A stretch of 64,000 bases of DNA from a bacterium. GTDB taxonomy: Bacteria > UBP4 > UBA4092 > JAOAEQ01. Made by a program: the position numbers and the translations under genes. The notes beneath the pieces are model-generated. The model saw only the letters and a program-made list of their open reading frames with translations, had not been told where the DNA came from and made no database searches. The DNA lies in contig JAOAEQ010000018.1 in assembly GCA_026416715.1 (NCBI GenBank), positions 1 through 64,000 on the forward strand, written 5' to 3'. This document shows, in pieces, positions 1-64,000 of this stretch (within the stretch, counting starts at the first letter, position 1; each line of letters opens with the position of its first letter).

Positions 1-13
1 GTATAAGAGACAG
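1..13. other. Residual Tn5/Nextera mosaic-end adapter
   Basis: The first 13 bases, GTATAAGAGACAG, equal the last 13 bases of the 19-bp Tn5 mosaic end used in Nextera libraries. The match sits exactly at base 1, and open pilin-like coding sequence begins right after it. This is very likely untrimmed adapter at a contig end and not genomic DNA. Confidence 0.93.
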
Positions 14-352
14 ATCCTACTCGGTTTATTATTGACCAAATTAGAAAATGAATTTGCTTCCGGTACGGTTGCCTACCATAATCTTCAGGCATTGAACCTA
101 GCGGAAGCAGGTATTGAAAAAGCAATATTTGAACTGACACGAACGAACGGCGTTTATTCAGGCGAAAAGAATACCCAATTAGGTAATGGTTTCTTCTCGG
201 TTACGGTTAAACCGACGCAAAATGGATTCCTCATAACTGCTATGGGGAAAACACGTTCTGCGGCGAAATACTCCGGACATAGAGTTATCTCTGTTCAAGT
301 CCAGCGGCAGTCAGCTAATCACTGGAAAGTTCTTTCCTGGGAAGAAAACTAG
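14..352 (+). CDS. PilX/pilin-like type IV pilus-associated protein, 5' truncated
   Basis: The reading frame is open from the first genomic base, so the start lies off the contig. The visible N-terminus is hydrophobic (ILLGLLL), followed by TKLENEF and the motif QALNLAEAGIEKAI. That arrangement is typical of PilX_N and related minor pilin or pilus-assembly proteins, where a transmembrane helix is followed by an ALYLAEAG-like segment. About 113 residues remain. The small C-terminal part (TVKPTQNGFLITAMGK) looks like the short beta-rich pseudopilin head. The TTG at 32 is an internal codon and not a credible start. Role inferred: pilus or type II secretion pseudopilus. No partner pilus genes are in the window. 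Confidence 0.7.
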   Translation: MLLGLLLTKLENEFASGTVAYHNLQALNLAEAGIEKAIFELTRTNGVYSGEKNTQLGNGFFSVTVKPTQNGFLITAMGKTRSAAKYSGHRVISVQVQRQSANHWKVLSWEEN

Positions 353-498
353 TTTGTTATTTTTTTATTGCAATGTAACGAATCAAACTTCTCAAGCGGT
401 GTAGATTGCAAGAATACTTCTCTTATCAGAGAAAGAACTCTATGAACTGCAAAGCGAAATTAGAACTTTCACATTCTCCATTGTTAAGTGAATGGTTT

Positions 499-2319
499 TT
501 AATCTGACTGATGAACGAGATTTTGGATATCGCTAAGTAACTTTTTTGCTGGTAGAAAATCCGGTTGGATTTGCAGAGTAATAGCAGCTTCTTTAGCTGC
601 TTCAGTGAATTTATTCTGTTCAAACAACGAGACCGCTAACCCAAAATGCGCAATCGCCCGAGTTGAATCTAATGAAATCGACCGACGATAAATCGTTTCT
701 GCTCGGGTGAACTCACCTGCTTTTATCAATGAGATACCGAAATTATTTAGCGCACCGATATTATCCGGTTCAGCGAGAAGCAGTTTTTCATAAATCGGGA
801 TAGCTTCACTTGGTTTTCCGACCTGGTCAAGCGCTATACCCAGGTGATAATAGGTTAGGGTGTGGTGCGGAGCATATTTGATTGACTGTTCATAGTACGG
901 AATTGCTTTTTCTGGTAGATTACGATTCAAAAAGTATTTTCCGAGTTCATAATATGCTAATCCTTTTTCTAAAGAAGTTTTATCTAAGATTATTTCAACG
1001 AACCGAGCGTGTTGCGGGAAATAATCAAGGGTTAAATATGCTAAATTATCAATAAAAGGAATTGGACTGATAATATTTAAACTCCACGGATTATATACGC
1101 CGATGAATGAAATTAATATTGACCAGACCAAACAGAGAACCCCAATAATTTTTTTTACGCGACGAATAATTTCGTTTGCATTCAATCCTACAAAATAAAG
1201 TAATAGCGGAATTGAAGTAATAATCCAGCGAAGACCGTAGCTTGTTCCGCCGAAATCGCTAATCTGAATTGCGTATGCTGTTAAAGTGCCGAAAAATATG
1301 GTTAAACTCGATAACCGTAGATAATTGAAAAATGTATCGTTAATCCAATATTTTTTTATAAATACTTTAAGGCAATCGGCAATGCCAAAAAGCAATATTG
1401 GCGAAAATAGTAATATCCCGCGATAGCCGAACAGCATGTGCCAATACTGACCTGCGATAGTTTTACCAAATAAACGTTTCTTACCGATTTCGGAAACCAA
1501 AACTGAACCGGGGTATTGATAATATTCCGTATGTAGATATGCGGGAACGAGATCGCCGGTCAATGCGTAATTCACCGTAAAATGTGTTAGTAAAGGAATA
1601 CCAATCCCTAAACCAAAATAGAGATAATCCTGCACTCGATGATTCCGCCAAAAATAAATCAAACTAAACGAAATTAACACTAATCCGCCAGCAGGTAAAT
1701 CCAGCGTGAAAGTCATTGCGGAAAAGAATCCGAGCCAGAACGTTCGCCAATGAGAATGCTGTACCTGAACATATGATTGTATCAGTAAATAAAGCGATAG
1801 CGTCGCTGTTCCTGCCGCTGCCAGATGGTTGGTCAAGGTTCCACTAAACGGTAACATAAGTGTTCCAAGCCAAGCTGATAGGAATAAAACGAGACGAAGA
1901 TTGAAGGTTATCCCTTGCTGTTCAAATAATTTGTTTAATAGAAAACAGGTTATTCCTAGAGGAACAACGGATAAAAAAAAGGTTAGCCAATAATAGATGA
2001 GTTTAAAATGTTCTGTTAAATTCAAATGCAATATATGGTAGAAAATAAAATATATTCCGCTACCGAGAATGGCTAACATCGGCGGTTTATCCGAGTATGT
2101 TTTACCATCAATTTTGATAATATCAACAGCTAATGGAAGAATCGATTTATCGATGCATAACGAATGTTGTTCAACGATACTCTGGATTGTTGCGATTCGA
2201 GAAGCATCATGCGGCGAGCCGATACCAGCTTTGATGAACAGCATACCAACGACAAGTGGAAGAAGTAACGTTGCTATTGAGAAAATATAATCAGTCTTAT
2301 TTTGTAGTTTTGATATCAT
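499..2319 (-). CDS. Polytopic GT39-like membrane glycosyltransferase with C-terminal TPR repeats
   Basis: The product is about 606 residues from the ATG giving MISKLQNKTD, which I chose because it overlaps the upstream gene by only 23 nt; an in-frame ATG further upstream would overlap by about 110 nt. The N-terminal 430 or so residues form roughly ten hydrophobic helices. An early extracytoplasmic loop reads SPHDASRIATIQSIVEQ...IDGKTYSDKPP, a pattern seen in uncharacterised ArnT/PMT-like proteins that use lipid-linked sugars. The last 150 residues hold about four TPRs (for example AIPYYEQSIKYAPHHTLTYYHLG). Known of the family: transfer of a sugar from polyprenyl phosphate. The substrate is unknown. 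It is probably co-transcribed with the GT39 gene just upstream. Confidence 0.75.
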   Translation of the reverse strand: MISKLQNKTDYIFSIATLLLPLVVGMLFIKAGIGSPHDASRIATIQSIVEQHSLCIDKSILPLAVDIIKIDGKTYSDKPPMLAILGSGIYFIFYHILHLNLTEHFKLIYYWLTFFLSVVPLGITCFLLNKLFEQQGITFNLRLVLFLSAWLGTLMLPFSGTLTNHLAAAGTATLSLYLLIQSYVQVQHSHWRTFWLGFFSAMTFTLDLPAGGLVLISFSLIYFWRNHRVQDYLYFGLGIGIPLLTHFTVNYALTGDLVPAYLHTEYYQYPGSVLVSEIGKKRLFGKTIAGQYWHMLFGYRGILLFSPILLFGIADCLKVFIKKYWINDTFFNYLRLSSLTIFFGTLTAYAIQISDFGGTSYGLRWIITSIPLLLYFVGLNANEIIRRVKKIIGVLCLVWSILISFIGVYNPWSLNIISPIPFIDNLAYLTLDYFPQHARFVEIILDKTSLEKGLAYYELGKYFLNRNLPEKAIPYYEQSIKYAPHHTLTYYHLGIALDQVGKPSEAIPIYEKLLLAEPDNIGALNNFGISLIKAGEFTRAETIYRRSISLDSTRAIAHFGLAVSLFEQNKFTEAAKEAAITLQIQPDFLPAKKLLSDIQNLVHQSD

Positions 2320-3934
2320 AAATGAAAATCGAATAACTAACACGGTCGCTCGGTTCGTAATTTCGTAACCAAGCGAATTTATTCGGTTCATCAAGTTCAA
2401 TTCCAAACAGATGATTTACACTTATTCCCATGCGTCCTGGCTGCGGGTTTGTCGGTAACGGTAGTGATTCGATTCCATAGATTTGCGGCGGAACCGGTCC
2501 GAAACAGGATAAATGCATTTCTTTGATTTGGTTTTTATCGAGGTAACGTTTTAATCGCAGCATATCCTGACCCCAATCAAGATTCGAATCGAGTAGATAT
2601 TTATACCCTTGCGACGGCCCGCCGATTAGCTCGTTGAAATATGCTAAAAAATTCGGTGCAATCCATAAACTGGAAACGAAATACCACGCTGCAAGAGTTC
2701 CTACGATAAGTTTTTTCTTCGGGATTTGAAGTGTAATCGCTTGCCCAGCGAGTATCGCAAAAAATGGATATACTGGAAGAATAAAGCGAAGTCCGATATT
2801 TTTCGTTGAGCTGATTGAGAATGCTAAGAATACGATAATCGGTGGCAAAATCAATAACCAATCGGTTCGTTTCAATTTCGTTCGCTGAAAATAGGAATAG
2901 CAACCGAGAACTAAGCAAATGAGAAAAGGAATTGGATTCTTGATTACGAATGCGACGAGATAGTAATACCACCAGCCGTGCGATGAGAGAACTCCATGGA
3001 GATAATTCCGATACATTCCCGTTTCCGCAATTTGCCTATCTAATCCTGATAGATAGAAATAGGGTAATGGTATCGGTAACCAAGTAGGTAACACCGATTT
3101 CAAGAATTGCAATAGTGGATGCTGAAATTGATATGAATACAACGGAGTTCCTGTCAGTTGAAAACAATAGACTAAATTGATTATCAGGATACTCATAAGA
3201 ATTATGACCATTGCCATTAGCACGATTTTTTTGCAATAGATGAACACATTATCATGCACGATTTGTTTATGATGCAACCGATGGTGAAGACAGAAAAGGA
3301 TTATACCTATGAGTATAATTGGGTATAGGAATAAACTGGTAAACTTAGCGCATTGGGCAAGTCCGAGCGTAACCCCGACTTTTGCCGCATTGATCCAACT
3401 TGGGATTTCGTAAAACTTCTTAAAAAAATATACGGTGGCGAAAAAAAATACGGTTAACCCGAAATCAGTCGTCGCTAATGTTGCATGTGCTAAAATGTTC
3501 GGGTTTAAAAGCAGGAAAAATAATGCGGTTACTCCAACCTCGATTCCAAACTCTTTTTTCGTCCATTGCCAAACTAGATAAACGAGCGGAATTATCAGCA
3601 GAAAAACAAATATCCGAGATAACTTTATGTATCCAAAATATCGGTCGGCATTATCAGTCATAAACCGCATGCCGTAATGAACATAATCTATTTGTTCAAA
3701 TCCGGGTTCCAGATACAGTTTCGGTGAAACGAATAATAACGGTACTGCTAGCCACATCCGGATTAACGGCGGGTTTGCCGGACTCATATTAAACTTTCCG
3801 GTTCGTAATTGCGCTAATCCACCAGGAACATGGTCGAATTCATCTGTGGTAACCGAATTCGCAATAATACTTAAACTTGCTAGAATAGTGATTAGAATAA
3901 ATAAAAATATGATGAACCAAAAATGATGATGCAT
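2297..3934 (-). CDS. PMT/ArnT-like (GT39 family) membrane glycosyltransferase
   Basis: This is a 545-residue polytopic membrane protein. After TM1 the loop carries TTDEFDH, the acidic DE motif expected for the catalytic Asp of PMT-type enzymes, then AQLRTGKFNMSPANPPLIRMW, the usual NPPL motif of this family. Near the C-terminus LLDSNLDWGQDMLRLKRYL is a recurring signature of these uncharacterised bacterial GT39 proteins. Its 3' end overlaps the start of the TPR-bearing glycosyltransferase by 23 nt, so the two form an operon. Likely role: transfer of a sugar from polyprenyl-phosphate to protein, lipid or glycan in the periplasm. The acceptor is unknown. Confidence 0.82.
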   Translation of the reverse strand: MHHHFWFIIFLFILITILASLSIIANSVTTDEFDHVPGGLAQLRTGKFNMSPANPPLIRMWLAVPLLFVSPKLYLEPGFEQIDYVHYGMRFMTDNADRYFGYIKLSRIFVFLLIIPLVYLVWQWTKKEFGIEVGVTALFFLLLNPNILAHATLATTDFGLTVFFFATVYFFKKFYEIPSWINAAKVGVTLGLAQCAKFTSLFLYPIILIGIILFCLHHRLHHKQIVHDNVFIYCKKIVLMAMVIILMSILIINLVYCFQLTGTPLYSYQFQHPLLQFLKSVLPTWLPIPLPYFYLSGLDRQIAETGMYRNYLHGVLSSHGWWYYYLVAFVIKNPIPFLICLVLGCYSYFQRTKLKRTDWLLILPPIIVFLAFSISSTKNIGLRFILPVYPFFAILAGQAITLQIPKKKLIVGTLAAWYFVSSLWIAPNFLAYFNELIGGPSQGYKYLLDSNLDWGQDMLRLKRYLDKNQIKEMHLSCFGPVPPQIYGIESLPLPTNPQPGRMGISVNHLFGIELDEPNKFAWLRNYEPSDRVSYSIFIYDIKTTK

Positions 3935-4113
3935 ATATGAATTCGTTCCGTTCCATGATTAATTATAATGGATTCTATAGACATTACGCAAAAGAGCAGC
4001 GTAGCCTCATGAAGAATTGAAGATAACCCAGCAGCCAAAACTCAATCCGAGAAAAGTAAAAAAGGTTAGAAATAGAAAAACCAAGAAGCAAGAAACATGG
4101 TCGTAGGTAATGG

Positions 4114-4189
4114 TGGTGCCGAGACCCAGAATCGAACTGGGGACGCCAGGATTTTCAGTCCTGCGCTCTACCAACTGAGCTATCTCGGC
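4114..4189 (-). tRNA. tRNA-Phe (GAA)
   Basis: The minus strand folds as a full cloverleaf. The acceptor stem GCCGAGA pairs with TCTCGGC. The D arm contains GCTCAGTTGGTAGAGC. The anticodon stem CAGGA/TCCTG encloses loop CTGAAAA with anticodon GAA. The T arm is CCCAG-TTCGATT-CTGGG. Discriminator A is followed by an encoded CCA. Confidence 0.97.
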
Positions 4190-4557
4190 ACAAAGATTGG
4201 TAAGGAAAACAGTTGATTTGCATAAATAATATACCCTTCAAAGCATATCCTTGTCAAGAAAAACGTAATCGCAAAAAACCTCTTTAGGGAGTTGTTCCCG
4301 AGAGCTAATAAAACTAAATGACAATATCCAACAATTGAAATTAAAACTCGGTTATTCATTTTTTGAATTTGATATTTACGATTACTTGCTTGGTATCGTC
4401 GTTCAGGTCTTCAATAAACCTCATTTCTTGCTCGAACTATAGTATTCGTGGTATTTTTATTTGCCACAAATAGAAATTTTCCGAATGATACCGAATGATG
4501 TATCGAGCGAATAATCTGTTATGTCATTTGCTATCATTCTTTATTTTTTCATTTACT
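4190..4557. other. Intergenic stretch, nothing recognised
   Basis: AT-rich spacer between tRNA-Phe and the flippase-like gene. An in-frame ATG pair at 4495-4500 could extend that gene upstream by 21 residues, but there is no Shine-Dalgarno sequence. No hairpin, repeat or RNA gene was recognised. Confidence 0.5.
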
Positions 4558-5577
4558 ATGAAAGATAAAAAACTCTGGATCGGATTGATTATCAGCGTTC
4601 TTTGCATTATATATTTTATTAAAGGAATAAACTGGCGGGAAGCCTGGCAGATTATGCGTACTGCTCAATATATCTGGCTTATTCCCGCAACAGTTGTTTT
4701 TCTATTCAGTTTCTGGCTTCGGGCAGTACGCTGGCAGATATTTATTGACCCGGTCAAACATCTACCGGTTAAACGGCTTCTTCCATCATTAATGATTGGA
4801 TTTATGGGAAACAGCGTTCTGCCGGCTAGGTTAGGCGAACTCATTCGCCCGTATGTACTCGGCAAAAAAGAAAAATTAAGCATTTCCGCCGCTTTAGCTA
4901 CCGTAGTTATCGAACGAATATTCGATGGCATCTGTATGTTGTTTCTCTTAGCTATCGTTCTTTTATTCTTCGCCCCTACTATTAGCTCGAGCACTGATTC
5001 TTTTATCAGTCTGCCGAAAATTCAAGCGATAAGTTATACTTTCCTGGCGGTTAATATCGCGATTTTATTCTTCTTGTATCTCTTAAAGAAATATCCAGAA
5101 AAACTCGTTGCTCTATTTACAAAGCTATTTGGATTTCTCCCAGAGCATTGGTTAGAAAAACTTACGCATCTACTTTATTCATTCGTTGACGGACTGCATA
5201 TTTTGCATCAACCGAAACAGATTATTCTCGCATCGTTCTATTCATTAGCGGTTTGGCTGACTGTAGCGCTCGAAATTCTATTCGTCCAATATGCGTTCGG
5301 GCTTGGTTCTCTTTCATGGTCAGCACCGATTTTTGTTATGATTATCATCGCTATCGGAGTTATGCTACCTTCCGCGCCGGGATATGTCGGCCCGTATCAT
5401 GCAGCATGCCGTAGCGCATTAGTTCTACTTGGTGTAGATGTTAATATCGCAGTCGGGTTCGCAGTTATTTTGCATGCAAGTCAGGTTATTCCGATTATCG
5501 CTATTGGGTTCTACTATCTGTGGCGGGAAGGACTTTCGTTAAGCGAAGTATCGAATTCAGTAACGAGCACCAGATAA
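4558..5577 (+). CDS. YbhN/UPF0104-type lysylphosphatidylglycerol synthase TM-region (flippase-like) protein
   Basis: About 339 residues and polytopic from MKDKKLWIGL. The diagnostic segment GFMGNSVLPARLGELIRPYVL, followed by SISAALATVVIERIFDG, matches the LPG_synthase_TM family (PF03706; YbhN, AglD, and MprF without its synthase domain). A second typical motif is IGVMLPSAPGYVGPYHAA near the C-terminus. No soluble aminoacyl-transferase domain is present. Members of this family are often found beside PMT-type glycosyltransferases and are thought to move or handle lipid-linked intermediates. Here the next gene is such a GT39 protein, 152 bp downstream. Neither candidate start has a clear RBS; the shorter form begins right at the first membrane segment. 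Confidence 0.82.
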   Translation: MKDKKLWIGLIISVLCIIYFIKGINWREAWQIMRTAQYIWLIPATVVFLFSFWLRAVRWQIFIDPVKHLPVKRLLPSLMIGFMGNSVLPARLGELIRPYVLGKKEKLSISAALATVVIERIFDGICMLFLLAIVLLFFAPTISSSTDSFISLPKIQAISYTFLAVNIAILFFLYLLKKYPEKLVALFTKLFGFLPEHWLEKLTHLLYSFVDGLHILHQPKQIILASFYSLAVWLTVALEILFVQYAFGLGSLSWSAPIFVMIIIAIGVMLPSAPGYVGPYHAACRSALVLLGVDVNIAVGFAVILHASQVIPIIAIGFYYLWREGLSLSEVSNSVTSTR

Positions 5578-5729
5578 TGTCAAATATCTAAACTCAAATA
5601 CTAAATCAATCTCCAATATTGCACAGTTCAAATATAACAACGATATGGAGTAACATATCATTTGGCATTGGTGATTTGACTTTTATTTGAGATAGGGATT
5701 TTTGACATTTGTCATGAAATAGTCTATCG

Positions 5730-7484
5730 ATGCTTAAAACTTCTCCTACCTTAATGATCTTTATCTTTCTTACGGTTTGGATAACCTTTACTGCAATGAC
5801 AATACCGGACTACGGCATAACTTGGGACGAACCACTCTATTTTCGGGCAGCGAAATCGTATACCGATTGGTTCGGATTAATTTTCTCCGGAGATTGGCAG
5901 ACGGCATTGAACTCCAAAACCATTGACACGTATTGGCAACATAACTCCCAGCATCCGCCGTTAACGAAACTTCTCGCCGGATTAACCTATACCATAACCA
6001 AGCATTGGCTAGATGACGTTATCGCATTTCGGTTAGCGGAACTTTTTTGGTATCTCACATTACTTCTCGTAGTTTATCATGTAGCTCAATCTTTTTATGG
6101 GAAGAACGTCGCTTGGGTAGCAATGCTGGCAACCGCAGTTATGCCGCGACTTTTTGCTGATGCCCATCTCCTCGAACTCGATTTACCGCTCGCAACTATC
6201 TGGCTGTGTACAGTCTACGCTTTCTACCGAGGGATTGATAATAATAAGTATTACGTATTAAAAACTAAGAACCACAGAAGGTTATTTGGATTTCGGATTT
6301 CGGATTTCGGATTTAATCGCCCCGTGATTTGGAGTCTAATTTGTGGTTTGGGATTTGGTTTTGCATTGTTAACCAAAGTTATAGCAGTGTTTGTTATCAT
6401 TCCGCTATTCGTCTGGGCGCAGATATTCCATCGGAATAAATATACTAACAACCTTTTTTGTATGTTCACGATTGGACCAATTATTTTTATCTTGTTCTGG
6501 CCTTGGTTATGGAATAATACATTCATCCGCATACTCGATTATTTTGCGTTTTTCTTCCTGATGGAAAGTCCGCTTAAAACATTCTATCTCGGACATGCTT
6601 ACGCGAGTACTCCGTGGCATTATCCGCTGGTATTAACCCTGACAACAGTTCCTATAGGAATCCTTCTACTCGCATTATATGGAATTTTAAGAAGTTTTGT
6701 TTCCCATTGTTATCCTGCCTTCAAAGGGATAACGGTATTTCCCCGTTGCTTGATGTCATTTCTACGAGGGAAAAATCCTAACATTAAATATATCGTCTTT
6801 CAACACCATGCATTCAATACATTATTATTGTTCAACATCGGATTTTTTCTTATTTTTTTCGCTCTTCCCGGAACGCTGGTCATAGATGGCGTTCGCTATT
6901 TTCTACCGATATTCCCGATGCTCGCGATATTCGCTGGACAAGGTTTTGCTGAAATCCGAAGTAAGATGTTAGCGAGTAAAACAAACATTGCAAAACTTAC
7001 CTTTCAATTCATAAATCTTATTATTGTTGTTATTGTGTTCTTGTTACCTCTCGTATCAATAGCAACCTATCATCCATATCAACTCTCGTATTTCAACGAG
7101 TTAGTTGGTGGTCTGAAAGGAGCAACGAAATTAGGGTTTGAAACCACTTATTGGGGCGAAGTAATAACCCAGAAAGAAATCGATTGGTTGAATAGGAATC
7201 TGCCGTTTCAAGCGAAAGTGAAAATTCTGCCGGTATATCCGGCGAACCATGCGCCAGTCGCAGCATTATCCTTCTATCCAGATGTAGTAGTTTATTATCA
7301 GCAGCGGGGAATTATCCGGTCGGATATAAACTTTTTCGCCGATCCGCCGTATGACTATTTCATTTTAATCTCACGTCAAGGACTATTTACTCCATTCGAT
7401 TGGCGATTATATCAGGAAGAACAACCTACCTATCGAACGGAACTTTTTGGAGTTCAGTTATTGGGAATATATAAGTTAAATTGA
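5730..7484 (+). CDS. PMT/ArnT-like (GT39 family) membrane glycosyltransferase with in-frame repeat insertions
   Basis: A 584-residue polytopic protein. The first periplasmic loop has DYGITWDEPLYFRAAKSY with the acidic DE pair, then QHPPLTKLLAGLTY, both typical of bacterial GT39 proteins. The segment HPYQLSYFNELVGGLKGATKLGFETTYWGE is a conserved C-terminal signature of the same group. Two parts look foreign to the family. Residues about 174-196 are encoded by a tandem heptamer (FGFRISDFGF). Residues about 325-350 are encoded around a short inverted repeat. Both keep the frame and fall in predicted loops. Function inferred: polyprenyl-phosphate sugar transferase with an unknown acceptor. Confidence 0.8.
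   Translation: MLKTSPTLMIFIFLTVWITFTAMTIPDYGITWDEPLYFRAAKSYTDWFGLIFSGDWQTALNSKTIDTYWQHNSQHPPLTKLLAGLTYTITKHWLDDVIAFRLAELFWYLTLLLVVYHVAQSFYGKNVAWVAMLATAVMPRLFADAHLLELDLPLATIWLCTVYAFYRGIDNNKYYVLKTKNHRRLFGFRISDFGFNRPVIWSLICGLGFGFALLTKVIAVFVIIPLFVWAQIFHRNKYTNNLFCMFTIGPIIFILFWPWLWNNTFIRILDYFAFFFLMESPLKTFYLGHAYASTPWHYPLVLTLTTVPIGILLLALYGILRSFVSHCYPAFKGITVFPRCLMSFLRGKNPNIKYIVFQHHAFNTLLLFNIGFFLIFFALPGTLVIDGVRYFLPIFPMLAIFAGQGFAEIRSKMLASKTNIAKLTFQFINLIIVVIVFLLPLVSIATYHPYQLSYFNELVGGLKGATKLGFETTYWGEVITQKEIDWLNRNLPFQAKVKILPVYPANHAPVAALSFYPDVVVYYQQRGIIRSDINFFADPPYDYFILISRQGLFTPFDWRLYQEEQPTYRTELFGVQLLGIYKLN
6288..6314. repeat. Tandem heptamer GGATTTC (about 3.9 copies) inside a gene
   Basis: GGATTTC occurs three times in tandem, followed by GGATTT. 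It lies inside the GT39 coding region and encodes FGFRISDFGF. The bases just before it (accacagaagg) resemble fragments common in intergenic dispersed repeats. The insertion keeps the frame. Confidence 0.85.
6709..6733. repeat. Short inverted repeat inside the GT39 gene
   Basis: GTTATCC at 6709-6715 and GGATAAC at 6727-6733 are exact inverted repeats separated by 11 nt. The encoded stretch (around SHCYPAFKGITVFPRC) interrupts an otherwise hydrophobic region. This may be a second repeat-derived in-frame insertion. Confidence 0.5.
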
Positions 7485-7538
7485 ATTCTTAAAGTATAAG
7501 TTTATATATTTTATGTAATCATTATAATATCAGAGAGA

Positions 7539-7815
7539 CCAAGCCATAAATGGCTGAACTAGAATCAATCATCCCTTTGGGATTAACAAAAAGCAATTTC
7601 GACACCGCAGAGAGCGCAGAGAGAGTGCCGAGGTTCTTCTTGGTTAAACTAAACTAATTTTTTCTCCGTAAGTTCAGCGAACGCTTCAGTGAATAAACTC
7701 GGGTTGATGTTGGTTAGCCCTGATAAGGGCGATTGGAATTAGCCCAGCATGCAATGTTGGGAAACCGGAGGGAGACAAACAATGGAGTCTCGCTAGGGAC
7801 GGCTGAATCCAAGAT
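7539..7815. repeat. Dispersed palindromic repeat locus A
   Basis: This non-coding stretch (7485-8090 has no gene) holds modules seen again near 40.2, 58.1 and 62.2 kb. 7539-7593 (GCCATAAATGGC, then ATCCCTTTGGGATTAA) aligns almost base for base with 40404-40459. 7726-7762 (agggcgattgg-attagcccagcat) repeats at 40177-40212. 7785-7811 (ctcgctagggacg-ctgaat) resembles a third module at 40353 and 58201. The run accgcagagagcgcagagag at 7604-7623 is a further low-complexity element. Confidence 0.75.
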
Positions 7816-7871
7816 CATCATTATATCTTTTTATATTTTATTAGCTTAATTCTGAAAGAGAACCGGAGCAA

Positions 7872-7900
7872 AACCAGTGTGCCTTAAACCCACACTGGTT
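7872..7900 (-). terminator. Hairpin, possible secA terminator
   Basis: AACCAGTGTG (7872-7881) and CACACTGGTT (7891-7900) form a perfect 10-bp stem with a 9-nt loop. Read on the minus strand it lies 190 bp beyond the secA stop and is followed by a short T run only (TTTT counting the end of the stem). The intrinsic terminator is weak, but the structure is clear. Confidence 0.5.
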
Positions 7901-8090
7901 CTACTCCACGCCCATTGTGCTTTCAATTAGATTCACAAGCGAACGCGAGAGGTATCGTTGACAGAGCTTAAGTGTAGTCTTCTTGATACATTCACTTTGC
8001 GGTTGTATAACTGGCGGGATGGAGAAAATAATTTTATCCAAGGAAGTGTGAATCAAAGAAGGTGATAGCAAGTTTATGCAATCAATTTGT

Positions 8091-11000
8091 TTAGGTGAGG
8101 ATAGCCGCACCGCAGCATTTTTTGTATTTTTTCCCGCTGCCGCAGGGACAAGGATCATTTCGGCCGATTTTTTTCGATTGTACCGGTTGCGGTTTCGCTG
8201 GTTTCGGTTGCCCTGGAATTGGTTGTCTACCGAAAGGAATTCTTTGCGGTTGCGTTGTTCGTTGTGGTTGCGTTGCGGTTTGTTCTGGCGTTGCCATCAG
8301 AATCGGTTGAACGCGAAAAATTAACGATAGAATATCGGTTTTAATATTATCAATCATCTGCATAAATAGGTTATGCGCTTCCTTCTTATACGCAATCAAC
8401 GGTTCATTTTCAACCGTTGCACCATACGCACGAAGTCCAATTCCTTCCTTAACCATATCCATTGCCAGCAAATGGTCGCGCCATTTCGAATCTACTGTCT
8501 GAAGAACAACCATCTTTTCAATAAACCGGAATTCTTCACCAAATAATTTTTCCCGTTCATCATATACCTTCCGGAAAATGGTTGATAGCTGGTCAAAAAT
8601 CTGTCCTTGGGTAATAGTTTTCGGGTCAATAATCGGAACCGGAATACTCGTTGGAACAAACGATTGATACCAATTAAATAAACTTTTTAAATCCCAATCT
8701 TCCGGATGAGTTTTGTCATTTGCATATTCATCGAGTTTATTTTGGATAAGTTCATCCGCTATCGCAATGATTAACTGTTTCAGGGTTATCCCACTTGGTG
8801 TATCGGTCATTTCTTCTGCTACTGGAGCTGAAGGTTGATAATCTGGAATAAGAATTTCGATAATCCAATCTTCGATATTCGTTCCGTGCAATAGCGCACG
8901 ACGCAATTCATACACTACTTCTCGCTGTTTGTTCATGATATCATCATATTCAAGCAGTCGTTTCCGGATACTGAAATTATGTTCTTCAACTCGTTTCTGT
9001 GCTGTAGCGATAGCTTTCGTTACCCAAGGATGCGTTATAACTTCTCCTTCTTCAACGCCGAGTTTATCCATCCACGCAACCAGTTTATCAGAACCAAACA
9101 ATCGCATTAAATCATCTTCGAGCGAGAGATAGAACTTACTCGACCCAGGATCACCTTGCCGACCTGACCGACCACGAAGCTGTCTATCAATCCGCATGGC
9201 TTCATGCCGTTCTGTCCCGATAATATGTAGTCCGCAAGGTACGTCTTCTAAACATTCAACCAGTTTCCGTTCTTTCTTATCCGGACAGGTTGCACAGCCT
9301 TGTTCTGCTTCATGTTCACATAAGATACAGCAAGTAGATGGGCATTTAACGACTCCAGAACCAAGTTTGATATCCGTTCCCCGTCCAGCCATATTGGTTG
9401 CAATGGTAATCGCTCCAGCTTGACCAGCTTTAGCGATAATTTCCGCTTCTTTTTCGTGATATTTCGCATTCAGGATAGAATAATTTTTTATCCCTTTTCG
9501 GCTTAACATTCGCCCGATGGTTTCGGATACTTCAACAGATATCGTTCCAACCAGAACCGGCTGACCAGCTTTATGGTATCGCTCAATTTCATCGATAACC
9601 GCATTATATTTTTCTCGTTTGGTCTTATATACCGCATCGTCATAATCAATCCGACGTACCGGTTCGTTCGTCGGAATACTCACCACATCAAGTTTATATA
9701 CATCCCAAAACTCACCAGCACTGGTTACTGCCGTTCCAGTCATACCCGCAACTTTCTGATACATTCGAAAATAGTTTTGAATCGTTATCGTTGCGAGCGT
9801 TTGTGTTTCCCGTTCAATGCGCACACCTTCTTTCGCTTCTAACGCTTCGTGTAATCCGTCACTGAACCGCCGTCCGGGCATCAATCGCCCAGTAAACTCA
9901 TCGACAATAACCACTTTGCCATCTGCAACAACATATTCTACATCTTTTTCATAGAGGGAATACGCTTTGAGCAACTGACTAATATTCTGCAACCGTTCGC
10001 TTTTTTCAATGAACGCTTGTTCAATCGCCTGTTTTTTAGCCAATTTCTCTAACTCGGATAACCCTTCTTCCGCATCGATTTTCCGCCGTTGTTCTTCGAT
10101 ATCTGGTAAGACGAAGAAATCTGGGTCGTGCGGCGATAACGCGGTTCTTCCTTTTTCAGTCAAATCAACCACATGGGTCTTTTCATCTATACTGAAAAAT
10201 AATTCTTCATCCAATTCATGGAGTTTTTTATCCCGCGTGTAATCTAATTCAACTCGTTCAATGTGACGAAGTACCCCTTTTTCCTTTTCAAGTTTCATCA
10301 ACCGTTTATGTTTCGGCGCACCTCGACGTACCTGAAGAAATTTTATTCCTGCTTCGTATTCTTTGCCTTCTTCTAACAGTTTTTCCGCTTCGGATAACAG
10401 TCGGTTAACCAAAAGTGTCTGATTCCTAACCAACCGTTCAACCAGCGGTTTCATTTCATCAAATTTATGCGTCGAATGTTCTACCGGACCGGAAATAATC
10501 AACGGCGTTCGTGCTTCGTCAATCAAGATACTATCAACCTCGTCAACAATAACATAGTTATATTCACGTTGCACTAAATCCTCAAGCCGAATTGCCATAT
10601 TATCTCGGAGATAATCGAATCCAAACTCGGTATTTGTTCCATACGTTATATCCGCTAGATACGCTTCTTTCCGTGGAACCACCTGCAGTTCTTCGCCAGA
10701 CCCGAGCTGAGTCGTTCTCCCCTTTGGATTCGGTGAGTATAAGAACGATTTATCATGGTTAACCACACCTACCTTCAATCCAAGAAAATGATATATTGGT
10801 CCCATCCATTCAGCGTCACGACGTGCTAAATAGTCGTTAACGGTTACCAGATGACATCCTTTCCCTTCTAATGCATTTAAATATAACGGTAGTGTAGCTA
10901 CTAACGTTTTCCCTTCACCGGTAGCCATTTCAGCAATTTTCCCCTGATGAAGAACAATTCCACCCATAAGCTGGACATCAAAATGCCGAAGTTTAATGGT

Positions 11001-11231
11001 TCGTTTTGCTGTTTCTCGAACGACCGCAAACGCTTCCGGCAGAATATCATCAAGCGTTTCTCCGTCAGCAAGTCGGTGTTTGAATTCATCGGTTTTCCGA
11101 CGGAGCGCTTCGTCAGATAGCGCTGCGATACTTTGCTCCAACTCATTGATTTGCTCAACGATTGGTTCGAGCATTTTAATATCGCGTTCTTGTTTACTCG
11201 GGAGTATTTTTCTTAAGATGTTACCAAACAT
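8091..11231 (-). CDS. secA: Preprotein translocase ATPase SecA (long form)
   Basis: 1046 residues, against about 840-900 for typical SecA. It drives Sec-dependent export through SecYEG. Visible motifs include Walker A MATGEGKT (about residues 102-109), [13 protein letters not shown], the [19 protein letters not shown] cross-linking segment, GRGTDIKLG, and [15 protein letters not shown]-terminal SEC-C zinc motif, [15 protein letters not shown], binds SecB and ribosomes in relatives. The extra length comes from a charged insertion at about residues 270-390 and a cysteine-rich insertion at about 628-663 (CPSTCCILC...CATC...C...C) right after the DIKLG motif. It lies downstream of tyrS on the same strand. 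No strong RBS was seen at the ATG. Confidence 0.98.
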
Positions 11232-11370
11232 ATAACTCAGGAAAAATAAAGGATAGCTAAGTGAATCTAATCTCAGATGAATCTTTAACCCTATAGAAAT
11301 AATACATAATGGGTTTAATGACTATATCACACAACGATATATTTGAATTTTAAAGTACCTTTTTCCCTTG

Positions 11371-12612
11371 CTATGCTTCTTGTTTCAATTTGAGTTCGAG
11401 ACGATAGAACTTCCGTCCAACGTGGAATAGATAGGTTTTCCCTACCATAAGTTCAAGATTAACATCGGTTACTTTCAACCCGTCAAGTTCGACCGCATTC
11501 TGTTGGATTAACCGCCTGGCATCACTATTACTTTTTGCGATACTTGCTTGCGCTAAAGCTTTAATAATCCAAATTTTCTCCTGTTCACAAAAAATAGTTA
11601 CAACCGGAACTTGTTCTGGCGTCTGTTTATCCCGAAAAATTCGGTCAAACTCTTCTGCGGCAACTTCTGCCGTTGTTCTATCATAGAAAAATGTAACTAT
11701 TATCTTTGCTAACTCTGCCTTAACCTGTCGTGGATGGAGAGAACCGTCTTTCAAACCAGATTCGATTTTAGTTAATTCCGATTTCGGAACATCGGTTAAT
11801 AATTCATAGTATTTCAGCATTAAATTATCCGGAATGCTCATAAGTTTCCCGAACATTTCTTGTGGTGGTTCACTAATTCCAATATAATTCCCCAAACTTT
11901 TGCTCATCTTCTGAACTCCATCGGTTCCTTCAATTAACGGCAGAGTTAAAATAACTTGCGGTTCTTGTCCATATTCTCGCTGCAAATCCCGACCAACGAG
12001 CAGGTTGAACTTCTGGTCAGTTCCGCCGATTTCAATATCGGCTTGAATGGCAACTGAATCATATCCTTGCATTAACGGATATAAAAATTCATGAATTGAA
12101 ATTGCATCTCCGTTTCTATATCGTTTTTCGAAATCGTCCCGTTCAAGCATTCGGGCAACCGTATATTTAGCGGCAATCGCGATAACATCTTCAAAATGTA
12201 ATGGGGATAACCATTCGCTGTTATATACTACGTTCGTTTTTTTCGGGTCAAGGATTTTAAACACCTGGTCTTGATAAGTTTTTGCATTGATTGCGATTTG
12301 CTCTCGAGATAACGGTTTGCGAGTTTCGGATTTTCCGGTCGGGTCGCCAATCATTGCCGTGAAATCGCCAATGATAAAGGTTACCTGATGCCCTAAGTCC
12401 TGAAATTGCCGTAGTTTCCGTAACGGTACCGTATGGCCGAGATGTAGGTCGGGTGCAGATGGATCAGCGCCAAGCTTAATATTAAGCGGTTTTCCTGTTT
12501 TCTCGGATTTCTCAAGTTTGCGGATTAAATCTTCTTTGGGAATAATTTCTACCGCACCACGTTCAATGATAGCTAATGCTCGTTGAATATTGTCAGATAA
12601 ATGTTTTAGCAA
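11371..12612 (-). CDS. tyrS: Tyrosyl-tRNA synthetase
   Basis: Charges tRNA-Tyr. I start it at the TTG at 12612, because AGGAGAGG lies 7 nt upstream of it. The first upstream ATG would add 15 residues ([15 protein letters not shown]) that include the RBS and look non-native. The product is about 413 residues. The HIGH-type motif is [21 protein letters not shown] is present exactly ([12 protein letters not shown]), and [16 protein letters not shown] recognises tyrosine. A C-terminal S4-type RNA-binding domain ([19 protein letters not shown]) is present. This is the TyrZ-like class with the longer catalytic linker. Confidence 0.97.
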
Positions 12613-12939
12613 AAGTTGGCCTCTCCTTTCTCGATAACGCAAGAACTGAATAATCAATCCTTATTCGGTAAACGAATACTTAAGTGGTATATCAGTTCTT
12701 AGGTTTGTTCCGTTAAAGCATTAAAAATCTTATCACGTTACGCGTATGCTTGTAAACTCAGTTCATAGCGATATTCTTTTACCTTGAAATACTAAAAGAA
12801 TATCTCTGCCGATAATGCTCAAACATTAAACATTGCGGTTTTTGAAAAAGAAGTTCACCCTAAAACCAGAATGGATAACCATACCGTTACCGACTGAACG
12901 GAGAAGAATTTTGGAATTTCGTTATTTCTTCTTGAGTAA
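12613..12939. other. Intergenic tyrS-pyk spacer with a 12-bp inverted repeat
   Basis: No gene is seen. It contains a perfect inverted repeat, GATATTCTTTTA at 12770-12781 and TAAAAGAATATC at 12793-12804, with an 11-nt loop. No T-run follows on either strand, so it may be an operator or a weak 3' structure of the pyk transcript and not a classical terminator. Confidence 0.6.
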
Positions 12940-14406
12940 TTACACGGTAAGTATACGTATTAGGTTGGTCGTTCCCGGTTTACGAAGTGGAATTCCAGCG
13001 GTGATGATAATGGTATTACCCGATTTCGCTAATCCTAACGACTGGACTAACTGTTCTGCTTTCGCGAACACAGCATCGGTATCCGGTAGATTCTCGCAGA
13101 AATACGCGTTGACTCCCCAAACTAATCCTAACCGATATAAAGTTTTCCGATTCGGCGTGAGCGCGATAATTGGACAGGTCGGTCGGAATCGAGCGATTAA
13201 CCGTGCGGTACTTCCGGATTCGGTTGGCGTAACTATCGCAGCCGCCTGTAACTGGTTCGCTAGATTAAATACCGCAGAGCTAACCGATTCGGCTACTTCC
13301 CATTCAACTTTTTTATATTCGAGTTGTCCCGTTCTTTGATTCTTCAATTTTTCAGCTAAACTCATTCCCTGGCATTCGGCTATATCCGGCATTATGGTAG
13401 TTAATGATTTTTCGGTTCGTTGAGCGATTTCCGCCATTGTTCGCACGCATTCTACTGGATATTCTCCGACTGCAGTTTCCCCAGATAACATTACTGCATC
13501 AGTTCCATCAAGGATAGCATTAGCGATATCCGTCACTTCCGCTCGGGTAGGTCGCGGTTTATGCACCATGGATTCGAGCATCTGCGTTGCGGTGATAACC
13601 GGTTTTGCTCGCATATTACATTTTTGAATTATTGTTTTCTGGATTATCGGTACTTCTTGAAATGGCATCTCGATACCTAAATCGCCTCGAGCAACCATAA
13701 TCCCATCAGCTATCTCCAGGATACTATCTATATTTTTCACCGCGTTCGGCTTCTCAATTTTTGCGATGATCGGAACATCAGCATTTTGTGCAAGAATCAA
13801 ATCTTTTAATTGCTTAATATCTTCAATAGATTGAACAAATGATAAAGCGATATAATCAACTTGATGCTGGATAGCGAAGGATAAATCCGATTTATCTTTC
13901 TCAGTTATCGCAGGAATGGATATGGTATCACTAACAACTGATAAACCTTTATTGGATGAAAGTATCCCACCGTGAATAACCTTACAATGAATTTCAGTTT
14001 TGGTAACCTTCGTAACTTCTAGTTCAATATTCCCATCGTCAAGAAGAATTCGATCGTTAATGTGGATATATTCCGGGAGGGTAGGGTACGAAATGCTAAC
14101 CCGATTTCTGTCACCTTCGATTCGTTCAGAGGTTAAAATAAAACTGGCGCCAGAGTTAAGTTCAACTGGTGTATGAATCTTCCCAATACGAAGTTTCGGC
14201 CCGCAAAGGTCAGCGATGATCGGTATCGGTATATCGAGTTCTTGAGCAATCTGACGGATACTCTGTAACCGAGATAAATGCTCCGCTTGAGTTCCGTGCG
14301 AGAAATTCAATCGAGCGACATTCATACCAGATTGAATCATCTGACGGAGAATATCTCGTTTCTCAGATGCAGGGCCGATAGTGCAAACAATCTTAGTTCG
14401 TTTCAT
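12940..14406 (-). CDS. pyk: Pyruvate kinase
   Basis: 488 residues; converts phosphoenolpyruvate and ADP to pyruvate and ATP. It opens with the family N-terminus KRTKIVCTIGPASEKRDILRQMIQSGMNVARLNFSHG. KIEKPNAVKNID carries the catalytic Lys, MVARGDLGIEMP the metal-binding region, and ITATQMLESMVHKPRPTRAEVTDIANAILDGTDAVMLSGETA the classic C-terminal half of the barrel. The C-terminal alpha/beta regulatory domain is complete. It is the last gene of a row beginning with the PLP decarboxylase. Next upstream is the radical SAM gene, 48 bp away. Confidence 0.98.
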   Translation of the reverse strand: MKRTKIVCTIGPASEKRDILRQMIQSGMNVARLNFSHGTQAEHLSRLQSIRQIAQELDIPIPIIADLCGPKLRIGKIHTPVELNSGASFILTSERIEGDRNRVSISYPTLPEYIHINDRILLDDGNIELEVTKVTKTEIHCKVIHGGILSSNKGLSVVSDTISIPAITEKDKSDLSFAIQHQVDYIALSFVQSIEDIKQLKDLILAQNADVPIIAKIEKPNAVKNIDSILEIADGIMVARGDLGIEMPFQEVPIIQKTIIQKCNMRAKPVITATQMLESMVHKPRPTRAEVTDIANAILDGTDAVMLSGETAVGEYPVECVRTMAEIAQRTEKSLTTIMPDIAECQGMSLAEKLKNQRTGQLEYKKVEWEVAESVSSAVFNLANQLQAAAIVTPTESGSTARLIARFRPTCPIIALTPNRKTLYRLGLVWGVNAYFCENLPDTDAVFAKAEQLVQSLGLAKSGNTIIITAGIPLRKPGTTNLIRILTV

Positions 14407-14454
14407 AAACCACTCATTAAACGGATTACACCAGGATTTCGCAGATGAACAGAA

Positions 14455-15504
14455 TCATTTTTTCAAATAATTTTGTAAAACCTGAACAACCGATTGGAAA
14501 TCAAGTCCAGACTGGAGATTCAATTCGCTAATCGTAATATTATAACAATGCAAGCAGTAATCTACCTTCGCTAAATGGTCGAACGCAGATTTAAATCCGT
14601 CTTTAACCGCATTTTTAACCGGCATCGTTCCAACCAGTTGATAGCAGGGATAAACATCACCGTTACACTCGATATAGGCGAAATATTTTCCAGCATAGCA
14701 TGGAATTAACGGTTCACTTTTATATTTCGGTAAATCTTCTGGATACAACCTTTCTTTGGTGTAACTTTTCCAATGGAGCGCTTGCAAAAAATTTTTATCA
14801 GAATAAAAAATTGGATATCCTTTTTTCTTATATTCAAGAATGTTACGAATTGCTTCGCGATATTTTTGTTCCGATTCTTTGGGAAGCGAAATTCGTTTTC
14901 CATCACTGGTTATTTTCGCTACGGCAATATTAAACGCAATAAAAATTCCTAACTGTTTAACTAGTTCTATTACTTCATCTAGATCGTTTAAGTTCTCATC
15001 CATCAAAGTATAGAAGATTAAGGTTCGAAGCCCAGCATTTTTAGTGACATCAATTGCATGGAGAACCTGTTTGAAATTTCCTCGTCCACGGATATAATCA
15101 TGTGTTTGTTCCGCTCCGTCGATGCTTAATATAACGATATCAACTTTCCCTTTAACTTGGTCAATCTTCCGTTCGAGTAATACTCCATTGGTACATAAAC
15201 TCTGTTCTATTCCCTTTTGATGGATATAGTCAATGATATCGCCGATATCTTTCCGCATTAACGGTTCGCCACCTTCAATCGTTATTCGACGGGTTCCGAT
15301 CGATTTCAATTCATCTATGATTGTAAATACCTGGTCAGTAGTCAACTCATCTTTCTGGGTTATTCCATATGCACCATAACAATGGATACACCGCAGATTG
15401 CATTTACCGGTAATCGCCCAGTTCACAATTAACGGAATCCGTTTCCGCATTGTTTTCGCAGCAATAAGTTTAATTCCGTGCCCAATTTTTTTCGTGAGTG
15501 CCAT
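14455..15504 (-). CDS. Radical SAM protein with SPASM-like C-terminal cysteines
   Basis: 349 residues. The radical SAM cluster motif CNLRCIHC is at C35, C39 and C42, preceded by VNWAITGK. EGGEPLMRKD (the GGE SAM-binding motif) and CTNGVLL follow. The C-terminal part has further cysteines: IPCYAGKYFAYIECNGDVYPCYQ and DYCLHCY. These are arranged like a SPASM/Twitch auxiliary Fe-S cluster site. Such proteins mature peptides, modify cofactors or act in lipid pathways. No precursor peptide is visible nearby. The neighbours (DUF362 ferredoxin protein, polyamine-type genes, pyk) do not fix the substrate. No RBS was seen. Confidence 0.85.
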   Translation of the reverse strand: MALTKKIGHGIKLIAAKTMRKRIPLIVNWAITGKCNLRCIHCYGAYGITQKDELTTDQVFTIIDELKSIGTRRITIEGGEPLMRKDIGDIIDYIHQKGIEQSLCTNGVLLERKIDQVKGKVDIVILSIDGAEQTHDYIRGRGNFKQVLHAIDVTKNAGLRTLIFYTLMDENLNDLDEVIELVKQLGIFIAFNIAVAKITSDGKRISLPKESEQKYREAIRNILEYKKKGYPIFYSDKNFLQALHWKSYTKERLYPEDLPKYKSEPLIPCYAGKYFAYIECNGDVYPCYQLVGTMPVKNAVKDGFKSAFDHLAKVDYCLHCYNITISELNLQSGLDFQSVVQVLQNYLKK

Positions 15505-15589
15505 AACTGTTATTTCAAATTGTGATACGTAAATGGTGTATTTGACGGATTTACGACCAAGCTGTGATTACGATCTGGATTGAATATAG

Positions 15590-16756
15590 TTATTGTAAAA
15601 CTTTGCTAGAGATTTTATAGAGCATTGATTTTCGCAGTTCGATACTACGATGGGGGCAAAATTCATGGCAGCAATAGCAGCGGATACATTTATCATAATC
15701 AATTACCGCTTTACCCTCAACTAAGGTAATAGCATTAACCGGACAACCTTGTTCGCATATACCGCAGCCTATACATACTTTTTTTACAATAACCGGTTTC
15801 ACTGAAAACGCAGTTTTAAATAATGGTTTAACCATCCGTTGAATTACACCGGAAAGAATTAATCCATCACCTGCTCCGACTGTTTTTGGCATTTTGAAAT
15901 TCGTTACCTTAACTTCGGAGAGTGAAACCCCATGGAGTTCGACGGTATCCAAATTTAATAAATTGCGGGATATTGCTTCTTGAATCGTAGGTAACCTCCG
16001 ACAATCTATACCAATAACATCACAGAATACTGCATCAACCGCATGCGGGTTTCGCGAAGCGATAATTACCCCAACTTCTTTCGGGTCGCCGGAACCAGGT
16101 CCATCCCCTTCCATACACGTTATTGCGTCTAGAAATGCGAGTTGCGGTTTAACACAGTCGCAGATATCAACTAGCATAGTAGCAAATCGATCGAGCGATT
16201 GCAGTTTCGCATGGTATCCGGCTTTTTCGAATCCGGGAATAAGACCGAACATATTTTTCACCGCCCCGGTGATATACGTAAATCCGTGGGTTTTCCCTTT
16301 TGCAACGGAAATCAGAACATCAGCATCAAGCGCTGGTTTCATTGCATTAAACTGCTTGATAAGTTTACCATCTTTATATGACACTGCAACGATGCTCGTA
16401 TCATAATTTAACTCTGCCCCAATTTCGTTAGCTACATCGAGTATACCACATTTGGAATATACCTGTTTCAACGCCGATTCTCGATACGGGACACCTGCAT
16501 TCGGACTATCGCCAATAACAACCTTGGCGCCATAGTCTTTCAATGTCTTTGCTAACGCATAAACAAACGATGGATGGGTAGTAACGGCTTCTTCCGGTCT
16601 TGCAGCACGGAGAAGATTTAATTTTAAGAACACGCGCGTATCTTTTTGAATGATATCACCTATTCCACCAAGTTCTTCAATACTTTCTTGCACCGCACGT
16701 AGCACGTTCTGCCGCTCGTAATTCTTACATTGTATCAACGAAACAATATTGTGCAT
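15590..16756 (-). CDS. DUF362 domain protein with C-terminal 2[4Fe-4S] ferredoxin domain
   Basis: 388 residues. The body fits DUF362: NLLRAARPEEAVTTHPSFVYALAKTLKDYGAKVVIGDSPNAG and KGKTHGFTYITGAVKNMFGLIPG. The C-terminus holds two clusters, CIGCGICEQGCPVNAI and CIRCYCCHEFCPHRSI, typical of bacterial-type 2[4Fe-4S] ferredoxins. The biochemical role of DUF362 proteins is not settled; this is an electron-transfer or Fe-S-dependent protein by inference. It sits between the deoxyhypusine-synthase-like gene and the radical SAM gene with 65-85 bp spacers, suggesting co-transcription. It could serve the radical SAM protein as electron donor. Confidence 0.88.
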   Translation of the reverse strand: MHNIVSLIQCKNYERQNVLRAVQESIEELGGIGDIIQKDTRVFLKLNLLRAARPEEAVTTHPSFVYALAKTLKDYGAKVVIGDSPNAGVPYRESALKQVYSKCGILDVANEIGAELNYDTSIVAVSYKDGKLIKQFNAMKPALDADVLISVAKGKTHGFTYITGAVKNMFGLIPGFEKAGYHAKLQSLDRFATMLVDICDCVKPQLAFLDAITCMEGDGPGSGDPKEVGVIIASRNPHAVDAVFCDVIGIDCRRLPTIQEAISRNLLNLDTVELHGVSLSEVKVTNFKMPKTVGAGDGLILSGVIQRMVKPLFKTAFSVKPVIVKKVCIGCGICEQGCPVNAITLVEGKAVIDYDKCIRCYCCHEFCPHRSIELRKSMLYKISSKVLQ

Positions 16757-16822
16757 AAAGAGAAGCTAGAGGTTAGCTATATCGTTTCTGCCACTGATGA
16801 CATTTGACTTCTTATCGCTAAC

Positions 16823-18034
16823 TCAGATACCCCAAATATTTTTTGCTTGTTCAATAATTTCACGGCCTAACTGTTTATTATGCGCAAAATATTCGCGCAC
16901 CAATTTCCGCATATAATCCTGCCGTTTAAAATAGAGTTTTCGTAACGGCCGTTTTTTATGGTTCGCTAATGCATAGTAAGTAAAGATGGGCAAGGCAACG
17001 GTTGCATCGAGATAACAAACTACTGCATCAGGTAATCGGTTCGGATCAACTTTGCCCCACGAAACCGCTTCATGCGGAGTCGCTCCGGATAATCCGCCGG
17101 TGTCAGGACGAGCATCAGTGATTTGAAAAAAGTAGTCCTGACCGACTTCTTTAATCCGGAGAACTTCCTGGATTTGCGGTTCAGTTTGCAACATAAAATT
17201 TTTCGGGCTCCCCCCGCCAATAAGGACAACCCCAGACTTGCCACCTGACCGTTTCGCTTCTAAAACAAACGAGGTCGTTTCATTAACATCTATTGACGGA
17301 TTAATTCGGAGTTTATTCCCTTGTAATTCGACACCCGCGATATTCATTCCAATGGTCGAATCGCCCGGTGAACTCGTATATATCGGCACACCAGCGCGAT
17401 ATGCGGCCGCTAAAACAGAAACATCATTATTCCCACTTTTCCGTTCCCATTCCGCTGCATATCGTCCGAGCAAATAATAAAACTCTGCGGTACCCATTTC
17501 TTTTTGAAACTCCGGTTGAACCAGAATCGAACGGAGAATTTCATCCGTTTGCATCAAACAATCAGTATATCCTAGGAGAACATCATAAATCCGAACTACA
17601 TCATTTTTCCGCAGATCGGCATCATCAACCAAATGCGAGCCGACATGTAATGGTAGATTAAATGCAAAATGGAGATCGTGATACATATTTGCGCCTGTCG
17701 AAACAATCCAGTCAACAAAACCCGCTTTAATCAACGGAATAATACAACTACACCCGAGCCCAGCTGGGGTTAATGCACCGGCTAAACTCATCCCAATCGT
17801 TACGTCCGGTTCTAACATTTTCTCAACGAAAAGTCTGCATCCCTCACGAAGTCGTGCCGCGTTATACGCGAGAAAAGTTTCATCAATTAACCTATTCAAT
17901 TTCTCTTTTCCGGTTATCCCTTTTGGCATAATCCGTTTTCCAGAAAGATATATCTTCTTTCTCGGGCATTTTTTTTCTCTAAGCCAATCCGGTAACTCCG
18001 ATAAATCTTCACGTAACCGATGGTCTCGTTTCAT
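16823..18034 (-). CDS. Deoxyhypusine synthase-like protein (probable NAD-dependent polyamine enzyme)
   Basis: 403 residues; start supported by AGGAGG 9 nt upstream of the ATG. It aligns with the deoxyhypusine synthase family: [43 protein letters not shown] (nucleotide-binding region) and SWGKVDP. The Lys of the last motif, K328, matches the catalytic enzyme-imine Lys of eukaryotic DHS (K329 in human). Bacteria lack eIF5A, so true deoxyhypusine formation is unlikely. Bacterial and plant relatives transfer the aminobutyl group to other amines, for example to give homospermidine. The gene immediately upstream encodes an ornithine-decarboxylase-like enzyme that could supply putrescine. Function is inferred from family and context. 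Confidence 0.87.
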
Positions 18035-18099
18035 TGGTTCTACCTCCTAATAAAAATAACTTAAAAACGAAAGGACGTTCTGTCATCCATCCGTTTGTT

Positions 18100-19218
18100 T
18101 TAATCTACGACGATTACTTTTGCTTTCGGGATACTATTAAATTCAGTAGCGCTAGCTATAGAATAGGCGCCGATATTCTCAACATAGACAATATCATTAA
18201 ACTCTAGTTCCGGTAAATCTTCACTTAGAGAAATAATATCAAACGAATCACAGGTCGGTCCGGCGAGCGTTGAAATTTGCGGATGCCCCCGTCGTAACAC
18301 TTTATATTGATATTTACAATGGTCATACACGATACCCGATAATGCGCCGTATACGCCATCATCTAAATAATACCAATGTTTATTCGCGCGAATCGATTTC
18401 CCGATAACTCGCATAATCAGCGTTCCGGAAGAACCGACTAAAATCCTGCCGGGTTCCGCAATGATTTGCACCGACGAATCAAAAAGTCGATCTAATTCTT
18501 TATTCAACCGTGGCGCCATTTGGTTAAATAAATCTTTCTCGTTATCAAAGTGTCGAATCGGAAATCCGCCGCCGATATCCACAATTTCTAAGGGAATCTG
18601 TTTCAGTCGTGCATCTCGGATAATAATCGAGCTCATTTCAAATGCTTCAATATAATTTTCAATGTGAGTACATTGCGAGCCAACATGGAAACTTACCCCT
18701 GTCGGTTTCAACCCCAGTTTATGCGCTTTAATTAATAGCGGAATCGCATCCGCAGGTTCAACGCCGAATTTAACTGATAGTTCGACAATAGAACCAACGT
18801 TCGGAACCTTAATCCGCACTAACACTTTCGCTCCAGGACAATATTGCGCGATTTTTAATAATTCATATTCCGAATCGAACGTCATTAGAGTAATTCCTTT
18901 TGATTTCGCATAGATTAACGCTTCCGGTCGTTTGACGGTATTAGCGAAAATCAATCGAGTAGGGGAAACTCCCGCAGCAAGAACCGATTCCATTTCCGCC
19001 TGCGAAGCGACATCAAAGCCAAGGTTTGCTCGAGCAAAAAACCGGATGATTTCCGGATGCGAATTTGCTTTTACGGCATAATAGGGTTGAACCCGGGGGA
19101 GCAACATTCGAAATCGATTCACTTCTTTGCGCAAACGCGAACGGTTAATAACAAACAATGGCGTACCGTATTTTTTCGCTAAGGTAGCTATTTGGGGTTT
19201 CGAACGGCTTATACTCAA
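18100..19218 (-). CDS. Type III PLP-dependent decarboxylase (ornithine/basic amino acid decarboxylase-like)
   Basis: 372 residues from a TTG start preceded by AAGGAGAG. The alanine-racemase-fold barrel has PYYAVKANS with the PLP Lys at K50, SFHVGSQC, DIGGGFP and AEPGRILV. The C-terminal domain has DDGVYGALSGIVYDH and GPTCDSFD with Cys323, matching the ODC pattern (GPTCDGLD); DapDC (LysA) normally reads GPxCESxD. This favours ornithine, lysine or arginine decarboxylation to a diamine. The length fits small ODCs. Directly downstream is the deoxyhypusine-synthase-like gene, which could use putrescine. Exact substrate is uncertain; carboxynorspermidine decarboxylase is a less likely alternative. 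Confidence 0.88.
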   Translation of the reverse strand: MSISRSKPQIATLAKKYGTPLFVINRSRLRKEVNRFRMLLPRVQPYYAVKANSHPEIIRFFARANLGFDVASQAEMESVLAAGVSPTRLIFANTVKRPEALIYAKSKGITLMTFDSEYELLKIAQYCPGAKVLVRIKVPNVGSIVELSVKFGVEPADAIPLLIKAHKLGLKPTGVSFHVGSQCTHIENYIEAFEMSSIIIRDARLKQIPLEIVDIGGGFPIRHFDNEKDLFNQMAPRLNKELDRLFDSSVQIIAEPGRILVGSSGTLIMRVIGKSIRANKHWYYLDDGVYGALSGIVYDHCKYQYKVLRRGHPQISTLAGPTCDSFDIISLSEDLPELEFNDIVYVENIGAYSIASATEFNSIPKAKVIVVD

Positions 19219-19446
19219 TTTGGTTACGTCTCTCCTTCTTTAAAGATTATACCAAATATTGACAAGAGCGTGGCTGCGGGTAATGTTCTATTCTCGATAT
19301 TATATGGTATTGCTTTAAGCCTACAACTTACTGACGTAAGATGATTATATATAGAATATCGTATCATATACTTTTATTTTCGTAAAGATACAAAACCGTT
19401 TTTAAGAAGAGAGGAATAACTATTGAGGAAATAGGAGCGTAACCTA

Positions 19447-20760
19447 TTACGCTAGTTCGGCGGAGCTAGTTCGAGTAGGATGGAAAACTAGAATCGGTGA
19501 TTTTTTCTTCCGAACAACCTCTTCGGTAATAATACATTCCTTAATATCTTCGCGGGAAGGTAGTTCGAACATTATATCTAACATAACTTCTTCTAGAATC
19601 GCCCGTAACCCACGTGCTCCTGATCCGCGTTTAATCGCTTCTTTTGCGGTTGCATGCAATGCATCTTCGGTAAAGGTAAGCTTCACATTTTCCAGCTCAA
19701 ATATTTTGGTATATTGTTTGATTAATGAGTTTTTAGGATAGGTTAAAACTTTTACTAGATCATCTTCATTTAACTCATGCACTACCGTTACTACCGGTAA
19801 TCTGCCGATAAATTCCGGTATTAACCCGAATTTCAATAAATCTTCCGGCTGAACCGCAGACAATAGTTCACCCATTTTTTTCTCTTGTTTTGGTTTAACT
19901 GGTGCAACAAATCCGATGCGGCTGGTATTCAATCGTGCTTCAATAATTTTATCTAATCCTACAAACGCGCCGCCGCAAATAAATAAAATATCAGCGGTAT
20001 TCATTCGGATGTATTCCTGTTGCGGATGCTTACGTCCACCTTGCGGTGGAACATTCGCAATCGTTCCTTCGATAATTTTCAATAACGCTTGTTGAACCCC
20101 TTCACCCGAGACATCGCGGGTTATCGAGACATTCTCCGTCTTTTTAGCTATCTTATCAATTTCATCAATATAGACAATCCCTTTTTCCGCTTTTGCGACA
20201 TCGTAATTGGCTACTTGCAATAGGCGCAGAAGAATATTCTCGACATCTTCACCAACATATCCCGCTTCAGTTAAGGTAGTGGCATCTGCTATCGTAAACG
20301 GAACATGAAGAATTCGAGCTAACGTTTGCGCTAACAAAGTTTTACCGCTACCTGTGGGTCCAATAAGGAGGATATTACTTTTCTGAATCTCTATACCGTC
20401 AGCATTATTTTTCTGTTGAATACGATTGTAGTGGTTATACACAGCAACCGCCATCGCTTTTTTCGCTCGCTCCTGCCCAATAACATATTCATCTAGCACC
20501 GCTTTAATTTCCATCGGTTTGGGAACCGGAAAAGTTTCTGGCGATATCGATAGTGTTTTCTTATCAGAAGAAACAATAGCCTGGTCGAGCTGAAATTCAA
20601 AATCGCCGGTTTTACTTAATATCGTCGTACAGGCAAGAATACATTCATCACAGATGAATACATTTGGGACATATGGTTGAGTTCCACCTGCAATGAGACG
20701 ACGCACCTTATCCTGTGGTCTACCGCAAAAAGAACATTTTGCTTGATGAGAATTATTCAT
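19447..20760 (-). CDS. clpX: ATP-dependent Clp protease ATP-binding subunit ClpX
   Basis: 437 residues. It unfolds substrates and feeds them to ClpP. The N-terminal zinc-binding domain is [17 protein letters not shown]...[10 protein letters not shown]. Walker A is [15 protein letters not shown] and Walker B is [32 protein letters not shown] is replaced by the near-identical [20 protein letters not shown], and the sensor region is [32 protein letters not shown] closes the small domain. It lies 51 bp downstream of clpP, as in the usual tig-clpP-clpX operon. Confidence 0.98.
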
Positions 20761-20811
20761 ACCCTATTAAACTTAAATCGATTTTGCAATCTTGGAGATA
20801 GTTAGAGAACT

Positions 20812-21396
20812 TTATTTTCTTTTTTCAATTACGTCATCAATTATTCCATATTCTTTCGCTTGTAATGCCGACATAAAGAAATCACGGTCAGTATCTTTTT
20901 GAATCTTTTCAAGCGGTTGTCCTGTATGTTTAACCAGAATTTCATTTACTCGCTCGCGAATCCGTAAAATTTCTTTCGTCTGAATATCGATATCAGTAGC
21001 TTGTCCTTGAACACCACCCATCGGTTGATGAATTAACACTCGGGCATGCGGTAAAGAAAACCGTTTCCCTTTAGTTCCAGCCGCAAGGAGTAATGCTGCC
21101 ATTGACGCTGCTTGTCCCATACAGGTGGTAGAAATTTGAGGTTTCACAAACTGCATCGTATCGTAGATTGCTAGTCCAGCGGTAACTGAACCACCAGGAC
21201 TATTGATATAGATATTAATATCTTTCTCCGGGTCTTCCGATTCAAGAAAAAGTAATTGGGCGATAACCAAATTTGCTACTTCATCGTCAATCGGCGTACC
21301 AATAAAAATAATCCGCTCTTTTAATAAACGGGAATAAATATCATACGCTCGTTCTCCCCGCGTAGATTGTTCAACTACAATGGGAACTAATGCCAT
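20812..21396 (-). CDS. clpP: ATP-dependent Clp protease proteolytic subunit ClpP
   Basis: 194 residues from the ATG giving [10 protein letters not shown], preceded by AAGGAG at 7 nt; a further upstream ATG (nine extra residues) has no RBS. The serine protease triad is visible: Ser98 in [14 protein letters not shown], His123 in [11 protein letters not shown], and an Asp about residue 172 in DRDFFMSA. The oligomerisation and substrate-cleft residues [21 protein letters not shown] are normal. Middle gene of tig-clpP-clpX. Confidence 0.98.
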
Positions 21397-21512
21397 AGGT
21401 TTCTCCTTGCAAAAAAATCCCAAATCCCTAATTCATTGTTTTTAATAAATGTAATGTGATTTCTCTAAGGTGATCTCATATTCTATCGTTGTTCTTTCAT
21501 ATATCCATTCGC

Positions 21513-22826
21513 CTACTTCGGTAAAACTATCCTCGACCCAGCTAGTTCAACCTGAGCATGGTCAATGAGAAATTGCAGAACCTTGTCTTCGCGAAGTTGG
21601 TCACGCAACCCGTCAATCCGTTTTTCATTGATTAGATATTCTTTATATTTAGCTGGTTCGATTTGGTTGTAGTTGGCAATATGGTTAATTTCCGCTTCAA
21701 TTTCTTCATCGCTGACTGTTATCTTTTCAAGGTCAGCTATCGCTTCAAGAATGAATGATGCCTTGACCTGTTTTTTAGCTATTTCGATGCTTTCTTCTTT
21801 AGCTTTTTCAACAGTCGTTCCTAACGATTCGTAACTTAACCCTGCTTGACGCAATCGTAACGATTGTCGACCTAGCAGATATTTGCTATATCGGTCAACC
21901 ATAGAAGCTGGTAGCTCCATCGAAACTGATTGGACTAACTGGTCAATTATCTGTTGTTTCATTTTATGCAGTTGTTCCGCTTCTTTTTTATTTTTTAAAT
22001 CGAGTTCGATTTTCTCTTTTAACTCTGCTAAACTATTATAGTTACCTACATCTTTCGCAAATTCATCATCAAGTGGCGGTAATTGTTTTCGCTTGATCTC
22101 ACGGAGGGTAATAGTAAACACTGCGGTTTTACCCGCGAGTGCTTGGTTATGATGGTCTGTCGGATAGGTTACCGTCGCCGTGGTTACCGTTCCTGCCGGC
22201 TGATTAACTAAAACCGATTCGAATTCGGGAAACACTTCTTGTTTTCCCAGCTCAAAAAAATATCCTTTGGCACTGCTCCCGTTGAACTTCTTCTTATCAA
22301 TAGTCCCTTCAAAATCGATGATCAGAAAATCGCCAGGTTGCGCATTGCGATCGATAACCGGAATGAATTCTGCGTGTTGCTCCTGCAACTGTGATAAAAC
22401 TTTATCCACTTCTTCTTCAGTAACTACCACTACTTCTTTTTTTACAGTCAACCCTTTATAGTTAGTCACTTCAAATTCCGGTCTAACTTCAACGAGAATA
22501 GTTATCTGCACTGGATTATTCGGACTATCTTGTATTTCGGTTACCGTTGGTGAACTAATTAAAGATAAATTTGCATCTTTAATCGCTTGCTCAACAGCGG
22601 TTGGTATTAGCTCTTCAACTGCTTGCTGACGAATGCGTTTTCCAAACCGAGTTTCCAGTATTTTTCGGGGAACGTGCCCAACTCGAAATCCCGGAACTTG
22701 AACAGATTTAGCCACTTCTTTATATACCGACTCAATCTTTGGGGTTAGTTCTTCCCCTGGAATTTCTATCTGTATCGATTTTTTACATTCTCCTAGGTTT
22801 TCAATCTTTAAAATTTTAACTTCCAT
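21513..22826 (-). CDS. tig: Trigger factor (ribosome-associated peptidyl-prolyl isomerase)
   Basis: 437 residues, normal for the family. The ribosome-binding signature is VPGFRVGHVPRKILETRFG, the usual GFRxGxxP loop. The FKBP-type PPIase domain follows (QPGDFLIIDFEGTIDKKKFNGSSAKGYFFELGKQEVFPEFE), then the helical chaperone arms (ELKEKIELDLKNKKEAEQLHK...). An AAGGAG Shine-Dalgarno sequence precedes the ATG. It chaperones nascent chains at the exit tunnel and leads the clpP-clpX operon; 116 bp separate it from clpP. Confidence 0.97.
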   Translation of the reverse strand: MEVKILKIENLGECKKSIQIEIPGEELTPKIESVYKEVAKSVQVPGFRVGHVPRKILETRFGKRIRQQAVEELIPTAVEQAIKDANLSLISSPTVTEIQDSPNNPVQITILVEVRPEFEVTNYKGLTVKKEVVVVTEEEVDKVLSQLQEQHAEFIPVIDRNAQPGDFLIIDFEGTIDKKKFNGSSAKGYFFELGKQEVFPEFESVLVNQPAGTVTTATVTYPTDHHNQALAGKTAVFTITLREIKRKQLPPLDDEFAKDVGNYNSLAELKEKIELDLKNKKEAEQLHKMKQQIIDQLVQSVSMELPASMVDRYSKYLLGRQSLRLRQAGLSYESLGTTVEKAKEESIEIAKKQVKASFILEAIADLEKITVSDEEIEAEINHIANYNQIEPAKYKEYLINEKRIDGLRDQLREDKVLQFLIDHAQVELAGSRIVLPK

Positions 22827-23368
22827 GACAACAATAATCTCCTTTTTATCAAGTATTCAACGGGCACTCGAGTGGACATATTTGATGAATCTGATAGTTA
22901 TATATATATTTTACCTGAAAATAGATACCATAATCAAATCACAGTTGAACTTTATCTGTGGTTGCAAACCGGTTAGGCTTAGTTGTGAAACTGTCAGCGG
23001 AAGTTTTCGGTGATAAACGGAGTTTTTTGTTAAAGTATTTGTTAAATGTTCGATTCGGTAAATCTCAACAATGCTTGGTAAATCTTGGAATAAGGTGAAT
23101 GTGTAAGTTTGTCTGAGATAAAATCTGCTTCTCGTCAACTTATGAAAAAATAACATCCGGATAAGTGTCCAACGGAAGAGAAAAAAATGTTGATAAAATC
23201 ATCCGAAAACTTAATGAAACATATCCTATCATCTTTTAGTTACCCATACGTGCGGAACACCATCCTATTCTGTTAACTCCAGAAAAGAGAAATGATGCGA
23301 CCGGAAAAGAAATTGTGGCACCAATTTTATGACGATGTCCTTTATCCGCATTCGTAATGGTTTAGGTA
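22827..23368. other. Intergenic stretch, nothing recognised
   Basis: About 540 bp between tig and apgM. An open frame on the minus strand (22911-23156, 81 codons) has no family resemblance or RBS and I do not call it. No tRNA, strong hairpin or copy of the dispersed repeats was found. The tig promoter presumably lies near the left part. Confidence 0.5.
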
Positions 23369-24583
23369 TTACGCGCCGAATTTTTTCAGTTTTAATGCAT
23401 GCGCTAACAATAATGGCATAACTTCCATTGAATTAATTCTGCCTAATCCACCAAGAGTCGAAAATTCTATTTCGCTAAAAGATTGAACGCGATCTATCCG
23501 AGCAGTTTTCGCATGGAGTAGAAATGGAACGGGATGCCACGAATGCGATTTCAGCGATGCGGGTGTTGAATGGTCGCCAGTAATTGCTAGTACATCGGGA
23601 CGTAATGCTACAATTTCCGGTATAAGGTATTTATCCATATCTTCAATGACTTTTATTTTGTTTGTATAATTTCCATCTTCTCCATAAGAATCGGTTTTTT
23701 TGACATGGAAATAGAAAAAGTTGTATCGGGAATAATTCTCTTGCAATGTTTTTAATTCATCTTGCATAGTTTCGCCGGTTGGTATCACGGTCATTCCAAC
23801 TAATTTCGCTAATCCACGATACATCGGATAAGTTGCAATAGCTGCTGCATTCAATTGATATAATTCTGACATGCTTGGAATTTGCGGTTTTGATGCGAAT
23901 CCGCGAAGGAGTATGCCGTTGGCAGGATGTTCATTTTTCAATATTTCCGTTGCATAATGAATAAACTGATTGACCATAGTAGCGGTTCGTTCTGCTTCTG
24001 GGGCTGACGCCACAGCTGGTTTGGGTTTTACACCGATATTTTGCGGGTCGGTATCTGCTATTTCGCCGGAAAGTCCTTTCCCACGGAATATCACGACAAA
24101 CCGATATTCCATTTCGGGTAGAACAAAAATTTGTACTCCGTCTATTTCCGGAATCGCAGTCTGTATCTTTCGACAAAGAGTTGCGCATGTTTCGGTTGGA
24201 ATGCGGCCTGCACGACGGTCAGTAATTATACCCTCTGCATCTAACGAACAGAAATTTCCTCGCGTGGCTACATCACCGTCCATTAATTCAAATCCGATTC
24301 CTAAAGCGGAGAGAACCCCACGCCCAATTTGGTATGTTATAGGATCATATCCAAATAGGGATAAATGAGCTGGACCACTGCCCGGGGTTATACCAGGAGC
24401 TATCGGATCAGCTACTCCACAAACCGATTCTTTTGCCAACTTATCTAAATTTGGCGTATATGCCGCTTCAACTTCAGTTTTCCCATCAACGATTGGAATT
24501 CCACCTATTCCGTCAACAACTAATAAAATAATTTTTGACTCGGTCTGAGTAACCAATGATTGTAAAATATTTTGCCGTAGCAT
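23369..24583 (-). CDS. apgM: Cofactor-independent phosphoglycerate mutase, archaeal type
   Basis: 404 residues; interconverts 3- and 2-phosphoglycerate without 2,3-BPG. It belongs to the alkaline-phosphatase fold group: KIILLVVDGIGG with the first metal Asp, TPNLDKLAKES, GITPGSGPAHLSLFGYDP with the catalytic Ser region, GRGVLSALGIG, RGNFCSLD and ADGxxTDRRAGRI-like IITDRRAGRIPT. LAITGDHSTPASLKSHSWHPVPFLL supplies the C-terminal metal ligands. The 400-residue length and these motifs match ApgM and not the 510-residue bacterial GpmI. AAAGGAG precedes the ATG. Confidence 0.95.
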   Translation of the reverse strand: MLRQNILQSLVTQTESKIILLVVDGIGGIPIVDGKTEVEAAYTPNLDKLAKESVCGVADPIAPGITPGSGPAHLSLFGYDPITYQIGRGVLSALGIGFELMDGDVATRGNFCSLDAEGIITDRRAGRIPTETCATLCRKIQTAIPEIDGVQIFVLPEMEYRFVVIFRGKGLSGEIADTDPQNIGVKPKPAVASAPEAERTATMVNQFIHYATEILKNEHPANGILLRGFASKPQIPSMSELYQLNAAAIATYPMYRGLAKLVGMTVIPTGETMQDELKTLQENYSRYNFFYFHVKKTDSYGEDGNYTNKIKVIEDMDKYLIPEIVALRPDVLAITGDHSTPASLKSHSWHPVPFLLHAKTARIDRVQSFSEIEFSTLGGLGRINSMEVMPLLLAHALKLKKFGA

Positions 24584-24798
24584 ATATCTATCTCTCCTTT
24601 ATTTTATTGATAACTTTATAACATAATTGTCATACCTATAAACATTAAGCTATATCGAAATCGGCTTTTAAAATGTCGTATTTTGTTACTTAAGTATATC
24701 AAAACATTGTCTTATGTAGCTATACATATGCAGGAGACATATAGGAATATCGCAAATAGGTAACTCCATTAAAAAAGATAAAATTAGTCCGATTTTTC

Positions 24799-24827
24799 TT
24801 GATAGTTCCATTTTATTAAGGTATAAT
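24799..24827 (+). promoter_or_regulatory. Sigma70-type promoter of the rubrerythrin gene
   Basis: TTGATA at 24799-24804 and TATAAT at 24822-24827 are spaced 17 nt apart. They lie 47 bp before the rubrerythrin start, and a second TATAAT-like copy follows at 24832. Confidence 0.7.
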
Positions 24828-24874
24828 AGGATATAATCAATACAGTTTAACCTTAAGAAAGGAGTATACGAGCT

Positions 24875-25378
24875 ATGCGAAAAATGACGGAGAATAATCT
24901 TCACTCTGCTTTTGCAGGGGAAAGCCAAGCGCATATGCGCTATTTAATTTTTGCTGACATAGCGGAACATGCTGGTCGACCAAATTTGGCGCGATTGTTT
25001 CGCGCAATTGCATTTGCAGAACAAGTCCATGCCACCAATCATTTGAAAGAGTTGAAAGGTATAGGAGATTCATCAGTAAATTTGCAGGAAGCGATATCTG
25101 GGGAGACGTTTGAGGTTGAGGAAATGTATCCGGCATATCAAGCGGTAGCGAAATTGCAGGAAGAAAAAGGAGCGGTTCGGTCAACAACCTGGGCATTAGA
25201 AGCGGAAAAAGTGCATGCGATTATGTATCGAGAAGCAAAACAAGCAATTGACCGAAACGAAGATGCAGCTGTCGGAGATATCTATATTTGTTCCGTCTGT
25301 GGTTATACCGCTTCCGGAAAAGAAGTTGACGTCTGTCCGTTATGTGGTGCGAAAAAAGAAAAGTTTAAGAAATTCTAA
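24875..25378 (+). CDS. Rubrerythrin
   Basis: 167 residues with AAAGGAG upstream. The N-terminal ferritin-like diiron domain has MTENNLHSAFAGESQAHMRYLIFADIAEHAG and FAEQVHATNHLKEL, holding the expected Glu and His ligands. A second Glu-rich helix follows (EVEEMYPAYQAVAKLQEEKGA...WALEAEKVHA). The C-terminal rubredoxin-like domain has ICSVCGY and CPLCGAKKEKF, four Cys for one Fe. It reduces hydrogen peroxide using rubredoxin-type electrons, a hallmark of anaerobes. A flavodiiron gene follows 1.6 kb downstream. Confidence 0.97.
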   Translation: MRKMTENNLHSAFAGESQAHMRYLIFADIAEHAGRPNLARLFRAIAFAEQVHATNHLKELKGIGDSSVNLQEAISGETFEVEEMYPAYQAVAKLQEEKGAVRSTTWALEAEKVHAIMYREAKQAIDRNEDAAVGDIYICSVCGYTASGKEVDVCPLCGAKKEKFKKF

Positions 25379-25395
25379 CATGAGAATCTATTAGT

Positions 25396-26907
25396 ATGAT
25401 AAATAACCTATTAGTCTTCTTTCTGTTGATCTCTATTCCCGTATGGGGTTACGGTTTTTCTAGCGGACCGCCGGATTATCGAACCGGTGCTCCAGGGGAG
25501 ATGGACTGTCGCCAATGCCATACTTCATATCCGTTAAATTCGGGCGGTGGCATATTCCGCTTTGAAAATGTACCGAGTAGTTATGTAGGAAATGGTGTTT
25601 ATCCGATAAATCTGCGTATTCTGCAGAGTGGTCAAACTCGGTGGGGTTTCGAGTTGAAATCAACCGCTGGAACGATTCTGGTTGCTGATACCGTAAACAC
25701 GCAGTTATCCTCAGGTATATTCCTGAAACATACCGCTCCGGGAACGTTTGCGGGAACAAGCAGTGGCGCAGTATGGTCATTTCATTGGCAAGCACCGAAT
25801 GATACGACTACGACCGTTCTCTTTTATGCTGCAGGGAACGCCGCAAACAATAACGGGAATTCATTTGGTGATTATATTTATACTACCGTAGCAACCACGG
25901 TTCGTGCTGTTCCCATAACGTATGTCAACCAATATGGTTCGTTTACTTCAAGTAGTGATACTACTCGGTGGTATTTCGAGAAATATGGCGATGCGATTAG
26001 TCCGGGAACATTGAGTTGGCTAAATAGTTTCGGGGGGCAAACCGGTGGTTTACTTAAGATAACGCAAACGCCGGGACAAAAAGCGAAATTAACGCAGATA
26101 TTTACTGTAACCACCTCCGGTTGGTATACCGCACGAGCGAAATTCGCTACTGATATCGCCGATGTTTCCAAACAGCAGAAAGTATATTTATATCTTCAAG
26201 AGCTTGATAACAGCACAACAGTCGTAGCTACAGGGAATCAAGTTATTGCGTCAGGAAACGGTGGATTCGGTCAAGCGAGTGTATGGCGTTTTGTAACCAT
26301 TTCATTTTATGTGCAGAATACCGTTTTAGCGGTGCAAGCAGTGGGCATTAATCCTAGTGTAAGTGGAATAACCTGTGGATTATATATAGATGAAATCTGG
26401 GTTGCTAGCGGTGAGGTGATTTCGCATTCGACCGTATCGTTAGCAAACAGTAGTTTTGACAATGGAACTTCCGGCTGGCTATTAGAAATATATGGCGATG
26501 GTGTTGGAACCGGAATATGGAGTCAACTCGGCAGTTGGTATGGACATACTGGCGTTCTTTTCGGGACACAGACTGCCAGCGAAAAAGCGAAGTTGAGTCA
26601 ATTTATCAGTCTGTCAAGTATAACGACTACTTTTGTTTCAGTTTGGGTATATAGCGGAGCGACCTCGTTTAACCAAACGCAGAAAGTATATCTTTATCTC
26701 TATAGCAATGATAACGCATATAATAAGGTGATTGAAAGCGGAAACGCAATATTGCAACCGGGAAAATGGAACCCGAACCAATGGCGCCAAGTGCAGTTTG
26801 CCGTGGTTCCGAATACGCAACATAATGTTGTCCAAATCGTTAGTATTAACCCGGTGGGGAGACCGCCCGAATTAATTTTTTTTGATGAAATTATCCTGAG
26901 ACAATAG
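25396..26907 (+). CDS. Secreted choice-of-anchor-V-like protein with one CxxCH motif and two beta-sandwich modules
   Basis: 503 residues. A signal peptide (LLVFFLLISIPVWGYG) ends near residue 20. FSSGPPDYRTGAPGEMDCRQCHTSYPLNSGGG follows, a sequence type seen in choice-of-anchor V proteins, with C38-x2-C41-H42 as a possible covalent haem site. The region to about residue 175 is the matching beta domain. Two homologous modules of about 150 residues follow (residues about 180-340 and 350-503). Both share YGD...W...GxxxG......xAKLxQ and end in LYIDEIWV or IFFDEIIL, like carbohydrate-binding or jelly-roll domains. It lies 17 bp after rubrerythrin, so it may share its transcript. Function unknown; extracellular or periplasmic. 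Confidence 0.75.
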   Translation: MINNLLVFFLLISIPVWGYGFSSGPPDYRTGAPGEMDCRQCHTSYPLNSGGGIFRFENVPSSYVGNGVYPINLRILQSGQTRWGFELKSTAGTILVADTVNTQLSSGIFLKHTAPGTFAGTSSGAVWSFHWQAPNDTTTTVLFYAAGNAANNNGNSFGDYIYTTVATTVRAVPITYVNQYGSFTSSSDTTRWYFEKYGDAISPGTLSWLNSFGGQTGGLLKITQTPGQKAKLTQIFTVTTSGWYTARAKFATDIADVSKQQKVYLYLQELDNSTTVVATGNQVIASGNGGFGQASVWRFVTISFYVQNTVLAVQAVGINPSVSGITCGLYIDEIWVASGEVISHSTVSLANSSFDNGTSGWLLEIYGDGVGTGIWSQLGSWYGHTGVLFGTQTASEKAKLSQFISLSSITTTFVSVWVYSGATSFNQTQKVYLYLYSNDNAYNKVIESGNAILQPGKWNPNQWRQVQFAVVPNTQHNVVQIVSINPVGRPPELIFFDEIILRQ

Positions 26908-27017
26908 AATAATAGAATATGGTCGAAACCAATATTTCAGCATAGATAACATAAGATTAATAAATATACAAAAGAACATTACATTAAACGAATGGTTCTA
27001 ACGAAAGGTAATTGAAT

Positions 27018-28202
27018 ATGGTACAACCAATTCAGATTCAATCAAATCTTTATTGGGTAGGCGCATTTAATCCAGAATTGCGCTGGTTTGATGTTGTTCT
27101 CTATACCCCGCATGGAACAACGTATAATTCCTATTTAATACTAGATGAAAAAGTAGCGTTAATCGAATTAGTGCATGCGAAATTTACCGATACTTTAATT
27201 GATAACATAACATCGATTATTGAGTTATCAAAGCTAGACTATATTATCGTTAATCATACCGAAATGGACCATACCGGTGCGCTATCTCAATTATTGGAAT
27301 TAGCGCCGAACGTGCAGGTGGTTTCAACGAAAACCGCAGCGAATTTCCTAAAGAAAATTGTTAATCGCGATTTCCATTCTCTTCCAGTAACAGATCAAAG
27401 TATCCTTGATTTAGGACAAAAGAAACTGAGGTTTATATCTGTTCCTTATTGGCATTGGCCTGATACAATGTTTACCTATCTCGTAGAAGATGCCATCTTA
27501 TTCTCCTGTGATGGATTCGGCTGTCATTTCTGCGATGAACGGCTTTTCAACGATACCGTAGCTAATTTTGATGACGATTTCAAATATTATTACGACCATA
27601 TCATGCGTCCTTTTAAACCGAAAATAGCTGCGGGAATTTCGAAAATCGCTGGGTTAGATATAACAATGATTTGTCCAAGTCACGGACCGATACTGAGAAG
27701 CAACCCCGAGAAATATATCCAATTATATACCGATTGGACAAAAGAAGTGCCCCCATCGGCGAAAAAGAGGATAGCGATTTTCTATGTTTCTGCGTATGGA
27801 AATACCCGCAACATGGCAGAGGTAATTGCTGCGGAAATAAATCAATCTGGAACTATCGAAGCAAAACTTATCAATGCTAAAGAAGCGGAGGTAGAGTTGC
27901 TCCGGAACGAATTAGAATCCGCTGATGGTTTCTTATTTGGTTCTCCTACTTTTATGGGTGATGCTGTTAAACCTATTTGGGATATCATCTCATTACTTCC
28001 TACTGTTGCCGTTCGAGGGAAACCGGTTGCTGTTTTCGGGTCATTCGGTTGGAGCGGTGAAGCAATACATCTACTTGAAGATAGATTGAAAGGATTAAAA
28101 ATGAACATTACGCTTCCGGGGTTAAAAATTCATTTTGTTCCGAATCGAACTGAGCTCGAGCAATGTCGTGATTTCGCAAAAGCGTTTATCGCTTCTCTCT
28201 GA
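27018..28202 (+). CDS. FprA-family flavodiiron protein (A-type flavoprotein)
   Basis: About 394 residues. The start is the ATG at 27018, with AAAGG 9 nt upstream; a TTG two codons earlier is too close to it. The N-terminal metallo-beta-lactamase-like diiron domain carries NHTEMDHTG (H80, E82, D84, H85). Further ligands are in FSCDGFGCHFCDERLF and ICPSHGPILR. The C-terminal flavodoxin domain starts at about residue 250 with IAIFYVSAYGNTRNMAEVIA and GFLFGSPTFMGDAVKP. It reduces O2 and/or NO to protect anaerobic metabolism. It fits functionally with the nearby rubrerythrin. Confidence 0.97.
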   Translation: MVQPIQIQSNLYWVGAFNPELRWFDVVLYTPHGTTYNSYLILDEKVALIELVHAKFTDTLIDNITSIIELSKLDYIIVNHTEMDHTGALSQLLELAPNVQVVSTKTAANFLKKIVNRDFHSLPVTDQSILDLGQKKLRFISVPYWHWPDTMFTYLVEDAILFSCDGFGCHFCDERLFNDTVANFDDDFKYYYDHIMRPFKPKIAAGISKIAGLDITMICPSHGPILRSNPEKYIQLYTDWTKEVPPSAKKRIAIFYVSAYGNTRNMAEVIAAEINQSGTIEAKLINAKEAEVELLRNELESADGFLFGSPTFMGDAVKPIWDIISLLPTVAVRGKPVAVFGSFGWSGEAIHLLEDRLKGLKMNITLPGLKIHFVPNRTELEQCRDFAKAFIASL

Positions 28203-28442
28203 TTAACCTTTCCGTGGGGATAAATCATTTTCTTTAATCAACCGTTCAATCGCTGCCCAAGTGTCGTTTATTTTTTCTTTTGAAATATGACTCAATTCGA
28301 TGACCAGATTATTAGCATGTTTATTGATAGCGTAATTCGGTTGAATAAGAAAATGCTGGCTCATAAGGATAGAATGCATTTCGTCAACTGGAATGAAATT
28401 TAAATGGAATGTTTTTCGTTCGATAATCTTATTCATATTCAT
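28203..28442 (-). CDS. Small hypothetical protein downstream of the metalloprotease gene
   Basis: 79 residues, MNMNKIIERKTFHLNFIP to NDLSPRKG; no family recognised. The composition is that of a soluble alpha/beta protein. The ORF begins 7 bp after the stop of the HELTH-motif gene on the same strand, and its stop codon abuts that of the convergent flavodiiron gene with no gap. Tight packing favours a real gene, but no RBS is visible. Confidence 0.55.
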   Translation of the reverse strand: MNMNKIIERKTFHLNFIPVDEMHSILMSQHFLIQPNYAINKHANNLVIELSHISKEKINDTWAAIERLIKENDLSPRKG

Positions 28443-28449
28443 AATAAAT

Positions 28450-29037
28450 TTATGCTAACTTCGATCGTTCCAGTTCTCGGGTCAATTTCCGCAGTTTCCG
28501 AGCGATATCTTCCAATTCTTTGAACGTCCGTTCTTGTTTGGAATTATACAATCGAGAAAACCATTCGCCACTCTCTTTCGTTAACGGAAATACTTCTTCA
28601 AAACGCAATTGGGTAATGGTAATGTTTGGGACAGGATGGTTTTCCCGTTTCAGACGGCCATCAATCCAAACGTCCCATATCGCATGGACATAGGTATAGT
28701 ACCGTTCATAGATACCGCCGGATTCATAATGCTGTTTGAAATATTCGTAATTGAATTGGAATCGTGGATTTAATTCATCGTAGGTATGGGTTAATTCATG
28801 CCATAATAAGCGCAGGAGTCCATCTTTAGTCGTATACGTTGGGGCTAAATGAAATTCGATCTCTTGCAGACCACGGTATCGCCATTTTTTACGCAGCGTA
28901 TCTTTTTCAACCGCTTTATCAATAATCCAGTGTGGTTTTAAGGAATGGAGTGGCCGATAATGATTTTTAATCTGTTGAATGGTTTCCGTAATCCATTGTT
29001 CGTCCTGCTCCGGATGGAATTCGATACCTAATGGCAT
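28450..29037 (-). CDS. Predicted zinc metalloprotease-like protein (HExxH), uncharacterised
   Basis: 195 residues, with AAGGAG 11 nt before the ATG. The only clear motif is LLWHELTHTYDELNPRF at about residues 76-92, a HExxH zinc site. It lies after KKWRYRGLQEIEFHLAPTYTTKDG and before YESGGIYERYYTYVHAIWDVWIDGRL, whose Glu and Asp residues could give a third ligand. This resembles SprT or gluzincin-type minimal proteases, but I cannot place it in a named family. No signal peptide, so likely cytoplasmic. It sits after fmt on the same strand. Activity is inferred only from the motif. Confidence 0.65.
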   Translation of the reverse strand: MPLGIEFHPEQDEQWITETIQQIKNHYRPLHSLKPHWIIDKAVEKDTLRKKWRYRGLQEIEFHLAPTYTTKDGLLRLLWHELTHTYDELNPRFQFNYEYFKQHYESGGIYERYYTYVHAIWDVWIDGRLKRENHPVPNITITQLRFEEVFPLTKESGEWFSRLYNSKQERTFKELEDIARKLRKLTRELERSKLA

Positions 29038-29074
29038 AATTCCAAGGCTCCTTTATGCAGGAAATCATAATTTA

Positions 29075-30025
29075 TTATACACCTAAATAGCTCCCTTCCG
29101 TCAACCGATATCCCCGTGCAAATTGAGCGGCGCTCATGATTTTCCCATTTTCCGGTTGAACCCGAAGAATCTGCACCGCAGTATTATTTCCTGTTTGCAC
29201 GACAATTCCGCTCTCATCATGTTTGCCAACCAGAATAATTTTTCCTGCGGGCTCAGCTGGAGAACCAAGACCGACTTTGGCTAAATGAATCCGGAGCCGT
29301 TTTCCCTTTAGAAACGTAAACGCTCCTGGTGAAGGAGTTACGCCACGGATTAAATTAACAATCTCTCCTGCGGGTTTATTCCAATCAATACGCCCATCAG
29401 TATTAGTTAGTTTCGGAGCGTAAGTAGCTTCCTGATGATTTTGCGGAATACGTGGTGCAATTCCCATTTCAATTGCGTTTAACGTTTTCTGGAGAAGCGA
29501 TCCACCGAGTTGCGCTAGTTTAACCGATAAACTGCCAGCATTATCTTCCGGAAGTATCGGAATTTTCTCCTGAAAAATGATATCTCCCTCATCCATATTC
29601 TCATTCATAAACATAGTTGTAACTCCAGTTTCTGTTTCCCCACGAATGAGTGCCCATTGGATCGGAGCAGCACCACGATATTTCGGCAGAAGTGACCCAT
29701 GAACATTCACGCAACCATATTTCGGGATTTGTAATAGGGTAGGGGGAAGAATTTTCCCATAAGCAACAACTACAATAATCTCCGGATGTAATTCCATAAT
29801 ATGGTTGATAAATGTTTCGGATTTAATTGATTCTGGTGTTTCAACCGGTAATTGATGCTGTTGTGCAAACTGTTTTACCGGAGAAGGATGCAATTTTAAT
29901 CCACGACCATAAGGACGATCAGGTTGAGTTATAACCGAGATGACGTGCTGATTCGATTGGATAATTGCGGCAAGAGAAGGAACCGCAAATGCTGATGTAC
30001 CCAAGAAAATAATCCGCATAGACAT
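29075..30025 (-). CDS. fmt: Methionyl-tRNA formyltransferase
   Basis: 316 residues. It formylates Met-tRNAi using 10-formyl-THF. It starts with MRIIFLGTSAFAVPSLAAI (an ATG two codons upstream is also possible). The formyl-THF signature is VNVHGSLLPKYRGAAPIQWALIRGETETGVTTM, containing the catalytic Asn-His-Asp set (N-x-H-x-S...), with MDEGDII after it. The C-terminal domain (INLIRGVTPSPGAFTFLKGKRLRIHLA) binds tRNA. It lies 17 bp downstream of def, the usual def-fmt pair. Confidence 0.97.
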   Translation of the reverse strand: MSMRIIFLGTSAFAVPSLAAIIQSNQHVISVITQPDRPYGRGLKLHPSPVKQFAQQHQLPVETPESIKSETFINHIMELHPEIIVVVAYGKILPPTLLQIPKYGCVNVHGSLLPKYRGAAPIQWALIRGETETGVTTMFMNENMDEGDIIFQEKIPILPEDNAGSLSVKLAQLGGSLLQKTLNAIEMGIAPRIPQNHQEATYAPKLTNTDGRIDWNKPAGEIVNLIRGVTPSPGAFTFLKGKRLRIHLAKVGLGSPAEPAGKIILVGKHDESGIVVQTGNNTAVQILRVQPENGKIMSAAQFARGYRLTEGSYLGV

Positions 30026-30042
30026 AGCAAATATTATTATTC

Positions 30043-30582
30043 CTATGGTAATTTTTTGTGTTTTAACTTTGCTAAGGTTTCTTTTTTTAGTTTTTTCAAT
30101 TTTCCCTCGATCATTTGTCGGTCAAATTGGCTCATTTTTTCAATAAACATAATTCCATTAACATGGTCAATTTCATGTTGAAATATCCGCGCTAACAATT
30201 CTTTTACGTCCAATTCTATTTGCTTACCATTAAGGTCTAATGCGCATATCCCAATAGAGATTGCCCGTTCAACATTTCCTTCTATTTCCGGGAAACTCAA
30301 ACATCCTTCTTTTAGCCAGTTCGTTTTGTGCGAATAATAAATTATTTTCGGATTAATCAAGATAAAACGTTCTTTTTTTAACTGACCTCGAGAAGGGTCA
30401 ACTACGACGATTTGATTATTGAACCCGACTTGATTTGCGGCGAGTCCAACTCCATCCAACGCATACATCGTTTCAAACATATCTTCAATCAACGCAATTT
30501 CTCTTCCGGTAATATTTTTAACGAGCGCAGTGGGTTTTTCTAGGATTGGATCTCCGTAATAATGAATTTTTAAAATCGCCAT
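30043..30582 (-). CDS. def: Peptide deformylase
   Basis: 179 residues from MAILKIHYYGDPILEKP, the normal family start; the longer open frame upstream is out of character and overlaps the acyltransferase gene. It removes N-formyl groups from new proteins. The three motifs are present: DGVGLAANQVG, EGCLSFP with the metal Cys, and QHEIDHVNGIMF with the HExxH pair. It sits between the acyltransferase gene (22 bp upstream) and fmt, so the three are probably one operon. Confidence 0.97.
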   Translation of the reverse strand: MAILKIHYYGDPILEKPTALVKNITGREIALIEDMFETMYALDGVGLAANQVGFNNQIVVVDPSRGQLKKERFILINPKIIYYSHKTNWLKEGCLSFPEIEGNVERAISIGICALDLNGKQIELDVKELLARIFQHEIDHVNGIMFIEKMSQFDRQMIEGKLKKLKKETLAKLKHKKLP

Positions 30583-30604
30583 AATGTAATAATTGTAGCA
30601 TATT

Positions 30605-31483
30605 TTATGTTGAGTTCGGTTGGGTTTTCCATCGCCTATGAAACCAGAAATATTGGTCTGGATATTTGCGGATATATGCCTCAAGTAATTTTGTTGCCGT
30701 TTGAGTTAACCGAAATATCTCGCTTTGTTCATCATGAGCTTCAGGATTTGGTAGCAGCGGTGGTTCAATATAAATGGTATGGTTCATATTGGATTCACGC
30801 ACGATAAACATAGGTAAGATGGGGGTATTCGTTTTAACAGCAAATGCTGCTGCGCCACGGAAAGTGCTTGCCGATTTCCCAAAAAAATCAACAAAGATTC
30901 CATGATTTCGCGCGTCTTGATCAATGAGAAAAGCGAGAAGATAATTATACCGTAATGCTTTTATCATATCGCGTGCTGCATATTTTTTGGTAATAACTTC
31001 CATCCCAACCTTTTTTCTATTCTCAATCACTAACGTGTTGACCACCGAATTTCGTAATTCGCGAGCAAATACGATAACTTTATATTTCATTAACGTATGC
31101 ACGGCACCCATTAATTCCCAATTATTGAAGTGGGCGGTGATGACAATTGCGCCTTTATTTGCCTGTAAAACAGAATCTAAATGTTCTTTCCCATGAAAAC
31201 CGATGTGTTGCCGAACATAATCTTGTTGTAACACAGGAAACCGGATAAATTCGATTAATGTCATTCCAAAATTTTGATAGGTTCGTTTAGCAATATGTCG
31301 AATGTGCGTTTTCGATTTTTCCGCACCGAAAACAAATCGGAGATTTTCTAAGACAACTCTTCTCCGAATCCGAAGTATCGAATAACACAAATCACCTAAT
31401 CGTCGCCCGATAAACAATCCGCAAGAAAGCGGTAGAATTTGCAATAATTTTGCAATGAATGAATAAATGAGTTTTTGCACCAT
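30605..31483 (-). CDS. LpxL/HtrB-family lysophospholipid/lipid A acyltransferase
   Basis: About 292 residues from MVQKLIYSFIAKLLQILPLS; a TTG five codons upstream is possible. An N-terminal membrane-anchor helix is followed by the HX4(D/E) catalytic motif in TAHFNNWELMGAVH. Other family features are the DQDARNHGIFVDFFGKSASTFRGAAAFAVKTNTPILPMFIVRE segment (acyl and head-group site) and the C-terminal YPDQYFWFHRRWKTQP. This points to late acylation of a lipid A-like or other outer membrane lipid. Without lpx genes in view, lysophospholipid acylation in another pathway remains possible. Confidence 0.88.
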   Translation of the reverse strand: MVQKLIYSFIAKLLQILPLSCGLFIGRRLGDLCYSILRIRRRVVLENLRFVFGAEKSKTHIRHIAKRTYQNFGMTLIEFIRFPVLQQDYVRQHIGFHGKEHLDSVLQANKGAIVITAHFNNWELMGAVHTLMKYKVIVFARELRNSVVNTLVIENRKKVGMEVITKKYAARDMIKALRYNYLLAFLIDQDARNHGIFVDFFGKSASTFRGAAAFAVKTNTPILPMFIVRESNMNHTIYIEPPLLPNPEAHDEQSEIFRLTQTATKLLEAYIRKYPDQYFWFHRRWKTQPNST

Positions 31484-31545
31484 AATGTTAAGCAACAATG
31501 AGAATGAGTGGAATAGTTATTGTAGCATAAAAACCGGATAGAATC

Positions 31546-31574
31546 TTGACATAATTGCATTTTTAACGTAATAT
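31546..31574 (+). promoter_or_regulatory. Sigma70-type promoter upstream of the xer gene
   Basis: TTGACA at 31546-31551 and TAATAT at 31569-31574 are 17 nt apart; an overlapping TATAAT at 31572 gives a 20-nt spacer. It lies upstream of the dif-like palindrome and the recombinase start at 31756. Confidence 0.55.
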
Positions 31575-31653
31575 AATTAGGGTATTTCAAGATGAAGCTA
31601 TCATAACTTATTAAATTACAATATGTTATATAACACTAGCCTGAGCGTAACTT

Positions 31654-31681
31654 ATTGCGTTAAAGATATATTTAACGCAAT
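31654..31681. promoter_or_regulatory. 28-bp dif-like 11-6-11 palindrome upstream of the xer gene
   Basis: ATTGCGTTAAA (31654-31664) and TTTAACGCAAT (31671-31681) are perfect inverted repeats around the 6-bp centre GATATA. Length and geometry equal those of a Xer/dif core site (two 11-bp arms, 6-bp centre). By hand alignment the left arm matches the E. coli XerC arm at 6 of 11 positions (TGCG and the final AA), the centre at 4 of 6, and the right arm at 5 of 11. It lies 74 bp before the recombinase start. A palindrome GTTGCGCAAC follows at 31691-31700. An operator or RNA hairpin is the alternative. Confidence 0.55.
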
Positions 31682-31755
31682 TATGGGTGGGTTGCGCAAC
31701 AACCTGTGATAGCAAAGATTTATCTCAAATATATAAGAAATAAGCGGTAAAAAGT

Positions 31756-32643
31756 ATGAGTAAGAGTCTGTTGAATTGTATAGAAGAGTTTAAATCTCAT
31801 CTATCGGTAGAACGAAATCTTTCGCATAATACCGTTGCAGGTTATTCTCATGATTTAATGAAGTTCACCGCTTTCATGTTATCTAAATATGGAAAAGAAC
31901 CGCTCGTAACCGAAATTACCACGCAAGATATTCGGGATTTTCTTGCTTATTTACAACAGAAACGACGGGTGAAAAGTTATGCGATATTTCGTAAAATTTC
32001 GTGTTTACGAACATTTTTCGCCTTTCTACTCAACGAAAAACACATAAAGATGAATCCGATGGAAACGATTCAAAGCCCGAAGCTAGCGAAAAAACTACCG
32101 GTGTATTTGACGCAAGATGAATTAAAAAAGCTACTTTCTGCTCCAAATATAAACGACCCCATAGGCATTAGGGATTTAGCGATTTTAACCTTATTCAGCT
32201 ATACAGGAATGCGATTAAGTGAACTGGTTCATTTGAATCTGCAAGATGTGAATTTACAAGAGCGGTTTGTTCGCGTTATGGGTAAAGGGTCAAAAGAACG
32301 AATTATTCCTTTAGTTGCGCCTGTCATCAAGGTTTTAAGCGACTATCTGGATATTCGACCATTCGTTGACAATGACGCATTATTTTTGAGTAGCTTGAAA
32401 AAAAGAATATCACCGCGAATGGTTCAGTATTTAGTCAATAAATATCGGATTAAAGCTGGCATTTCGCAGGAAAAGTTTAGTCCGCATAAACTTCGGCATA
32501 CCTTTGCGACCATGCTGCATGGGAAAGATGTTGATTTGATTGATATTCAGGCACTTTTAGGTCATTCTTCTGTAGCTACCACCCAAATTTATACCCATAC
32601 GAACCCTAAAAAACTTCAAAAAGCAGTTGAAAAATTGATATAA
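31756..32643 (+). CDS. Xer-family tyrosine recombinase (XerC/XerD-like)
   Basis: 295 residues, normal for chromosomal Xer proteins. The N-terminal SAM-like core-binding domain is LLNCIEEFKSHLSVERNLSHNTVAGYSHDLMKF. The catalytic set is complete: R153 (YTGMRLSEL), K177 (MGKGSKER), H244 and R247 (HKLRHTFATML), H270 (LLGHSSVATTQIYTH) and nucleophile Y279. The C-terminus is short, as in XerD. It resolves chromosome dimers at dif in known bacteria. No second xer gene is in view. The 11-6-11 palindrome just upstream recalls single-recombinase systems such as XerS/difSL, where the site lies next to the gene. Confidence 0.93.
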   Translation: MSKSLLNCIEEFKSHLSVERNLSHNTVAGYSHDLMKFTAFMLSKYGKEPLVTEITTQDIRDFLAYLQQKRRVKSYAIFRKISCLRTFFAFLLNEKHIKMNPMETIQSPKLAKKLPVYLTQDELKKLLSAPNINDPIGIRDLAILTLFSYTGMRLSELVHLNLQDVNLQERFVRVMGKGSKERIIPLVAPVIKVLSDYLDIRPFVDNDALFLSSLKKRISPRMVQYLVNKYRIKAGISQEKFSPHKLRHTFATMLHGKDVDLIDIQALLGHSSVATTQIYTHTNPKKLQKAVEKLI

Positions 32644-32700
32644 TATTTTAATAATATCAATAGTTTATATTAATCTTACCGATATTTTTTATCTACAAAA

Positions 32701-32749
32701 AACGATGTTAAACTTGAAACGGTAAAGAACGAAACCGTTCGGTATCGTT
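32701..32749. repeat. Nested inverted repeats between convergent genes
   Basis: The outer arms are AACGAT (32701-32706) and ATCGTT (32744-32749). The inner arms are AACGGT (32718-32723) and ACCGTT (32734-32739) with a 10-nt loop. It lies between the xer stop and the stop of the convergent cysteine-cluster gene. No T-run follows, so it may be a bidirectional 3' structure. Confidence 0.5.
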
Positions 32750-32796
32750 GCGATCGATCCTACCCTAAAACAGGAAACATTTCATTTCATTTTATT

Positions 32797-34074
32797 TTAT
32801 TGAATGACAATTTGTGGGAAATACGGCTGGAGATATAATCGGTCAATTAATAATGTAATATAGGGACTTACGGTAAATAATCGGCTGAATTGGGCATGCA
32901 GAACAAGTTGTGTATCTAACTTAGCTGATGCAAATTGGACATCGGTCAATACAACCTGAGCGCGATTATCCGCAGCTGCGGCTGATTTAGCAATGAGTTT
33001 GCCGAGCGCATACACTGCGAGTAAGGTATGGTAGCCTCGGTAGACGCCGTGAATCGGGAGGAGTGTTTTCCGAAATATCATATGCGTATAGTAGCGGCGT
33101 AAATAGTCTGCCAGTTCAGGAGATTGGATATCGAATCGGATTGGAGTGACCAGTTCCCATCTGATTTTTTTCCCGTCGGTTATCAGCGGAGAAATGGTTC
33201 CCCTACCCTTACGATATTTGAAATAGTTTTTGTAAAGGTTGAATACCAAGGCGAACCGATTCTGTTTCTGAGCAACAAATTCTATCCAAGTAATAAACGG
33301 AGCTAAATAGGCGCGAGACGTTTTTTTCGCTTTTTTGATTTTCAGCGCGATATCAAAAATATGTCGGAATTTTTCGAGTTGTAATTTATTCAATCCGCTA
33401 AGAACAGTTTCATTTGGTTTTTTATTTTCTTTTTGGGCAATGAGTTCAACCTGTTTTAAACTCACGCAAACGTTGATTAATATACTTCCGGCAATCAGAG
33501 CGGTTTCTAAGGAATATGCGGTATCATTCAATATCTGGAGTAAACACGATTCGAGCTGTTTATATTCTTGCCAAGATATGGTCATTCCGGAATACAGCGT
33601 TATTGGTTCGTCAATTTTTTCAATCCGATAGTGGTTGGGATATATTGTTTCGAGTTCAGTGATATGCTGGTCGAGAGTTGTTCCGAGTTGTTTACTGACC
33701 GCAGTACATGCAAATGATACGCCGACAACGATTCCATCCGGTGTTTTTACAAAATGGTACGGAAACTCTTTACATACCTGCGCTTTGGTATCGAAGCCGA
33801 ATGAGACATGAATCTGGCATCGGTTATCAGGAAGTAAAAAGATACATGCCTGATTCTGAACTCGACTGAAGGTATACCGTTCTCCAGTGAGTAATGGTTT
33901 CGGTAGAAGTTGGAATAATTGGCGCGATGCGAGTTCCGGCTGTTTTTCAGTCCAATCTAACTCTATCAAACGTCTATACGAAGTATCATCAATGCCAATC
34001 AGCCAATTAGTTCGGCAGCATTGACCGCACTGGATGCATTGATATTTAACCGAGTTTGAGATAATATAGTTCAT
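32797..34074 (-). CDS. YkgJ-type cysteine-cluster protein
   Basis: 425 residues. The N-terminus has the cluster YQCIQCGQCCRTNW, with later cysteines in ACIFLLPDNRCQIH, QVCKEFPYHF and FACTAV. That is the CxxCxxCC-type Zn/Fe-binding motif of the YkgJ/FliB-like family. The remaining 280 residues are unrelated to known domains that I can recognise, and are basic and helical. FliB-type members methylate flagellin, but no flagellar genes are here and the methyltransferase role is unproven. Its ATG overlaps the TGA of the cyclo-ligase gene (ATGA), so they are translationally coupled. Confidence 0.72.
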   Translation of the reverse strand: MNYIISNSVKYQCIQCGQCCRTNWLIGIDDTSYRRLIELDWTEKQPELASRQLFQLLPKPLLTGERYTFSRVQNQACIFLLPDNRCQIHVSFGFDTKAQVCKEFPYHFVKTPDGIVVGVSFACTAVSKQLGTTLDQHITELETIYPNHYRIEKIDEPITLYSGMTISWQEYKQLESCLLQILNDTAYSLETALIAGSILINVCVSLKQVELIAQKENKKPNETVLSGLNKLQLEKFRHIFDIALKIKKAKKTSRAYLAPFITWIEFVAQKQNRFALVFNLYKNYFKYRKGRGTISPLITDGKKIRWELVTPIRFDIQSPELADYLRRYYTHMIFRKTLLPIHGVYRGYHTLLAVYALGKLIAKSAAAADNRAQVVLTDVQFASAKLDTQLVLHAQFSRLFTVSPYITLLIDRLYLQPYFPQIVIQ

Positions 34075-34658
34075 GTCCGTTTTGCCATACGGCAGTGGTA
34101 AATCGTATCTTCTGTGATAATGAGATGAACGGGAACGTCGGATTCTGTGCGTGGCAGGGTTTGAACAATCTGTTCTTTATATGCCAAACCGATAGTGGTT
34201 ATCGTGGGTGAAAGAATTCGGAGGAAGTTATCGTAATATCCCCGTCCATGTCCGATACGATTTCCGGAAATATCGAACGCGATCCCAGGAACAATAACCA
34301 GGTCTAATTCTTTCGGGTCGGCTAACCGTATACATTCTGGTTTCGGTTCTAATATGTTGTAGGTGTTCGGCGACAGATCTTGGTCAAAATCGACCAGTTC
34401 GCTTATCCATAGCGTGCGTTCCTGGGGACGAGTGAACGGAACGAAAACCTTTTTTTGATATTCTAAAGAAAACTTGATTAGTTGATGCGTATATACTTCA
34501 TTATTATAGGAGACGTAAAACAGTATCCGTTTTGCGCGCCGAAATTCTGATAAGGTAAATAAGCGAATCCCGATGTATTCACTCCGTTTAATCACTTCGT
34601 TCCAGGATAATGATTTTCGCCAGGCAAGTAATTGTTTTCGCAATTCACTTTTTTCCAT
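34071..34658 (-). CDS. 5-formyltetrahydrofolate cyclo-ligase
   Basis: 195 residues. It converts 5-formyl-THF to 5,10-methenyl-THF with ATP. The family start is MEKSELRKQLLAWRKSLSWNEVIKRSEYI (KxxLRxxxxxxRxxL). The conserved substrate and ATP sites are KKVFVPFTRP and DLVIVPGIAFDISGNRIGHGRGYYDNFL. A C-terminal Cys-free tail ends the protein. Divergent from the beta-helix lipoprotein gene with only 55 bp between the starts. Confidence 0.95.
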   Translation of the reverse strand: MEKSELRKQLLAWRKSLSWNEVIKRSEYIGIRLFTLSEFRRAKRILFYVSYNNEVYTHQLIKFSLEYQKKVFVPFTRPQERTLWISELVDFDQDLSPNTYNILEPKPECIRLADPKELDLVIVPGIAFDISGNRIGHGRGYYDNFLRILSPTITTIGLAYKEQIVQTLPRTESDVPVHLIITEDTIYHCRMAKRT

Positions 34659-34713
34659 AATCTATGTTACCCTATATTATTCAATTCCACATTCCAAATG
34701 GAAAAGACGACTC

Positions 34714-35559
34714 ATGCAATCGCTTAAATATATTACCATAGCATCAGTTCGTTTAGTGATATTTTTTAGTGGAGTGATATTGCTCATCGGTTGTGGAGAA
34801 TTATTAGACAAGAAAACAGAGATTGTTACCGGTATTACAAGCGATACTGTTTGGGGTCGAGCGCAATCACCATATTTTCTCCGAGGAGATATTCTCATTC
34901 CAGCGCAGACAACGTTAACGATTGAACCCGGAGTCGTTGTTATGTTCAGCGGGAATAATAAACTGAAAATAGAAGGAACCTTGATAGCGAACGGCGCAGC
35001 TTCAGCTCCAATTATATTTCGACAAGCCGGGAAATATTATATCTCCGGATACTATGGACTAGTTTTTGCAAATAAATACTCGGGGAAGAAATCAATGATC
35101 TCGCATTGTCTTATTACGCAAGCGCGATTCGCGATATATTGCGATGGAGATTCGCCCGACATCAGTTATTGCATCATTACGGGGAACAATGTCGGAGTGC
35201 ATTTGTGGAATAGCAATGCGGTCATTTCGCACAACCGCATCAGCGATAATATTGAACATGGAGTGTATATCGGCTCGATGCAACCTACGGTAACCGATAA
35301 TCGAATCATCCATAATGGCAGCGGTATTATCTGCGCGTATGCGCCGAATCCGGTGATTCGAAACAACGATATCTATGGAAATCGGGCATATGATTTCGTC
35401 TTGGCAAAAACGGAATCTGATATCATCGCAATCAATAACTGGTGGGGTAGCACTGATGAAATGTTTATCCGAAAAAAGATTTTCGATAAACAGCACGATG
35501 GTTCTTTAGGAAATGTAATGATTATTCCACTATCGCAATCGTGTTTTCATCCAGAATAA
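34714..35559 (+). CDS. Lipoprotein with right-handed parallel beta-helix repeats
   Basis: 281 residues from the ATG at 34714; a longer frame upstream overlaps the divergent gene and I rejected it. The lipobox is ILLIGCGE with lipidated Cys near residue 22. Residues about 55-265 are tandem beta-helix coils of about 22-25 residues: IEPGVVVMFSGNNKLKIEGTLIANG, SHCLITQARFAIYCDGD, SYCIITGNNVGVHLWNSN, SHNRISDNIEHGVYIGS, TDNRIIHNGSGIICAY, RNNDIYGNRAYDFVL. It ends with NNWWGST, a motif common at the end of such helices. It is NosD/pectate-lyase-like in fold, with the ligand unknown. Likely surface or periplasmic. Confidence 0.82.
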   Translation: MQSLKYITIASVRLVIFFSGVILLIGCGELLDKKTEIVTGITSDTVWGRAQSPYFLRGDILIPAQTTLTIEPGVVVMFSGNNKLKIEGTLIANGAASAPIIFRQAGKYYISGYYGLVFANKYSGKKSMISHCLITQARFAIYCDGDSPDISYCIITGNNVGVHLWNSNAVISHNRISDNIEHGVYIGSMQPTVTDNRIIHNGSGIICAYAPNPVIRNNDIYGNRAYDFVLAKTESDIIAINNWWGSTDEMFIRKKIFDKQHDGSLGNVMIIPLSQSCFHPE

Positions 35560-35746
35560 CCGCAGGTCAATGCAGGGCAGAATTCCGCAGCGGAACGAGT
35601 ACATTGCACCGGATGCAATTCGTTTTTTGCTTTCGGACATTGTATCGTTTCGAGTTGCAACGCAGGAGAATTTGCGGTTATCCCATCAGAGTGGAGTTTT
35701 GCCTTTTGTCCAGAATACCTATGTAATTTAAGATAAGGAGTGGTGA

Positions 35747-37942
35747 ATGATGAATAGAAAACAAAACTGGTTAGGGTTAATAAGTTTAGCTTGGGTGTTA
35801 GTTGCATCCGGATTTTCATTTTCTCAAGCTGCGTTCTGGCGATCGATAGAATCGGTAACGGATAATACCGTTATGGATATGATGCCATCGATTACTTTCG
35901 ATACCAGCGGAAACGTTCTGATTACTTGCCATGAAATCATTCCGAACCGTAAATATGATATTTTCCTGTTCGAACAGAACGGAACCACTGGTTGGACTAA
36001 AACCAATTTAACCAATACCGATTTAATCAGCGATTATTATTCCGTGGTTCAATGCGATTCGAACAATACTGTGCATGTTTTTTTCTTAAGTCGAGTATCA
36101 ACTCGCAATAATCAGCTGTATTTGCATTATCTTTCACGAAGCAACGGGGTATGGTCTGCGGTAACCTGCCTTACGGAAACCAAACCGTGGAATGCGCCGG
36201 AATCAAAACCTGCGGTCGTAATTGATAACCGCGATACCATACATGTGGTATTCCATGATGACAGTGGAAAATTGCTCTATCTCAAAAAAACTAAACACGG
36301 TTGGGAACCGTTGGTGCAAATTCCCACGGCAACCGATTCGATTAATTGGTCGCCAACCATCGCGATTGATAACGATGACATCCTGCATATTGTTTACCTA
36401 GGAGGTGTAGATGCGCAGTATCGGTTAATGCATTTAACCCGAACTGAAGGAATTCGTAATCCGGTGTGGTCGAAAGCGGAAGAAATTGTACCGGCATATT
36501 GGCAGCCATGGCATCCGCATCTGGCGATTGCGCCGGACGGAACATTAACCGTAGTGTTTGCCTGTGATACACAACTCCAACAGAACATCGGTTGGATTCG
36601 AGGTACATCTGGTAAATGGCAGGAACCGGAACGAATTATGGTCAGTGAAGCGTGGTATGATTTACCGAATATCGCCATAGATAGGAAGGGAACCGCATAT
36701 CTGGTGTATCACGGTGGTCTTGGTGGAAATGAGGGACCGTATGAAATCTATTGTACAACCAGGCTCGGTCATCAATGGATACCTGCGACCCGAATAACCA
36801 ATAATAATATTTTTGAATATGCACCTACGATTGCGATTGATAAACGAGGGTACCTCCATCTTGTTTGGTATGGATTCGATGGAATTGATACCGAAATATA
36901 TTATACGAAAACCACTTTGCCCGTAGCCGAACTCGATTCTGCAACCAGAGCGCGATTCTTTTCCGAGCAACCACACTATACCGAATTCACCACGCATACC
37001 AAACGGGTTCTTCCGCCGGTAGATTTACAGTATATTCCTGCATGTGCAACTACGCTTACGGGGAAAAGAATCTGTATCAGTCCGGGGCATGGTGGATTAG
37101 CGTATCTTTCTGAATATAAAATTGGTGCAACGTTATACCGAGAATCGGAAATGAATCTAAAAGTAGCGGAAGAACTCCGGAAATATTTAGAGACCGTTGG
37201 TGCGACGGTATATATGTGTCGAACAACGGATATTGATGTTCCGTTAGCTGAACGGCCGAAATTAGCTAATGAACAAAATTGCGATTTGTTTATTTCGGTG
37301 CATCATAATAGTTATGATTTTTACACCAACTATGTTTCATTCTATTTCCATGGAGAACCGGAACGTGAACCGGTCAGTGTTGATTTATGCCGCTATTTAA
37401 GTCAGGAGTTAGCCGCGTTGATGAATATACCAAACCAAGGGGCGATGTCGGATTATTATTCATATTGGAACGCTGGCTATGCCGAGCTTCGTGGGTTAAA
37501 AGGGAGACCGGGCGTGCTCGGTGAAGGGTCGCATTACTACTGTTTTACTGAAGAAGAGATGCTGCGCAACCTCGATTATCTGCGACGCGAAGCGTATGCA
37601 TATTTTATTGCATTAGTGAAATATTTTTCCGCACCGCAACCGGTGGCAATCCTGCTCGAGCCGAATTCTGCGGTTCCGCTCCGCGAGTCCAGACCGCGAA
37701 TAAGCATTCAACTCGATGACGGCGTTGCGGATACTGTTTATAAAATCATTCCGAGCAGTATTCAGATGAAACTGGATGGACAACCAGTGGTAGCCGCGTA
37801 TCATTGGCGAGACGGGATATTAACCTATCAACCGAACGAAGCGTTAAGTCCAGGTGCTCATACCATCGAACTTCATTTCGCTAATTATGATAAAATCAAT
37901 GCGAAATCAACGTTTACGTTCACCATTCTCTCCGAACCATAA
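35747..37942 (+). CDS. N-acetylmuramoyl-L-alanine amidase fused to an N-terminal beta-propeller-like domain
   Basis: 731 residues; AAGGAG precedes two adjacent ATGs. Signal peptide WLGLISLAWVLVASGFSFSQA. Residues about 40-400 contain six similar blades: PSITFDTSGNVLITC, PAVVIDNRDTIHVVF, PTIAIDNDDILHIVY, PHLAIAPDGTLTVVF, PNIAIDRKGTAYLVY, PTIAIDKRGYLHLVW. That is a BNR/sialidase-like propeller. Residues about 435-625 are an Amidase_3 zinc domain: H448 (SPGHGG), E466 (YRESEMN), H519 (VHHNSY), and catalytic E593 (GVLGEGSHY). A C-terminal Ig-like module (about 640-731) follows. It probably cleaves peptidoglycan stem peptides; the propeller may bind glycan or protein. Confidence 0.9.
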   Translation: MMNRKQNWLGLISLAWVLVASGFSFSQAAFWRSIESVTDNTVMDMMPSITFDTSGNVLITCHEIIPNRKYDIFLFEQNGTTGWTKTNLTNTDLISDYYSVVQCDSNNTVHVFFLSRVSTRNNQLYLHYLSRSNGVWSAVTCLTETKPWNAPESKPAVVIDNRDTIHVVFHDDSGKLLYLKKTKHGWEPLVQIPTATDSINWSPTIAIDNDDILHIVYLGGVDAQYRLMHLTRTEGIRNPVWSKAEEIVPAYWQPWHPHLAIAPDGTLTVVFACDTQLQQNIGWIRGTSGKWQEPERIMVSEAWYDLPNIAIDRKGTAYLVYHGGLGGNEGPYEIYCTTRLGHQWIPATRITNNNIFEYAPTIAIDKRGYLHLVWYGFDGIDTEIYYTKTTLPVAELDSATRARFFSEQPHYTEFTTHTKRVLPPVDLQYIPACATTLTGKRICISPGHGGLAYLSEYKIGATLYRESEMNLKVAEELRKYLETVGATVYMCRTTDIDVPLAERPKLANEQNCDLFISVHHNSYDFYTNYVSFYFHGEPEREPVSVDLCRYLSQELAALMNIPNQGAMSDYYSYWNAGYAELRGLKGRPGVLGEGSHYYCFTEEEMLRNLDYLRREAYAYFIALVKYFSAPQPVAILLEPNSAVPLRESRPRISIQLDDGVADTVYKIIPSSIQMKLDGQPVVAAYHWRDGILTYQPNEALSPGAHTIELHFANYDKINAKSTFTFTILSEP

Positions 37943-37953
37943 CCAAACAACTA

Positions 37954-38166
37954 TTATGGTTCTAAATATTCATCGAGAATATGCGTTTGCAATTCGGTTA
38001 TGGTAACTCCTGTAACGGTAACCGGTGCGATAGCGGTGTGATGGTCGAAGGTAACCGTATAGGTGTTTGGTTTGATATGCGGGATATCGTAATATCCATC
38101 CGGTGAACTTACTCCGACGTATTTGACTTCTCCATATTCTTTAACGTTAATAATCGCGTCCCAAAA
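37954..38166 (-). pseudogene. Remnant of a beta-sandwich (CarboxypepD_reg-like) domain gene
   Basis: The minus strand has an open frame of 70 codons with no start codon, bounded upstream by a TAG directly before the first codon. It encodes FWDAIINVKEYGEV...SSPDGYYDIPHIKPNTYTVTFDH and a continuation ending in LDEYLEP and TAA. The pattern (SxxDGxYxIxxIxPGxYxVxF) matches carboxypeptidase regulatory-like/Cna-B modules of large secreted proteins. It is therefore the C-terminal remains of a lost gene and not an intact one. Confidence 0.65.
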
Positions 38167-38216
38167 CTAAAGAGCTTGCAGAGATAAAATGATTTTTATT
38201 ATTTATTTTGGTATCT

Positions 38217-38241
38217 TAGGATTTTTATCCTATGGTATAAT
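38217..38241 (+). promoter_or_regulatory. Inverted repeat and TATAAT directly before a GTG start
   Basis: TAGGAT (38217-38222) and ATCCTA (38227-38232) form an inverted repeat around TTTT. TATAAT follows at 38236-38241 and ends 6 nt before the GTG at 38248. No Shine-Dalgarno sequence fits in between, suggesting a leaderless transcript. No clear -35 box was found. Confidence 0.5.
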
Positions 38242-38247
38242 TATCGC

Positions 38248-40125
38248 GTGAAGAAAATAATCTTTATCGAACCGAAATCTCCTGCATCGCATATCTTCAG
38301 TTTCGCAGCCATACCACGTCTCGGTAGTATTCTGTTAGCCACGATTCTTAAACAGAAGGGATACGATGTCCGAGTGTATATTGAAGATATGATACCAGTT
38401 GATTATTCGGACGTTGTTACCGCAGAGGTAATCGGAATCTCAACCATAACCTCAACCGCACCACGGGCTTATCTGATTGCGGATACCATTCGTAAGTTGA
38501 ATCCCCATATCCCGATTGTGTTCGGCGGGTCACATCCATCTTTCCTCCCGGAAGAGGCATTAGCGCATGGCGATTATGTCGTTCGAGGTGAAGGCGAGCG
38601 AACGTTTTCTGAATTGATTGCTGCGTTAGAAACTAAGACGAACCTCGACTCTATCGCCGGTCTTTCTTACCGCATCGGAACCGAAGTCGTTCATACTCCA
38701 GCGCGACCGTTCCTAACGAACCTCGATGAAAATCCGATTATTGATTATTCGGTTATCCCGAATTGGAACCTGAACCGTAAACTGATTACCTTATCTACCT
38801 CGCGGGGCTGTCCATACCACTGTAAGTTTTGTTCCGTCATTCCGATGTTTGGCAATCGATATCGGTTCCATTCAATTGACCACGTCATCCGAGAGATAAA
38901 AACCTATCAGGGTATCGTTGGTCATATATTTTTTGCAGATGATAATTTTACCGCACTTAAAGAACGAACGAAAGCATTACTGCGGCAACTCCGCAAGGAA
39001 AACATCTCTATTGAATGGAGCGCACAGGTTCGTGCGGATACGGCGGATGATACAGAGTTACTTGATCTGATGCACCAAACCGGATGCTTTGCGGTGTTTA
39101 TTGGATTCGAATCGATTAATCCGCAAACATTAGCGTATTATGATAAACACCAAACTATACAAGATATTCGAAGAAGTATAGATGCTTTTCATCAAAGAAA
39201 TATCTATATCCATGGGATGTTTGTTCTTGGTTCAGATTATGATACAGTTGATACGATTCGCAAGACTACCAAATTCGCAAGAAAACTCGATATCGATTCC
39301 GTTCAATTCATGAACTTAACGCCTCTGCCGGGAACGCAAACCTATCAAGAACTCCGGGCGCAAAATCGAATTATCAATTTCGATTGGTCAAAATATGATG
39401 CGCACCATGTCGTCTTTGAACCGAACTTGATGACCGCGTATGAACTGCAACAGGAAACGTATCGGGCAATGCGGAAATTTTATTCGTGGTGGTCAATCGT
39501 ATCACGGGTGCTACGGTTCGACTTCTTCTATGCAGGGATAAAACTGTATGGGAAACGAACGATCCGAAAAGCCCGCAAATCACAGCGCGCATATTCTCTT
39601 GTTCTCAAACAAAAACTCCTAGAACAGAGAACTCGGTTGAAATCATATCTGCCGGAATCATACAAGGTTAATCGCGTAGGGATTCCCGCAAATATGCTGG
39701 AAGGAAAATATCGGTCGTTTCTCCTAGCATATTTGAAGAAACTTGGCGTGAAGGTTATCCTGGCGAACAGTGAACCGGAAACAAACCCTGCACAGACGCA
39801 ACAACCATCGAGCATACCGCAAACCACCATCGCCCAAATTCAATCGGAGTTACTTCGACTCAAAGATACCGTTGATATCGTCCTTGTGCCGTATATCAAT
39901 GATTTAACGATTGTTACCGGCGAACTATGGAAAAAAAGAGATGCGCTCACGAAACTATGGCTGCAAGAAGTTCGGAATACTCAGAAAACCGTTTATCTGG
40001 TTGTCGAACTGAACATCGAATCATTGGCGCAATCGTGTTCCGAACTCGGACTATTACTCAAGAGAAAACTTCGTAAAGGACTTAAAGCATATCGTTACGC
40101 ACAACCTTATTTGCAGACGCAATGA
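38248..40125 (+). CDS. B12-binding radical SAM protein with extra C-terminal domain
   Basis: 625 residues from a GTG start. Residues about 1-140 are the cobalamin-binding fold (IPRLGSILLATILKQKGYDVRVYIED, VFGGSHPSF, YVVRGEGERTFSEL). The radical SAM cluster is RGCPYHCKFC with C188, C192 and C195. The barrel continues to about residue 430 (FADDNFTALKERTKALLRQL, GFESINPQTLAYYDKHQ). The final 200 residues are not part of the usual architecture. There NRVGIPANMLEGKYRSFLLAYLKKLGVKVILAN and VDIVLVPYINDL resemble a degenerate DUF2229-type fold. Such class B enzymes methylate or rearrange unactivated carbons; the substrate is unknown. Confidence 0.88.
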   Translation: MKKIIFIEPKSPASHIFSFAAIPRLGSILLATILKQKGYDVRVYIEDMIPVDYSDVVTAEVIGISTITSTAPRAYLIADTIRKLNPHIPIVFGGSHPSFLPEEALAHGDYVVRGEGERTFSELIAALETKTNLDSIAGLSYRIGTEVVHTPARPFLTNLDENPIIDYSVIPNWNLNRKLITLSTSRGCPYHCKFCSVIPMFGNRYRFHSIDHVIREIKTYQGIVGHIFFADDNFTALKERTKALLRQLRKENISIEWSAQVRADTADDTELLDLMHQTGCFAVFIGFESINPQTLAYYDKHQTIQDIRRSIDAFHQRNIYIHGMFVLGSDYDTVDTIRKTTKFARKLDIDSVQFMNLTPLPGTQTYQELRAQNRIINFDWSKYDAHHVVFEPNLMTAYELQQETYRAMRKFYSWWSIVSRVLRFDFFYAGIKLYGKRTIRKARKSQRAYSLVLKQKLLEQRTRLKSYLPESYKVNRVGIPANMLEGKYRSFLLAYLKKLGVKVILANSEPETNPAQTQQPSSIPQTTIAQIQSELLRLKDTVDIVLVPYINDLTIVTGELWKKRDALTKLWLQEVRNTQKTVYLVVELNIESLAQSCSELGLLLKRKLRKGLKAYRYAQPYLQTQ

Positions 40126-40660
40126 GTACTCTTGAAATCTTGTTCTATCGGATAATGAGAAGTTGGTAGCTTTGGTTCAGGGCGATTGGGATTAGCCCAG
40201 CATGAAATGCTGCAACTTAGGTTGTGACCAAATCGTTAGTGCCGAATGACTCTTCCCGACCTTTAGGTCGGGGAGAGATGGTGGTACGGTTTGTCGGGCT
40301 TCAGCCCAGAACCCGTCATCGGTTTCATTCTGGGTTAAAACCCGTCGGCGCTGACCATTCAATCGTCCCTGACGGGACTAGGGGATACGGTGGTTTCATC
40401 GTAACCGAGCCATGAATGGCTGAGCTAGAATTAATCATCCCTTCGGGATTAACCAGAAGTATAAACACGGAAGCAAAGCTTCCGAAAGACAGAGCGAAAG
40501 CAGAGTTTTTGCAGTCCAAAGCCCAGCATAAAATGCTGGGCTAATCCGCCTGTAGTAGCGCCGCCAGTTTGGCGGTAAACCATCAATCGCTTCCGAACGG
40601 CAAATCGTCCCGAAAAATTTTAGGACGCGCAGGCAAAAGGTTTCGATTACGCATATGAAA
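40126..40660. repeat. Dispersed palindromic repeat locus B
   Basis: A gene-free stretch of stacked palindromes. 40177-40212 repeats the module at 7726. CCCGACC-TTTA-GGTCGGG lies around 40260. GGCTTCAGCCC is around 40300. A tcgtccctgacgggac module is at 40353-40379. GCCATGAATGGC and ATCCCTTCGGGAT are at 40404-40459. CGGAAGC-AAA-GCTTCCG is near 40470. AGCCCAGCAT-AAA-ATGCTGGGCT is at 40520-40542. The open frame 40224-40415 is repeat-derived and not a gene. Confidence 0.8.
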
Positions 40661-40697
40661 ATTGACCCTGAATCGTAAGGATATTCTCAGTGCAATT

Positions 40698-41696
40698 ATG
40701 CTCGCAATGGTATTACACCAAACAGCACCAATTGAATCCGCTCCGTTACTCTTGCAAGAGTTTCCCGTTCCCGAACCACGGCAGAATGAAATTAGGATTC
40801 GAGTTCATACTTGTGGAATTTGCCATACCGATTTACATTGTATCGAAGGTGAATTACCCCCACCACAATTGCCGATAATTCCCGGTCATCAGATTGTCGG
40901 CGTAGTGGATAAAATCGGTGATTCTGTAAGCCGATTCAAATGTGGTGTTCGAGTCGGAGTGCCGTGGTTATATTCGACGTGCGGAACCTGTTGCTACTGT
41001 CAAATGGGTTCCGAAAATCTTTGCGATTCCGCCCAGTTCACCGGATTCAACGTTCATGGTGGCTATGCGGAATATATGGTAGTTCCCGCAGAGTTCGCCT
41101 ACCCGATACCGGAAACATTTTCGGATATCGAAGCTGCACCGCTGTTCTGCAGCGGAGTGATTGGATTTCGCGCGTTCAAATTGAGTAACATTCAACCGGG
41201 CGGAACTTTAGGATTATTTGGATTCGGTTCTTCCGCACATATCGTATTGCAAATCGCTAAATTATACCATTGCAAGGTGTTCGTATTTACCCGAAGTAAA
41301 CAAAATCAAGAGTTCGCTAGAACACGTGGCGCTGATTGGGTTGGTCGAGCTGAAGATATCCCGCCAAGTTCGCTCGATAGTATCATCATTTTTGCGCCGG
41401 TAGGCACACTGGTTCAACCTGCATTGCGTGTTCTCAGAAAAGGCGGAACAGTCGCGTTAGCGGGGATCTATATGACGCCTATTCCGGAATTAGCATATCC
41501 CCTACTCTATCACGAACGAATGATTCGAACGGTAGCAAATAGCACGCGCACTGACGTTACCGATTTCCTTACGTTAGCTGCAGAAATTCCGATTAAACCA
41601 CAAACTACCGTGTTTCCCTTAGCGCAAGCGAACCTTGCGTTATACCAACTCAAACAGAGTAGCATCCAAGGAACAGGGGTCTTGCAGATACCATAA
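40698..41696 (+). CDS. Zinc-dependent alcohol dehydrogenase (MDR family)
   Basis: About 332 residues from MLAMVLHQTAPIES, the usual family N-terminus; the frame extends 12 codons upstream without an RBS. Catalytic Zn ligands are in VHTCGICHTDLH and IIPGHQIVG; the structural Zn set is CGTCCYCQMGSENLC. The Rossmann motif is GLFGFGSSAHIVLQIAK. This is the AdhP/YjgB-like group, oxidising or reducing a primary alcohol or aldehyde with NAD(P). Adjacent iorB and the aryl-CoA-ligase genes allow a role in aryl-alcohol or aldehyde turnover, but this is only inference. Confidence 0.9.
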   Translation: MLAMVLHQTAPIESAPLLLQEFPVPEPRQNEIRIRVHTCGICHTDLHCIEGELPPPQLPIIPGHQIVGVVDKIGDSVSRFKCGVRVGVPWLYSTCGTCCYCQMGSENLCDSAQFTGFNVHGGYAEYMVVPAEFAYPIPETFSDIEAAPLFCSGVIGFRAFKLSNIQPGGTLGLFGFGSSAHIVLQIAKLYHCKVFVFTRSKQNQEFARTRGADWVGRAEDIPPSSLDSIIIFAPVGTLVQPALRVLRKGGTVALAGIYMTPIPELAYPLLYHERMIRTVANSTRTDVTDFLTLAAEIPIKPQTTVFPLAQANLALYQLKQSSIQGTGVLQIP

Positions 41697-41798
41697 ATAG
41701 GATTAAGATTACCGTTCAGTATTTTTTTATGGTATACTTTTTTTGTTTACATGGAAAGAACCAATCTATCGTAATCTTAATAATAAGGAAACTAAACT

Positions 41799-42377
41799 AT
41801 GGAAACTACAAGCATATTGTTTGCCGGGGTCGGCGGGCAAGGAATTATTTTAGCGAGTCAAATTGTTGCGCAGGTAGCATTTTCAGTTGGGTATGTCGCA
41901 AAGGAAAGCGAAATTCATGGCATGGCGCAACGTGGCGGAAGTGTTGTCAGTCATGTTCGATTTGGAAAAGAGGTTTATTCGCCATTGATTCCTAAAGGGA
42001 ATGCAGATTATCTCGTTGCGCTGGAAGCATTGGAAGGATTACGAAATATCGATTATGTAAAACCGACCGCAACCATCATTTTCAATACACGACGCGTTAT
42101 CCCAGCGACCGCTAACCCGGGAAAAATACCGTATCCGGAAAATGTATTGCAGCAATTGATAAAATCAGGATTCCACACCATCGAGGTAAATGCATCGGGG
42201 CTGGCGCAGAATCTTGGCAGCCAGCGAGTTGAAAATATCATTCTCCTCGGTGCATTATCCCGATTTCTTCTGTTTCCAGTGGAAGCATGGGAACGCGTTA
42301 TCGCTTCAAATGTTCCGCCGAAAACTATCGAACTGAATCTCGCCGCTTTCGCTCAGGGTAGACTCGCTATACAGTGA
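41799..42377 (+). CDS. iorB: Indolepyruvate ferredoxin oxidoreductase, beta subunit
   Basis: 192 residues with AAGGAA upstream. The gamma-type 2-oxoacid oxidoreductase fold starts with ILFAGVGGQGIILASQIVAQVA, then AKESEIHGMAQRGGSVVSHVRFG. Both are the standard IorB signatures. With IorA it oxidatively decarboxylates aryl-pyruvates (indole-, phenyl-, hydroxyphenylpyruvate) to aryl-acetyl-CoA and reduces ferredoxin. The alpha-subunit gene is 9 kb away on the opposite strand, which is unusual since iorAB are normally adjacent. Confidence 0.93.
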   Translation: METTSILFAGVGGQGIILASQIVAQVAFSVGYVAKESEIHGMAQRGGSVVSHVRFGKEVYSPLIPKGNADYLVALEALEGLRNIDYVKPTATIIFNTRRVIPATANPGKIPYPENVLQQLIKSGFHTIEVNASGLAQNLGSQRVENIILLGALSRFLLFPVEAWERVIASNVPPKTIELNLAAFAQGRLAIQ

Positions 42378-42423
42378 GTTCCGATCAATCGTGAACCAAT
42401 GATCGTGTTTTACCATTTTCTAC

Positions 42424-42452
42424 TTGACAAGAATTATGGCAACCATTATAAT
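42424..42452 (+). promoter_or_regulatory. Consensus sigma70 promoter of the symporter operon
   Basis: TTGACA at 42424-42429 and TATAAT at 42447-42452 with a 17-nt spacer, a perfect consensus. It lies 66 bp before the first small membrane ORF. Confidence 0.85.
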
Positions 42453-42481
42453 GTCATACCTTTCTTAATCAAAATAAATCA

Positions 42482-42499
42482 TTGGTACCGTTTGGTACC
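42482..42499. promoter_or_regulatory. Direct repeat TTGGTACC, possible operator
   Basis: TTGGTACC occurs at 42482-42489 and again at 42492-42499, 10 bp apart (one helical turn). It sits between the promoter and the AAGGAGG ribosome-binding site. Each copy includes the palindrome GGTACC, so a regulator could bind as tandem dimers. Confidence 0.5.
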
Positions 42500-42517
42500 A
42501 CGAAGGAGGAAAAGGGT

Positions 42518-42682
42518 ATGCTTGGATTTGGCGATATCTGGGTGCTCGGTGCATATGTTCTCTGTATAGCGAGTACGGCACTCTGCGTTATTTATGGTTT
42601 AATGCATTGGAACGATGAAGAAGAAATGATGCCACCGACTCATCCGAAAGATGAAGACCTCGAGTTTGAAGAAACCGTTTAA
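42518..42682 (+). CDS. Symporter small accessory membrane protein
   Basis: 54 residues, MLGFGDIWVLGAYVLCIAS...; AAGGAGG lies 8 nt upstream of the ATG. It has one transmembrane helix (about residues 8-28, GAYVLCIASTALCVIYGLM) and an acidic cytoplasmic tail (NDEEEMMPPTHPKDEDLEFEE). It precedes the SSS symporter gene by 61 bp under a shared consensus promoter. I recognise the type from small proteins annotated as symporter accessory subunits beside sodium:solute symporters. A role in assembly or activity of the carrier is inferred. Confidence 0.8.
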   Translation: MLGFGDIWVLGAYVLCIASTALCVIYGLMHWNDEEEMMPPTHPKDEDLEFEETV

Positions 42683-42743
42683 AATGAAGGGATATCATTT
42701 AATCCTATAACAATCTTGGGTGTAAACGAGGAGGAAGCGCAAA

Positions 42744-44324
42744 ATGAATTTCACTATTTTAACCATAGTCGTTGGGGCGTATGTATTAATCGTAGCATAT
42801 CTCGGTTGGCTAGGATACCGCAAGACGAAAAGTGCTGCGGATTATCTTGTTGCCGGTCGAGAAATTCATCCGGTGTTAATGGCATTAGCTTACGGCAGTA
42901 CCTTTATCAGTACATCAGCAATCGTCGGATTCGGTGGTGCTGCCGGAATGTTTGGAATGGGATTACTATGGTTAACGATGTTAAATATTTTTATGGGTAT
43001 TTTTATTGCGTTTGTTTTTTTCGGTAAACCGACACGACGAATTGGTGCTCAACTCGATGCGCATACCTTCCCTGAATTGTTAGGCAGACGATTCCAATCG
43101 AGATTCATTCAAGGTTTCGCTGGATTAACCATTGCGGTCTTAATGCCGTTATATGCCGCTGCAGTGATGATTGGCGGCGCGCGCTTCGTCGAAGTTCAAC
43201 TGCATTTGAATTATCAAGTTGCATTGTTTGTTTTCGCTGCGGTCGTAGTCGCGTATGTCTTTTTCGGCGGATTAAAAGGTGTGGTATATACCGATGCATT
43301 TCAAGGTGGGTTAATGTTTGTTGGTATGTTGATTTTGTTAATCGCAACGTATTCGAAAGTGGGGTGGTTTAGTGCACATCAGGCGTTAACCGATTTAGCG
43401 GTGAAAGTTCCGCCACCATTAATCGAACAGGGACATCGCGGATGGACAGCGATGCCCTATTTTAATACACCACTGTGGTGGACGTTAGTTTCAACGATTA
43501 TTATGGGTGTGGGTATTGGCGTTCTCGCCCAACCGCAACTCTGTGTCCGATATATGACGGTGAAAAGTGGAAAAGAACTGAACCGAGCGCTGGTTCCTGG
43601 CGGGATATTCATTTTAATGATGACTGGAGTTGCGTTTGTCGTCGGTGCATTAACCAACCTATATTTTTGGCAAACGCAAGGGAAAATATCGCTGGCGATG
43701 GTCATCGATGAAGTAACGAAAAAACCTAATATCGATAAAATAATACCGACCTATATCAGTATGGCGATGCCAGAATGGTTCGGTTACCTTTTCCTAGTCA
43801 CATTACTCGCGGCGGCAATGTCAACGTTGAGCGGTCAATTCCATGCTATTGGAACTTCAATCGGACGCGACTTCTTCCAACAAGCGATTAATAAAGGAAA
43901 ACATCAAGAACAAACGGTATTAATTGCCAAACTCGGGATATTTATCGCATTCGTTATAACGGTAATCTTATCGTATAACCTTGGGGGAAGTATTATTGCC
44001 ATTGCGACTTCGCTCTTTTTCGGAATGTGTGCGGTCGTATTTCTGCCGGCATATATTTCCGCATTATATTGGAAAAAAGCAACCCGAAAAGGTGTTATTG
44101 CGGGGATGGTTGTCGGGTTAATAGTTTGGGCGTTCTGGGTCTTCTTTATGCACGAAAAGGAATCAGCGGCGCTGCAGCTATGTAATTGGTTATTTAACAA
44201 ACCGAGTCTCGTTACGAAAACCACTTGGGCGGTGGTTGACCCGATTGTTATTGCGTTACCTATTTCTGCACTCGTAACTTATCTCGGTTCTTTAATTACC
44301 TATCGTAACGAAACCGCAAAATAA
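42744..44324 (+). CDS. Sodium:solute symporter family protein (SSS) 1
   Basis: 526 residues, with GAGGAGG before the ATG. About 13 hydrophobic helices. The SSS signature near the start is YLGWLGYRKTKSAADYLVAGREIHPVLMALAYGSTFISTSAIVGFGGAAGMFGMG, with the Na+-site Ser/Thr pair in TFISTSA. A later conserved segment is YLFLVTLLAAAMSTLSGQFHAIGTSIGRDFF. It probably imports an organic acid or amino acid with Na+. The substrate may be an aryl acid, judged from the downstream PaaK-type genes, but this is not shown by the sequence. A small membrane ORF flanks it on each side. Confidence 0.92.
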   Translation: MNFTILTIVVGAYVLIVAYLGWLGYRKTKSAADYLVAGREIHPVLMALAYGSTFISTSAIVGFGGAAGMFGMGLLWLTMLNIFMGIFIAFVFFGKPTRRIGAQLDAHTFPELLGRRFQSRFIQGFAGLTIAVLMPLYAAAVMIGGARFVEVQLHLNYQVALFVFAAVVVAYVFFGGLKGVVYTDAFQGGLMFVGMLILLIATYSKVGWFSAHQALTDLAVKVPPPLIEQGHRGWTAMPYFNTPLWWTLVSTIIMGVGIGVLAQPQLCVRYMTVKSGKELNRALVPGGIFILMMTGVAFVVGALTNLYFWQTQGKISLAMVIDEVTKKPNIDKIIPTYISMAMPEWFGYLFLVTLLAAAMSTLSGQFHAIGTSIGRDFFQQAINKGKHQEQTVLIAKLGIFIAFVITVILSYNLGGSIIAIATSLFFGMCAVVFLPAYISALYWKKATRKGVIAGMVVGLIVWAFWVFFMHEKESAALQLCNWLFNKPSLVTKTTWAVVDPIVIALPISALVTYLGSLITYRNETAK

Positions 44325-44342
44325 CCAAATGAGGAGGTGTGT

Positions 44343-44444
44343 ATGTTCGGATTACCAATAAGTACCTTTGTAACGTTTTTCATTATTTGCCCTTTTCTTA
44401 TTCTAGCATGGTTGTTGTGGTGGGGCGTTAGTTTTAAAGAATAA
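44343..44444 (+). CDS. 33-residue membrane peptide, putative accessory protein of symporter 2
   Basis: MFGLPISTFVTFFIICPFLILAWLLWWGVSFKE; the ORF is too short for standard calling. GAGGAGG lies about 6 nt upstream of the ATG. Nearly the whole peptide is one hydrophobic helix with a short charged tail (KE). It lies 18 bp after SSS 1 and 61 bp before SSS 2 in the same direction. Its position mirrors that of the 54-residue ORF before SSS 1, so it is likely the partner of SSS 2. No sequence similarity between the two small proteins beyond size, topology and the MxGxx start is obvious. Confidence 0.68.
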   Translation: MFGLPISTFVTFFIICPFLILAWLLWWGVSFKE

Positions 44445-44505
44445 TGATTCGGTCGAAAACCAAATTCAATCCCGTAACTATTTCGAATCAGAAAGGAACA
44501 ATGAT

Positions 44506-46026
44506 ATGGTAAGTGTTGGTGGGTTAATAGTAATAGTGTTCTATTTTGTACTTTTGCTTTTCATTGGAGCAGCAGCGAGCGCTAAAATTAAAACGTCGTC
44601 AGATTATCTTGTTGCAGGGAGAACATTAGGATTCTGGATGTTCGTTATGCTCGTTCTCGGTTCCGTGGTTAGCGGAATGACCTTGTTAGGGGTTGCCGGT
44701 TTGGGAAGTACTGGCGGCTGGCCAACCTTCTGGGAACAATTATTCGTTCCGTTAACGTGCGGTGTGATGATTATTTTATACGGATATAAAATCTATCAAG
44801 TATGTCAGAAAAATAACTTTCATACGGTACAGGATTATCTCGCCTATCGGTTTGAAAGCCCGAAAGCGGTTCGGTCAATCGCCTCATTAGCCGTGGTGGT
44901 AACTTCGTTAATCTATTTAGTCGGTCAATACGATGCAATTTCAATCGTTCTGCGATCTATTTTAAATATTACGCAAATACAAGCATTACTGCTCGGTGTA
45001 TTTATCGTGGTAATTTATGTATTACTGGGTGGACTCTATGCGGTCGCATGGACTAACCTATTTCAGGGGATTATCATCATTATTGGAGTATTGATAATGG
45101 CTCCGCTGGTTATCAATGCCGCTGGTGGTTTAACCGTTATCAATCAGACTTTGGCAGCTAAAGACCCGAATTTAGTCCAAATTGCTTTTCCACAAGCGCC
45201 ACCGTATGCAAAATATGCTGTTTTTACTCCGCTATTCATTATCTCGTGGTTTTTCTTATTAGCGTTCGGGCTTGGTTCGGCTCCACATATTATAAACAAC
45301 GTTATTGCGGTTAAAGATAAAAAACTGTTCCGCTGGTCGCCGTTGGTTATCGTAGGGTTATATTTAATCATTATGTATTTAATAAAAATCACTGGGATGG
45401 CGGTCGGTACATTGGTTGAAACGGGAAAACTCACGTTAACGCGACCGGACGATGCGTTTATAGCCGGCGTTAGATATGCAATGCCAAGCGAATTCGTATG
45501 GTCGTTTTTTGCAGTGGTGGTTCTCGCCGCAGTAATGTCAACTACCGATCGACTCCTTTTAGTAATCGGATCAGCGTTTGGTTGGGATTTCTATAAACAA
45601 CTATTTAATAAAGATGCTACCCATAAACAGATTACTCTGGTGAGTCGCATTGCGGTTCTCGTATTCGGAACTATAAGCTTTGTCCTCGCTTTAATGCGAA
45701 CTGACCAACTGCTCGCTTGGTTAATCTGGATGGGAATAGGAATTATGTTATCAACGTTTGTTACCCCAATATTATTTGGTTTGTATTGGAAAGGGGCAAC
45801 GAAACAAGGAGCAATTTGGTCGATGATTGCTGGGTTCGTGAGTGCGTTTATTTTCGGTGGAATTCATCAATGGGTGAAAAAATTGCCGATGCATTATAGT
45901 TTCTATAGTTTCGTTATATCAATTGTGGTTATGCTTGTCGTAAGTTTATTAACGAAAAAACCTTCAAAAGAACTACTCGATGCATCGTTAACCGGCGGAT
46001 TTATTCGTGGTAAAAATAATCAATAA
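44506..46026 (+). CDS. Sodium:solute symporter family protein (SSS) 2
   Basis: 506 residues with AAAGGAA upstream. The N-terminal motif AAASAKIKTSSDYLVAGRTLGFWMFVMLVLGSVVSGMTLLGVAG and the FFAVVVLAAVMSTTDRLLLVIGSAFGWDFYKQL segment are those of SSS carriers. It is more distant from SSS 1 than a recent duplicate would be. About 13 membrane helices; C-terminus charged. It is followed by the outer membrane porin gene 80 bp downstream, which suggests one uptake operon: porin, periplasm, symporters. Confidence 0.92.
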   Translation: MVSVGGLIVIVFYFVLLLFIGAAASAKIKTSSDYLVAGRTLGFWMFVMLVLGSVVSGMTLLGVAGLGSTGGWPTFWEQLFVPLTCGVMIILYGYKIYQVCQKNNFHTVQDYLAYRFESPKAVRSIASLAVVVTSLIYLVGQYDAISIVLRSILNITQIQALLLGVFIVVIYVLLGGLYAVAWTNLFQGIIIIIGVLIMAPLVINAAGGLTVINQTLAAKDPNLVQIAFPQAPPYAKYAVFTPLFIISWFFLLAFGLGSAPHIINNVIAVKDKKLFRWSPLVIVGLYLIIMYLIKITGMAVGTLVETGKLTLTRPDDAFIAGVRYAMPSEFVWSFFAVVVLAAVMSTTDRLLLVIGSAFGWDFYKQLFNKDATHKQITLVSRIAVLVFGTISFVLALMRTDQLLAWLIWMGIGIMLSTFVTPILFGLYWKGATKQGAIWSMIAGFVSAFIFGGIHQWVKKLPMHYSFYSFVISIVVMLVVSLLTKKPSKELLDASLTGGFIRGKNNQ

Positions 46027-46106
46027 ATTTATGAGAGAAAGGCAGGTGAACTATACAATCCTAGTTTAGTAGATACATGGCGATTAACAGGAGGATTTAA
46101 TTTAAT

Positions 46107-47420
46107 ATGAAAAAAATGCTAGTTATTTTCATTGGAGCATTAGTTGTTAGCGGATGGTTTGCAACTGCGGTGATGGCAGAAGATAGTTCGAATTTAAAAT
46201 ATGGGTTAGACATTCGTTTGCGGCAAGAATATTTGATCAATGTTTTAGATCTCCGCGACGGTGTCGGTAAGGATGATAACTATCTTCGATTGAAAATATC
46301 ACCTTGGGCGAAATACAATTTCAATAACGATGTTAGTATGATGTTAAAGCTTACCTCGGAACCGCGATATTTCTTTTCATCCGGTGATGTAGGTAAAGGA
46401 AAAGAGATTACGAACGAAGAAATTGTGATTGATAACCTTTACCTAGATGTTAAAGATGCGTTTGGCGCGCCGCTGGATTTACGAATCGGTCGCCAAGATT
46501 TCTTAGGAACCTATGGTGAAGGATTCGTGATTATGGATGGAACGCCGGGCGATGGCTCAAAAACCTTCTATTTCAACGCATTGAAATCGACGTGGAAAAT
46601 CAATAAGAATAATTCGCTCGATCTCGTGTATATCAATAACTGGCACGAAGACCATTTGCCCGTAGTCAATGACCAGCAGATTGCTACGAATAACTCTGAT
46701 GAATCCGGTATCGTTCTCTACGGGAAGAATAAACTGAACGATAAAGTTACGTTAGAACCATACTACATCTGGAAACGAGAAGGAGGATATGGGACAACCC
46801 CAACGCTCAAACTCCATACATTTGGCGCGCGTGGCGTGTATGTTCCTGTCCCGTGGAAATTCCGAGCGGAACTTGCCGGTCAAATTGGTGATTATGATGA
46901 TAGCAATATTGACCGAGAAGGTATCGGTGGCTATTTCATTGCAGGTAGAAAGTTTAACGACGTTTGTTTAACTCCAGAAATAAATCTTGGATATTACTAC
47001 CTATCCGGTGACGATCCGACTACCACCGATGTTGAAGCTTGGGATCCGATATTTTCGCGCTGGCCTTGGCTGAGTGAACTCTATGTTTTTACGCTCGCAA
47101 AAGAAACGAAAACTGTTGCCTATTGGACTAATTTGCAAACGTACCGGGCGAGTGTAAAACTCGATCTTTCCCCGAAAACAAATCTCAGTCTCTGCTATAG
47201 CTATCTCTTAGCAAACGAAAATGTTAATGGGTCAATGTTTTCCGCAGATGGTAAAGTTCGTGGACATCTACCGCAGATTCAGTTGAATCATAAGTTCAAT
47301 AAAAGTCTTGATGGATATATCATTGTTGAGGAGCTGTTCCCCGGTAGTTTCTATGCAGATAACTCGCAAGACCACGCGTGGTTTTTCCGCTGGCAGTTGC
47401 AGTATAAATTTTCTTCGTAA
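46107..47420 (+). CDS. Alginate-export-like outer membrane beta-barrel porin
   Basis: 437 residues. Signal peptide MKKMLVIFIGALVVSGWF...AVMA ends at A24. The mature protein is rich in alternating amphipathic strands with aromatic girdles: LKYGLDIRLRQEYLINV, YLRLKISPWAKYNF, DLRIGRQDFLGTYGEGFVIMDGTPGDGSKTFYFNALK, VKLDLSPKTNLSLCYSYLLA. It ends WQLQYKFSS with an aromatic near the C-terminus, as outer membrane barrels do. The RIGRQxxxYG pattern is typical of the Alginate_exp family. It probably passes an anionic substrate for the two symporters upstream. Confidence 0.8.
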   Translation: MKKMLVIFIGALVVSGWFATAVMAEDSSNLKYGLDIRLRQEYLINVLDLRDGVGKDDNYLRLKISPWAKYNFNNDVSMMLKLTSEPRYFFSSGDVGKGKEITNEEIVIDNLYLDVKDAFGAPLDLRIGRQDFLGTYGEGFVIMDGTPGDGSKTFYFNALKSTWKINKNNSLDLVYINNWHEDHLPVVNDQQIATNNSDESGIVLYGKNKLNDKVTLEPYYIWKREGGYGTTPTLKLHTFGARGVYVPVPWKFRAELAGQIGDYDDSNIDREGIGGYFIAGRKFNDVCLTPEINLGYYYLSGDDPTTTDVEAWDPIFSRWPWLSELYVFTLAKETKTVAYWTNLQTYRASVKLDLSPKTNLSLCYSYLLANENVNGSMFSADGKVRGHLPQIQLNHKFNKSLDGYIIVEELFPGSFYADNSQDHAWFFRWQLQYKFSS

Positions 47421-47445
47421 AAGAGTACATTGTTGATACGAAGGG

Positions 47446-47485
47446 GGATGCATTGGCACGGTAGAAGACAATGCATCCTTTTTTT
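47446..47485 (+). terminator. Intrinsic terminator after the porin gene
   Basis: GGATGCATTG (47446-47455) and CAATGCATCC (47469-47478) form a perfect 10-bp stem with a 13-nt loop, followed by seven T. Confidence 0.9.
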
Positions 47486-47504
47486 ATCGAACTATTTTTG
47501 GGGT

Positions 47505-47533
47505 TTGATTATTGCAGTTGAATATTGTATAAT
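47505..47533 (+). promoter_or_regulatory. Sigma70 promoter of the first PaaK-ACT unit
   Basis: TTGATT at 47505-47510 and TATAAT at 47528-47533 with a 17-nt spacer. It lies between the porin terminator and the aryl-CoA ligase start at 47593. Confidence 0.75.
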
Positions 47534-47592
47534 GAAATGCATCATACGATGTTTTGGTAACAGTTATCATTTTAACAGAAAGAAGGTTCGGT

Positions 47593-48885
47593 ATGTATTG
47601 GCAAAAGGAACTAGAAACTATTGACCGGAAAAAGCTGGAAAAACTTCAACTTGAACGGCTGAAACAGACGGTTAAACGAGTCTATGAAAAAGTCCCATTT
47701 TATCGCGCAAAACTAGCAAAAAAAGGGATTAAACCTAGCGATATTAAATCGTTAAAAGATATCAAGAAACTTCCGTTTACCACGAACGATGATTTACGGA
47801 CTACGTATCCAACCGGATTATTAGCGGTTCCCTATTCAGAAGTTGTTCGGCTCCATACCTCAAGCGGAACCACTGGTAAACCGAAAGCTATCTTTTTTAC
47901 CTACAACGATATTCAACAAGCTGCAGAACTCATCGCCCGATGTTTAGTTATGACCGGTATGAAGAAGAATGATGTTTTGCAAAATATGATGACCTATGGG
48001 TTATTTACCGGCGCTCTGGTTATGCACTATGGAGCTGAAAAAGTCGGGATCCTTGTTATCCCCGCAGGACCAGGTAATACTGACCGACAGATTCAGTTGA
48101 TGCAAGATTTTAAAACTACTGCAATTCATATCACGCCAAGTTTCGCTCTATATCTCTCAGATGTTTTAGAGAAAAAAGGAATCAATCCTAAAAAAGATTT
48201 ATGGTTAAAGAAAGCGTTCGTCGGTGCAGAACCGTATTCAGAAGAAACCCGACGTAAAATCGAACAAGCGTTGAGTATCGAGGTATATAATTCCTATGGT
48301 TTATCGGAAATGAATGGACCGGGAGTAGCATTTGAATGTGAAGAGAAAAACGGTATGCATCTTTGGGAAGATAATTTTTATATTGAACTCATCGACCCGA
48401 AAACCGGCGATTATGTTCCCGAAGGAAAACAAGGTGAATTAATTTTGACCACGCTATGCCGAGAAGGAATGCCGTTATTACGATATCGAACTCGGGATAT
48501 TACCTCAGTCATTTCGGAAAAATGCAAATGCGGTAGAACGCATCGGCGGATAACCCGAATTGCCGGACGAACGGATGATATGTTTATCATTCGTGGAGTA
48601 AATATTTTCCCGCAGCAGATTGAACGCATTCTGATGAGTGTTAAAGGCGTAGCGAAAAATTATCTGATAGTACTCGATGCGTTAGACGAAATCACTATTA
48701 AAGTTGAGATAGAAAAAAGTTTATTCGATGGGAAAGTTGAACATCTGGTTGCATTACGGCAAACATTGATTGACAAACTGAAGTCAGAAATCATCGTTAC
48801 TCCGAAAATCGAACTCGCCGAACCTGGTACCTTACCGATTAGTGAAGGGAAAGCGAAACGGGTTATTGATAAGCGAACGTTGTAG
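47593..48885 (+). CDS. Phenylacetate-CoA ligase family protein 1
   Basis: 430 residues. The ATG at 47593 has AGAAGG 6 nt upstream; an in-frame ATG further up adds 13 residues before the RBS. The adenylate-forming core motif is [18 protein letters not shown] (P-loop). The YNSYGLSEMNGPG segment follows, then a CxC...H motif (KCKCGRTHRRITRIAGRTDDMFIIRGVNIFPQQIE) and the C-terminal [21 protein letters not shown]. This is the PaaK layout (about 430-440 residues), making aryl-acetyl-CoA from the acid, CoA and ATP. It may also work on other aryl acids or carry the reverse flux from IOR. Confidence 0.93.
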   Translation: MYWQKELETIDRKKLEKLQLERLKQTVKRVYEKVPFYRAKLAKKGIKPSDIKSLKDIKKLPFTTNDDLRTTYPTGLLAVPYSEVVRLHTSSGTTGKPKAIFFTYNDIQQAAELIARCLVMTGMKKNDVLQNMMTYGLFTGALVMHYGAEKVGILVIPAGPGNTDRQIQLMQDFKTTAIHITPSFALYLSDVLEKKGINPKKDLWLKKAFVGAEPYSEETRRKIEQALSIEVYNSYGLSEMNGPGVAFECEEKNGMHLWEDNFYIELIDPKTGDYVPEGKQGELILTTLCREGMPLLRYRTRDITSVISEKCKCGRTHRRITRIAGRTDDMFIIRGVNIFPQQIERILMSVKGVAKNYLIVLDALDEITIKVEIEKSLFDGKVEHLVALRQTLIDKLKSEIIVTPKIELAEPGTLPISEGKAKRVIDKRTL

Positions 48886-48930
48886 CGTAAATCATTTTCA
48901 GGATTATTTCCGAAAGGAGCATGGTGTATT

Positions 48931-49371
48931 ATGGGAATTCAACAAATATCGGTTTTTGCCGAGAATAAACCGGGAAAATTGGAAAAAATAACTCGGATAT
49001 TGGCCGAAAATAACATAAATATTCTTGCGATTAGTATTGCCAGTTCAGATGCATTTGGCGTACTGAAATTTGTAGTTGATGATACGAAAAAAGCTCTCAA
49101 AGCATTGCAAAATAAAGGAATGACCGTATCGCTCGAAGAGGTTCTGGCAATTGAAATGGTAGATAAACCTGGCGGATTACATCAGATCGCGGAATTTTTT
49201 TCCCGAAATAAACTAAATATCGAAAATGCGCATGTCTTGGTTCTGGATACGCGAAAACGAGCGTATCTTCTGGTTGAAGGCGTTGACGTTCAACTCGCTA
49301 AAAAATTATTGAAAAAAGCAAACATTCCATTTTATCAAGGGAAATTAACTTCAGGGAGGAAGAAAAAATGA
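48931..49371 (+). CDS. Tandem ACT-domain protein 1
   Basis: 146 residues; AAAGGAGC precedes the ATG. It has two ACT domains: residues about 1-70 ([48 protein letters not shown]) and about 72-140 ([34 protein letters not shown]). ACT pairs bind amino acids as allosteric effectors. These small free-standing tandem ACT proteins often lie beside PaaK genes. It follows ligase 1 by 45 bp and overlaps ligase 2 by 4 bp (ATGA), so it is probably a regulator of the ligases. The ligand is presumably an aromatic amino acid. Confidence 0.9.
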
Positions 49372-50666
49372 TCTGGAATCGTGAAGCCGAATGTATGTCG
49401 GCAAGACAACGGCAGGAACTACAACTAGAGCGACTCCGCACTATTGTTACATATGCCTATGAACGCGTTCCCTATTATCGGAAACGGTTTGCAGCAGCGA
49501 AAGTTAAACCAGCGGATATTAAAACCCTCAAAGATATCGAGAAACTTCCTTTGACGAGTAAAGATGATTTACGGGAAGTATACCCGTTCGGGATGTTTGC
49601 GGTTCCGTTGTCCGAGATTGTGGAAATTCATACTTCTTCGGGAACAACTGGCACTCCGATTGTTGCCGGATATACGCGTGGAGATATCGAGTTATGGAGC
49701 GAAGTGATGGCCCGAACTTTGACGATGGCAGGAACAAAAAAAGATGATATTGTTCAGAACGGATATGGCTACGGTTTATTTACTGGCGGACTTGGCGTGC
49801 ATTATGGTGCGCAGAAAATCGGGGCTACCGTCATTCCGATTTCTGCTGGGAATACTAAACGACAACTGCAGGTTATGCGTGATTTCGGGTCAACCATATT
49901 AACCTGTACACCGTCGTATACGCTCTATTTAGCAGAAGTCGCTGAAGAAGAAGGGATTGATTTAAAGAAATTGAAGTTAAAATCCGGTTGCTTCGGTGCA
50001 GAAATGTGGACAGAACGAATGCGCGAAGAAATTGAAAAGCGGTTTCATTTAACCGCATTGAATATTTACGGACTAACTGAAATCATCGGACCCGGGGTAT
50101 CGCAAGAGTGTCCGGAGAAAAGTGGATTGCATATTTTTGAAGACCATTTTTATCCAGAGATCATTTCGCCGGAAACGTTAGAAGTGTTACCGGAAGGGAA
50201 AAAAGGCGAATTGGTATTGACTACCTTAACTCGGGAAGGTATGCCTATGATTCGTTTCCGGACGAAAGATATTACGCAATTAAAATCTGGAACATGTGCT
50301 TGTGGTCGAACCCTGATAAAAATGGATCGAGTTACCGGTCGGTCGGATGATATGCTAAAAATCCGTGGTGTGATTGTTTTCCCTTCGCAGATTGAAAAAG
50401 CACTGCTCGAAATTAAAGGAGTCGAACCGCACTATCAAATTATCATAACGCGCCCGCATAACCTTGACGAACTGGAGATTCAAGTTGAAGCGACGAAATC
50501 ATTATTTTCAGATGAAATCAAGCATCTGGAAGAAGTCCGAAATAGAATTGAACAGCATATCGAAGATTCGATTGGAATTCGGGTAAAAGTAACTTTAGTC
50601 GAACCAAAAACTTTACCACGAAGTGAAGGAAAAGCGAAACGGGTTATCGATAAACGGCAATTGTAA
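49368..50666 (+). CDS. Phenylacetate-CoA ligase family protein 2
   Basis: 432 residues. Its ATG overlaps the stop of ACT 1 (ATGA), giving translational coupling. It is clearly paralogous to ligase 1: [50 protein letters not shown] (P-loop with TP instead of KP), [62 protein letters not shown]. Two such ligases with different P-loop and substrate-pocket residues suggest different substrates, or one for uptake and one for fermentation. Confidence 0.93.
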
Positions 50667-50746
50667 TGAAACGACAGTAACTTGTTGTTTAACTTCTTTC
50701 AATCTATAGGAATAACATGATTCAATGAATGAGGAGGCTGATAGCT

Positions 50747-51178
50747 ATGAAAGTCAAACAGATTTCGATTTTTCTTGAAAATAAAAAAGGACGATTACTT
50801 GAAGTACTTAATGTTCTTGCCCAAGCGAAAATCAATATTCGCGCGTTATCCATCGCCGATACGTCTGATTTCGGCATTTTACGATTGATTGTTCCAAACC
50901 CGGATAAAGCGAAACAAGTTCTCGAGAAAGCAAAATTTCGCGTCGCGGAAACCGATGTCATTGCAGTAGGTGTTCCGGATAAACCAGGCGGATTAGCGTC
51001 AGTGTTAGAAGTGTTCAATCGAGCAGATTTAAACGTTGAATATCTCTATGCATTTGTTGCAAAAAGTGGTGAGAAAGCAGTAGTGGTTATTCGCACCGAG
51101 AACATTGCTGATGGAATTAAAGCGTTGCAAAAGGCGCAGATGACCGTTCTATCGGCAAAAGAAGTTTATTCTCTTTAA
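50747..51178 (+). CDS. Tandem ACT-domain protein 2
   Basis: 143 residues. Starts at the ATG at 50747 with AGGAGG 9 nt upstream; an in-frame ATG six codons earlier lies before this site. Two ACT domains: VKQISIFLENKKGRLLEVLNVLAQAKINIRALSIADTSDFGILRLIV, then IAVGVPDKPGGLASVLEVFNRADLNVEYLYAFV. It is paralogous to ACT 1 and follows ligase 2 by 80 bp. This completes a doubled ligase-ACT cassette. Confidence 0.9.
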   Translation: MKVKQISIFLENKKGRLLEVLNVLAQAKINIRALSIADTSDFGILRLIVPNPDKAKQVLEKAKFRVAETDVIAVGVPDKPGGLASVLEVFNRADLNVEYLYAFVAKSGEKAVVVIRTENIADGIKALQKAQMTVLSAKEVYSL

Positions 51179-51225
51179 TGCGCGTAGTACCTTTATAGAT
51201 TTATTTTTTAATACGAACCCACAAT

Positions 51226-52794
51226 TTATCTTTTCGATTTTCGGGTGAGCAGAACGCACGGACGTCGTGCAATAATCACGTGAGTTCCAGCAGCATTCAG
51301 TTTCTCAACTAAAACCGCTTTTGTTTTCTTAGCATCGAATGGGTCAACGACTTCAACCGAACTCGCTCCGCAGGATTTACATAAATCTTCCAGAACAATT
51401 TTGCCCCCTGCTTCACCTTTAGCAGTTATTCCGGTTAATGGAGTCGGTTGGTGGCCAGTCATAGCAACAGAATCGTTATCCATAATAATAACCGTTATAT
51501 TCGCCTGATTATATACTGCGCTGATTAACGCTGGAATCCCCGCGTGGATGAACGTTGAATCGCCGATAATCGCTGCGATTTTGGTATATCCTTGCTTCGC
51601 GATTCCTGCGGCTTTGCTGATACTTGCGCCCATACACAAACATGTATCCATTGCCGATAATGGCGGATTTGCTCCGAGTGTATAACAGCCGATATCACCG
51701 GTTATAAACGTTGGTTGTGCTTCATTCAACGCTTTATATAATTCTCGATGCCCGCACCCAGGACAGAGTACCGGCGGACGAACCGGTAACGATTTTTTGA
51801 TTGTTTCTATATTAGGGTTCACCTGCATTCCACCAAGATTTTTAGCTATTGCATCCGGACCGAGTTCCCCTACTCGATTCAATTCGCCGGAGAGTTTCCC
51901 TTTAACATGTTTTGCATATCGACGCGTGAGCTCTTCAACAAACGGTTCACCTTCTTCAAGAACCCAGACCTCATCTAAACCCGTAACGAACTCAGCGATT
52001 AATTTCTCCGCAAATGGATAATACCCTATTTTTAAGAACGCATAATCGCGGGCAAACTCTTTGGCATAGTGATATGTAATTCCGCAGGCGATAATCCCTT
52101 TATTCTGATGGATGGATTTGGTGGTGATATTTAATCCCGCAGATTCACCCCATTGGACTAACTGTGGTTGTTTAGCGATAAGCTCTTGATGCAATCGAAT
52201 AACATTGCTCGGAATAGCGAGCATATGACCCGGGTCTTTTTCTAACGATGGTGGGTTTGGTTTGCGAGGAATCCCGATTTCTACAGGAGATAACCCATGC
52301 GAAACTCGGGTAAGACTGCGAACCATAACCGGCAGTTTTATTTGTTCAGATAAATCAAATGCGGCGATAACCATATCTTTTGCTTCTTGCGCATCACTCG
52401 GCTCGAAACACGGGATTTTGGCAAACTGCGCGTAAAACCGTGAATCTTGTTCATTTTGTGACGAATATGCACCGGGATCATCAGCAACCACAATAACCAA
52501 TCCACCTTTAACCGTTAGATATGGAATAGTTATCAGCGCATCGGAAGCAACATTAAGTCCGACATGCTTCATCGAACAAAGCGCCCGTTTACCAGCATAC
52601 GATGCACCAATCGCGTTTTCGAGAGCAATCTTTTCGTTAGCTTCCCAGTTTATCACCGCATCGCTATGTTTTGCCAAATATTCAAGGATTTCCGTTGCCG
52701 GAGTTCCCGGATAACTTCCGGCATACGAAATACCTGCTTCGATCGCACCTCGACCAATCGCTTCATTCCCCAATAAAAGCTCTTTTGTAGCCAT
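51226..52794 (-). CDS. iorA: Indolepyruvate ferredoxin oxidoreductase, alpha subunit, without ferredoxin domain
   Basis: 522 residues. The N-terminal pyrimidine-binding half has GNEAIGRGAIEAGISYAGSYPGTPATEILEYLA. A linker follows, then the TPP-binding half: CPGCGHRELYKALNEA, GDIGCYTLGANPPLSAMDTCLCMGASISKAAG, IIGDSTFIHAGIPALI and IIMDNDSVAMTGHQPTP. It ends ARRPCVLLTRKSKR and stops. The usual IorA is about 600 residues and continues with two [4Fe-4S] clusters in a C-terminal ferredoxin domain, which is missing here; the frame ends in a plain TAA. An external ferredoxin is then needed. It converges on the PaaK-ACT genes; iorB is at 41.8 kb. Confidence 0.93.
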   Translation of the reverse strand: MATKELLLGNEAIGRGAIEAGISYAGSYPGTPATEILEYLAKHSDAVINWEANEKIALENAIGASYAGKRALCSMKHVGLNVASDALITIPYLTVKGGLVIVVADDPGAYSSQNEQDSRFYAQFAKIPCFEPSDAQEAKDMVIAAFDLSEQIKLPVMVRSLTRVSHGLSPVEIGIPRKPNPPSLEKDPGHMLAIPSNVIRLHQELIAKQPQLVQWGESAGLNITTKSIHQNKGIIACGITYHYAKEFARDYAFLKIGYYPFAEKLIAEFVTGLDEVWVLEEGEPFVEELTRRYAKHVKGKLSGELNRVGELGPDAIAKNLGGMQVNPNIETIKKSLPVRPPVLCPGCGHRELYKALNEAQPTFITGDIGCYTLGANPPLSAMDTCLCMGASISKAAGIAKQGYTKIAAIIGDSTFIHAGIPALISAVYNQANITVIIMDNDSVAMTGHQPTPLTGITAKGEAGGKIVLEDLCKSCGASSVEVVDPFDAKKTKAVLVEKLNAAGTHVIIARRPCVLLTRKSKR

Positions 52795-52895
52795 AATTGA
52801 TAACTCCTATTTTTCAACGTTGCACCACTTAACTATAGTGGTTGGATACATCATGTTTAACACAACGGTTCACCTCGAGTTTTAACTCAGACAAA

Positions 52896-54173
52896 TTACC
52901 CGCCCATTTTTTCAAGTAGTAGTTCTAGTTCAAACGATTCATTCTGTAATCCGAGCGCCTGGTATTGGATATCCAGTGTCTGCTGGATTTTCTTACTCAC
53001 CTGTTCTTTAATCCGGTCAAATATTTTCTGCGCACCGAATATATCGGTATGCGGAAGAATCGCTAAATGTTCATTTACCCGATATTCGGTTAAAATGTCA
53101 GTATCACGAAAAGTCTGCATGAATATCGTAGCGATTTCTTTCCAAATCTTTTGCGCCTGCGCTAATCCGAACCGTTCAACCAGAAACTGTGGATTTTTAA
53201 CCTTAAATCGAATGAGAGTTGACGGATAGTTATATCTCGTGCAACGACGCACTTCCTGTTTCAGCATTTCCCGAAATTCATCGAGCGTATAATATCCGGT
53301 TTCTTTCTGAATTGTTTTCATTAGTTCGGACGTCGGTAATACACCTTGTTTTGCACTCTCAATACCAGCTTGCGTAATCGTATATCCATTGATTTCAACA
53401 ACCAGCGCGGTTTCCGGCGTAAATCGTTTACCGCAATAGAAACACAAACAATCATAGTTTACGAGTGTGAATTGGTGCAAACACTCGTTGCATTTGAATT
53501 GACCGGAATCAGTACTAGCCGAGATAGTAATTGACTTGCATTTCGGGCAGATTTCGCGGAAATTTATCTGAGCATACTTACAAAACGGACAAAGATGCAC
53601 TTTATCCAGAAGATTCCGTGACAGGAGAAACATCGCGGATAACGAATCGAGAAACGCGATTTCATCTGCATCCGGCGCATTTAACAGCGCAGAAACTAAC
53701 GGGAACGTATAGCCGACTCGCGATTGATAGTCCATCATTGGATTAAGATGGTAATTCGGTCGAGTTTCTAGATAGCGGAGTAACAAGATTTCATTCGGAT
53801 TATCGAGCGGAAACATCTTCTGATAGAGATTGACTTTTTTTGCGAGTTCAAGTCCGGCGCGGAGTTTCTGTGCCATTAACTGTGGTGTGCTTGAAATAAA
53901 AATTGTTTCATCAATCAATCCGCTAACTTCGATTAGTTCACGTTCGGCAACGAGATATATCGGCTTTAAAAATAGTTCCTTCTCTTCTCGTAATTCTAAT
54001 ATATCAGTTACTGCAATTTGTTCGTTAGTCACGTAATAAACAATAACATCTGCGGCGAATAACTCGACGAACGGAACTTTTTCTCCGTAACAGATTTGCG
54101 CATCTTTTATTTCTCGAAATAATTCTTTTCGGATTAAGTTTTGGTTTTCGGCAATAACATAGATATATGGCAT
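52896..54173 (-). CDS. TackOD1-like metal-binding protein with degenerate GGDEF domain
   Basis: 425 residues. Residues about 1-110 form an alpha/beta domain (IYVIAENQNLIRKELF...) resembling a receiver-type fold but without a clear phosphoacceptor set. Residues about 190-260 hold zinc-ribbon pairs: HLCPFCKYAQINFREICPKCKS and FKCNECLHQF...CLCFYCGKRF. That is the pattern of the TackOD1 output domain. The last 150 residues (EVRRCTRYNYPSTLIRFKVKN...FRDTDILTEYRVNEHLAILPHT) follow a GGDEF fold, but the GGDEF motif reads YRVNEHL, so cyclase activity is unlikely. It is probably a signalling or ligand-sensing output protein. Confidence 0.65.
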   Translation of the reverse strand: MPYIYVIAENQNLIRKELFREIKDAQICYGEKVPFVELFAADVIVYYVTNEQIAVTDILELREEKELFLKPIYLVAERELIEVSGLIDETIFISSTPQLMAQKLRAGLELAKKVNLYQKMFPLDNPNEILLLRYLETRPNYHLNPMMDYQSRVGYTFPLVSALLNAPDADEIAFLDSLSAMFLLSRNLLDKVHLCPFCKYAQINFREICPKCKSITISASTDSGQFKCNECLHQFTLVNYDCLCFYCGKRFTPETALVVEINGYTITQAGIESAKQGVLPTSELMKTIQKETGYYTLDEFREMLKQEVRRCTRYNYPSTLIRFKVKNPQFLVERFGLAQAQKIWKEIATIFMQTFRDTDILTEYRVNEHLAILPHTDIFGAQKIFDRIKEQVSKKIQQTLDIQYQALGLQNESFELELLLEKMGG

Positions 54174-54342
54174 AACCGATTACTCCTAATGCAACAGAAA
54201 AATAAATAATGATAAATTGTATCCTAATAAGATATACTCATGCAAACTGCTGAGTATAACCCTGTGCTTGAGCTCGAGAAAACGAGTTGATGCAGAATTA
54301 TACATAGGGGGTTAACCTAGAATCTCCTGAACTAAGCTTGAG

Positions 54343-55143
54343 TTAGCTAACGGAGTTAAGCAATCGCATAGCGTTTCCATACAAAATCATCTGTTCAAAC
54401 GTAGGGTCGAGTGATAGTGATTTTAGCAGGTGCAATGTTTTTTTCTGGTCAGTCCAAGGTGAATCGGTACCGAATAGGATATATTCATGTGGATGATTCA
54501 CTATGATACGTTTCGCTTGTTCGAACTCCAGAAAATCGAGTGCAAACGAGATTTCCATATAGAGCGGTTTACCGACGAGTAAGCATTCGACATTATCCCA
54601 ATCTTTCCAGGCGCCAAGATGCGAGCAGATTAGTTTTAACTCCGGTACGCGAGATAGAACATTCAGGATTTTTTCCGGGTCGGCTTTTCTAATAAATGGA
54701 AAAGCAAAATCAAATCCGGTATGTGAGAGCAAAATAAGGTTTGCCGTAGCAATGTGCTCGTATATCGGGAACATTTTTTCGTCATCTAGGTTGAACTCTT
54801 GATAGTACGGATGAAATTTAATTCCTTTAAACCCAGCATCTTTGATCATTTTGATATTATCCGCATACTTTGGATCATCCGGATGAAACGATGGAAACGG
54901 AATAATCCGATCAGATGCGATTGATTTCGACCAATTCAAGATCGACCTAAACTGGTTCGGTTTCGTTGCAATCGAACAGATGATACTTTTTTCTATGCCG
55001 GTTTTATCCATTGATTCCAGCAAAGCAGAAATCGTTCCTTGATGAAATGCAGGAATATTTCCTTGTTTTGTCAGATGCTCCATAGCCCGCTGGGCAAGTG
55101 TATCCGGAAATGCGTGCGTATGAAAATCAATAATAGCGGTCAT
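54343..55143 (-). CDS. Amidohydrolase family protein (amidohydrolase_2-like)
   Basis: 266 residues. The metal-binding N-terminus is IIDFHTHAFPD. Further ligands are likely in KGIKFHPYYQEFNLDDE, LLSHTGFDFAF, ICSHLGAWKDWDNVE, and the catalytic Asp in ILFGTDSPWTDQKKTLHLL. That fits the TIM-barrel amidohydrolase_2 group (decarboxylases and hydrolases of small aromatic or cyclic acids) and not TatD. The substrate is not evident. It lies between the TackOD1-like gene and the HD-GYP gene on the same strand. Confidence 0.88.
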   Translation of the reverse strand: MTAIIDFHTHAFPDTLAQRAMEHLTKQGNIPAFHQGTISALLESMDKTGIEKSIICSIATKPNQFRSILNWSKSIASDRIIPFPSFHPDDPKYADNIKMIKDAGFKGIKFHPYYQEFNLDDEKMFPIYEHIATANLILLSHTGFDFAFPFIRKADPEKILNVLSRVPELKLICSHLGAWKDWDNVECLLVGKPLYMEISFALDFLEFEQAKRIIVNHPHEYILFGTDSPWTDQKKTLHLLKSLSLDPTFEQMILYGNAMRLLNSVS

Positions 55144-55230
55144 AATTCCCTCTTGCTATTGCATAGTCCGTCTTTTACCTTGAAGAATTCAGTTATACCT
55201 TGGCAGAGTTCTAAACTTTAGGGTTAAAAA

Positions 55231-57843
55231 TTAATCGAAAATAAATCCTTTTTCAAAAACAGTTATGCACGCACGGACGACTTCCGGAGCATATAGGATT
55301 CCGCTATTTCGTTTAATTTCATCTAATGCGGTTTCAATTCCGAGTGCCGGACGATACGGTCGATGCGTAGTCATCGCTTCAACCACATCCGCAACCGCAA
55401 TGATTTTCGCTTCGAGAACAATCTGGTCGCTGGTGAGTTTGTTCGGATATCCAGAACCGTTAAGTCGTTCGTGATGTTGATATACCGCTTGCGCTACTGG
55501 CCAAGGAAATTCGATTTCTTTCAAAATATCATAAGCACCTTGTGGATGCGTTTTAATCAGTTCAAATTCGAGTGCGGTTAATTGCGTTGGTTTAGTTAGG
55601 ATTTCCGCCGGAATATAGATTTTTCCAATATCGTGAACGGTAGCAGCGATTCGAATTCCTTCAATAGTATCTGAGGGCAGATTCATTTCCGTAGCAATAG
55701 CACGCGCGAGATTCGCTACTCGCCGTTGATGTCCAGCGGTATATGGGTCGCGCAGCTCAGTCGCTGACGCTAACGCACGAATCGTTCCTGCCATTGCACG
55801 GCGGAGTTTCCCGAAACTCCGATCAAGTTCTTCTTTCGCTTGTTTTTCAGCAGTTATATCAATCCAATATCCGATAACTTCAACCGGATTACCTTGATTA
55901 TCTTTAATCACGCGCGCTTCATCCCGCAGCCAGCGGTAAGTTCCGTTTTCGTGCTGAAACCGATATTCAAGAACAATATGTCCTGTAGATAATAAGTTCG
56001 CTAATTCATGTCGTACCTGCGGATAATCTTCCGAATGAACCCGATTTCGCCAGAAATCGGGTTCGATAATGAACTCACCTGCAGCATACCCAAGTAAATC
56101 TATTACATTTTCACTCACGAACGTTACTTGGCGCTCTTCACCAACTGAATAGGAATAAATAACTACTGGCGCTTCCGAAACTAGATATTTCAATCGTTCT
56201 TGCGTTGATTTCGCTTTTTCTTCTGCAGTTTTTCGATCGGTAATATCGTTCAAGAAACCGATAATCTGACTCGGAGTTCCTGAATGATCTCGGATAATTC
56301 GTGCTTCATCATATACCCAGCGATAGCTTCCATTTTTATGCCGAAATCGGTATTCGCAACGGAATATCCCTTGGTCTAAAAATCGGTTATATTTCTGTTC
56401 GACCAAAGGATAATCATCCGGATGGATTCGCGATTTCCAAAATTCTCTTTCTCGATAATATTCTTGCGAAGTATATCCAAATATATCCAGCAAATTATCG
56501 CTGATAAAAGCATTACGGGCAATACCTTGTTCAAATTGTTCCGCATAAATAACCGCTGGACTCGAGGATAGGAAAAATTGCAACTGTTGTTCTGCGGTTC
56601 TTAATTTTTCTTCAGCGAGTTTGCGCTCGGTCATATCCACACCGAGAATAAAAAAACCTATAACTTCGCCGGTCTCGCCAAAATGCGGGATATAATCAAT
56701 GCTAATTTCACGCTTTCCGATTTTCAGCTCGATAGTAGAATCATAATGTGCCGGGATGCCGGATAATACCTGCTGGATATACGGTTCGATTCGTGAATAA
56801 ACCTCCGGTTTCCAGACTTCGCGCATCGATTTTCCGAGCATATCGTTTTTAGTCAATCCATACCAAGTTTCATAGGTTTTATTAACAAATTGATAGCGAA
56901 CGTTACGGTCTACATAAGCAATTATTCCGCTGATACCGTCGGTAATCATCTGAAGTTGGGTTGCAATTCGACTCACTTCTAAAGTTCGTTGGGCAACAAG
57001 TCGTTCTAATTGCGTTCGTTGCGTGAGCAGAAAATATAGGTAACTGAAGGAGAGCAATAAAAACACCAAACTTAATCCTCGCATTATCCAAACACGTTTA
57101 AATACCAGTGCATTCCAACCAGCACGTGGAATTCCTGCTAATTCCCAATATCCGCCCGGCAGTTCAATTTTGCTGATAACCGGGTTCTTGTCAAACACCA
57201 ACGGATTTCCGGCAAAAACTTTACCGGTATGACGACGGAAAGCATAATAATTTGGATGATTCGCTTCACCGAATTGCGCTTCTTCGAGTAAATTAGTTAT
57301 ATCGACTCCTATAGTCACGAAGCCCCAGAATCGTTCATTCCGGAAAATCGCTAATATACCAATAATCCCGAAACCGCCGTTCCAATCCTCAAACGGACCG
57401 CTGATAACTACTTTACGGGAACGTAGCGCACGGAGTGCATCTGCGCGGAGTTCCGATGGCGAATCAGAGAATAGGTTTTTTCCAAGCAGAAGCTCATTTC
57501 CAAACAGCGGGTAAACATAACGATTGATTCCGTTCGGCGCAACCGAAATCACACGGATACCCTTGAGATTTGCTGAGAGTTTTGCAAGATACTGGTTAAT
57601 ATTCTCGTTAAGATGTTGTTCTGATTGTTGCGATTCGATAAACGCTTTAAGCGAATAGAGTGTAGCGATTTTATTTTCCAGCGCGCGAGTTAACAGAAAA
57701 CTATGGTTAACCAGCTCGCTATAGACATACTCGCGTTCCAATGCGAGCAGATGCGCTCGATAGAATAGTGAAATTGCCCAGAGCGCTCCGCCGAGAATAA
57801 TCGCCAGAATAATTAATGCTGGTTTCGGTTTAATTCGGGTCAT
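55231..57843 (-). CDS. CHASE-PAS-PAS-PAS-HD-GYP c-di-GMP phosphodiesterase
   Basis: 870 residues. TM1 is at about 9-28. A periplasmic CHASE domain (about 45-240, LKGIRVISVAPNGINRYVYPLFGNELLLG and GPFEDWNGGFGI) is followed by TM2 near 256-276. Three PAS domains span about 295-670, two of them with WRxRVHxxD or WKSRIHPDD segments and RWVYDEARII. The output domain has DPYTAGHQRRVANLARAIA, the HD pair H737-D738 in ATVHDIGKIYIPAEIL, HHERLNGSGYP with the GYP motif at 798-800, and AVADVVEAMTTHRPYRPALG. It hydrolyses c-di-GMP in response to an external signal sensed by CHASE and PAS. Confidence 0.95.
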   Translation of the reverse strand: MTRIKPKPALIILAIILGGALWAISLFYRAHLLALEREYVYSELVNHSFLLTRALENKIATLYSLKAFIESQQSEQHLNENINQYLAKLSANLKGIRVISVAPNGINRYVYPLFGNELLLGKNLFSDSPSELRADALRALRSRKVVISGPFEDWNGGFGIIGILAIFRNERFWGFVTIGVDITNLLEEAQFGEANHPNYYAFRRHTGKVFAGNPLVFDKNPVISKIELPGGYWELAGIPRAGWNALVFKRVWIMRGLSLVFLLLSFSYLYFLLTQRTQLERLVAQRTLEVSRIATQLQMITDGISGIIAYVDRNVRYQFVNKTYETWYGLTKNDMLGKSMREVWKPEVYSRIEPYIQQVLSGIPAHYDSTIELKIGKREISIDYIPHFGETGEVIGFFILGVDMTERKLAEEKLRTAEQQLQFFLSSSPAVIYAEQFEQGIARNAFISDNLLDIFGYTSQEYYREREFWKSRIHPDDYPLVEQKYNRFLDQGIFRCEYRFRHKNGSYRWVYDEARIIRDHSGTPSQIIGFLNDITDRKTAEEKAKSTQERLKYLVSEAPVVIYSYSVGEERQVTFVSENVIDLLGYAAGEFIIEPDFWRNRVHSEDYPQVRHELANLLSTGHIVLEYRFQHENGTYRWLRDEARVIKDNQGNPVEVIGYWIDITAEKQAKEELDRSFGKLRRAMAGTIRALASATELRDPYTAGHQRRVANLARAIATEMNLPSDTIEGIRIAATVHDIGKIYIPAEILTKPTQLTALEFELIKTHPQGAYDILKEIEFPWPVAQAVYQHHERLNGSGYPNKLTSDQIVLEAKIIAVADVVEAMTTHRPYRPALGIETALDEIKRNSGILYAPEVVRACITVFEKGFIFD

Positions 57844-57949
57844 AGAGGATATATATTCTACAATAAATAATATAAAAAGAGAAGTTTCGTGATATAAAAA
57901 GTAAACTTGGAATTACTTGATTTCTGTTTGTGCAGGAATGATATCAGCC

Positions 57950-58330
57950 GCAAAACCTCACCTCTCTTTTAAAACTGCGTTAGCCAAGCTACCGCAATTT
58001 TAAAAATGAACCATGGTAATTACCGAAACGAACATTCATTCGTCCTTAACCGGACTAGTTATTCTGGTATTATCAATTGCATACCCAAGCATGAATGGCA
58101 GAACGAGATGTAATTCTCACGTTGGGATAAACCAGAATCCCTGTTTCTGACGATTGAATTTAGCCCAATATGGACTGCTGGAAAATCAGGTCGAAACAAA
58201 AATCCAGTCCCGTTAGGGACGAATGAATCAAGAGAAAATACTGCGGATTGCAGGAACCCTGCTTTCGCTGTGGTTCATTTGGAAACTGAGCTTCCGCAGT
58301 CCAACGCATGGCGTAAAATCATCTGCGGTA
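57950..58330. repeat. Dispersed palindromic repeat locus C
   Basis: Gene-free. 58085-58137 (CATGAATGGC-GAACGAG, then GGGATAAACCAGAA) is a diverged copy of the modules at 7539 and 40404. 58201-58226 (agtcccgttagggacgaatgaa) repeats the tcgtccctgacgggac module of locus B in inverse orientation. ttagcccaatatggactgctgg at 58158 matches the agcccagcat module. This is a third mosaic of the same elements. Confidence 0.7.
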
Positions 58331-58338
58331 ATTTTAAC

Positions 58339-58367
58339 TTGACAAATGAATCAAATAGTATTATTGT
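58339..58367 (+). promoter_or_regulatory. Sigma70 promoter of TPR gene 1
   Basis: TTGACA at 58339-58344 and TATTGT at 58362-58367 with a 17-nt spacer, 35 bp before the ATG at 58403. Confidence 0.6.
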
Positions 58368-58402
58368 TAAAAGAGCAAACTATTGCAATGATTTAGTAAC
58401 GT

Positions 58403-59527
58403 ATGGCGATATTTAAACGCAAATTCATGGAAATAAACGATCCGTGGGTATATATCAATCAGGGCATCGCGAAACTGAAACAAGGCGAATTCGGGTCGGC
58501 AATTGAACTGTTCTCAAAAGCGATCAATTTGAATCCGCGCTTAGCGAGCGGATATAAAAATCGTGGGATAACCTATGCGAAAGTAAAAGATTATAAATCG
58601 GCGATTACTGATTTCTCGAAAGTCATTGAACTCAATCCGAGCGATGCTACCGCCTATTTCCATCGCGCTAGTGCCTATTTCAGTTTAGGAGAATTCGATC
58701 AAGCGCTGCGAGACCTAAACCGCACAATCGTCATTGACCCGCAATATGCTGATGCGTATACCTTGCGCGGATTTACCTACGATAAACTCGGCGCCTTTGA
58801 TTCGGCAATCGCAGATTATACGAAAGCTATTGAACTAAATCCGGATAATGCAGATGCCTATTCCGGTCGCGGAATTAACCACGATGCGCTAGGCGAATAT
58901 GCACTGGCAATTGCTGATTTTACTCAAGCGATTGAAAAAAACCCGAATAATGCACACAATTATTTCAATCGCGGACGAACGTATATTATGCTCGGTGAAT
59001 ATGACCTGGCGATACTCGATTTCTTAAAAGCACTTGAATTACATCCCCAGTATCCGTATGCCTATTATTATCGCGGAAACGCCTATCGGTTAAAAGGTGC
59101 ATATTATAAAGCACTAGAAGATTATAATCGAGCGTTGGAATTAATGCCATATCATGCGCTAACGTATTGTAATCGAGGACATGCACATACTGCCATCGGC
59201 GAGTTTGACCAGGCAATAGCTGATTTCACTAAAGCTATCGAACTGAACGCGCAACTCGCAGATGCTTATGACGGTCGTGGCACCGCATATCGGCATAAAG
59301 GACTGTATGTTTTGGCAATCGCTGACCATAATCGAGCGCTGGAAATTAATTCCCACTGCGTTACCGCATATTATCATAAAGCGTTATCGTGCGAAAAAAT
59401 GGGACAGCGAATTGAAGCGTTATTTGCATATCAAGCGTTCATTCAATTTGCCCCTGAATATCTGATTGACCAGATTAATTATGCGAAACAACGCATTACT
59501 GAATTACAGCAAGCAGAAACCCTATAA
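58403..59527 (+). CDS. TPR protein 1 (ten tandem 34-residue repeats)
   Basis: 374 residues. From about residue 10 the protein is ten consecutive TPR units of 34 residues, each with the W/G/Y/A/P pattern: SGYKNRGITYAKVKDYKSAITDFSKVIELNPSDA, DAYTLRGFTYDKLGAFDSAIADYTKAIELNPDNA and so on. There is no signal peptide, so it is likely a cytoplasmic scaffold. The C-terminal tail (AYQAFIQFAPEYLIDQINYAKQRITELQQ) resembles the tail of TPR protein 2 at 60.9 kb. No enzyme domain. Binding partner unknown. Confidence 0.92.
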   Translation: MAIFKRKFMEINDPWVYINQGIAKLKQGEFGSAIELFSKAINLNPRLASGYKNRGITYAKVKDYKSAITDFSKVIELNPSDATAYFHRASAYFSLGEFDQALRDLNRTIVIDPQYADAYTLRGFTYDKLGAFDSAIADYTKAIELNPDNADAYSGRGINHDALGEYALAIADFTQAIEKNPNNAHNYFNRGRTYIMLGEYDLAILDFLKALELHPQYPYAYYYRGNAYRLKGAYYKALEDYNRALELMPYHALTYCNRGHAHTAIGEFDQAIADFTKAIELNAQLADAYDGRGTAYRHKGLYVLAIADHNRALEINSHCVTAYYHKALSCEKMGQRIEALFAYQAFIQFAPEYLIDQINYAKQRITELQQAETL

Positions 59528-59560
59528 CTTTATTTTTTAATCGAAAGGAGAAAACAAACT

Positions 59561-60789
59561 ATGCAACCATCAAAACTATTCATCGTAACGATACGGATGC
59601 TAGTACTCCGCTCATTAAGTAGTAGCGCAGGATTAACTGATATTGCCTATTCACCATTCACGATGAACCGTTCTGGGTCGTATATCCTAGTTGGTGATAT
59701 TACCGTAGCGCAAAACTAGTATGGAATATACATCCAAAGTAGTAATGTAACGATTGATTTAAATGGTCATACCCTTTTGGGTGCTGGAACTTCTACCGGT
59801 TCGATGGGTAGCGGAATTTATGCGACTTCTACATCACATAATATTACAGTTAAAAATGGAACGGTGTGCGATTTTTATAGTCAAGGGGTTCAGTTATGGG
59901 GCAGCAATAACCGAGTTATCCACGTTAATGCTATTAGAAATGGAAATATCGGTTTAAACACTAAAGATAATAGCACGATTATCGAGTGTATTGCTGCAGA
60001 AAATGGGTCGTATGGATTTTATATCGGATATAATTGTACCCTGCGAGGAAATAATGCGTTTCAAAATAAAAATCACGGGATTAACACCGATAGCTGTTGC
60101 ACGATAATCAACAACACGTCTTCTGATAATCAGGTTCACGGGATCCTTGCTGGGATAGGGTCAGTGGTTATTGGAAATACCGTTTCCAATAATTCCGGCA
60201 CTGGAATACTTGCTAGGAGCGGCAGTACCGTTATCAATAATAGCGCCTATCGAAACAACAAGTATGGGATTTATGCTGAATATTACGGCAACGTAATCGG
60301 GAACAATACTTATAATAATGGTAAATCTGGTATTTATGTTGGTTCCGGAAGCGCAGCAATTAATAATGTCAGTAATAACAATACGAATCACGGAATTTAT
60401 GCTGTTGTTCATTGTATGATTGTAGGGAATATGTGTCATCAAGGGGTTATCAACCACAGTTGGTGCAGGAATTTATATTGGTAACTACGATTGTGTGATT
60501 GAAGATAATGTTTGTATAGGAAACGATTATGGATTACAAATTAGTTTTTCTGGAAACTACTATGCACGGAATAAATTTTCTGCTAATACCACGAACTTAA
60601 GTGTTGCTGCCGGAAATACCGCTGGTACTGACGATAATGGTAACATTTCATTCTATTACAACTCATTCTATTACAACAATCAACTGATAGAACTGCAACT
60701 CGTGGGAATCCAGTTATTGCCGATCAACCGTGTATGTGAATATCCTCGGAAACAAATGCTCCGCTGGTAGTTTTTTATATTTAACCTAG
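59561..60789 (+). pseudogene. Decayed right-handed beta-helix protein gene
   Basis: AAAGGAG precedes the ATG at 59561. The frame runs to an in-frame TAG at 59717-59719 (after TVAQN), then continues in the same frame with YGIYIQSSNVTIDLNGHTLLGAG and long beta-helix repeats (GFYIGYNCTLRGNNAFQNKNHGINTDSCCTIINNTSSDNQVHGI...). It ends at 60484 by a frameshift near 60450; the helix resumes in another frame (GAGIYIGNYDCVIEDN...). At least one further frame change is needed around 60690-60725 to reach the natural-looking end at the TAG at 60787. Signs of a former secreted, NosD-type protein, now dead. Confidence 0.75.
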
Positions 60790-60885
60790 TAATAAACTAT
60801 TCTGCGGAGCGTAAGCCCACAGGTTAAGGATTAAACTGTGGTAAATGCTTCACAAATCAAAATTTTTTGCAAGAAAGGAACTGAA

Positions 60886-61896
60886 ATGACTACTTCTGAA
60901 GAAAAACCGAATGAACAAACAGAGAAACTTATCGCTGATCTGACCGAGCTGATTGCGGAGAATCCCGCGAATACTGCTGCATATATCCAACGGGGTGTAG
61001 CGTTCACTAAATGCAGTAAATATCGCGAAGCGCTCGATGATTTTAATCACGCTATTGAGCTAACCCCGGAATCGGCTACAATTTTAAATCCTGCATTATC
61101 TGCTGTACATACAATGCTTGGATTAGATTACGCACAGGAAAATAAGTTTGAATTAGCCATTACGGAATACACGAAAGCGATTGTCATTAATCCGCAGTCG
61201 GTTGAAGCGTATCTCAATCGTGGCGTGGCGTTGCTGTATCAAGAAGATTATGACTCTGCAATTGCTGATTTCAGCAAAACAATTGAATTGAATCCCGAAT
61301 CTACAACTGGATATTTCCATCGGGCTACTGCCTACGTTATTCAGGAACAATATCCGAATGCTATCGCTGACTATACCAAAGTCATAGAACTTGATATTGC
61401 TAATGCAGAAGCATATTTCGAACGCGGTATCGCATATACAAGATGCAACCAACTAGATAACGCGATTGCGGATTTTACGCAATTCATTCAATTGCTGCCT
61501 AACGATGTGCGCGGATATATGAATCGCGGAATTGCCTATTCAAATTGTGGCGAGTACTCGCGAGCGTTAGCGGATTTAAACCATGCGCTCTCGCTTGACC
61601 CGAACCTAGCGGAATACATCAAACCCGGCATTGCGGCGATGCATACACTCCGTGCAATACATTATGAGAAAACCGGAGATGTAGAATCCGCTATTTCTGA
61701 ATTGAACCTTGCGCTTCAATTCAGCCCCGAAATCGCTCAAGCATATCTCAATAAAGCGGTTTTATTAGATAAACACGGCAGAACAAGCGATGCAATTACC
61801 GCATATCAGGATTTTTTAGCCCATGCGGATAAGCAACATACTGATTTAATTGAATTCGCTACCCAGCGGATAAACGAACTGAAACAGATACAATAA
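60886..61896 (+). CDS. TPR protein 2
   Basis: 336 residues from the ATG at 60886 with AAAGGA 7 nt upstream. It holds about eight TPR units (AAYIQRGVAFTKCSKYREALDDFNHAIELTPES, EAYLNRGVALLYQEDYDSAIADFSKTIELNPES, GYMNRGIAYSNCGEYSRALADLNHALSLDPNL). No signal peptide. Its C-terminal tail (AITAYQDFLAHADKQHTDLIEFATQRINELKQ) is similar to that of TPR protein 1, so the two genes flanking the beta-helix pseudogene look like paralogues. Function unknown. Confidence 0.9.
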   Translation: MTTSEEKPNEQTEKLIADLTELIAENPANTAAYIQRGVAFTKCSKYREALDDFNHAIELTPESATILNPALSAVHTMLGLDYAQENKFELAITEYTKAIVINPQSVEAYLNRGVALLYQEDYDSAIADFSKTIELNPESTTGYFHRATAYVIQEQYPNAIADYTKVIELDIANAEAYFERGIAYTRCNQLDNAIADFTQFIQLLPNDVRGYMNRGIAYSNCGEYSRALADLNHALSLDPNLAEYIKPGIAAMHTLRAIHYEKTGDVESAISELNLALQFSPEIAQAYLNKAVLLDKHGRTSDAITAYQDFLAHADKQHTDLIEFATQRINELKQIQ

Positions 61897-62553
61897 CGCT
61901 TGTATAGAGATATGCGACGTGGTAAGCTTTACCGCTGGGGTGATGAATTTTAGTTTATCTTGAAGGCTGAATCGAAGAAAAGTCTTTTTCACTGCGAAAG
62001 TTCCGCTTTCGCTTTATTGTTTGGAAGTTTTGCATACGAATAGATTTAAAGTTGTTTAAGCAAGTTTGAACCAAAAAAACACAGCGAGAGCAGAAATCTC
62101 GCTGTTTACGTCAATTTTGTCTTGATTCAGTCGGCTATAGTGGATTAGCTTTTTATTTCCAACCTGATTCCGCAGCATTCTATACTGGCTAAATTCAATT
62201 TTCTATTACCCCAAACGGGGCTTCTTGTTAATCCCGAAGGGAGGATTGCATCCAGCATAGCTAGCTATTCATAGCTGGAACTATTGGATAGTCTCCCGAG
62301 TTTTAACTCAGGGAATATAAACTCAATCTCTTTGGTTTTTAACCTAGAACAACCGCATGCTCATTCAAAATGAAGCCACTCATATCAAGAATATATCGAA
62401 TCCAAACCTCAAGGTCAGTGCTAGCTATTTCGCCACCTGCAAAACCTATAATAACAGTATGCCATTCTAGACTGCTTTAACAGGTGGGGTTGCTTCCTGA
62501 AAACATGTCGGAACGGGTTTTAGCTAAAAATTAATACCTCTTCAGGAGTAAAG
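61897..62553. repeat. Dispersed palindromic repeat locus D
   Basis: Gene-free stretch of about 650 bp. 62223-62280 (ttaatcccgaagggaggatt, then agctattcatagctgg) is an inverse-orientation version of the modules at 7539, 40404 and 58085. CGAGTTTTAACTC near 62300 and gccccgtttgggg-type palindromes (acccc-aaac-gggg) near 62210 are additional elements. No gene is supported here. Confidence 0.65.
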
Positions 62554-62940
62554 TTATTTCCGAATATTTTCTTCAATAGTTTTTAGCAATAATTCTGGCT
62601 TAATCGGCTTCTCTAACACTACGTTAACCGGCAGCCAATCTTCATCAGGTTCGAATCCAAACGGTAGGTTCATTTCCCGCCGAATCCCGGTTATCATCAC
62701 TACGGGGATATCTTTTGTATCGCTATCCGCTTTCAGACTGCGAGCAATATCGAATCCTTCAGTCTTATGCGTCATCATTACGTCTAGCAAGATTAAATCT
62801 GGTTTCTCAGACTTCGCCCGCTGATATCCATCTTGCCCATTATCTGCAGAAATAACTTGATAATCTTTCGCTTCAAGCAGTGTCGAGATAGCTTCAATAA
62901 ACGAAGCATCGTCATCAACAATGAGAATTTTATTACCCAT
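62554..62940 (-). CDS. CheY-like single-domain response regulator
   Basis: 128 residues: ILIVDDDASFIEAIS with the acidic pocket D9-D11, phosphoacceptor D53 in DLILLDVMMTHKTEGF, the Thr/Ser switch in VVMITGIRR, and K111 in VVLEKPIKPELL. No output domain, so it acts through protein partners. It lies 37 bp after the NuoE-like gene on the same strand, a position that suggests co-transcription with hydrogenase genes. The insert RREMNLPFGFEPDEDWLPVN before the Lys is longer than usual. Confidence 0.93.
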   Translation of the reverse strand: MGNKILIVDDDASFIEAISTLLEAKDYQVISADNGQDGYQRAKSEKPDLILLDVMMTHKTEGFDIARSLKADSDTKDIPVVMITGIRREMNLPFGFEPDEDWLPVNVVLEKPIKPELLLKTIEENIRK

Positions 62941-62977
62941 AATTTCCTCCTGAAATTAAATGATATATTATTGTACT

Positions 62978-63529
62978 CTATTTCGATGATTGATTTATGT
63001 TTTTTAATCTTATTTCTTGCTTGCGATATTTATCAATAAGCGCACTAACCTTTTCTGGTAACATACGAACATATACAGTATCATTTATCTGCAATACCGG
63101 CGATAATCCACAACAACCAAGACAACGGGTGATATTTAAACTAAATAGTCCGTCCGGGGTAGTATCCCCTACACCGATGTTAAGTTTCTCCTTCAACTTA
63201 TCTAAAATTCGCGCACCACCAGCAACGTAACATGCGGTTCCTTTACAGATGGAAATTTGATATTTCCCCTTCGGTTTCAATGAAAAAAAATTATAAAATG
63301 TTACCATTCCATATATATGCGCTGTCGGAACTTCTAACTGCTCTGCAATAAAATCTATCGCTTCTTGCGGAATGTACCCGAATAACGTCTGGGTCTTATG
63401 CAAAATGTCCATCAATTTACCGTGTTCGGCACGTTCTACTTGTTTACTGGTTAAATATTTTCCTAACAATTTCATATTCTTTTTAAACTGTACATTTTGT
63501 TGTGCTTCTCTACCGTTACCCTTACTCAT
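62978..63529 (-). CDS. NuoE-like [2Fe-2S] subunit of a hydrogenase/NADH dehydrogenase complex
   Basis: 183 residues from the ATG at 63529, with AGAGGGGG upstream; the frame extends further but overlaps the hydrogenase gene. The thioredoxin-like [2Fe-2S] fold has ligands in CKGTAC and RCLGCCG (two pairs of Cys), with VEMVTFYNFFS-type segment IYGMVTFYNFFSLKPKGKYQI. This is the HydC/HndA/NuoE 24-kDa subunit. It follows the [FeFe]-hydrogenase catalytic gene by 19 bp. NADH-linked or electron-bifurcating hydrogenases use this subunit, but the flavin (NuoF-like) subunit is not in the window. Confidence 0.95.
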   Translation of the reverse strand: MSKGNGREAQQNVQFKKNMKLLGKYLTSKQVERAEHGKLMDILHKTQTLFGYIPQEAIDFIAEQLEVPTAHIYGMVTFYNFFSLKPKGKYQISICKGTACYVAGGARILDKLKEKLNIGVGDTTPDGLFSLNITRCLGCCGLSPVLQINDTVYVRMLPEKVSALIDKYRKQEIRLKNINQSSK

Positions 63530-63548
63530 TATTTCCCCCTCTTCTGCT

Positions 63549-64000
63549 TTAGGTAATGCTAAAAGTTTGTGGTTTTTTAGGAGCAACACCTTTCGGTGTC
63601 CGTTTTTGATAGTGAGTATGCAATAACTGATGCGATTTATGACTAAGCGGTTTTTCCAAAAATTCGGCATAAAGTTTTAAAATCTGCGGGTTTAAATGTG
63701 CTTTTCGAATCGGTTTATTTCGATCGATTGTATAAAGTCCTTCAGCACGTTTAGCATAAATACTTTTCTCCATTACCTTCGAAGTATCACGAGGTATAGG
63801 TTGTCCTCCCCCACCTAAACATCCGCCGGGACATGCCATAATTTCAATAAAATGATACGATTTATTTTCCTTTTCAACTTCGGTCAATAACCGATGCGCA
63901 TTGAGTAATCCATACGCTACCGCAACCCGAACTTTGTTCCCATCGATATCCAACTCAGTTTCTTTAATCCCATCAAATCCGCGAACGACAGTGAAATCTA
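63549..64000 (-). CDS. [FeFe]-hydrogenase catalytic subunit, partial (start outside window)
   Basis: The C-terminal 150 residues are visible; the frame is open to the window edge at 64000. The third H-cluster motif is EIMACPGGCLGGGGQP, which is the L3 signature of [FeFe]-hydrogenases. The tail contains the usual YxxFLExPLxxxSHxLLHTHY (YAEFLEKPLSHKSHQLLHTHY). This is the HydA/HndD type that produces or uses H2. Together with the NuoE-like gene it indicates a multimeric hydrogenase. Confidence 0.95.
   Translation of the reverse strand, partial: DFTVVRGFDGIKETELDIDGNKVRVAVAYGLLNAHRLLTEVEKENKSYHFIEIMACPGGCLGGGGQPIPRDTSKVMEKSIYAKRAEGLYTIDRNKPIRKAHLNPQILKLYAEFLEKPLSHKSHQLLHTHYQKRTPKGVAPKKPQTFSIT

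Follow-up and report, generated by a model that had tools for sequence, protein, structure and literature searches.

A probable dif site with two matching arms beside the only Xer recombinase gene of a bacterial genome

Described Xer/dif systems

Textbook accounts of Xer recombination split the labour between two enzymes, XerC and XerD, with the gamma domain of FtsK activating XerD. Several systems that manage with a single recombinase have nevertheless been described, namely XerS/difSL, XerH/difH, archaeal XerA/dif and XerL/dif (PMC5357621, PMC2731167, PMC2958812, PMC9765430), and dif sites outside the Legionellales are reported to show only partial dyad symmetry (PMC9765430). A literature search found no paper on an Xer/dif system in the Sumerlaeota, which are, by their Xer proteins, the closest well-sampled relatives of the bacterium considered here. 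We analyzed a window of 64,000 nucleotides from a 76-kb contig of this bacterium, whose genome (2.96 Mb in 64 contigs, 100% complete) we refer to as the window genome. On the evidence presented below, a 28-bp palindrome within this window very probably serves as the dif of the chromosome in an Xer system with one recombinase.

A perfect 11-6-11 palindrome lies upstream of the only xer gene

The 28-mer at positions 31654-31681 reads ATTGCGTTAAA-GATATA-TTTAACGCAAT, its arms pairing at 11 of 11 positions, and is separated from the ATG of xer by 74 bases. The sequence-only reading had described a perfect 11-6-11 palindrome 74 bp upstream of the only xer gene, and both parts of this description hold, as a search of the genome returned a single Xer match at E<=1e-3. 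The 28-mer is likewise single-copy, a search allowing up to 3 mismatches yielding no further copy in the 2.96 Mb. The acyltransferase, def and fmt genes, named from their protein sequences, are the divergent neighbours of xer. The features of the site and its immediate surroundings are as follows.

31546..31574, + strand: promoter-like TTGACA-17-TAATAT, by consensus match only, the number of such matches being not above chance; it would put the site in the 5' UTR of xer
31654..31664, + strand: left arm (11 bp) of the putative dif, ATTGCGTTAAA, the exact reverse complement of the right arm, with outer bases resembling published XerC arms
31665..31670, + strand: asymmetric 6-bp centre, GATATA; homologous centres approximate TTNNCA and are not self-complementary
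31671..31681, + strand: right 11-bp arm, TTTAACGCAAT, from the sequence and the arm pairing

A perfect 11-6-11 repeat of any sequence is expected by chance 0.02 times per 64 kb and 8e-5 times in the 257-bp intergenic stretch that holds the site. The reading of the palindrome as a chance inverted repeat, for which nothing speaks except the small size of the feature, is barely credible against the latter figure, and is refuted by the conservation described below, as the site recurs independently in comparable positions in related genomes. Elsewhere in the window there is a second perfect 11-6-11 repeat (56037-56064, GAACCCGATTT-CGCCAG-AAATCGGGTTC), which has a GC-rich stem and is dissimilar to dif. 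Seven perfect 11-6-11 repeats were found in 500 kb of XerC/XerD loci from other phyla, and the 28-mer is unlike them, since all seven have GC-rich stems and most resemble terminators.

The location of the site also lends itself to a different reading, in which the palindrome serves not recombination but the regulation of xer, as an operator or as an RNA hairpin in the 5' UTR. It is flanked by the promoter-like sequence upstream and the start of xer downstream, and a transcript could fold here into an 11-bp stem closed by a 6-base loop. On the other side, we found no intrinsic terminator at the palindrome, and an Rfam search of it returned only an unrelated sub-threshold match and no family. 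The evidence from related genomes that bears on this reading is given below.

The recombinase groups with XerC

The gene downstream of the palindrome encodes an intact Xer protein.

31756..32643, + strand: sole Xer tyrosine recombinase gene of the window genome, 295 aa, assigned to the XerC lineage with a PRM (XRX) recognition motif, from the open reading frame, profile matches, alignment and tree

Residues R153, K177, H244, R247, H270 and Y279, which we take to be the catalytic set of a tyrosine recombinase, are invariant in our Xer alignment, and the protein is intact at all of them. In comparisons with profile models it scores equally with the XerC and XerD models and falls under the cut-off for both, clears the cut-off of the archaeal XerA model (235.7 vs 220) and reaches 136.7 bits against a cut-off of 267 with the XerS model, while XerH aligns with it over the catalytic part only.

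For the DNA-recognition motif, Cortez et al. reported XRX for XerC, XKX for XerA and RQX for XerD (PMC2958812). When placed by alignment with E. coli XerD, this motif is PRM in the window genome, IRA in its sister genome from the same phylum, and XRX in every Sumerlaeota protein except one. In a quick tree of 111 Xer proteins (SH-aLRT support, midpoint root), a branch with support of 97 sets the RQX proteins apart. The group formed by the window genome and the Sumerlaeota lies across that branch with the XRX proteins, and its clade, which has support of 99, also takes in one long-branched sequence from a Halanaerobiaceae MAG. By tree and recognition motif, the recombinase is thus assigned to the XerC lineage. 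On both sides of the site, the outer part of the arm agrees with XerC arms from the literature, with ATTGCGT as in Idiomarina and ACTTCG as in Thiobacillus. Taken together, the motif, the tree and the XerC-like outer arms suggest a XerC-type enzyme whose partner XerD was lost and whose site turned XerC/XerC.

Comparison with described Xer/dif systems

The locus shares features with each of the described systems and differs from each of them. Like XerCD/dif of E. coli and most bacteria, it has a 28-bp site with 11-bp arms and a 6-bp centre, XerC-like outer arm bases and an FtsK with a gamma domain, and in the Sumerlaeota polar motifs converge on the homologous site. Unlike XerCD/dif, it has one recombinase in place of XerC and XerD (a single Xer each in the window and sister genomes), the arms are alike and both XerC-like, without the XerD arm TTATGTTAAAT / TTATGTTAA, and the site often adjoins xer. 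The archaeal XerA/dif systems also combine one recombinase with an 11-6-11 site of nearly identical arms, which is adjacent to xerA in Sulfolobales, whereas the protein described here is of XerC lineage, carries XRX (PRM) where XerA has XKX, and is accompanied by FtsK, which archaea do not have (PMC2958812).

XerL/dif of the Legionellales likewise pairs one recombinase with uninterrupted symmetric arms, but those arms are 10 and 12 bp long, and in L. pneumophila over 400 kb separate dif and xerL (PMC9765430). XerL is described as not recognisable by sequence as XerC, XerD, XerS or XerH (PMC9765430), a description that sets it apart from the recombinase of the window genome, an obvious XerC/XerD relative.

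A likeness to XerS/difSL of streptococci had been remarked on from the position of the site, and it extends no further than the single recombinase and the immediately adjacent site; difSL is 31 bp long with an 11-bp centre and unequal arms, and XerS has 356 aa (PMC5357621). Membership in this system was rejected on the 28-bp site with its 6-bp centre and on the score of the protein, which is of XerC type, with the XerS model. The XerH/difH system of Campylobacterota similarly has one recombinase, often linked to its site, but the difH arms TGAAAAC/TTTTCAA are missing from the palindrome (PMC2731167). These absent arms, together with a XerH match limited to the catalytic part, led us to reject membership here as well. 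As the locus differs from each known system with which it was compared, it looks like a new variety of single-recombinase Xer/dif, a "XerC-only" dif system with FtsK that is neither XerS/difSL nor XerH/difH.

Equivalent sites occur in related genomes

The sister genome has one Xer, 54% identical to that of the window genome, and an 11-6-11 site with 9 of 11 positions symmetric just upstream of xer, between xer and a divergent def-fmt pair. The two genomes of the class thus share the placement of the site beside xer and def-fmt, and the sister site has diverged in sequence, a search of that genome with the exact consensus giving no match within 3 mismatches. We searched 40 Sumerlaeota genomes, most of which gave one strong Xer match only, and collated a site of the same kind in at least 17, the majority with one Xer. 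The arm consensus in this phylum is ACTTC[G/C]TTAAA and that of the centre, which is not symmetric, is TTNNCA. Over 19 sites from both phyla, arm symmetry is retained at 198 of 209 positions despite 21 distinct arm sequences. To keep its direction, a tyrosine-recombinase site needs such symmetric arms around a centre that is not symmetric, as in loxP.

The position relative to xer is less constant. In several families the site is within about 400 bp of xer, whereas in Sumerlaeaceae it is 2-7 kb upstream with other genes between. In one complete genome taken to be of the Sumerlaeota (G013) a divergently transcribed flippase-like gene separates the two, and in four others (G046, G049-G051) they are on different contigs. 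Conservation next to xer thus stands for the sister genome and several Sumerlaeota families, and fails where the site is kilobases away or on another contig. These same distances indicate that the site is not an xer leader element, and with an intervening divergent gene and polar motifs converging on homologous sites (see below), they weaken the operator or hairpin reading to the point where we consider it improbable. Autoregulation by Xer bound at dif is possible as a side effect.

Another explanation is that the palindrome is the attachment site or remnant of an Xer-using mobile element, with the chromosomal dif elsewhere. Elements that exploit Xer and carry dif-like sites are known (PMC5357621), and a site of this class occurs on one viral contig. 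Yet the sites were found once per genome and not as a direct-repeat pair, both genomes of the class keep the site next to xer and def-fmt, and homologous sites show the polarity of a terminus, all of which makes this explanation very improbable. The viral site, a perfect TATTCGTTAAA-TTCCAA-TTTAACGAATA on a 34-kb contig (IMGVR_UViG_3300035511_000078; L304:9719-9746), possibly belongs to an element integrating at dif, or to flanking host DNA. The exact site of the window genome was found in none of the viral contigs searched.

An apparent second copy in one assembly (G078) was rejected as a strain variant of one locus. Its two versions (L168:384-407 and L250:5058-5081) represent the same dif locus, with similar flanks in the same orientation and identical arms, and with an inverted centre (TGCAAA vs TTTGCA), the outcome expected from a template switch or from recombination at a palindrome. 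Perfect 28-bp symmetric dif-like sites also occur outside both phyla (L241:1499-1526 in G130 and L248:1499-1526 in G090); the first of these genomes has one Xer, on another contig than its dif-like site.

Within the Sumerlaeota, three families (f52, f53 and f46; G057-G063, G065, G066, G047) have two Xer genes in most genomes, and our consensus search found no symmetric site in them. These families may keep a two-enzyme system.

Polar motifs and the position of the terminus

The sequence-only reading had suggested that the palindrome could mark the replication terminus. In G013, where octamers were scanned over 700-1100 kb, purine-rich GGGGAG words change strand near 895 kb. With the site at 897,116, counts of RGGGGAG on the plus and minus strands are 66:13 to its left and 13:63 to its right, and the interval of best switch (896,486-899,002, 2.5 kb) includes it. 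This two-replichore polarity persists beyond the scanned region (67:33 vs 25:76). Since the motif was chosen in G013, the other genomes provide the independent tests, and they show the same pattern: 23:3/0:17 in G056, where the switch interval includes the site, 28:3/3:21 in G071, where the switch is about 650 bp from the site, and 21:4/4:20 (p=2e-6) for 13 further Sumerlaeota pooled. The E. coli KOPS word GGGNAGGG showed no significant switch in G013. The window genome, the sister genome and all Sumerlaeota tested have an FtsK with its gamma domain. In the Sumerlaeota, the convergence of RGGGGAG on the site, together with FtsK, is the pattern characteristic of KOPS leading to dif.

The best change point of GC skew in G013 is at 899 kb, with the site at 897 kb, and a nearly as good one lies near 1,026 kb. 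The dnaA gene is about 160 kb from dif/xer in G013 (C1:1059521) and in G069 (C9:641230). We had considered this proximity as an argument against a terminus in G013, and dropped it because the skew minimum near 2.7 Mb, far from dnaA, indicates that dnaA does not mark the origin there.

Polarity around the palindrome itself points the same way with less force. RGGGGAG is scarce on the site contig (7 in 76 kb). GGGNAGG, the core of E. coli KOPS, follows the G-rich strand on other contigs of the window genome (42:22), and around the site it is distributed 6:1 on the left and 1:6 on the right (rank 9 of 957 similarly abundant gapped words), with p=0.015, a value that is optimistic because the word was picked after inspecting several KOPS-like words.

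5525, 13545, 14079, 19554 and 27055, + strand: other GGGNAGG words to the left, from the word search
29737..29744, + strand: closest polar KOPS-like GGGNAGGG word to the left of the site and directed toward it, from the word search (polarity 6:1 left)
32759..33209, - strand: the two closest KOPS-like GGGTAGG words to the right of the site, which start at 32759 and 33202 and are directed toward it (polarity 1:6 right)
41098, 43066 and 63805, - strand: other KOPS-like words to the right, from the word search

On the one long flank available in the sister genome, 5 of 6 RGGGGAG and 4 of 5 GGGNAGGG words point toward the site. A de novo search for polar motifs in 400 kb of other window-genome contigs established none; its top words, GAAGAAG and CGCTTC, were set aside as they resemble coding-strand bias and do not switch across the site in the direction that a terminus calls for.

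The GC-skew test for which the sequence-only reading had called does not support a terminus in the window. Skew is negative up to about 23-24 kb and positive beyond, the reverse of the change expected at a terminus, and gene orientation changes along with it, most genes to the left of the site and just to its right pointing away from it. We rejected window skew as a terminus test on account of this wrong sign and the confounding by gene orientation. The proposal of a terminus is hence borne out by motif polarity in the Sumerlaeota, and the GGGNAGG polarity is suggestive of one in the window genome. With local skew running the opposite way, we infer the terminus position there mainly from homology.

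A proposed one-enzyme dif system

A symmetric 11-6-11 site and a single recombinase are both present in the window genome, and a self-contained single-recombinase Xer/dif module, as first proposed from the sequence, is the best-supported reading. In the mechanism we propose, two subunits of the single XerC-type recombinase would bind the identical 11-bp arms, FtsK would activate the recombinase, and strand exchange across the asymmetric 6-bp centre would split the chromosome dimer. We lean towards the broader view that two neighbouring bacterial phyla resolve chromosome dimers by a XerC-lineage enzyme alone, at a dif with two XerC-type arms.

If so, FtsK would have to act without any XerD: the retained enzyme would be of XerC type and the site symmetric, while FtsK and the polar guiding motifs remain. 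This would offer a testable case of a two-enzyme, FtsK-gated reaction run by one enzyme, including the order of strand exchange on a symmetric site, and a predictor of dif would be gained for two phyla known almost solely from metagenomes.
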